A DNA stretch of 25,958 bases. It comes from a virus. Location: IMG/VR virus record IMGVR_UViG_3300047557_003241, positions 1 to 25,958 of that record; one strand, 5' to 3'. The first letter of the stretch is position 1. Every line of letters begins with the position of its first letter. A program made the translations under genes and the position numbers. A model generated the notes under the pieces. That model did not search any database. It had not been told where the DNA came from and saw only the letters and a list, made by a program, of their open reading frames with translations. This document shows positions 1 to 25,958 of this stretch, piece after piece.

Positions 1-376
1 CTGAACAAAAATAAAGTGTGACATATTCTGCATTCAAATTGCCCAAAGGTTTTCTATCACCAATTTTGTATATTCTGAATATTCTAGACAATTTATCTTC
101 TGTTTTTTGTCTTTTTGTTTTTCCATAAACAAGTGTGATAAATTCATTACCATCCAATTTCAATTGTTCAACTAAACCTACAGCATCTTTTAAAATAATA
201 CTTCCAGACACGGAAAATGCATATAAATCTTCATAATAAGACAATTCAACGACCATAGAACGGACGTTGAACTTTTGTCTAGAATCTGTCAATATCTCGA
301 CACTTTCTAAACTATAATCTTGTGGATAAAAACTACCACTAGTGCTGGGAGAAAAATTATCAGTAGAATTACTCAT
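1..376 (-). CDS. Virion structural protein, 3'-truncated by window edge (possibly gp27-like hub)
   Basis: An open frame starts at ATG 376-374 and runs leftward off the window without a stop, giving about 125 N-terminal residues starting MSNSTDNFSPSTSGSFYPQD. The following stretch (LESVEILTDSRQKFNVRSMV, then a YYEDLYAF segment and an ILKDAVGLVEQL segment) looks like the beta-rich N-terminus of tail or baseplate structural proteins that sit beside gene 53 in T4-like phages. A T4 gp27-like central hub role is my best guess, from memory of such families and from position. The gp53 stop codon abuts this ATG (TAA then ATG), so the two are translationally coupled. The frame is certainly coding; the exact role is uncertain. 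Confidence 0.7.
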   Translation of the reverse strand, partial: MSNSTDNFSPSTSGSFYPQDYSLESVEILTDSRQKFNVRSMVVELSYYEDLYAFSVSGSIILKDAVGLVEQLKLDGNEFITLVYGKTKRQKTEDKLSRIFRIYKIGDRKPLGNLNAEYVTLYFCS

Positions 377-976
377 TTATGGATTCATTAAATTGTTTAG
401 TTCATTTTCAAATTGTTCAGCATAAATTCTATTCAAAATTTTGATTGATCTTTTTGATTCATTTAAATTTAATTCATATTCATAATAAGTAACTGGTTTT
501 TTAGTTACAGAAACTTGTACGGTACCTGTCGGTAATGTGTAAGTATTATTAGTTTCAACCAATGTATTATAAGTGCTTTGAGTGATTTGCACAATATTTG
601 TGGTTGTTGTCATTGTGTTTACATCATATTGTGTAATAATTTTTTCGTAATGATGCACAGTTGAATATGGGTCAAATGTAGTATATTTGTCTGCAATATA
701 TTTGTCGAAATTTCTACCACTTAATGGCCAACTCCACATAGGGTCCATCATTTGATTCGTATATAAAACTATCCAATATCTGTAAATATCACCATAGTAT
801 TTGTATGCAACAATTTCTGGTGTATCTTCATCTTGTATATCGTATGTATAAAAAAGAATCGGATTGTTCAATAATGATGATTTAATACTGGCTCTTGCCA
901 AGATATTAGTAAATACTTTAGCATTAAGTTGATTATCAAATTGAACAATCTTAGGTAATGTAGAGAAATATTGCAT
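377..976 (-). CDS. gp53: Baseplate wedge subunit gp53
   Basis: This 199-residue protein carries the hallmark of T4 gp53: after about 55 residues comes a segment reading YKYYGDIYRYWIVLYTNQMM followed by DPMWSWPLS, matching the T4 pattern IYGNPQLYWVLL..ND..DPYYGW. T4 gp53 (196 residues) joins neighbouring baseplate wedges around the central hub. The length fits the family. The C-terminal half contains a Thr/Asn-rich stretch (about residues 112-150) that is likely surface exposed. The gene sits directly downstream of gp48 with one base between stop and start, and its own stop abuts the next ATG, indicating a single baseplate operon. I am confident of the family assignment. Confidence 0.88.
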   Translation of the reverse strand: MQYFSTLPKIVQFDNQLNAKVFTNILARASIKSSLLNNPILFYTYDIQDEDTPEIVAYKYYGDIYRYWIVLYTNQMMDPMWSWPLSGRNFDKYIADKYTTFDPYSTVHHYEKIITQYDVNTMTTTTNIVQITQSTYNTLVETNNTYTLPTGTVQVSVTKKPVTYYEYELNLNESKRSIKILNRIYAEQFENELNNLMNP

Positions 977-977
977 T

Positions 978-1985
978 TTAATTTTCTTTCTCTATGGCTT
1001 TCTTATCGATAATAACCATTTCTTTGAATTGAAGTGTCATTGTGCTTTGAACTGGCGCACCATCATCATGTGCAGCCCAACCATTAGGTGCATAATTAAC
1101 ATCAATGTTTTCGATAACACATTTGGTAAATTTTGGTAAATTTTTATTTCTGGCACCATTATATAAAAATTCAAATTCAAAAATTGAAGGTGGTCTAAAA
1201 AACATACCTGCTGCTTCTTCAACAATTGTTGGTGCAGCATGAGCTCTAAACATCTTAATAATTCTTTTTACATCTTCAGCTTCTTGTCTAGATTTTGGTG
1301 TGAATGTGAAACTCATTTCAAATGTTCGGAAAGAAACTCCCTGAAACAATAACTGTTGATTTGGATTAAAAACATAACCTGCTCTATTTAATACCAAACG
1401 AACAGCATCGTTTCCAGACAAAAGGTCTGTTCCTCCTTTAATTAGTGGTCCAACAACTGGTATAGCTCCTGCAGCACTTGCTAGTGAAACACCGTCATCA
1501 TAATTAGGAGAGTAATTAAAATTAACTGTGTCTGGCATATATAAAAATATATGAGCCACATCCTTTGTTTCTTGTGTCGTAAACTGTTTGATTTTGTCTC
1601 CACTTGATTTTCCAAAAGCGGATAACACAGAAACCAAACCATTCCTAGCGACAGAATTAATTACATCGACAGCGCCACTTTTAGCGTCATTAAGTAGTTT
1701 TTTGCCCAATTCAGACGCATTACCTGAAAGTTGACCTGTGTCATATTGTGATTGTATATCTTTTAAACCACTTGTTATTCTATTTTCCAAATCTGCAAAA
1801 TCAACAGGTTTCACTTCTTTAATAGTAAAACGAACAACATGGCCTCTGGTTGAAGATTGCAAGTCCCTAGGATATTTTAAACTTTCCAAGCCAGCAACTC
1901 TAAACAAAGCTGCTAAAGGTCCTTCTAAAAGGCTGCCGGGTATATTAATACCACCAATGCTTGTTGGAATTCTTATGATTGCCAT
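978..1985 (-). CDS. gp48: Baseplate tail-tube cap protein gp48-like
   Basis: This 335-residue protein resembles T4 gp48, which sits on top of the hub and starts the tail tube. The N-terminus MAIIRIPTSIGG is followed by KYPRDLQSSTRGHVVRFTI. Around residues 218-245 comes FEMSFTFTPKSRQEAEDVKR with IIKMFRAH, equivalent to the T4 segment with FTWDLTPRSTEDLMAIINIY. The C-terminus has CVIENIDVNYAPNG and TMTLQFKEM, matching the T4 ending with PNG and LEITMREI. A central Gly/Ala-rich part (about residues 165-195) may be an amphipathic or flexible segment. The paralogous protein gp54 shares these features, so gp54 is the alternative. It starts the leftward baseplate operon and faces gp4 across a 36-base gap. 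Confidence 0.75.
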   Translation of the reverse strand: MAIIRIPTSIGGINIPGSLLEGPLAALFRVAGLESLKYPRDLQSSTRGHVVRFTIKEVKPVDFADLENRITSGLKDIQSQYDTGQLSGNASELGKKLLNDAKSGAVDVINSVARNGLVSVLSAFGKSSGDKIKQFTTQETKDVAHIFLYMPDTVNFNYSPNYDDGVSLASAAGAIPVVGPLIKGGTDLLSGNDAVRLVLNRAGYVFNPNQQLLFQGVSFRTFEMSFTFTPKSRQEAEDVKRIIKMFRAHAAPTIVEEAAGMFFRPPSIFEFEFLYNGARNKNLPKFTKCVIENIDVNYAPNGWAAHDDGAPVQSTMTLQFKEMVIIDKKAIEKEN

Positions 1986-2021
1986 GTTTTTTTCTAGAAA
2001 AAAGTGATATACATATTATTT

Positions 2022-2459
2022 ATGGCATATTCCGGATTATTCAGACCACGAAATCCTCAGAAATACGCAGGGGATTACAGAAATATAGTTTATCGCTCGA
2101 GCTGGGAGTGTAGAGTGATGAATTGGCTCGACCAAAATCCCAATATTGTTTCTTGGGCATCAGAGGAATTGACAATACCATATATATCTCCCGTTGACGG
2201 AAAATGGCATCGATATTTTCCTGATTTTCTTGTGAAAGTAAAAACACAAGATGGCAAATCAAAAACCATGATGCTGGAGGTAAAACCTAAAAAACAAGCT
2301 TTACCACCAGAACCACAGAAGCGGATCACCAAGAGATACATCACTGAGGTTGCGACCTACGGAGTGAACCAGGCCAAGTGGAAGGCGGCTTCGGAATACT
2401 GTGCCGACCGTGGTTGGGAGTTCAAAGTATTGACTGAAGAACATCTGGGAATCAAATAA
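2022..2459 (+). CDS. gp4: Head completion protein gp4
   Basis: The protein begins MAYSGLFRPRNPQKYAGDYR and continues NIVYRSSWE, then EELTIPYISPVDGKWHRYFP with DF and EVKPKKQ, closely following T4 gp4 (gp50), the head-completion protein that prepares filled capsids for tail joining. The pattern with YRSSWE, a PDF-type Asp and EVK is a TnsA/PD-(D/E)XK-like nuclease core. The 145 residues match the family length. An in-frame GTG at 2004 would add six residues, but the conserved MAYSG start at 2022 is preferred. The gene is divergent from gp48 and heads the rightward tail operon. Its second half is noticeably richer in G and C at third codon positions than its neighbours. Confidence 0.92.
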   Translation: MAYSGLFRPRNPQKYAGDYRNIVYRSSWECRVMNWLDQNPNIVSWASEELTIPYISPVDGKWHRYFPDFLVKVKTQDGKSKTMMLEVKPKKQALPPEPQKRITKRYITEVATYGVNQAKWKAASEYCADRGWEFKVLTEEHLGIK

Positions 2460-2466
2460 ATAGAAG

Positions 2467-3078
2467 ATGAAATCAATACTTACCACACTGTCGGATGAAA
2501 AGATTGCAGCTCAATATAACACAATGAGCCGTGATTCTTTAAATTGGTTATTAAAACGTATTCGAAATATTGGTAATCCAGTTGCTGCTGTTCGACCACT
2601 TTCTAGAGAAACACATCGTTACACTAGACCAAGTGATAGACAAAAGTTTTTAATGGGTGGTTTGTATTACTTTGTATACGATCCAAAAACTAAAAATGAT
2701 TTACCATATTATGACAGATTTCCTTTGGTCATGCCATTGAAAAGAGAATCTGATGGATTCATTGGGTTAAATTTACATTATCTTCCATTGAGATATCGTA
2801 TCAATTTCATGCGTAAGTTGATGCCACTAGCAATGTATAATGATGATGACGAAATCAGAAGAATTAGAGTAACATATCCTATTTTAGATTCATCGAGCCG
2901 TTTTAAAGAATTTAGACCTTGTATTAAAAAATATTTGTATGGTCACATTAAATCAAGGATATTGGCAGTTGAACCTCAAGAATGGGATATTGCATTATAT
3001 TTACCAATACAACAATTCAAAAAGGCACCAGTTAGAACTGTGTGGCAAGAATCACTAGAACAAATAAAGGCAAGTTAA
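2467..3078 (+). CDS. Conserved T4-like phage protein, function unknown (virion-associated by context)
   Basis: This 203-residue protein is not one I can name with confidence. Its most distinctive part is residues 65-120: GGLYYFVYDPKTKNDLPYYD, RFPLVMPLKRE, then GFIGLNLHYLPLRYRINFM. It is basic and lacks signal peptide or membrane segments. It follows gp4 by seven bases and its stop abuts the tail tube ATG (TAA then ATG), so it belongs to the head/tail morphogenesis operon. In T4 the neighbour of gene 4 is gene 2, which encodes the DNA-end protector. That is a positional possibility only; I see no diagnostic match. Similar proteins, as I recall, accompany gp4 in marine T4-like phages as unnamed structural proteins. 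Confidence 0.75.
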   Translation: MKSILTTLSDEKIAAQYNTMSRDSLNWLLKRIRNIGNPVAAVRPLSRETHRYTRPSDRQKFLMGGLYYFVYDPKTKNDLPYYDRFPLVMPLKRESDGFIGLNLHYLPLRYRINFMRKLMPLAMYNDDDEIRRIRVTYPILDSSSRFKEFRPCIKKYLYGHIKSRILAVEPQEWDIALYLPIQQFKKAPVRTVWQESLEQIKAS

Positions 3079-3747
3079 ATGGCAGGTTCAATTAACGAAT
3101 TTCTATCAACCTTTAAAGGTGATTTGGCCAAACCAAACAGGTTTGATGTTAACATTCCTGTGCCTCTAACTTTATTGCAATATGTAAAATTTGCAAGAAA
3201 CCTTAATTATAGATGTGAATCCGCACAATTACCAGGCAGAACTCTGGCCACAACAGAATTAAAAATTGGTTCTAATCCAGTTGAAAAATACCCATACATT
3301 ACAACATACAATGATATTGATTTAACTTTTATTGTTGATTCTGATATGAATCAAAAAGTTTTTATGGATGCATGGTTGGAGTATATCAATCCATCATACA
3401 ACTATAATTTTAGATACAAATCTGATTATACCACAACAATAACAATCAACCAATATGCTTCGACTGGTGAACTAACATATTCCATAAATTTGTATGATGC
3501 TTATCCAGTTTCTATGAATCAACTTGATTTGGACTGGTCATCTGGTGGCACATATCACAAATTAACCGCAACTTTTGCTTACACATATTGGAAAAATAAT
3601 TCGTTGCAAGCTCTTGGCCAACAACTTATTGATACTGGTGTATCAACACTTATTGGTTCTTCTGGCTTGCGTGGTTCTGCATCTGCAGCAATTGGAACAG
3701 CTATTAATGCGTTGACTGATTCTATTAATAATATTAAATTCCCATAA
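3079..3747 (+). CDS. gp19: Tail tube protein, gp19 family
   Basis: The 222-residue protein has the organisation of T4 gp19-type tube monomers: an N-terminal KPNRFDVNIPVP segment, CESAQLPGRTLATTELKIGS (the typical 'cleavage of PGR' region after the first strands), YNDIDLTFIVDSDMNQKVFM, then a WLEYINPSYNYNFRYKSDY segment and a C-terminal LTATFAYTYW. The tube protein polymerises as hexameric rings inside the contractile sheath. A C-terminal extension (residues 175-222, Gly/Ser/Ala-rich) goes beyond the core fold. Aquatic T4-like phages often carry more than one paralogue, and gp54 also uses this fold, so this copy, placed with hub genes, may be a specialised tube or tube-initiator version rather than the major tube protein. 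Confidence 0.8.
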   Translation: MAGSINEFLSTFKGDLAKPNRFDVNIPVPLTLLQYVKFARNLNYRCESAQLPGRTLATTELKIGSNPVEKYPYITTYNDIDLTFIVDSDMNQKVFMDAWLEYINPSYNYNFRYKSDYTTTITINQYASTGELTYSINLYDAYPVSMNQLDLDWSSGGTYHKLTATFAYTYWKNNSLQALGQQLIDTGVSTLIGSSGLRGSASAAIGTAINALTDSINNIKFP

Positions 3748-3762
3748 AAGTGAGGAGATATC

Positions 3763-4491
3763 ATGGCTTTACCAAAACTTGAAGTGCCAACATATGAACT
3801 TGAATTGCCACTTTCTAAAAAGAAATTAAAATTCAGACCATTTTTGGTCAAAGAACAAAAAAATCTAATGATGGCTATGGAATCTGGTGATGCAGAAACC
3901 ATTCAACACAATGTCAGAGAGATATTGAATGTTTGTACATTGACACCAAATGTTGACATTGATGATTTACCTATATTAGATATTGAATATTATTTCATCA
4001 ACTTGAGAGCTAAATCTGTTGGAGAAGTAATTGAATCCAAATATCGTTGCAACAACGAAGTTGAAGGTAAAACTTGTGGTAACACCATGGAAACAAATTT
4101 GAATCTAACTGAAATCAAACCTGAATGGGAGACCAAGGTTGATCCGGAGATTCATTTGACCGACAAAATTGTGTTGAAAATGAGATATCCAAGATTCGGT
4201 GTTATCAAAGAATCTGTTGGTGTCGATAACATTACTGATGTAACTTTCAATATGATTGCAAATTCAATTGAATATATTTACGATGGTGATCAGTTCTATT
4301 ACGCAAAAGAATCAACCAAAGAAGAACTTTTGGCGTTTATTGAACAGTTGAATCAAACACAATTTGAAAAGGTCGAAAACTTTTTCAACAACATGCCTAA
4401 AATGAAAAAGAATATTGAAATGACTTGCTCGAAATGTGGTTTTCACCACAAAATAGAGGTGGAGGGCCTTGAAAGTTTTTTCGCATTTTAA
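3763..4491 (+). CDS. gp26: Baseplate hub / tail assembly protein gp26-like, zero-frame product
   Basis: The protein (242 residues) begins MALPKLEVPTYELELPLSKK, then KLKFRPFLVKEQKNLMMAME, typical of the T4_baseplate family that includes T4 gp26. The N-terminal half resembles tail-assembly chaperones in layout. Four cysteines, C96, C105, C222 and C225 (the last pair as CSKC followed by GFHH), are placed to form a zinc ribbon. A good Shine-Dalgarno (GAGGAG) precedes the ATG. The zero-frame stop TAA lies at 4489-4491, only four codons after a TTT TTC run that forms a -1 slippery heptamer, so this is probably the shorter of two products. Hub assembly or tape-measure chaperoning is inferred from family and position. 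Confidence 0.85.
   Translation: MALPKLEVPTYELELPLSKKKLKFRPFLVKEQKNLMMAMESGDAETIQHNVREILNVCTLTPNVDIDDLPILDIEYYFINLRAKSVGEVIESKYRCNNEVEGKTCGNTMETNLNLTEIKPEWETKVDPEIHLTDKIVLKMRYPRFGVIKESVGVDNITDVTFNMIANSIEYIYDGDQFYYAKESTKEELLAFIEQLNQTQFEKVENFFNNMPKMKKNIEMTCSKCGFHHKIEVEGLESFFAF
4455..4482 (+). promoter_or_regulatory. Probable -1 ribosomal frameshift signal (SD-like stimulator plus T TTT TTC)
   Basis: The gp26 frame reads AGT TTT TTC at 4474-4482, giving the heptamer T TTT TTC at 4476-4482 in the correct phase for simultaneous -1 slippage. Nine bases upstream lies AGAGGTGGAGGG (4455-4466), an internal Shine-Dalgarno-like sequence at the spacing used by the E. coli dnaX -1 site. No strong GC-rich stem is obvious downstream. 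The -1 frame is open from just after the TGA at 4470-4472 through 4667. Confidence 0.7.
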
Positions 4492-4670
4492 TTTGTTATG
4501 ATGATCTGAAGAATTATTACAAGACTAATTTTGGATTGATGCAACACCACAAATATAGTCTGACTGAACTGGAAAATATGTTGCCTTGGGAACGTGACAT
4601 ATATGTAACATTATTGATTCAATATCTTGAAGAAGAAAACAGAAAACTCAAAGAACGAATGAAAAGTTAA
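4476..4670 (+). CDS. gp51-like short domain in the -1 frame, probably made as a gp26 fusion
   Basis: The -1 frame encodes, after slippage, RILICYDDLKNYYKTNFGLM, then QHHKYSLTELENMLPWERDI and a charged tail ending ERMKS, 62 residues in all. The regular amphipathic pattern and the HKYSLTELE.M.PWERDIYV core look strongly conserved; from memory a similar short protein follows gp26 in related phages and is sometimes labelled gp51, the hub assembly catalyst. The frame has no ATG, GTG or TTG before the conserved part; the only ATG (4539) would delete about a third of it. Frameshifting would yield a 302-residue gp26 fusion. Its TAA abuts the ATG of the next gene, which has no Shine-Dalgarno, so translation of this frame is probably needed for coupling. 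Confidence 0.8.
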   Translation, partial: FFRILICYDDLKNYYKTNFGLMQHHKYSLTELENMLPWERDIYVTLLIQYLEEENRKLKERMKS

Positions 4671-6065
4671 ATGTTACAACAAGTTTCTGACGATTCAAAG
4701 AAAACTGCAAGCAGATTGTTTAGTTTGTTCCGAAAAAATCAAGAGGAACAACAATCTGCTGTGCCTGAAAATAATGTTACAAGTTTGAAACTTCTTTCGA
4801 TGATTTATGACTTGATGTTGACGAGAGAAGCTCAGTTGCAATTAGATTATGATGATGATTTAAAAGAAAAACAAAAAGAAGAAGAAGAACAGAACAGGCG
4901 TCATCAAGAAATACTGAAAGCTTTAACTGTTAAAAGAAAGCCTGAAGAAAAACGCCGAGTTAAAAAAGAAGCAGAAAAAGAAACAAAAAAGGAAATAGAG
5001 AAAAAACCGGAAGTTAAACCTACTGCGCCTGCTCCCGCACCTGTTCCTCCAAAAGAACCCAAAGTTGAACCAACTAAACCTGCACCGGCACCTAAAGTTG
5101 AACCAACTAAACCTGCACCGGCACCTGTCCCAGCACCAGTGCCTGCACCTGCTCCAGTACCAACGCCTGCGCCACCAAAAGTTGAACCTATTAGGCCACC
5201 TGCAGCACCAAAACCTACAGCTGCACCTGCGCCGGCACCAGTTGTCAAACCACCTCCAGTCATTAAACTACCACCAGTTTTCACAGGTAACAAAGGCTTA
5301 GTGCTCAATGCTTTGGTGGCTGCTGGTTATTCAACACAAGCTCAGGCCAATGTTATGGCAAATGTTGAGAAAGAATCTAATTTTAAACCTAGAAGTGAAG
5401 AATTGGACAAATATTCTGCCAAAACACTTTATAAATTATATGGTCCCGTTGGTGTTGAAGGTGGCCAACCTGCCGGCGGAAAAAATACTGTACGTTTTAA
5501 AACTTTACAAGAAGCTCAAGAAGTTGTAAATAAAGGACCGGAAGCTGTCGGTGAAGTATTGTATGGCGGAAGAATGGGCAATACATCACCAGGGGACGGT
5601 TACAAATATCGGGGCCGAGGCTTTATACAAATAACAGGCAAAGAAAATTATGAAAAAGTAGGAAAAATAATTGGAATAGATTTGGTGAATAATCCAGATT
5701 TGGCCAATGATCCACAAGTTGCAGCAAAAATTATTCCTGCTTACTTTAAATTGAAAATAAAAAAACCAGAAGATTTAGAAAGTATTGAAAGGGTTAATAA
5801 AGCTGTAGGATCTGCCAGTGAAAAATCAAAAGAAGAAAGAAAAAAATTAGCAGAATCTTATGTTGGTGAACTCAATACTGGAAATCAAATTTCTACAGTT
5901 TCTTCCGAAAATAAAGAAATGAAATCTGTTGTATTGGATGATACACCAATATCTAAACAAATTACAACAAATAATGTTTCAGTCGAGACACAACAATCGA
6001 CTTCAGTTCAAGGAAAAAAAGTGGACGATAGATCCGCATACGAAAAAAAATCAAGAGGCCAATAA
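4671..6065 (+). CDS. Tail-associated lysozyme: coiled coil, Pro-rich linker, GH19-like domain
   Basis: The 464-residue protein has four parts. Residues 36-112 are a charged coiled coil (EKQKEEEEQNRRHQEILKAL). Residues 113-205 are a Pro/Ala linker with an exact KVEPTKPAPAP duplication at 131-152. Residues 205-400 are a glycoside hydrolase 19 type domain: NVMANVEKESNFKP, in which E235 aligns with the catalytic Glu of HES motifs, and GDGYKYRGRGFIQITGKENY at 308-327, a GH19 hallmark. The last 65 residues are Ser/Thr/Lys-rich. It probably cuts peptidoglycan during DNA injection, replacing the T4 gp5 lysozyme, and is built into the hub since it lies between gp26 and the tape-measure candidate. No signal peptide is present, which argues against a Sec-exported endolysin. 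Confidence 0.8.
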   Translation: MLQQVSDDSKKTASRLFSLFRKNQEEQQSAVPENNVTSLKLLSMIYDLMLTREAQLQLDYDDDLKEKQKEEEEQNRRHQEILKALTVKRKPEEKRRVKKEAEKETKKEIEKKPEVKPTAPAPAPVPPKEPKVEPTKPAPAPKVEPTKPAPAPVPAPVPAPAPVPTPAPPKVEPIRPPAAPKPTAAPAPAPVVKPPPVIKLPPVFTGNKGLVLNALVAAGYSTQAQANVMANVEKESNFKPRSEELDKYSAKTLYKLYGPVGVEGGQPAGGKNTVRFKTLQEAQEVVNKGPEAVGEVLYGGRMGNTSPGDGYKYRGRGFIQITGKENYEKVGKIIGIDLVNNPDLANDPQVAAKIIPAYFKLKIKKPEDLESIERVNKAVGSASEKSKEERKKLAESYVGELNTGNQISTVSSENKEMKSVVLDDTPISKQITTNNVSVETQQSTSVQGKKVDDRSAYEKKSRGQ

Positions 6066-7688
6066 ATGGATAACAAACTAACTTATCAACAAGCCAGAAG
6101 AATTCGTGGCACAAAGTTAACAGATTTGTTGGCGGATCAGTTACTATACGAGCCATCTATTGGAAAGGCAATTGGCCGCACAGTATCATTAAAAACACAA
6201 GCGAGAGTCAAAGCAATCAAAGAAAGGTTTGATCCTTTAAACATTATTAATAAGTTAACTTTTGGCTCTGCATTCGCAACATCATTATTTGGTCGAATGA
6301 CTGGCAGAGAAGCGAAAGATATTCAATATTTTACTGGCCGTTTGGTACCAATCAGACCACAAAAGACAGCTTCAAAAATTACACCAACACCAACTATGGA
6401 TCGAGCAGGCGTTGATGTTTCAGGTATTAACGAACAATTAAGAAAAATTTATACTTTCTTATCTGTCGCACAAGAAAATGAAAAACAACGCCGAGATAAA
6501 GAAAATAACTTTAAAGAAGAAAAACAATTAGAAGATGAAAGACGCCATAAAGAATTAATCAAGGCGTTAACAAAGATAACTGGTGCAAGTGTGCCAATCA
6601 AAGCTGAACCTGTGAAAAAAGAAGCTGGTGGTATATTCGATTTTATTAAAGACATGTTCAAAGGCATGATTGATGCTGCGCTTGGTGCATTTAGTTGGTT
6701 AAATGATTTAAAAGGACCAATTGTGGAAGTTTTTAAAACAATTGGTAAAATAGGACTAAATTCAATTATTAGATTGTTTAGTTTAATTGGAACTCCCGCT
6801 TTTTTAGGTGTAGCTTTAGGTGCGGCCGCAGCGTATGGAGTAAAATTACTACTTGAAAAATTAGTTCAAATAACTCCAGATTTCAAACAGTTAACACCAG
6901 CAGAAGCTTCAGCTGCATTAGAAAGTCCAGCGGAAATAAAAAAACAAGCTCAAGCTAGATTTAAAAAAGAAGATGTAACTAAAGAAGAAATTGAACAAAC
7001 GAAAAAATATCTAGAGGATAGAGTTTTATATGGTCGTGCCAAAGCTTTAGATATTGTCGAAATGGATGAAGGCGAAGAAAAAGAAAAAGCCATTCGTGAA
7101 TTTGGTGGCAAATCATTATTAGAAAAAACAATATCTGACACCAATGTTTATAAATTACCAACGGCTGAAAGAGTTATTGAGGGTCCCGAAAAAGTTACAC
7201 CTAAAGAACAGTATATAAAGGTTGCCAAAGTTGATAAAAATGCAGCTGCCAAAAAATGGGATAGATTATATGGAGAAACTCACGATCCAGTAACAGGCAT
7301 CAGAAAAGATTTATTAAAAGGCACCACTGAAGCTACCGAAAATGAATCTGCAGCTGAAACTGCCAGATTAAACAGACAAGCAGGAATTCCTGAAGAAAAT
7401 GAATCTGCTGCGGAAACATCCAGATTGATGAGACAATCAATTGAAGCTTCCGATAAAACTTCATTTGTGCCTTCAAACATGACAAATCAATTGAACACTT
7501 TGATGAGTGAAAATGTAGAAGTGAATATGCCCAAAAGAGCTGCCGAAGCAGCACAACAGGTTATCAACAATGTTTCAAATTTACAACGAGGCCTTGCACC
7601 TGAAACATTAAGATTGAGTAGTGTTAATATACGCAATGATGAACCAACATTTGTGCGTATGATTATGGATTCAACAAGAGTTGTATAA
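6066..7688 (+). CDS. Tape-measure or hub-length candidate protein
   Basis: This 540-residue protein has a charged coiled coil at about 121-172 (NNFKEEKQLEDERRHKELIK, ALT) followed by a hydrophobic and amphipathic stretch at 188-266, including FLGVALGAAAAYGVKLLLEK, as found in tape-measure proteins that insert into the host inner membrane. The second half is charged helix with a direct repeat, ENESAAETARLNRQ (425-438) and ENESAAETSRLMRQ (444-457). T4 gp29, the length determinator of the hub, has 590 residues, so size fits. It lies last in the tail operon, next to the tail lysozyme, with TAA abutting its ATG. I assign it from architecture and context; sequence similarity to gp29 is not evident by eye. 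Confidence 0.55.
   Translation: MDNKLTYQQARRIRGTKLTDLLADQLLYEPSIGKAIGRTVSLKTQARVKAIKERFDPLNIINKLTFGSAFATSLFGRMTGREAKDIQYFTGRLVPIRPQKTASKITPTPTMDRAGVDVSGINEQLRKIYTFLSVAQENEKQRRDKENNFKEEKQLEDERRHKELIKALTKITGASVPIKAEPVKKEAGGIFDFIKDMFKGMIDAALGAFSWLNDLKGPIVEVFKTIGKIGLNSIIRLFSLIGTPAFLGVALGAAAAYGVKLLLEKLVQITPDFKQLTPAEASAALESPAEIKKQAQARFKKEDVTKEEIEQTKKYLEDRVLYGRAKALDIVEMDEGEEKEKAIREFGGKSLLEKTISDTNVYKLPTAERVIEGPEKVTPKEQYIKVAKVDKNAAAKKWDRLYGETHDPVTGIRKDLLKGTTEATENESAAETARLNRQAGIPEENESAAETSRLMRQSIEASDKTSFVPSNMTNQLNTLMSENVEVNMPKRAAEAAQQVINNVSNLQRGLAPETLRLSSVNIRNDEPTFVRMIMDSTRVV
7338..7436 (+). repeat. Direct repeat within tape-measure candidate
   Basis: Two 14-codon units (7338-7379 and 7395-7436) encode ENESAAETARLNRQ and ENESAAETSRLMRQ, with starts 57 bases (19 codons) apart. 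The DNA has diverged mostly at third positions, indicating an old duplication kept at the protein level. Confidence 0.85.
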
Positions 7689-7697
7689 ACAATAAAA

Positions 7698-7717
7698 AAC
7701 CCCACCGAAGTGGGGTT
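7698..7717 (-). terminator. Intrinsic terminator of the gp32 transcript with UUCG tetraloop
   Basis: Read on the minus strand, AACCCCAC, TTCG, GTGGGGTT forms an 8-bp stem capped by a C(UUCG)G tetraloop and is followed by a run of T (TTTT, then ATTG). It lies 22 bases after the gp32 stop. On the plus strand the same stem has a CGAA loop and no T-run, so it should act mainly leftward, in the gap between convergent operons. Confidence 0.9.
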
Positions 7718-7738
7718 CCCTCACACGGCAGGGGTTAA

Positions 7739-8602
7739 TCAGTCATCTTCAGCGAGTTTGCTGAAATAAGCCATATCGTCATCATCTTCACTGGTTTCCA
7801 AATCAGGCTCTGCACGCTTAGGAGCAGCCCTCATTTGTTCAACAGTAGTCTTAGGTGCATCAGAACCCAAGACCTTATCTAGACGAGCCTTCAGGTCATC
7901 GTATGACTTGAATTCTTTGTCTGCAACCAGTTCTTGCAAAGAGAACTCTTGCTTCCAAATATTTTCAAGTTGTTCATCATCTTCAGATAGAACTGAAGGC
8001 GATTCAAATTCAGACTTGTCGTAGTTTTGATAACCAGCAACCTTGGTGATCTTCAGCTTGAAGTTTGCACCCTTCCAGAAATCAAAAGGATTGATAGGAG
8101 TTTCATCTTCAAACTGAGGGTTCATTGCTTCAGTAATCTTATCAAAGATTTTAGAACCAAAGCGGAACAACCTCACAGTACCATTATTTTCAGGATGCTT
8201 TGGATCATTGACGATGTAAACATTAGCAATGTAATTCAGCTTACGCTTTTGTTTACGAACGATATCCTTGTTGGCTTCAATGCCAGAATTCCAAAGCTTG
8301 TTATTGTGTTCACAAACTGGGCAATTCTGATTCTTTGTCGTTAGACAGTTATCAATCAGCCAACCACCGGGACCTTGGAATCCGTGAGAGAAAATCTTAA
8401 CCCAGGGTAGACCATCATCACCATCTTGTGGAGGCGCAGGCAGAAAGCGAATAGTGGCCATGCCATTACCTGCTTTATCTACTTCAGGTTTCCAAAAGTT
8501 TTCTTTGTCGGATTTAGAATCAGAAGAATTGAGTGCTTCAATTTTCTGCTTGAGTTTGTCCAGATTACCACTGGACTTCTTGAGATTAGAGAACGAGCTC
8601 AT
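7739..8602 (-). CDS. gp32: Single-stranded DNA-binding protein gp32
   Basis: The 287-residue protein follows T4 gp32 (301 residues): a basic N-terminus (FSNLKKSSGNLDKLKQKIEA) for cooperative binding, a core with FWKPE and ATIRFLPAP, and a zinc site in which H73, C86, C94 and C97 (HGF...C, then CPVC) match T4 H64, C77, C87 and C90. The C-terminus is strongly acidic (SEDDDDMAYFSKLAEDD), the region that contacts other replication proteins. It coats ssDNA during replication, recombination and repair. A GAAAGG ribosome site lies before the ATG. It ends the 33-59-32 cassette and is followed by a strong terminator. T4 gp32 autoregulates translation; the leader repeats here might serve such a role. 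Confidence 0.95.
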   Translation of the reverse strand: MSSFSNLKKSSGNLDKLKQKIEALNSSDSKSDKENFWKPEVDKAGNGMATIRFLPAPPQDGDDGLPWVKIFSHGFQGPGGWLIDNCLTTKNQNCPVCEHNNKLWNSGIEANKDIVRKQKRKLNYIANVYIVNDPKHPENNGTVRLFRFGSKIFDKITEAMNPQFEDETPINPFDFWKGANFKLKITKVAGYQNYDKSEFESPSVLSEDDEQLENIWKQEFSLQELVADKEFKSYDDLKARLDKVLGSDAPKTTVEQMRAAPKRAEPDLETSEDDDDMAYFSKLAEDD

Positions 8603-8613
8603 AGTATACCTTT

Positions 8614-8647
8614 CTTATAAACGGAGTATAAACGGATTGTTTTACGG
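8614..8647 (-). repeat. Tandem 11-bp repeats in the gp32 leader
   Basis: Minus-strand reading gives two tandem units, CCGTTTATACT (8635-8625) and CCGTTTATAAG (8624-8614), preceded by a partial third CCGT copy (8647-8644) twelve bases earlier. They lie between the nucleotidase stop and the gp32 ribosome site, at close to one helical turn. A GATAAATA box (8683-8676), one mismatch from the T4 late consensus, is 30 bases further upstream. An operator or promoter element is possible. Confidence 0.5.
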
Positions 8648-9169
8648 ATTATCCACAATATTCATCATATTGGAATATTTATCCATTGTTAAGATACAAT
8701 GTAACTGACTTATGGTAGACATTGCATCTTTATGCCAGATGGCGATACCACCTGCTTTCCGCCAATCCTCGATAACACTCAAAGTATCATCGATAATGAC
8801 AGAATCTTGTGTAGCGTACTTATATTTGTGACGCTTACCGGGAACAAAGTTTGGTTTCCAATCAATAAGATGTTCATCCAACCATTTAATCTTTTGTTTT
8901 GAAATCTCATCGAATGTTTCTTCGTATGCCGTAGACGAAAGAATTTCTTTAGGAATATTAACAAGTGTTTTCAAAAAGAAAATTAATTGTGCAGCATCAG
9001 GCATCATGTCGAGAGTTTCAAACTGTTTTGTTTGAATGAAATCATCAAAATTAGGACGAAACTTTTGTTTACGATCATGCTCAGCAATATTTCCATATCG
9101 CTCATTGTATCGCTTTTCAAAGTCGCATAGAACACCATCCATGTCAACATAAATTTTAGATATCTTCAT
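8642..9169 (-). CDS. HAD-type 5'(3')-deoxyribonucleotidase
   Basis: The 175-residue protein starts KIYVDMDGVLCDFEKRYNER; D9-M-D11-G is HAD motif I (nucleophile and acid/base). S79/S80 with T81 supply motif II, a Lys near 112-117 motif III, and VIIDDTL with D127/D128 motif IV. This matches the cytosolic deoxyribonucleotidase (NT5C) family, which removes the 5' or 3' phosphate from dNMPs, and is common in phages, where it may adjust nucleotide pools. It is inserted between gp59 and gp32 and overlaps the gp59 stop by 14 bases (9156-9169). The stop TAA sits within the repeat-bearing gp32 leader. The exact substrate cannot be read from the sequence. Confidence 0.8.
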   Translation of the reverse strand: MKISKIYVDMDGVLCDFEKRYNERYGNIAEHDRKQKFRPNFDDFIQTKQFETLDMMPDAAQLIFFLKTLVNIPKEILSSTAYEETFDEISKQKIKWLDEHLIDWKPNFVPGKRHKYKYATQDSVIIDDTLSVIEDWRKAGGIAIWHKDAMSTISQLHCILTMDKYSNMMNIVDNP

Positions 9170-9779
9170 GTTCTTTCAAACTTTCTTTCAGAATGTTTTT
9201 CAGTTTCACCTTGTCATAATCTAGGAATGGTGCATATTTCTCTATGCGTTTCTTCCAGTCTGGCCAGATAATTGTATCTTCAATTTTCCGAGACCACATC
9301 GGAAGAAAATTCATAATGTCATTGAGTATAATCAGCGTTTCAATTGATGTTGTACCCTGCATAACTGTTTTGAGTAACAGAGGATAATCATCGTTTACTT
9401 TCAACAATTCTTCAGGCGTATTGCATCTATCAAGAAGTGCAATTATATCCTGTTCGAATCGATATGTCAAGCTCTGGATTCTTTTCTGCCATTTTCTGTA
9501 GGTTTCTTCACCTTCGGGACCTGTAATGTCACCTACCCATTTTACATCACCTTCTAGGAAATTGGCAATGTAGAACTGTTTGAGTTCTTCTAGGTTATAT
9601 TTCCTGGAAAGTTTATAGAATGAATATTTGTCTTTCCGTGTGGCAAAGTTTGTCTTACTGACATTGGTTTTGCCATTATACCGAAAATAATCGTAAGAAT
9701 CAGAAGAAAAATGAAGCTTAATCGCATTGAACAAAGCAAAGGCAGAGAAACCACTGCCTTCTTCATAGTTGAAAGTCAT
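9156..9779 (-). CDS. gp59: DNA helicase loader gp59
   Basis: The 207-residue protein aligns well with T4 gp59 (217 residues): RKDKYSFYKLSRKYNLEELK, QFYIANFL and WVGDI correspond to T4 RRDKYFFQKLSEKYKLKELA, LIFISNL and WIGDI. The region with SIETLIILNDIMNFL matches T4 SFETFILLDSFLNII. gp59 is an all-helical protein that binds fork DNA and gp32 and loads the gp41 helicase. It lies in the conserved T4 order 33-59-32, but with two extra genes here. One base separates the upstream stop from its ATG. Assignment is secure. Confidence 0.93.
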   Translation of the reverse strand: MTFNYEEGSGFSAFALFNAIKLHFSSDSYDYFRYNGKTNVSKTNFATRKDKYSFYKLSRKYNLEELKQFYIANFLEGDVKWVGDITGPEGEETYRKWQKRIQSLTYRFEQDIIALLDRCNTPEELLKVNDDYPLLLKTVMQGTTSIETLIILNDIMNFLPMWSRKIEDTIIWPDWKKRIEKYAPFLDYDKVKLKNILKESLKEHEDI

Positions 9780-9780
9780 G

Positions 9781-10356
9781 TTAAAGGTCTTTAATCAAAA
9801 TAATTTTTTTGTTTTCACCTGTTGGTTTTACAAATAATTCTTTTAATTGTTCACCTGAATGCCATTTCATTGAAGATGATTTGTGTTGCGGTAAACCAGC
9901 AGTTTCACCAATCTTTTTCCAATTATCGGCCAAATACACTGCACCATTTTTGCCTGCACCAACAAACGTGATAATGTGTTTCAAATCATCACCATACTTT
10001 TGTTTCCATGCAATTGGTGCTTTACTTCTCAATTGTTTGAGTACCTGTGTGCCTGCATTTTTAATTGATTTTGCAAAACAAAATCGCCAATTATTTGCAA
10101 CAGTATTAAATATCTCTTTGTATCCTTGTTTAGATACATTTAAGTGTCTCAGTATATCTTTTGGTGGTGGATATACAGAAGAACCAATACCAATCATACC
10201 AATACATTCAGGCAAAAGATCATCTTGATAATAAATTAACCAATCAATTCTACGACCAACAGATGAATTTGTAGGTACATAAGAATGATTATTTACAATA
10301 ATGTTCTTGACCAACTCTTTTTGTTCTTGAGTTGTCACCTGAACCAATTCAATCAT
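9781..10356 (-). CDS. Mom/DUF4338-like GNAT-fold protein, possible DNA-base modifier
   Basis: This 191-residue protein has the features I associate with the Mu Mom / DUF4338 (DruA-type) group: an N-terminal GRRIDWLIYY strand pair, IGMIGIGSS (53-60), NNWRFCF (88-94), then a helix followed by PIAWKQKYGDDLKHIITFVG (114-133) and GAVYLADNWKKIGETAG (138-154). In DUF4338 the equivalent is NNSRFLIL, WxxxYGxxxxLLETFV and GTCYxAANWxxxGxTxG. Mom adds a carbamoylmethyl-like group to adenine in phage DNA, blocking host nucleases; other relatives act in host defence. Function here is inferred from remembered motifs. It overlaps gp33 by 4 bases (ATGA) and interrupts the T4 33-59-32 cassette. Confidence 0.55.
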   Translation of the reverse strand: MIELVQVTTQEQKELVKNIIVNNHSYVPTNSSVGRRIDWLIYYQDDLLPECIGMIGIGSSVYPPPKDILRHLNVSKQGYKEIFNTVANNWRFCFAKSIKNAGTQVLKQLRSKAPIAWKQKYGDDLKHIITFVGAGKNGAVYLADNWKKIGETAGLPQHKSSSMKWHSGEQLKELFVKPTGENKKIILIKDL

Positions 10357-10574
10357 ACAGGCAATTTAGCGGATTTCTTGAGCAGATTTAGATTCTGTGC
10401 TTCTTCACGAATTTTGGATTTAAGGGAACTTGAAATCAATGTTGAAGCAATATCAATTTCAAGTCCCGTTCTTTCACAGTAAGATACAATAGTGTCCATG
10501 ATACCTTCACCTGACATTTCTGCTAGTTGAATGATATTGTCACTAAATTCTTGAATTTCAATTTTTGTTGCCAT
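10353..10574 (-). CDS. gp33: Late transcription coactivator gp33
   Basis: The 73-residue protein reads MATKIEIQEFSDNIIQLAEM, then TIVSYCERTGLEIDIASTLI and LKSKIREEAQNLNLLKK. This matches the pattern of short gp33 proteins of aquatic T4-like phages (YCE..GLE, Lk.KI..EA..L.LLKK). gp33 bridges RNA polymerase and the sliding clamp so that gp55-directed polymerase fires at late promoters. Ten in-frame residues upstream (from 10604) lie inside the hydrolase gene and are not conserved, so ATG 10574 is chosen. It overlaps the hydrolase 3' end by 17 bases and the next gene by 4. Its place before gp59 fits T4 order. Confidence 0.82.
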   Translation of the reverse strand: MATKIEIQEFSDNIIQLAEMSGEGIMDTIVSYCERTGLEIDIASTLISSSLKSKIREEAQNLNLLKKSAKLPV

Positions 10575-11049
10575 TGTGTCTCGCATAAAATAAATGATTA
10601 CCAATCTGTGTTACATACTTCAAATTCCATTGCGGATTTACCGTGGTATTATGAAAATACATTGCTTTTGATTTGTACATTGTATCGTGTACTTTGTGTT
10701 CTGTCAAGGCTCTTCTGGCAATTGACATACTTTCTTCCCATGCACGACTATTGGTAATTTTTTTCACACCTTCACCTACCCAACTAAATTGATAGATGCC
10801 ATTAATTTTTTGATACACAACATCACAAACAGTATTGGGAAAGTTTGGATGCCTTGTGCGATTCATGGTAACTTGTGCTACGGCCAATTTACCTTCATAC
10901 GATTCCATACCAGCTTCATAATATAAATTTTTGGCCATGCATAAAACTTGTTTGTTAAATTCATCAGCTATTTTGTCCACTAGACTAGGACTTGAATGAG
11001 AAAGGTTCGGTAAGATTGCCAGTGCGGCAATCAGTAGATATCTTTTCAT
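10558..11049 (-). CDS. Secreted SleB-like cell wall hydrolase (endolysin candidate)
   Basis: The 163-residue protein starts MKRYLLIAALAILPNLSHSS, a Sec signal peptide with positive charge, hydrophobic core and likely cleavage after SHS. The rest is a Hydrolase_2 (SleB) domain: AKNLYYEAGMESYEGKLAVA with catalytic E45, QVTMNRTRHPNFPNTVCDVV, then YQINGIYQFSW-type and AMYFHN segments. SleB proteins cut glycan strands of peptidoglycan. A signal peptide means host Sec export to the periplasm, so lysis need not rely on a holin. The 16 residues upstream of this ATG are rejected because an excellent AAGGAGGT precedes 11049. That ribosome site can fold into a hairpin (separate entry). It may be the main endolysin, distinct from the GH19 tail enzyme. 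Confidence 0.85.
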   Translation of the reverse strand: MKRYLLIAALAILPNLSHSSPSLVDKIADEFNKQVLCMAKNLYYEAGMESYEGKLAVAQVTMNRTRHPNFPNTVCDVVYQKINGIYQFSWVGEGVKKITNSRAWEESMSIARRALTEHKVHDTMYKSKAMYFHNTTVNPQWNLKYVTQIGNHLFYARHNGNKN

Positions 11050-11055
11050 TTGTAC

Positions 11056-11070
11056 CTCCTTGTGAAGGAG
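11056..11070 (-). promoter_or_regulatory. Hairpin covering the hydrolase ribosome binding site
   Basis: On the minus strand CTCCTT, CAC, AAGGAG forms a 6-bp stem in which the 3' arm is the Shine-Dalgarno of the hydrolase ATG at 11049. A second stem, GCGGA/TCCGC (11072-11086), lies just upstream. Sequestration would lower translation unless the leader is shortened or unfolded. Confidence 0.6.
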
Positions 11071-11098
11071 AGCGGAACAAGTCCGCCCACCTAACAAG

Positions 11099-11116
11099 CT
11101 AATTCAGAAGAATTAG
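11099..11116 (-). terminator. Weak hairpin at the end of the barrel-protein gene
   Basis: CTAATTC, TTCT, GAATTAG forms a 7-bp stem that includes the stop codon of the barrel-protein gene. It is followed by CTTGTTAGG rather than a T-run, so it is at best a weak terminator or an mRNA 3'-stabilising stem. Confidence 0.35.
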
Positions 11117-11649
11117 AAGCTTACTTTAACGCCAAGGCCTGCGGCGTCTTCCTGGATAGTTTGGCTGCTACGGCTGACATTGAGATTCAGAGCAACCTGC
11201 TTTGTAACAGGAACAGAATATGTGCCAAAAACAACTGTTTGCTTTGGATCACCGTTCGATTCGAGCAGGCGAGTCTTTGCACCCACCAACATGAAACCAG
11301 GACCGACCTTGGTACCTGCTGTAACACCAACTAGACCATAACTAAACTCTTTAGTGGTGCGTCCACCGTTGTCACGGCCGACACCAACGAAAGGTTGTAC
11401 AAGACCAAAAGATTTTCCTGCGGTCAGTTCCAAACTGTTGATAACTGTGCCATCAGTAAATCTTGCTGTGCGGTCTTGAATACCCCATTGAACACCACCA
11501 ATTTCTTTACCTGCACGAACATATTGTGCTGTGCTATCTGCACCACCATTACGACCACTTACATTTTCTGCGTCAACAGAAACATAACTGGCTGCAAAGC
11601 TAGAAGCAGCTGATAAAGAAAGTAAAGTTGCGATTAGAGTTTTCTTCAT
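11113..11649 (-). CDS. Phage-encoded outer-membrane beta-barrel protein
   Basis: The 178-residue protein opens MKKTLIATLLSLSAASSFA, a clear Sec signal peptide with likely cleavage before ASYVSVDAE. The mature part (about 159 residues) alternates polar and apolar residues in short strands (VQWGIQDRTARF, VQPFVGVGRDNG, FSYGLVGVTAG, FMLVGAKTRLL, VALNLNVSRSSQ) and ends GLGVKVSF with a terminal Phe, the BAM recognition signal. Size suits an eight-stranded barrel like OmpA-transmembrane or OmpW types. Base composition is richer in G and C than most neighbours, suggesting recent capture or codon optimisation. Receptor masking against superinfection, or outer-membrane weakening, are inferences. Ribosome site GGAG is well placed. 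It lies directly downstream of the tmRNA gene. Confidence 0.82.
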   Translation of the reverse strand: MKKTLIATLLSLSAASSFAASYVSVDAENVSGRNGGADSTAQYVRAGKEIGGVQWGIQDRTARFTDGTVINSLELTAGKSFGLVQPFVGVGRDNGGRTTKEFSYGLVGVTAGTKVGPGFMLVGAKTRLLESNGDPKQTVVFGTYSVPVTKQVALNLNVSRSSQTIQEDAAGLGVKVSF

Positions 11650-11719
11650 TTTTTCTCCGTTTGTTGAACATAGTGGTGGGTATTCTGTTACGAGGAACCC
11701 ACCGAACCCTAAGCAGCGT

Positions 11720-11752
11720 TTAGGCTGCTAATGCGAACTTTTCGTCGTTTGC
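11720..11752 (-). other. tmRNA tag reading frame, ANDEKFALAA stop
   Basis: Ten sense codons from GCA (11752-11750) to GCC, then TAA (11722-11720), encode ANDEKFALAA. The LAA end is the ClpXP-recognised degron, so tagged peptides should be degraded by host proteases. It differs from the E. coli tag ANDENYALAA at two positions and resembles ANDERFALAA-type tags. Confidence 0.95.
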
Positions 11753-11837
11753 ATTTAGTTGATTTACTTTTAACGACTCTCTGTGTCGAGTTGTCCACTT
11801 CTATACTCTTTACCCTGTCGAAACCAAGACTGGCCCA

Positions 11838-11912
11838 TCATAAAAGGACTATAACAAAAACTACTAAAACTATAGTTATACCAAACAACCACTTTACTAC
11901 TTCGTCGTTCAT
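11838..11912 (-). CDS. 24-residue membrane peptide encoded inside the tmRNA intervening segment
   Basis: In the 88 bases between the acceptor CCA (11925) and the coding-piece 5' end (11836) an ATG at 11912 opens 24 codons ending TGA at 11840-11838, one base short of the mature 5' end. An AAGGG ribosome site lies five bases before the ATG. The peptide begins MNDEVVKWLFG and continues with thirteen residues that are all I, V, L or F apart from one T, so it should be a single membrane span with a charged N-terminus. No tmRNA function requires this segment, and most of it would be cut out. It might be a holin-like or regulatory micropeptide. I know of no named family. Confidence 0.6.
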   Translation of the reverse strand: MNDEVVKWLFGITIVLVVFVIVLL

Positions 11913-11994
11913 ATAATCCCTTTATGGTGGACCAGGCGAGAGTCGAACTCGCGTCCAGAATACATTTCTAGTTGCTTCGTACAACCATATTCAC

Positions 11995-12023
11995 ATTATA
12001 CATTAAAAATTCTTTTATGTCAA
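11995..12023 (-). promoter_or_regulatory. Consensus sigma70 promoter of the tmRNA gene
   Basis: Minus-strand TTGACA (12023-12018), 17-bp spacer, TATAAT (12000-11995): both hexamers are perfect. The predicted start, about seven bases after the -10, is near 11988, which fits the beginning of the acceptor piece. The -35 overlaps the stop codon of the oxygenase gene. Confidence 0.9.
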
Positions 12024-12565
12024 TACTTCAATTCATCACATTCAAATAATTCGTTTTTAGGAACACTGTATCCAAAGACCCAAAGATTTCGAAATGTGTT
12101 ATCTCTGACCGGCAAAACCTCATGTTCAACTTCCGAAACAGGATATACAATTAACATGCCTCTTTTCATTTCAATAAGTTCACCATTAATACAAACTTCA
12201 CCACCTAAATTTTCGGTTACAACAATGTTACAGTGTAAAGTTACTGTATCTTTTCTATAAACTGGATCTTTATGTTTTTCATAATGTCCTTTAAATGGTT
12301 CTGCCAATCCGCTATAAATTCCTTGGCCATTTGCAAATATCGTTCTATATCGACTCAATATATTATATTTTTTTTCTATTCGATCTTGTATTGTGTAAGC
12401 TTCCGAAGGAAAAATAATGTGTTCGTTTATAAACCTCGTTGTGTGTCTCTCACAGTGTTTTGTATATTTTAATTCTTGATTTTTATATTTGCTAAAAGTC
12501 CATTCAAATAATTTTTCACACTCATAATGAGTTATAAAATTTTCACAGGCAAAAAAATTATGCAT
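12020..12565 (-). CDS. 2-oxoglutarate/Fe(II)-dependent oxygenase
   Basis: Starting at ATG 12565 the protein (181 residues) begins MHNFFACENFITHYECEKLF. The iron ligands are visible as H98-K-D100 in HYEKHKDPVY and H148 in EVEHEVLPV, with R159 (NTFRNLW) as the probable 2-oxoglutarate anchor. A GGEVCINGEL turn lies between them, as in prolyl-4-hydroxylase-like folds. Such enzymes hydroxylate protein or small-molecule substrates; the substrate is unknown. The longer frame up to 12604 would lie wholly within the nuclease gene, so the internal ATG, overlapping that gene by eight bases, is preferred although no good Shine-Dalgarno precedes it. It ends the oxygenase operon just before the tmRNA. Confidence 0.75.
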   Translation of the reverse strand: MHNFFACENFITHYECEKLFEWTFSKYKNQELKYTKHCERHTTRFINEHIIFPSEAYTIQDRIEKKYNILSRYRTIFANGQGIYSGLAEPFKGHYEKHKDPVYRKDTVTLHCNIVVTENLGGEVCINGELIEMKRGMLIVYPVSEVEHEVLPVRDNTFRNLWVFGYSVPKNELFECDELKY

Positions 12566-13211
12566 TTTTTTTATAAAAGTCAATCGCCTTAACCAAACCC
12601 TCAATATGGTCTGTTGTTTTTTGTTTAAATATTAGTGGTTTTTCGTTTTCTACGGCCATAATAACAACCAAATCATTAATTGGTTGACCAATCAGTTCTT
12701 CATACATGATTGCGTATGCCGTTGTCTGCCAAAAATAATCTTGAATATCTTCTATGCTCTTGATTTTTTTGGATGTTTTGAAATCAATGACAGACAATTT
12801 ACCTTCAAACTCTGCAATACAGTCTACTCGACCTGCCATTCCAAGTGTCTTGGACCACAGTGCAGTTTCTTGATAATGTATATTATTTATCCGATCTAGG
12901 TGTGGCCGAATAGAACGGAACATTTCCAGTGCATCCGGCATGATATCACCAAGTGGTTCATTGTTCAAATATCGTTCACATAAGGTGTGAACATTGGTAC
13001 CACGGGAGGTGGCTTTCTTAGAAATACGATTCGCTTCTTGCTCACCTACACGCCTGCGCCATTCCATGATGGCCTGTTTTTTCTGTGCACCAATAACTGT
13101 GGTGACAGATGGCAACCGAGTGCCATCTTCTAGTGTGTAGTATCTTTTACCGTCAGGAAAAGTTTCAGATTTTAAATCAGTTAGATTTTTGGGTGTGCAA
13201 TAACGAAACAT
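12558..13211 (-). CDS. PD-(D/E)XK exonuclease, RecB/Cas4-like
   Basis: The 217-residue protein has the full motif set of the RecB/Cas4 nuclease clade: RGTNVHTLCERYL at 70-82, E115, GRVD at 127-130, IDFKTSKK at 142-149 (the D...DxK metal site) and a C-terminal QTTAYAIMYEE carrying the QxxxY motif. No cysteines are arranged for the Cas4 iron-sulphur cluster. It would degrade or process DNA ends, perhaps in recombination or in host-DNA breakdown. It lies three bases after the YkgJ gene and overlaps the following oxygenase. Similar short nucleases are frequent in T4-like aquatic phages. Confidence 0.83.
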   Translation of the reverse strand: MFRYCTPKNLTDLKSETFPDGKRYYTLEDGTRLPSVTTVIGAQKKQAIMEWRRRVGEQEANRISKKATSRGTNVHTLCERYLNNEPLGDIMPDALEMFRSIRPHLDRINNIHYQETALWSKTLGMAGRVDCIAEFEGKLSVIDFKTSKKIKSIEDIQDYFWQTTAYAIMYEELIGQPINDLVVIMAVENEKPLIFKQKTTDHIEGLVKAIDFYKKNA

Positions 13212-13214
13212 TAT

Positions 13215-13628
13215 TTACCATTTTAAAGCTAAAAATTCTTTAGATCCAATTTTATTATAACCACCATCAATTTGATAAACTAAATTTTTTCTTGTGGTGA
13301 ATGCCCATTGAATAAACCAAGATAACACGGAAGAATCTAATTTTTTTCCACATTCAATTATCTCATAGTATTCAATATTGTTATTCTGTCGCTTTGTTAC
13401 GATAACATTCGATAAATCTGGCCTCATCCACATAGGCAAATCTTCTGAAGCTAACCAATGACATTTATAAGACTTACATGGATTTTCGGGTCGATTATCA
13501 TAAATTGTACAATTTTTTAATAGGAAGAAACATTGCTTGCCCCTATAAAAATCATGACCGTATGCTGATCCGTGCAACCAACCTTTGCAACATTCTGTGC
13601 AACTATCACAGGTTCTTTTAGTGTTCAT
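13215..13628 (-). CDS. YkgJ-type cysteine cluster protein
   Basis: The 137-residue protein has the CxxCxxCC start of the YkgJ family (C7, C10, C13, C14 in CDSCTECC) followed by C33, C40, C51 and C56 (KQCFFLLKNCTIYDNRP, then NPCKSYKC). Family members are thought to bind zinc or iron through this cluster; no activity is firmly known. The C-terminal half is less conserved and contains WFIQWAF. It sits between two iron-dependent oxygenases, so a metal-related partnership is conceivable, but that is inference only. Confidence 0.75.
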   Translation of the reverse strand: MNTKRTCDSCTECCKGWLHGSAYGHDFYRGKQCFFLLKNCTIYDNRPENPCKSYKCHWLASEDLPMWMRPDLSNVIVTKRQNNNIEYYEIIECGKKLDSSVLSWFIQWAFTTRKNLVYQIDGGYNKIGSKEFLALKW

Positions 13629-13639
13629 AATATAAAAAT

Positions 13640-13876
13640 TTATTCTTTTTCAATGAGTGCTGTAGAAGTTTCTCTGTCGATTTTTAAAATACCTTCACAC
13701 CATATATTATAGTCTTGTCCATTTTTATCTTTCTCACTTTTAACAGGAACTTTTATATCTAGGTGTTTGAAAAGATATTCCTTATTTTCGTTTTCAAAAA
13801 TTCTCCACACGTGATCCACAGTTCCTCGGCCGGGTTCACCTCTACTCTTATTGAATCGAATTGAATATTTTTTCAT
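13640..13876 (-). CDS. Conserved small phage protein of unknown function
   Basis: This 78-residue basic protein starts KKYSIRFNKSRGEPGRGTVD and continues HVWRIFENENKEYLFKHLDI with a single Cys near the end (IWCEGILKI). I recall close relatives as unnamed proteins in cyanophages and other aquatic T4-like phages, all with the FNKSRG..GRGT.DHVWR core, which suggests a conserved binding surface. No catalytic motif is visible. It lies four bases after the upstream oxygenase stop and eleven bases before the YkgJ gene, within one operon. Confidence 0.8.
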   Translation of the reverse strand: MKKYSIRFNKSRGEPGRGTVDHVWRIFENENKEYLFKHLDIKVPVKSEKDKNGQDYNIWCEGILKIDRETSTALIEKE

Positions 13877-13880
13877 AATT

Positions 13881-14606
13881 TTAGATTATTTCAACTGAAT
13901 CTTCTGTGTTTTGAATATTTTTTGAAACTGGAATGACAGATAAATTAAAATGTACAAATTTTAAAGGTTGAGTTCCAGCATGTTTAGTGAATGAATGTGG
14001 TACCCAAGAATTGGTAAAGACTAACAAACCTGGTTCAGGTTTGATATTCATCATGAGGCTGGCATGAGTTAGTTGTGTCGCATCTTTTTCAGGAAGATTA
14101 GTTATGACTTTTGCTGGTCTAGGGTCATGAAAAATAATATGTGAACTACCTTCTGGACATTGCAAGAAATAAAATCCAGATATAACAGAACCAAAGCCAT
14201 GTGTGTGTTGTTCCATCATAGAATGTTTATAATGTTGTTGTGTCCACATTTCATTGAACGCAACACCAAAATTATTCATAGCATAACCTTGGCTTTCCAA
14301 AACATTCCAACAAACAGATCCTACAAATTCGGTAAAATCCTTCAACCTTTCATCATTTGAATAATTGTCACTCATATAAACTGGATACAATTCATTGAGT
14401 GGTTGTTTGTCTCTTACTTTTTGAATATATTCATCAGAAATTGATGATACAGTTTCCAAAAAATTTGGATTTTTTATAACATATGCAGAAGTTGGGAACA
14501 TTGATATTTGTTCCAACTGCATTTTAGTGTTTTGTGTTTTTTGATTATTTACCTGTTCTCCAGAGCTTTCTAAGTCCCATTCATAATTCCAAGTTTGTTC
14601 ATTCAT
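13881..14606 (-). CDS. Putative 2OG-Fe(II) oxygenase (TIGR02466-like)
   Basis: From ATG 14606 the protein has 241 residues. The conserved part begins QISMFPTSAYVIKNPNFLET; the metal site is in EQHTHGFGSVISGFYFLQCP (H134/H136) with GSSHIIFHDPRP and the distal histidine H204 in FTNSWVPHSF. This pattern suits the family of putative 2OG oxygenases found in marine phages, whose substrate is unknown. A TTG at 14636 gives a longer frame but overlaps the promoter -10, and an AGGA sits well placed before 14606, so the shorter start is chosen. The first 30 residues are Asn/Gln/Glu-rich and probably disordered. It is the first gene after a consensus promoter. Confidence 0.75.
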   Translation of the reverse strand: MNEQTWNYEWDLESSGEQVNNQKTQNTKMQLEQISMFPTSAYVIKNPNFLETVSSISDEYIQKVRDKQPLNELYPVYMSDNYSNDERLKDFTEFVGSVCWNVLESQGYAMNNFGVAFNEMWTQQHYKHSMMEQHTHGFGSVISGFYFLQCPEGSSHIIFHDPRPAKVITNLPEKDATQLTHASLMMNIKPEPGLLVFTNSWVPHSFTKHAGTQPLKFVHFNLSVIPVSKNIQNTEDSVEII

Positions 14607-14635
14607 GTTATTCATCCTGTGAAAATCAAATTTCA

Positions 14636-14664
14636 ATTATATCGAAAAATGAGTTGATTGTCAA
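14636..14664 (-). promoter_or_regulatory. Consensus sigma70 promoter of the oxygenase operon
   Basis: Minus-strand TTGACA (14664-14659), 17-bp spacer, TATAAT (14641-14636), all positions consensus. It lies in the gap after the tail-fibre accessory gene and should drive the genes from 14606 leftward with host polymerase early in infection. Confidence 0.9.
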
Positions 14665-15431
14665 GCCATCTTTTCAATTACGCCTGTTAGTGGCACATAG
14701 TTCGGTACAAACCATCCGCTATTATCTTCATCAATTGCTTCTGTCACAATGTATTGTGCCTTTGTCCTATCTCCATACAATATTTCACCGACACGGAGAT
14801 CAGTTGCCTTTGTGAATAGTGTTGCAAGTATTTTAAGTTCTTTCTTTGTGGGATCCCATGCAGTCGCGTTAAAGGAGCGAGCTCTGAAGTACGCAGTGCT
14901 ATATTCACCAGTATCAGATTGAAAAATAAATTCATTAGGTGAATTACCATATGCACCTGCACCTTCACCCAATTTAACAATAAAAGTTTTTCTTGGTTCT
15001 GGAGGATACATTGGATTGGTTAATCTATTCAAATCAATAATATGTTGTTTCCAACTGTCCAAATAAGAAATATATCTTTCTAGATACATGACAGAATCGG
15101 TATCATTCTTTTCTCTAACAATGTTCAATCGTGAATTGGCCAAACTTCTTAATCTATTTAATTCATTATCTAGTGACTCATGTAATTGAGTTTCAACTTC
15201 TGTGATTTCTTCGGGTGTCCTATCAACAATTGTGTGTACATCTTTCCAAATGTCGTCAAATTTTTCATATGTTGAAATAATTTTTTTATATGGATGTACA
15301 TCTCGTGGAGGTTCCACACGAACAAAATATTCATAATTATCCGGAACAAAGCCAAAAACATCAACTAAATTTTCAGCTAAAACAGGATGATCAACTGTTT
15401 GACCATTTTCTACTTTAATAAACAATTTCAT
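14661..15431 (-). CDS. Probable tail-fibre accessory or assembly protein
   Basis: The 256-residue protein starts MKLFIKVENGQTVDHPVLAE followed by NLVDVFGFVPDNYEYFVRVE, an N-terminus resembling short phage proteins encoded beside tail fibres. The middle (about 75-135) is helical (TPEEITEVETQLHESLDNEL, then a LNRLRSLANSRL segment) and the C-terminal half is beta-rich with GEGAGAYGNSPNEFIFQSD. It is encoded 33 bases after the glycine-rich adhesin. By analogy with fibre chaperones it may help adhesin folding or attachment; I do not recognise a specific family. No clear Shine-Dalgarno precedes the ATG. Confidence 0.6.
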   Translation of the reverse strand: MKLFIKVENGQTVDHPVLAENLVDVFGFVPDNYEYFVRVEPPRDVHPYKKIISTYEKFDDIWKDVHTIVDRTPEEITEVETQLHESLDNELNRLRSLANSRLNIVREKNDTDSVMYLERYISYLDSWKQHIIDLNRLTNPMYPPEPRKTFIVKLGEGAGAYGNSPNEFIFQSDTGEYSTAYFRARSFNATAWDPTKKELKILATLFTKATDLRVGEILYGDRTKAQYIVTEAIDEDNSGWFVPNYVPLTGVIEKMA

Positions 15432-15464
15432 TTTTTTCTTATACTCCGTTGCGTTTGAAAAAAT

Positions 15465-17273
15465 TTAAGCTTTTGCTGAAGCCACATTTGTTGAAGGGAA
15501 TTTTCGAGTGTGTCCTGGCCAAACGATTCGAATTGCTCCTGTACCTCCAGTTCCTGCACTTCCACTAACTGATTCATAGACGTTTATCTCACACACACAT
15601 GTCCGCACAGCATAGCCATAAAATCCAGCGCCACCGCCGTGTTGACCGCCTCCACCGCCGCTGCCACCGGAACATTTAGTTGACGTGCTTCCAGCACCGC
15701 CGGGGTTGCCGCCGGAACCGCCGGTGCCGCGCGCACCTCCACGAGCGGAAAAACCAGGAATTCCAGCAGGCGGCGCCGGGTCCGTTGCACCACTAGGACC
15801 CACGCCGTAAAGTCCTACGCCACCGGCACCGCCGACACCGCCGAAGATGGACCAGAATGTAGGTACTCCTTGGTATGGAGGTGCACACGCAATTGTGGCA
15901 TCCGCAGAGCCACCAGCTCCGCCACCACCGCCGCTGGGAGCTGATGTTTGACCTCCATAAGCACCGGGACCCTGATAACCCGCAGCACCACCAGAAGTAC
16001 CATTTCCACTACCGCCGCTTTGAGCTCCACGGCATGGAATCGGTGCATTTGAGGTACCTGTTCCAGCACCATCAGAACCTGATGCGCCGCCGGTAGCACT
16101 AACTAAATTTGTTGAACAGAAATAGGAAACATTTGTTGGAGTTGTTGTATTGGTTCTAGATAAACCAGCACCAACAACAACAGTATAGGATGTGCCTTGT
16201 GTTATAGAAAGATTATTGTACCACGCTAATCCTCCGCCACCATAACGACCTGCACCAACAGCTAATACAGAAACATTTGAAATTCCAGTTGGAGCCAGCC
16301 AACTGTATGTTCCTGAACTGGTGTATAGCGCGTGTCCAGGTTTGCAGGGTTGTGTTTTGCAGTAAAAATCGGAAAAAGAAATTTGGCTAGAAGGAGTAGT
16401 TTTTCCAGCTAAAGTTCGGACGTTTGCATCATTCAAAGAAATTCTGGTATTTGATCCACAATTTAATTCAAATAAAATCGATCTGTTTCTTATACGTGTT
16501 AGTGATGAGGTAGACACGCTTGTGCTGGGGAAACTTCTGCACTTGCCTGGCCAAACAATTCGAACAGCTCCTGGTGCACCTTGACCCCAACATCCTACAT
16601 ATTCATTTGCTAAATAACAAAATTGATAATTTTGAGCAATGCCGTAGGCACCACCTGATCCACCAGCAGAACCTCCAGGACCACCCGGCCCACCAAAAGT
16701 ACACGACGAAGGGGTACCGGCGCTACCTGGACTTCCTCCAGAACCACCTCCGCCGCCTGCGCCTGCTCCTCCATTTGCTCCGGTCGCTCCTTTTCCATAC
16801 AGTCCCACACCACCGCCGCCGCCTGAACCGCCCTGCCACTCCCAACGTTCAGATCCAACCTGTCGGCTACCAAAGTTGGCGGAAGTGCCACCTTGGCCAC
16901 CTCCACCACAGCCGGAGCCAAAGCCATAACCAGCTGCACCGCCGCCTACGCCGATGCCGCCCTGAACGCTAAGCGGTACTGTGGAAGTATTGATAAAATA
17001 AGATGTTCTTGATTGTGGAGAAGGATAACCTGCTCCAACATAAACAGTGTAGCTTGATCCTGCAGTGACAGCAATATCATTTTTGAAACCTAATGCGCCG
17101 CCTTGATTTCCGTCTCCAGCACTAACCGCAACAACTGAAACTGAAGTTACGCCAGTTGGAGCTGTCCAAGTATATGTTCCCGTAGATGAGTAAACAGCAT
17201 CACCACCCACAGGCACCGGCACACAAGTTGCACCAAAAGCTAATCCTAATTCTCCGGATGATACAATTGTCAT
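15465..17273 (-). CDS. Glycine-rich tail adhesin with two tandem modules
   Basis: The 602-residue protein contains two copies of one module. Module 1 (about 20-255) and module 2 (about 314-602) each start with VYSSTGTYTWTAPTGV or LYTSSGTYSWLAPTGI, continue with VVAVSAG or VLAVGAG and SSYTVYVGAG or TSYTVVVGAG, pass through very glycine-rich tracts (GGGGGSGG, GGGAGGSA) and end with AVRIVWPGKCRSFPST or AIRIVWPGHTRKFPST. The linker has SLNDANVRTLAGKTTPSSQI before SFSDFY, a motif seen in other tail proteins. Glycine tracts suggest polyglycine-II bundles as in T4-like gp38-type adhesins, which set host range. The DNA is locally GC-rich because of glycine codons. Receptor binding is inferred. Confidence 0.75.
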   Translation of the reverse strand: MTIVSSGELGLAFGATCVPVPVGGDAVYSSTGTYTWTAPTGVTSVSVVAVSAGDGNQGGALGFKNDIAVTAGSSYTVYVGAGYPSPQSRTSYFINTSTVPLSVQGGIGVGGGAAGYGFGSGCGGGGQGGTSANFGSRQVGSERWEWQGGSGGGGGVGLYGKGATGANGGAGAGGGGGSGGSPGSAGTPSSCTFGGPGGPGGSAGGSGGAYGIAQNYQFCYLANEYVGCWGQGAPGAVRIVWPGKCRSFPSTSVSTSSLTRIRNRSILFELNCGSNTRISLNDANVRTLAGKTTPSSQISFSDFYCKTQPCKPGHALYTSSGTYSWLAPTGISNVSVLAVGAGRYGGGGLAWYNNLSITQGTSYTVVVGAGLSRTNTTTPTNVSYFCSTNLVSATGGASGSDGAGTGTSNAPIPCRGAQSGGSGNGTSGGAAGYQGPGAYGGQTSAPSGGGGGAGGSADATIACAPPYQGVPTFWSIFGGVGGAGGVGLYGVGPSGATDPAPPAGIPGFSARGGARGTGGSGGNPGGAGSTSTKCSGGSGGGGGQHGGGAGFYGYAVRTCVCEINVYESVSGSAGTGGTGAIRIVWPGHTRKFPSTNVASAKA

Positions 17274-17304
17274 TTTTATGATTCCGTTTTGTGATTTTTC
17301 TTTA

Positions 17305-17312
17305 TATTTATA
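17305..17312 (-). promoter_or_regulatory. T4-type late promoter box TATAAATA
   Basis: The minus strand reads GTATAAATATAAA in the short gap after phoH, an exact match to the T4 late consensus TATAAATA, 32 bases before the adhesin ATG at 17273. The presence of gp33 in this genome supports gp55-type late transcription. Confidence 0.7.
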
Positions 17313-17342
17313 CTTTATGATTTCGATTTAGACAAACGAAGA

Positions 17343-18095
17343 TCACATCAAATCTTCATACCTAATCTTGGCTAATATATAGTCTTTCACCAAACTACTA
17401 CGGACGATATCATCAGCCGTAAATTCAATCCTCGTAAATGCGTTCATATGATGTGCAATATCAAAAAACTTTAAAATACCACTCACATCATTTTTCTTCT
17501 TGTTCAAATCAGTTTGACGATAGTCTCCACACCAAATAATCTTGGATCTATAACCCACCCGAGTCATAACTGTGTCAATTTCTTCAAAGGTCATATTCTG
17601 CATTTCATCCACGATAATAATTGCATCATCAAAACTCATACCTCGGATGAAACTGGTAGAAATAAACTCCACAAAACCTTGTTCTTCCAGTCTTTGGTAC
17701 GCATCTTTACGGCCAAACAATGTTTCACAAATTTGTCTATATGGTTGTTGGTAAATCTCCATCTTATCGGTTACATCACCTGGCAAATGTCCAATTTCCC
17801 GAGATTGCACCGCAGACCTAACAATAATAATTTTCCTAAATGGATTCAGTTTATCTAATACTTCTTCTAGTGCTTTATACATTGCACAGAATGTTTTACC
17901 TGTACCTGCAACACCATGTAGTGCTACGAAATAATCACCTCTTTTATATGCGTCAAAAAACTTTTTTTGATTATCTGTTAAGGGGTCAAAAGTTTTAAGG
18001 TGATCTAGTTTTATTTTGAGTGAATTGCTTGTTGTGTGTGGCTTTTCTTCCTCTATGTTGTTGACTAGTTTCATGGAAGTTTTTCTGGTGACCAT
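17343..18095 (-). CDS. phoH: PhoH-like ATPase
   Basis: The 250-residue protein carries Walker A GVAGTGKT at 61-68 and Walker B IIIVDEMQN at 159-167, with the family signatures IIVRSAVQSREIGHLPGDV (89-107) and WCGDYRQTDL near 189-198. PhoH proteins are RecA-fold ATPases of the SF1 helicase-related group, found in bacteria under the phosphate regulon and in very many aquatic phages; their phage role is unsettled, with RNA metabolism among the proposals. The first 35 residues are polar and variable. An AAGGGG site stands at good distance before ATG 18095. Its 5' part overlaps the upstream small gene by about 100 bases. Confidence 0.93.
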   Translation of the reverse strand: MVTRKTSMKLVNNIEEEKPHTTSNSLKIKLDHLKTFDPLTDNQKKFFDAYKRGDYFVALHGVAGTGKTFCAMYKALEEVLDKLNPFRKIIIVRSAVQSREIGHLPGDVTDKMEIYQQPYRQICETLFGRKDAYQRLEEQGFVEFISTSFIRGMSFDDAIIIVDEMQNMTFEEIDTVMTRVGYRSKIIWCGDYRQTDLNKKKNDVSGILKFFDIAHHMNAFTRIEFTADDIVRSSLVKDYILAKIRYEDLM

Positions 18096-18228
18096 GCATT
18101 TTCCCCTTTAGTAATGCAGCAATTTTAGTTTTCTTTTTCTTTTGTTCAATAACAATTGGGGATGCAACTACGGTGGTTTTTTTACCATGCGATCCTTTCG
18201 GTAAAAACAAAACAGGAATTTGAGCCAT
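17995..18228 (-). CDS. Small basic protein overlapping phoH
   Basis: This 77-residue frame starts MAQIPVLFLPKGSHGKKTTV and becomes very basic (IEQKKKKTKIAALLKGKMHG, later QQHRGRKATHNKQF). Its start is coupled to the previous gene by a TGATG stop/start overlap and has a strong AAGGGAG site. It then overlaps phoH out of frame by 101 bases. The stretch before the overlap (18096-18228) would otherwise be empty, which favours a real gene; the overlapped C-terminus could be incidental. A nucleic-acid-binding role is possible from charge alone. No family recognised. Confidence 0.6.
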   Translation of the reverse strand: MAQIPVLFLPKGSHGKKTTVVASPIVIEQKKKKTKIAALLKGKMHGHQKNFHETSQQHRGRKATHNKQFTQNKTRSP

Positions 18229-18509
18229 CACCACTCCCTTGGAGCTTTAGTTTTATGGCTCTTATGCAGTGTATTACCTGGCACCGTTTCTTTAATACGG
18301 TTAATTACACCATTTTCAAATGCTGCGACACCTTGGCCATAACCAGGCACATTCATACGCATAGCATCACCAAGACCAGGTAGATTTTCTGCGGAGAAAT
18401 ATCTCTCAAGATGAGGATTATCTACTTTAAATTTATCGAGCTCCGACATTTTCATCGTATGCTCTTCGACTTCATTTGTATTTGAATTAAGAAATTGATA
18501 TGTTGGCAT
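18228..18509 (-). CDS. FmdB-like small phage protein without zinc cysteines
   Basis: The 93-residue protein begins MPTYQFLNSNTNEVEEHTMK and MSELDKFKVDNPHLERYF, a pattern shared with unnamed T4-like phage proteins of the type MPTYEF.N..TGE....F......F..DNPH. The N-terminus recalls FmdB-type zinc-ribbon regulators, but no cysteines are present, so zinc binding is not expected. The C-terminus has GYGQGVAAFENGVINRIKET. It follows the third oxygenase by a single base and overlaps the next gene at its stop. Function unknown. Confidence 0.78.
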   Translation of the reverse strand: MPTYQFLNSNTNEVEEHTMKMSELDKFKVDNPHLERYFSAENLPGLGDAMRMNVPGYGQGVAAFENGVINRIKETVPGNTLHKSHKTKAPREW

Positions 18510-18510
18510 A

Positions 18511-19068
18511 TTATTGAGTAAAGCTAAGCCATCCTGTGATTATATATTTCTCTTGTGTAGGAGAAACAATTCCTCTATGTGTATGTGTCCAATCGGCTGG
18601 CCAGACCAATGTTTTCCCTTTTTCTGCTCTGACTTTAATTTTTTGGTGTAAGAATTCTGTTTCTCCACCATCAGTAACATCATTCAAATATGTCATGTAA
18701 ACTAAGTGTCTAGAGGATTGTGGTTCTTTTTTGGTAAATCGTTCAGCGTGCCAAATTTTGAATCCGCCGCCTGGTGGATAGTATTGGAGGTTGGAAACTT
18801 CAGAAAATCCAAAAGGTATCTTTTGAGATACACAATATGGAAATTTTTTTATGTATTCGTCAATCACCGTTTTTAATTCCTTACAGTATTCTAAAAATAC
18901 TTTATCATTAATCCAAAGTTTTATATCAATGGAATCTTTTGCATTTTTGTTGACATAACCACAACCAATTTGTCCAGGTTGTTTTAAATCACTTTTTTTG
19001 TGATATTCTATTAATTTATCGCATATTTCATGACTTACATAACTTTTATATATGAAATTTTCGGACAT
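18511..19068 (-). CDS. Prolyl-4-hydroxylase-like 2OG-Fe(II) oxygenase with HxE site
   Basis: The 185-residue protein has a classic C-terminal double-stranded beta helix: YYPPGGGFKIWHAERFTKK (97-115), RHLVYMTYLNDVTDGGETEF (120-139), LVWPADWTHTHRGIVSP (154-170) and KYIITGWLSF (174-183). The first metal ligand pair is H107-A-E109, with Glu where Asp is usual; the distal His is H162 or H164. Relatives with this HxE arrangement occur, as I recall, in other marine phages. Substrate unknown. It lies between a conserved DNA-glycosylase-like protein and the FmdB-like gene, with two-base and one-base gaps. Confidence 0.83.
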   Translation of the reverse strand: MSENFIYKSYVSHEICDKLIEYHKKSDLKQPGQIGCGYVNKNAKDSIDIKLWINDKVFLEYCKELKTVIDEYIKKFPYCVSQKIPFGFSEVSNLQYYPPGGGFKIWHAERFTKKEPQSSRHLVYMTYLNDVTDGGETEFLHQKIKVRAEKGKTLVWPADWTHTHRGIVSPTQEKYIITGWLSFTQ

Positions 19069-19070
19069 AA

Positions 19071-19646
19071 TTACACAACATTATTTTGAAAAAACCATGA
19101 TGGAATTGGTCTATTTTTCCATTTTGCAAAACGGATTTTTTCGGTCACATAATATTTATGATAAGATTTCAGAGAATCGTATTTTCTACCAGGCAAAGTA
19201 TTTTCTGCCATCACCTTCAATTCAGTGGGCATAGCAGGTGTCGGTGGATAGAAATCACCAAGAGGAATTTTTGTTGGTGCAAATCGCAATACATTTAGAA
19301 GTCTAGAACACGAATGTATTTTACCATAACGGTGCGTATACTCATCACACAGATGTTTCAGTAGAGTATAGAGCCATAGATAATTTTGCATATTATCACG
19401 GCACCAAATTGCACTAGGATGATTAATGTGTGATGCCTTCATCAATGACTGTTCACGATCATCATCAAGTCGCCACCGTTTGATCCGGCGACCATTGGCC
19501 GTAAGATCGGTGTATTCTTCGCCATCAAGTACACGATGAGCTGTGGACATGAGTTGGCAATATTCGATAATCATTTTCACCACATGTTTATCGACATGCA
19601 TTTCTGCACAGGTTTTTGGATTGGGATCAAGATAAAAGATATTCAT
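19071..19646 (-). CDS. Conserved phage protein, faintly like pyrimidine-dimer glycosylases
   Basis: The 191-residue protein begins MNIFYLDPNPKTCAEMHVDK and HVVKMIIEYCQLMSTAHRVL, then has HPSAIWCRDNMQNYLWLYTL with LKHLCDEYTHRYGK. The layout of an early Asp-Lys-His helix and a later HP(S/W)..W....YLWL helix is one I recall from unnamed proteins of T4-like cyanophages, and it faintly resembles the Pyr_excise group (T4 endonuclease V). A DNA-repair role is therefore only a weak guess. It is preceded by a sigma70-like promoter and a 52-base gap, making it the first gene of a leftward unit that ends with phoH. Confidence 0.72.
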   Translation of the reverse strand: MNIFYLDPNPKTCAEMHVDKHVVKMIIEYCQLMSTAHRVLDGEEYTDLTANGRRIKRWRLDDDREQSLMKASHINHPSAIWCRDNMQNYLWLYTLLKHLCDEYTHRYGKIHSCSRLLNVLRFAPTKIPLGDFYPPTPAMPTELKVMAENTLPGRKYDSLKSYHKYYVTEKIRFAKWKNRPIPSWFFQNNVV

Positions 19647-19653
19647 AATGTAT

Positions 19654-19682
19654 ATTGTATCACATTATCCAATAAATGGCAA
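19654..19682 (-). promoter_or_regulatory. Sigma70-like promoter
   Basis: Minus-strand TTGCCA (19682-19677), 17-bp spacer, TACAAT (19659-19654), one mismatch in each hexamer. It fills the only sizeable gap in this stretch, 8 bases before the ATG at 19646. Confidence 0.6.
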
Positions 19683-19698
19683 CTAAGCTCTTATAACC

Positions 19699-20448
19699 TC
19701 ACTTAAAACCAAACGGACATTTAGATTCTTTTTCCTTTGAGTCAACCAAATTTTTGATCATTCTATATTTTTTAAAAAAGGTGATATTATTTGTAAGTTT
19801 CATTTTGTTGGAATATTCTCCATCGGAGATTAAATGATTTTTGAATTTAATTTTTTTATCGGTCAAAGGAAATAAGTTCATTAAGGGCATATTAAAATCG
19901 AATTTTTTTCTCAGAATCACCCCTTCTCCACCTTTAATTACACATTGAATGTGTGTTGAAGGTTGGTATTTAAAGTTCAAAACACCAGGTAAAATACACA
20001 AATCATTCGAAAGATTTGGTGAATAAATGTTTTGAACAACAATCCAATTTACATCTTCTTTAGTTTTAAAGATCCAAGGACTTATAATCTTAAATTGAGC
20101 GTAATCATCGCTCAAAAACCTCTCAAATTGTTGTTTTGGATGAAATTCCATATCGCTTGAAAAGTCGGAAAATTGAAAATTAAATTTTTTTTCAAAATAA
20201 TTTAATTTTATTGCTAATTCACTCCACAATCTCATACAGAGAGCATTGGTATGAAAATCAATAAATCCAACACAATTTCTCATATTTGTGTGCGCTACTA
20301 AATTCTCATCAATTCCTGGTTTTGGCAATTTTTTCCACCAATCAGGAATACATTTTGAAGCTTCAACGATAGGTGAATATTCGTAAACATCTTTTCGAGA
20401 TGTGAAACAATCCACATGTATTGTGCTGCGTTTAAGAAAGAAAATCAT
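19699..20448 (-). CDS. Conserved hypothetical protein
   Basis: The 249-residue protein starts MIFFLKRSTIHVDCFTSRKD and includes IPDWWKKLPKPGID (34-47), MRNCVGFIDFHTNALCMRLW (56-75) and PGVLNFKYQPSTHIQCVIKG. The IPxWWK..P motif with a following C-x-G/P segment recurs, as I remember, in unnamed proteins of aquatic phages. It contains no membrane segment or recognised catalytic site; the pattern of strands suggests a beta-rich fold. Its ATG overlaps the stop of the upstream membrane protein by 4 bases. Third positions are very AT-rich compared with gp32 or the barrel gene. Confidence 0.72.
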   Translation of the reverse strand: MIFFLKRSTIHVDCFTSRKDVYEYSPIVEASKCIPDWWKKLPKPGIDENLVAHTNMRNCVGFIDFHTNALCMRLWSELAIKLNYFEKKFNFQFSDFSSDMEFHPKQQFERFLSDDYAQFKIISPWIFKTKEDVNWIVVQNIYSPNLSNDLCILPGVLNFKYQPSTHIQCVIKGGEGVILRKKFDFNMPLMNLFPLTDKKIKFKNHLISDGEYSNKMKLTNNITFFKKYRMIKNLVDSKEKESKCPFGFK

Positions 20449-20732
20449 GTAATCATCCTTATTAAGCCAATAGTATCAATTGTTGTCAACAGTACATAGT
20501 TAGCAAGCATGCCAAAAGATTTACGAGTCCAAGCAGCCCAAGCGTACATAGCACAGCCACAAATCCAAAGAGGATATAAGACAAGTAAAGGAGGATCGGG
20601 GACTGTGGCTGCCATTGTAATTGAACAACCAATAGATATTGCCCAAGCAACAAACTCGATAATAAACCTAAAACGATTAGACCTAAAATCATCTTTTATC
20701 CAAATAAAGATTCCACCTAGAATATCATTCAT
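20445..20732 (-). CDS. Small multi-span membrane protein
   Basis: The 95-residue protein has a polar N-terminus (about 1-22, with KDDFRSNRFRF) and three hydrophobic segments: FIIEFVAWAISIGCSITMAA (23-42), PPLLVLYPLWICGCAMYAWA (47-66) and MLANYVLLTTIDTIGLIRMI (75-94), joined by AWTRKSFG. The arrangement faintly recalls small PnuC-like or other phage membrane proteins. Role unknown; transport or holin-like activity cannot be told apart. It overlaps the neighbours on both sides by 4 bases, so it is part of a coupled operon. Confidence 0.72.
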   Translation of the reverse strand: MNDILGGIFIWIKDDFRSNRFRFIIEFVAWAISIGCSITMAATVPDPPLLVLYPLWICGCAMYAWAAWTRKSFGMLANYVLLTTIDTIGLIRMIT

Positions 20733-21190
20733 TTTGCATATGCTGAACTTGCGTATTTCAATAACTGATTTATTTCATCATCAGACATTTTTTTAACAGG
20801 AATAAGTGCAGGTTGTTCAATGGGAACAGAAACCATTTTAGTACCAAATTTGGTTGTATATGTAGAATGTTTGAAGTTTTGTGGTTCTGCACGGAAAATC
20901 CAGCCACCCCATTTATAATTCAGATCAAATAGTGGTGGAATCGAAACAAAATATAAAACATCCACACTTCTGCATTTACGTAATTGATTTTCTCTGAATG
21001 AAAAACAATTCTTCAACACATATGGTTGTTCTGTTTTTACCTCAACTTTTTTACCATCAACCAAGAAATCTTTTTCTCGGTCGAAATGGTCAATTGATTC
21101 TTGAACATTCAGTCCATGTTCAATCAACATATTGGCGATAATTTTCTCACCAGTACGGCCGAGAATATCAATTGCTTGATTGCGATCCAT
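20729..21190 (-). CDS. PD-(D/E)XK-type nuclease candidate
   Basis: The 153-residue protein starts MDRNQAIDILGRTGEKIIAN, a helix with E15 typical of the first element of restriction-endonuclease folds. D41 in REKDFLVDG is followed by VEVKTEQPY with E50-V-K52, giving the D...ExK metal-binding triad. The rest is beta-rich with WGGWIFRAEP. Such enzymes cut DNA, but target and specificity are not visible. It lies two bases downstream of a small protein of unknown function and overlaps the following membrane protein by 4 bases. Confidence 0.65.
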   Translation of the reverse strand: MDRNQAIDILGRTGEKIIANMLIEHGLNVQESIDHFDREKDFLVDGKKVEVKTEQPYVLKNCFSFRENQLRKCRSVDVLYFVSIPPLFDLNYKWGGWIFRAEPQNFKHSTYTTKFGTKMVSVPIEQPALIPVKKMSDDEINQLLKYASSAYAK

Positions 21191-21192
21191 TT

Positions 21193-21405
21193 TTATTCCA
21201 AAGGTGTATGAATATCAATGTGAGTGGTTTCTTCTAGTGATACAGTTTTTTCTTCAAATACACCGATTTGATCAAAAACATAACCACATCCTTTGAGGAA
21301 CATATCCAATTGCATCACAACATCATTCAGATATTCTTCCTCAAAAGATACCTCAACAACCCGATTGTACTCAGGTTGTTCCATTTTCAATGTAAACTTG
21401 TTCAT
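21193..21405 (-). CDS. Small hypothetical protein
   Basis: The 70-residue acidic protein reads MNKFTLKMEQPEYNRVVEVS at the start, then FEEEYLNDVVMQLDMFLKGC and ends with IDIHTPLE. It looks like one mixed alpha/beta domain and shows no motif I recognise. It overlaps the upstream gene by 4 bases (21402-21405) and is two bases before the nuclease candidate, so it is co-translated with them. Confidence 0.72.
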   Translation of the reverse strand: MNKFTLKMEQPEYNRVVEVSFEEEYLNDVVMQLDMFLKGCGYVFDQIGVFEEKTVSLEETTHIDIHTPLE

Positions 21406-21689
21406 AGCTTAGGAATTTCTACTTCGGTAGTAGATTCTTTCTTCTTAACACCAAGTTTTGCGATTTTCTTTTCAATATCTTCTGAAGTTACAGTCTGCAT
21501 AGCAAATTGCTTGAATTGGTCATAGTTATCAGTTACGCGAATACCTTGACGAGAATTCATACCTGCAGAATCAGTCATAAACAACACGCATCCACCATCA
21601 ACAAGAGGTGCAATTTCTACAATATGATCTAGGTTAACAATAATAGGGCAACCTTTTTCGAAAGAATTTAATTCAACAAACATAGACAT
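21402..21689 (-). CDS. Small conserved hypothetical protein
   Basis: The 95-residue protein starts MSMFVELNSFEKGCPIIVNL and continues DHIVEIAPLVDGGCVLFMTD, then IRVTDNYDQFKQFAM and a charged tail. The strand-rich first half resembles short FlbD-like domains (F.EL....I.VN..HI..I....G). The true start is set by AAGGAG ahead of ATG 21689; a longer frame to 21725 lies inside the neighbouring gene. Function unknown. Confidence 0.75.
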   Translation of the reverse strand: MSMFVELNSFEKGCPIIVNLDHIVEIAPLVDGGCVLFMTDSAGMNSRQGIRVTDNYDQFKQFAMQTVTSEDIEKKIAKLGVKKKESTTEVEIPKL

Positions 21690-21699
21690 AATTTTCTCC

Positions 21700-21945
21700 T
21701 TACTTTTTATCACAATCAACGACACGAATTAGATATACAGTTTTTTCAGTTTCTGGTCGAACGAAATAACATTCACCTTTAATTGACCAAATTAGATGAT
21801 TTTGTACACCATCTTTAAAGTCTTTAACATCAGGTGGTACAAGGTAGTTATCTACGTAGTAATTGAGACTAACGAAAATACCTAACACAAGAATTAACCA
21901 ATTTTTATAATTTTCTTTCACGAAATTCATAATTACATTAATCAT
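21700..21945 (-). CDS. Small membrane-anchored protein
   Basis: The 81-residue protein has one membrane span at about residues 15-31 (NWLILVLGIFVSLNYYV) after a short charged N-terminus, then a soluble part including IKGECYFVRPETEKTVYLIR. An N-in/C-out topology would place the soluble part in the periplasm. It starts directly at the stop of the upstream membrane protein, and the two may form a pair. No known family recognised. Confidence 0.7.
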   Translation of the reverse strand: MINVIMNFVKENYKNWLILVLGIFVSLNYYVDNYLVPPDVKDFKDGVQNHLIWSIKGECYFVRPETEKTVYLIRVVDCDKK

Positions 21946-22197
21946 TTAAAAAACTCCAAAATGAAATAAAATCATAGTTGTAGCAACACCTACAATTCCA
22001 AAAACGAGAGATAAAAGACCAAATATTTTTACCTGTTCTTCATAATATTTCACCTCAATTTTAATCATATCACGTTGAGCTGCCAACTGCACTGGAACAT
22101 TGTCATCATGAAATTCCGATCCACCCAACATAATAATGGTTTTGTTGCACTCATCTAGACGGCGACTGGCTGAAATGTAATGTATCAGTGAAAACAT
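21946..22197 (-). CDS. Small C-terminally anchored membrane protein
   Basis: The 83-residue protein has a soluble amphipathic N-terminal half (residues 9-55, SASRRLDECNKTIIML, with Cys18) and a hydrophobic C-terminus from about 58 to 83 (IFGLLSLVFGIVGVATTMIL). Its stop is adjacent to the ATG of the next small membrane protein. Together they could act at the cell envelope during infection; no direct evidence of function. Confidence 0.7.
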   Translation of the reverse strand: MFSLIHYISASRRLDECNKTIIMLGGSEFHDDNVPVQLAAQRDMIKIEVKYYEEQVKIFGLLSLVFGIVGVATTMILFHFGVF

Positions 22198-22202
22198 AGT
22201 GG

Positions 22203-22496
22203 TTAACCTGGTTTGACTTGTTCGTGTTTTAATTTTAACATAGTTCGCTCTTCATTGGCAACCATGATGGGTTTATCTAGAAATATCAAGATGTATGGTC
22301 CTTCTTCCTCGGAAACCAAAGTATCATTTGCAACGGTGCCTTTCCACTTAATACCTTCATATTCACCTTTTACAGGATCACCTAAAAAATATTTTGGTTT
22401 GTATCGATTCATATAAAAGTAAATTGCATTTTTGGTTTTAATCGGATAAGGAAAATCCTCAATTGAAATTTCAGGTTCCTTTTTCTTCCTCGGCAT
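22203..22496 (-). CDS. Small hypothetical protein
   Basis: This 97-residue protein starts MPRKKKEPEISIEDFPYPIK and has strands such as YLGDPV-like FLGDPVKGEYEGIKWKGTVA and GPYILIFLDKPIMV, suggesting a small beta barrel similar to SH3-like folds. It overlaps the upstream gene's 3' end by 26 bases. No family recognised. Confidence 0.72.
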   Translation of the reverse strand: MPRKKKEPEISIEDFPYPIKTKNAIYFYMNRYKPKYFLGDPVKGEYEGIKWKGTVANDTLVSEEEGPYILIFLDKPIMVANEERTMLKLKHEQVKPG

Positions 22497-22962
22497 CTAC
22501 CCATTCCTTGTATTCAGTTTTTGGTGTATATGGAAAAGTTACTGGTACTCGGCTTTGAAAATTAGTAAAGTGTGTCTTAATTTTTTCACCAGTTTCTTCA
22601 TCAGTATACCATTCCCACCATACAATACCATTAATATCATATGCACCATTTGGATCTTTGAATACATGACTGCATCGTTTGTTTTGCCATAGTGGATTAC
22701 CGGTGCCATAATCACTCACATCACCCCATTCCCAATCTTCACCAGTTAATGGTGCAACTGGTTCAAACATGGCCAGTTTCTTGAATAGGTGAAGTGCATA
22801 TGGCGCAGAAGAACCAGAATGTCCTTCATCAGCAAAAACATCAATCAATTTCAATACATGATCGCAAACGGCTTCTTGCATTTCATCTTTAAATTTACCA
22901 TGTTCATCAAGCCAACCTGCGGCTTTAAATTCATTCCAAGCGTGATTCTTTAAATTACTCAT
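22471..22962 (-). CDS. Conserved hypothetical phage protein
   Basis: From ATG 22962 the protein has 163 residues, starting MSNLKNHAWNEFKAAGWLDE. Residues 31-65 contain VCDHVLKLIDVFADEGHSGS and SAPYALHLFKKLAMF, then PLTGEDWEWGDVSDYGTGNP and FKDPNGAYDINGIVWWEWYT. I recall the GHSGSSAP and PLTGEDWEW pattern from many unnamed phage proteins. Aromatic and acidic residues dominate the second half. An upstream GTG (22974) is rejected because it lies within the preceding gene and the ATG is better placed. No function known to me. Confidence 0.75.
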   Translation of the reverse strand: MSNLKNHAWNEFKAAGWLDEHGKFKDEMQEAVCDHVLKLIDVFADEGHSGSSAPYALHLFKKLAMFEPVAPLTGEDWEWGDVSDYGTGNPLWQNKRCSHVFKDPNGAYDINGIVWWEWYTDEETGEKIKTHFTNFQSRVPVTFPYTPKTEYKEWVDAEEEKGT

Positions 22963-22964
22963 TT

Positions 22965-23669
22965 TTAATCCCACAGACCTTGATAGTATTTACCGAAGAG
23001 CCTAAAACCATTTTGAATTCTTTTGTGTACTACTTCCATGGCCTCATAATCACATTCATAAGTATGATTCGGCCCATTTACTGTTTTAAACAATGTGGCC
23101 TTACCATTTTCATCCCATGCACACGGTTCATTTTTCCAATCAATGACACCACTACGATATTTTTCTTCCCAAGAATCATCTAGGTGGTGTTCGAAAGCGA
23201 AAATCATTTCGTTCATCACCCATTCCCAGCGTGCATGAATATCACATTCACCTTCTTTTGCTTTATGTTCTTTGTAGAAATCAAAAGTGGACTGTTCATC
23301 ATAATCTTCTGTGTTGGTTACACGGAGATGTTCTGGCACATCCTCAAGGTCAACAAATGGTGAACCTTGTTTCTTTTCTTTCAATTGCTTCAACATAGGA
23401 AGAGCAATCAAACCTAAAGTTCGATCCATATTCCAAGTATCATAATGATCAAGCTTGACATACTCAACACGAGGATGAACAAAGTCAAGAAATTTCTGTA
23501 GACCAACGCAAAATGGATTCAAAAAATTGACCCATTTTTCATACTTATGGTCTGGCTTGTCTTCCAGGTTATAGAATACATCCTTATCCTTTTCCCAGAA
23601 ACAAACTTTTTCTAGGATAGTATAAGGACTTAACCAGTGGTCACGATAATTGGAGATATAGACTTTCAT
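22965..23669 (-). CDS. Conserved hypothetical phage protein
   Basis: The 234-residue protein starts MKVYISNYRDHWLSPYTILE, contains YVKLDHYDTWNMDRTLGLIA (about 70-89), LPMLKQLKEKKQGSPFVDLE and EWVMNEMIFAFEHHLDDSWE. It ends RIQNGFRLFGKYYQGLWD. These are hallmarks of a family widespread in T4-like and related aquatic phages, always unnamed as far as I recall. It is rich in Trp, His and acidic residues, suggesting a metal- or nucleotide-binding protein, but no motif confirms this. It overlaps the upstream gene by 4 bases. Confidence 0.78.
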   Translation of the reverse strand: MKVYISNYRDHWLSPYTILEKVCFWEKDKDVFYNLEDKPDHKYEKWVNFLNPFCVGLQKFLDFVHPRVEYVKLDHYDTWNMDRTLGLIALPMLKQLKEKKQGSPFVDLEDVPEHLRVTNTEDYDEQSTFDFYKEHKAKEGECDIHARWEWVMNEMIFAFEHHLDDSWEEKYRSGVIDWKNEPCAWDENGKATLFKTVNGPNHTYECDYEAMEVVHKRIQNGFRLFGKYYQGLWD

Positions 23670-23878
23670 TTTGTTGCTGCCTGAATTTCTTTCAATAGTG
23701 CATCATCATTCCATGCAAGAAATGTGGTGCCGTTAGCAAATTCTGTAACTGTTAAATGTGAACCAATGGTAACTCTAGGAAAAGTTACCTCTGTTGATTG
23801 AATATCATCAATTGTCTTTTTAACTGATACTTTTGATTTCTTTTCAGTCGAGGGCTTTGTCGTTTTCTTGGTTGCCAT
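23666..23878 (-). CDS. Small hypothetical protein with basic N-terminus
   Basis: From ATG 23878 the protein has 70 residues. The first 25 are Lys/Thr/Ser-rich (MATKKTTKPSTEKKSKVSVK), the rest is a small folded part with TFPRVTIGSHLTVTEFANGT and FLAWNDDALLKEI. GGAG lies nine bases before this ATG. It overlaps the preceding gene by 35 bases and the next by 4. No family recognised; charge suggests nucleic-acid contact. Confidence 0.65.
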   Translation of the reverse strand: MATKKTTKPSTEKKSKVSVKKTIDDIQSTEVTFPRVTIGSHLTVTEFANGTTFLAWNDDALLKEIQAATK

Positions 23879-24170
23879 CTTCATCTTCTCCATAGTCAAT
23901 TACATTAACGAAACGAAGCTTTTGTTTTTCGCTCCAATTCTTTAGATAGTCATTATCTTTATCAAACAATTCAAAATATTCTTCTTTAGAAATTGGCCTA
24001 GATGAAGTAATTACCTCATCAACATGGTACTGTGAGAATTCTTCAAACTCATGATTATCGATATTACAAGTGACTTCATCAAGAGCATGTGATTCTTCTT
24101 TTGCTTTCACCACATAACGATGGCGAAAGAAAGAAATAGTTTCAACGAGAAATAGTTTTTTGCGAGCCAT
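23844..24170 (-). CDS. Conserved small phage protein of unknown function
   Basis: The 108-residue protein starts ARKKLFLVETISFFRHRYVV and KAKEESHALDEVTC, resembling short T4-like phage proteins of the form K.YLV.T.......YVKA.SEE.A, a beta-alpha unit. The C-terminus is very acidic (DYGEDEDGNQENDKALD). It begins two bases after the phosphoesterase stop and runs 35 bases into the next gene. Confidence 0.72.
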   Translation of the reverse strand: MARKKLFLVETISFFRHRYVVKAKEESHALDEVTCNIDNHEFEEFSQYHVDEVITSSRPISKEEYFELFDKDNDYLKNWSEKQKLRFVNVIDYGEDEDGNQENDKALD

Positions 24171-24172
24171 AA

Positions 24173-25000
24173 TTAAATCTCCACAAACTTCAACTTAAAC
24201 TTGTCAGCACGATCCTCATAACCATCATAACCACGAGGATTACATACGATGCGTGTTGAACCAATCATATAATCAAACTCATCATGGGTATGACCATGAG
24301 TCCACAATTTGATTCGAGGATTATCCAAAATAAATTCACTCAAATCGGAGCTATATGCACCATTCACAATGTGGTCATCTTTGTACCTAGGCTTGACAGA
24401 AAGTTTACATGGCGCATGGTGACCAACAACCACAAAAGGTAGATTCGGATTAGAATCAATTGTGGTTTTGATAAACTGCATCATGGACTTATGGTCTTCC
24501 ATAGCATCTTCAGGTGTAAATGTGGCATCACGCTGATGAAATTTTCCATCACTGTCTCTGAAATTAACTTTAGTATTGCTGTTTTTGATAATACGAAAAT
24601 CATTCATGTAACCACGAATGTGTTGCATCGTAATTGGATCTTCCTTGTTCATATCTGTCCACAAGGTACCACCAATAAAACCAACACCATCAATGATGAT
24701 TAGTTCCTTATCAAGGACATGTACATTATCCAAATCACGAAGATTAGAAACGAGAATTGGAAAAGTCCCAGCATAATCACCATGATAGTGTTCGTGATTT
24801 CCCGCAATGTAGAGTACCTTACGAAATCTCTTAGAGCATTCAGAGAAGAATACATGGAGCTTATCCATTTTTTCATCACGTTCGAAATCTTTTGCAACAC
24901 AGATATCTCCTGACAAAATCAATACATCAGCATTCTCGGTGTTTTGCAACGAGATTGGCCCAAATTCAAGGTGAAGGTCTGAACAGATTGCGATTTTCAT
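24173..25000 (-). CDS. Calcineurin-like metallophosphoesterase
   Basis: From ATG 25000 the protein (275 residues) shows the full dimetal signature: SDLHLEF with D8 and H10, LSGDICVA with D32, AGNHEHYHGDY with N68 and H69, VVVGHHAPCK and WTHGHTHDEFDY. The fold hydrolyses phosphodiesters or phosphomonoesters with Mn or Fe; phage members may act on nucleotides, RNA or DNA ends, and the substrate here is not evident. Six further residues upstream overlap the promoter, so the conserved MKIAICSDLH start is used. A sigma70-like promoter precedes it by seven bases, so it may head its own transcript. Confidence 0.88.
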   Translation of the reverse strand: MKIAICSDLHLEFGPISLQNTENADVLILSGDICVAKDFERDEKMDKLHVFFSECSKRFRKVLYIAGNHEHYHGDYAGTFPILVSNLRDLDNVHVLDKELIIIDGVGFIGGTLWTDMNKEDPITMQHIRGYMNDFRIIKNSNTKVNFRDSDGKFHQRDATFTPEDAMEDHKSMMQFIKTTIDSNPNLPFVVVGHHAPCKLSVKPRYKDDHIVNGAYSSDLSEFILDNPRIKLWTHGHTHDEFDYMIGSTRIVCNPRGYDGYEDRADKFKLKFVEI

Positions 25001-25006
25001 GACGAT

Positions 25007-25035
25007 AGTATACCACAAAACCTACTTGTTGGCAA
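25007..25035 (-). promoter_or_regulatory. Sigma70-like promoter before the phosphoesterase
   Basis: Minus-strand TTGCCA (25035-25030), 17-bp spacer, TATACT (25012-25007), with TGG directly ahead of the -10. The -35 is the same as in the 19654-19682 promoter. Its -35 lies inside the 3' end of the upstream gene, and the start would fall near the ATG at 25000, leaving little or no leader. Confidence 0.55.
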
Positions 25036-25426
25036 GCATTTGCCGGATTATTTGTGTTTGTGCACCAGGAGTTACAAACATTCTTGCAAAAAATGTTTTT
25101 GCATCCATAGGAAGGTCATCTGCTACTGTAAAACTAAAAAGGTCTTTTTTATACATTTCTTCAGCCATCATACGACACAATTCCATTTTTATATTTTTTT
25201 TATAATCGTCCATATTTAAAATGGAAGATTCAATTTTAGCATTCGACACAACGAGAGATACAGTTACCAATTGACCTGTAATTGTATGATCCGTATATGT
25301 ACCAAAATTTGTATTATCTTTCAATATCTTTAGAACCGAAAGTGGTGCTGCGCCATTTACAGATGTAATGCGATTACAGGTGTGCGGAGGCAGTGTTGGA
25401 AAAAATGTATTGGCTGTATCACTCAT
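25022..25426 (-). CDS. Hypothetical phage protein
   Basis: The 134-residue protein starts MSDTANTFFPTLPPHTCNRI, has a beta-rich middle (DHTITGQLVTVSLVVSNAKI) and a helical C-terminus with MELCRMMAEEMYKKDLFSFT, then MDAKTFFARMFV. I recognise no family. The helical part with conserved-looking PxxAKTFFARM resembles small regulatory or capsid-associated phage proteins only loosely. It overlaps the previous gene by 8 bases. Confidence 0.72.
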   Translation of the reverse strand: MSDTANTFFPTLPPHTCNRITSVNGAAPLSVLKILKDNTNFGTYTDHTITGQLVTVSLVVSNAKIESSILNMDDYKKNIKMELCRMMAEEMYKKDLFSFTVADDLPMDAKTFFARMFVTPGAQTQIIRQMLANK

Positions 25427-25811
25427 CTACTTTCTCAATATTCAATTCACAATTGATATACATGTATGAATCGGACATAACCCAATCTTTTTCTTCTAGG
25501 TCATAGATAGAATTTTCAGACAAGAATTCTTCGACTTCTTCATACTCATCAGAATCATCAATTTCAATATCGGTTTCTTCCCAACATCCATCTTCTGTAG
25601 ACCAATCGTCACAAGTTAGGCCTTCAGGAAGATTAAACATATCCACACCTTCTTCGATTTTGGGTGGGTTATCATCTTCAGTTTCAATGAAGAATTCACC
25701 CCAACGCCAACCAATTTCATGTGTGATAACATCATCAGAACCAGGTTTCATCCATTCTTGAACTTCTACAATAGATTTTCTCCATGTAGGTGTAACTTTC
25801 CAAAGTGCCAT
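25419..25811 (-). CDS. Acidic conserved T4-like phage protein
   Basis: This 130-residue protein starts MALWKVTPTWRKSIVEVQEW, then HEIGWRWGEFFIETEDDNPP and later a run of Asp/Glu (EETDIEIDDSDEYEEVEEF). Relatives I recall in cyanophages share KS.VEVQ.W, GWRWG.F and a very acidic second half. Net negative charge is extreme, as in DNA-mimic or polymerase-binding phage proteins, but that is speculation. GGAG in the end of the upstream gene serves as its ribosome site. Confidence 0.72.
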   Translation of the reverse strand: MALWKVTPTWRKSIVEVQEWMKPGSDDVITHEIGWRWGEFFIETEDDNPPKIEEGVDMFNLPEGLTCDDWSTEDGCWEETDIEIDDSDEYEEVEEFLSENSIYDLEEKDWVMSDSYMYINCELNIEKVDE

Positions 25812-25813
25812 TT

Positions 25814-25958
25814 TTATTGCTCCTCAATTGCATATGTAATATCGTAACCACCCTTGCGGTCAGTCCACCAATCTTCATCAACATATTCCCATGGAAGATC
25901 ATACATGTTTTCATCAGCTTCATTCAAAACATCATTAATGTCCTGTGTGCCGTTTTCC
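25814..25958 (-). CDS. Acidic phage protein, 5' end outside the window
   Basis: The frame enters from the right edge and ends at TAA 25816-25814. The visible 47 residues include NEADENMYDLPWEYVDEDWW and TDRKGGYDITYAIEEQ. It is acidic and Trp-rich like its downstream neighbour, whose Shine-Dalgarno lies in its last codons. Too little is visible to name it. Confidence 0.7.
   Translation of the reverse strand, partial: ENGTQDINDVLNEADENMYDLPWEYVDEDWWTDRKGGYDITYAIEEQ

Follow-up and report, generated by a model that had tools for sequence, protein, structure and literature searches.

The tmRNA is among the best-studied bacterial RNAs, and in circularly permuted tmRNA genes the spacer that separates the two mature pieces is normally cut out and discarded, and is generally treated as waste. 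The tmRNA gene of a T4-like phage contig raises the question of whether such a spacer can itself be used to carry a gene. The window considered here is the whole stretch of DNA that was analysed, 25,958 bases from IMG/VR, with T4-like genes that include a tail tube, a gp32-like single-stranded DNA-binding protein, a gp59 loader, a late-transcription coactivator, PhoH and an exonuclease. From comparisons of sequences, we consider it very probable that the window holds a complete phage two-piece tmRNA gene whose spacer harbours a further gene that encodes a protein, and that the spacer acts as an expression slot for small genes. The nested open reading frame (ORF) is the most unusual feature of the locus and was absent from a preliminary description of this DNA.

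The assignment as a phage-encoded tmRNA of the beta-type, circularly permuted (two-piece) class is well supported by sequence. The minus strand at 12037-11665 matches the Rfam beta_tmRNA model RF01850 end to end (127.7 bits, E 6e-39; gathering threshold 84 bits), and 11986-11720 on the same strand matches the Rfam tmRNA_permuted model RF04321 (117.8 bits; gathering threshold 47 bits). ARAGORN separately predicts a permuted tmRNA with the tag ANDEKFALAA*. Both searches bear out the permuted gene that the preliminary description had read from the letters, and the elements it had named are where it placed them: on the minus strand, an acceptor piece with an encoded CCA ending at 11925 lies upstream of a coding piece whose GGGCCAG starts at 11836, and the seven-position acceptor match, the T-arm, the P2 pairing between the pieces and the tag ANDEKFALAA are all present. 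The acceptor stem GGGCCAG/CTGGTCC, as read from the sequence, has seven pairs, G3-U70 among them, and the tag is of the A...ALAA-like kind, with a resume site. The features of the gene are as follows.

11995-12023, minus strand: sigma-70-like promoter TTGACA-N17-TATAAT, 12/12 consensus positions, in a region that the Rfam beta_tmRNA alignment also spans
11925-11988, minus strand: tmRNA acceptor (tRNA-like 3') piece with a P2 strand, T-arm, CTGGTCC and encoded CCA to 11925; 5' end predicted
11675-11836, minus strand: tmRNA coding piece with GGGCCAG start, TTGGTTTCGACAGGG, P2 strand, tag and 3' stem; 3' end approximate
11720-11752, minus strand: tag reading frame ANDEKFALAA plus stop, from ARAGORN and the sequence

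The 12/12 promoter match at 12023-11995 is the only one in the 3-kb stretch scanned, and no terminator-like site was found on the minus strand between the tmRNA and the next gene. An Rfam search found no riboswitch at the window tmRNA, the glutamine type included, so control by a glutamine riboswitch, as in phage Melnitz, was rejected here. This absence, too, had gone unmentioned in the preliminary description. A pseudogene or decoy was also considered and rejected, the tag, P2 and promoter being intact. From its membership of the family we infer that the RNA serves in ribosome rescue and ClpXP tagging.

Phage two-piece tmRNAs are already published and are not new here. A paper on the OM43-clade phage Melnitz describes one and puts the number of two-piece tmRNA structures among public phage genomes at 53 (Buchholz et al., 2022; PMC9004378), so that the rarity of tmRNA genes in phages had been overstated in the preliminary description. 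What is new relative to the published phage tmRNAs is the protein-coding spacer. The available text of the Melnitz paper makes no mention of a spacer ORF (PMC9004378), and full-text searches of the literature outside subscription journals returned no report of a protein gene in a tmRNA spacer. A 2025 tmRNA database paper reports two intervening sequences with inserts, one a tRNA-Ala and the other a repetitive element, as well as group I introns in the tmRNA T-loop, some with homing endonuclease genes (PMC11915505). Like the window, these intron- or tRNA-Ala-bearing tmRNA genes carry further genes inside them that are removed from the transcript (PMC11915505). In contrast to the intron-bearing genes, the phage ORFs occupy the spacer that permuted genes naturally have, possess their own Shine-Dalgarno sequence and need no intron; furthermore, they encode dozens of unrelated proteins, with no endonuclease match in those tested.

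In the window, the 88 nt between the mature pieces have the layout TAAAGGG-ATTAT-ATG...TGA-T, which contains the following features.

11837-11924, minus strand: intervening segment between the mature tmRNA pieces, 88 nt
11918-11923, minus strand: Shine-Dalgarno sequence AAAGGG, 1 nt past the CCA and within the 5' arm of the spacer hairpin
11838-11912, minus strand: nested ORF of 24 aa, MNDEVVKWLFGITIVLVVFVIVLL, with its UGA at 11840-11838, 1 nt ahead of the coding piece
11914-11924, minus strand: 5' arm TAAAGGGATTA of the extended processing stem, 11 nt, pairing with 11851-11841 in the predicted fold
11841-11851, minus strand: 3' arm TAGTCCTTTTA in the predicted fold, coinciding with the final codons of the nested ORF

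The product MNDEVVKWLFGITIVLVVFVIVLL has a short polar head followed by a single hydrophobic stretch (Kyte-Doolittle maximum 3.36 over 15 residues). Taking a hydrophobic stretch of about 15 residues or longer as the mark of a small single-pass membrane peptide, holin-like or otherwise, the window product is a candidate for this class; it has no Pfam or PHROG match. We counted a spacer as coding where a Shine-Dalgarno sequence comes right after the CCA, an ATG follows 7-16 nt on and the frame stays open for at least 70% of the spacer length, and the window spacer is of this kind. Frames of the length of the window ORF are open by chance in about 0.19-0.41 of shuffles of comparable spacers. As the ORF is short and so often open in shuffles, the case for coding is a comparative one. 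Searches by tblastn with the 24-aa ORF and a 64-aa spacer ORF gave no convincing match among isolate phages.

For the comparison, viral permuted tmRNAs were gathered by a conserved 14-base D-arm motif, ignoring the content of the spacer. In this unselected beta-type scan, a Shine-Dalgarno sequence, an ATG and an ORF over at least 70% of the spacer were found in 19 of 68 unique viral spacers (at least 40 nt long), compared with 0.52 expected from shuffled spacers. Within the same 68, the Shine-Dalgarno sequence and the open frame occur together in 19, the open frame alone in 3, the Shine-Dalgarno sequence alone in 2 and neither in 44 (Fisher p 9e-12). On these figures we rejected a chance ORF. 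An unselected alpha-type scan gave 8 coding spacers among 47, against 0.78 expected. When the layout itself was used as the query (Shine-Dalgarno and ATG after the CCA), at least 120 viral contigs were returned, a minority of them without a permuted tmRNA by ARAGORN; the corresponding alpha pattern likewise returned at least 120 viral contigs, and in about half of these the permuted tmRNA was sufficiently complete for ARAGORN to call it. Once duplicates are removed, the beta-type set holds at least 72 unique coding spacers in at least 47 ORF families (grouped by a simple 3-mer rule), and there are further families in alpha-type genes, Melnitz included.

The products of the beta-type spacers range from hydrophobic peptides of 19 aa up to soluble proteins of 60-73 aa, and a strongly hydrophobic stretch is present in 33 of 74 unique products among the matches listed. 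The position of the stop codon falls into a few classes: among the 99 unique coding spacers listed, 46 have, as in the window, a UGA 1 nt ahead of the coding piece, in 35 the frame reaches the predicted RNase P site, where the coding piece begins, without a stop, and 18 stop earlier. One locus with a 122-aa ORF, L154, was left out since ARAGORN apparently puts its coding piece in the wrong place; the spacer ORF there (L154:433-1174) has a weak, sub-threshold similarity to GNAT acetyltransferases (Pfam E 0.03). The spacers of two alpha-type loci, L324 and L428, seem to carry two consecutive short ORFs, the second of about 38-44 codons reaching the spacer end.

The coding spacer is found in many uncultured phages and one cultivated phage and in no bacterium examined, the beta-type comparison comprising 18 unique bacterial spacers. 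Bacterial beta-type permuted tmRNAs (19 genes, 18 unique) have spacers of 4-43 nt without such ORFs; this sample came from a DNA-pattern search, and Rfam-family searches of betaproteobacterial tmRNAs mostly matched standard tmRNAs. The window tmRNA scores above the gathering thresholds of RF01850 and RF04321 over the full model; it differs from the bacterial members examined, with their spacers of 4-43 nt. A search of 84,980 bacterial and archaeal species for the Shine-Dalgarno-ATG pattern after the CCA gave 15 matches, none of which lies in a permuted tmRNA by ARAGORN, and the alpha pattern was found in none of 385 alphaproteobacterial genomes. Ten permuted tmRNAs of isolate phages found by BLAST (Marzo, X1, Rb1, XacN1, UF_RH6, PA_L9, SM1, DLP_6, QDWS595 and BUCT-ZZ01) differ from the window in having plain hairpin spacers with no spacer ORF, and coding spacers are therefore a property of one branch of phage tmRNAs, not of all. 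The isolate-phage genes (L304-L313) are mostly unannotated in Xanthomonas phages X1, Rb1 and XacN1, Pseudomonas phages UF_RH6, PA_L9 and SM1, Stenotrophomonas phage DLP_6, Alcaligenes phage QDWS595 and Synechococcus phage BUCT-ZZ01; UTS52133.1, a CDS annotated in the last of these, overlaps the tmRNA acceptor piece.

The cultivated phage with a coding spacer is Melnitz (a Methylophilales phage, MZ577097), which resembles the window in being T4-like and in having a permuted tmRNA with a spacer ORF. Its spacer contains a Shine-Dalgarno sequence GGAG and an ATG followed by 41 codons to the spacer end and onward into the coding piece, and no CDS is annotated at the site. The two differ in that the Melnitz tmRNA is of the alpha type with a glutamine riboswitch (52.8 bits), whereas that of the window is of the beta type without one; their spacer ORFs are unrelated, and only the Melnitz frame continues past the spacer end.

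Most of the ORF families tested show the signature of purifying selection, with pN/pS of about 0.1-0.4. The 24-aa family (12 sequences) has a value of 0.34 and a pair of 64-aa spacer ORFs one of 0.095; most other beta-type families lie at 0.2-0.4, with 0.64 in the two-sequence family W, and alpha-type families range from 0.15 to 0.36. For the subfamily of the window the value of 0.42 rests on few changes, and the differences between the ORFs of the window and its closest relative, L122, are nonsynonymous. Over 15 unique 24-aa sequences the entropy by codon position is 0.62/0.32/0.92, and the 24-codon frame is kept in all nine window-subfamily loci (9/9), among which the tag and the 3' end vary. 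In a relative, L468, the Melnitz spacer protein is kept across an in-frame insertion of 24 nt (pN/pS 0.38). The 64-aa ORF is common to the alpha-type locus L385 and the beta-type loci L163 and L180. Furthermore, a 73-aa spacer ORF, that of L096, matches phrog_419 at E 9.7e-12, with a Pfam PGDYG match just above the cut-off.

The nested gene is also part of the predicted structure of the precursor. In the predicted fold, the spacer is a long hairpin that prolongs the acceptor stem (MFE -63.2 kcal/mol, z -5.8), and in 71 of 72 unique coding spacers, among the matches listed, the Shine-Dalgarno sequence is predicted to be paired with the 3' end of the spacer. Taking one sequence per ORF family, the arms of the same spacer pair at a mean of -7.57 kcal/mol compared with -4.71 kcal/mol for permuted arms, and 0 of 20,000 permutations reach the observed value; the arms therefore co-vary even though the ORFs are unrelated. 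Some bacterial spacers too start with TAAG and end with CTTATGAT, which argues that the pairing of the spacer ends is partly ancestral. A likely history is that the loop of a bacterial hairpin was enlarged by an ORF, the 5' arm becoming the Shine-Dalgarno sequence and the UGA of the UGAU end becoming the stop codon.

These features suggest how such a slot could work. A single precursor RNA would be transcribed from the strong promoter, and ribosomes, loading on the nascent RNA just past the CCA, would translate the short ORF. Transcription of the 3' arm, which is the last codons of the ORF, would then let the hairpin close, hiding the Shine-Dalgarno sequence and the start codon and prolonging the acceptor stem. 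RNase P and the 3' processing enzymes would then excise the spacer to leave a two-piece tmRNA working with the host SmpB. The outcome would be a burst of small protein per transcript followed by the tmRNA, from a compact and self-limiting slot filled in the window by a putative single-pass membrane micropeptide and elsewhere by small soluble proteins. What the window peptide might do at the membrane is a guess, with takeover, superinfection exclusion or the timing of lysis as candidates.

Alternatively, the spacer could be non-coding, with the ORF a by-product of a hairpin whose 5' arm is Shine-Dalgarno-like and whose CTTATGAT end contains a UGA by chance. Some bacterial spacers start with TAAG or CAAGG and some end with CTTATGAT, all without ORFs, and many viral spacers are plain hairpins. 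Nevertheless, the excess of coding spacers over shuffles (19 of 68 against 0.52) and the association of Shine-Dalgarno sequence with open frame, the pN/pS values mostly of 0.1-0.4, the PHROG match of L096, the 24-nt indel that keeps the frame and the presence of the same ORF in two tmRNA lineages make this very unlikely. The same selection on the amino-acid sequence in most families tested, together with at least one product in a known protein family, also weighs against the ORF being a cis-acting leader, in which translation across the spacer would melt or time the processing hairpin and the peptide itself would be irrelevant. Such a leader would agree with the Shine-Dalgarno sequence and the ORF 3' end being the two arms of the processing stem and with the high diversity of the ORF proteins (at least 47 families), but on balance we regard it as unlikely.

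A further possibility ties the ORF to trans-translation: the processed mini-mRNA would end at or before the stop codon, and the product would be tagged or released according to tmRNA activity, in an arfA-like manner. The 35 of 99 listed spacers without a stop before the coding piece and the 46 of 99 with a UGA 1 nt ahead of it point in this direction, and there is a precedent in Carsonella, where smpB reads into ssrA, which is expected to give a non-stop mRNA (PMC4131195). However, UGAU ends are present in non-coding spacers as well, so that the position of the UGA may be a processing requirement, and 18 of the 99 listed spacers stop earlier; translation may also finish before cleavage. An arfA-like gene would have no in-frame stop after processing, and in the window the UGA lies 1 nt before the predicted cut. 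We hold this tie to be improbable, and it is similarly doubtful that the RNase P cut leaves a non-stop or barely stopped spacer message that is rescued by the same tmRNA, with the level of the protein reporting or limiting trans-translation during infection. That the phage tmRNA is a decoy, competing for host SmpB rather than working as a rescue RNA, is extremely improbable: phage DS6A has a form with the tRNA-like domain only (PMC11915505; PMC4131195), but in the window, unlike DS6A, the tag frame, resume site, P2 and promoter are intact.

If phages do use the spacer as a slot for small genes, it would be a reservoir of unannotated phage genes at a fixed and searchable position. Dozens of unrelated small proteins would occupy it, one of them in the cultivated Melnitz, where expression is directly testable. 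Such a locus would also provide a natural example of a transcript that acts as an mRNA before it becomes a structured RNA, and in which the final codons of the protein serve as the processing stem as well.

The closest sequences to the window tmRNA are viral, with L122 98% identical over 267 nt and the coding piece of L180 93% identical, and the best match among 19 sampled bacterial permuted tmRNAs scores 50.9 bits compared with 460 for the best viral one. Since the nearest sequences are viral and the bacterial matches poor, the gene may have circulated among phages, and the capture from a betaproteobacterial host suggested in the preliminary description is not borne out. Naming a host from the tag was dropped, as tags differ even among phages with near-identical acceptor piece and spacer. 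Exchange has been modular, with spacer ORFs, tags and tmRNA bodies as the units. The alpha-type L385 and the beta-type L163, which share the 64-aa ORF, are 84% identical in the spacer and 59% in the tmRNA coding piece, whereas the window and L180, so similar in the coding piece, have unrelated spacers. In a comparison with window 12017-11629, L122 is 98% identical from the promoter region through the acceptor piece and the spacer into the first part of the coding piece; beyond that, a different tag (AANDSRFALAA) and 3' end take over, so that the tmRNA gene appears to have recombined internally at the resume site. Many phage permuted tmRNAs (L039, L083, L090 and L177 among them) encode tags of unusual length, about 24-31 aa, for example ANADTFDFSAMSFTGNTVSGKSKVALAA, and such tags are common to viral tmRNAs with different spacers.

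The gene order in the window is exonuclease, 2OG gene, tmRNA, two extra genes, gp33, DruA-like gene, gp59, NT5C-like gene and gp32, and the neighbours of the tmRNA are as follows.

12558-13211, minus strand: exonuclease, upstream neighbour, PHROG match (phrog_298)
12020-12604, minus strand: 2OG-Fe(II) oxygenase-like gene, upstream, Pfam 26.1 bits, just below the cut-off of 27
11113-11649, minus strand: downstream ORF of 178 aa with a signal-peptide-like N-terminus and no Pfam or PHROG match
10558-11097, minus strand: cell wall hydrolase / endolysin, Pfam Hydrolase_2, phrog_938
10353-10604, minus strand: late-transcription coactivator (gp33-like)
9156-9779, minus strand: gp59-like helicase loader

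A search for relatives of the 2OG gene found none. The 178-aa ORF has one close relative, in L122 (96% identical, near a tmRNA), and two remote ones (L123/L124). In Melnitz, a PDDEXK nuclease gene precedes the tmRNA, and the gp33 and gp59 genes follow it downstream; the two tmRNAs, being beside corresponding genes, therefore occupy a corresponding place, though they belong to different tmRNA lineages. Between the gp33- and gp59-like genes of the window, at 9781-10356, an ORF matches Pfam DruA, a Druantia defence protein (34 bits against a cut-off of 27). A second strong promoter-like site, TTGACA-N17-TACAAT, is present on the minus strand at 10679-10707, just upstream of the gp33-like gene.
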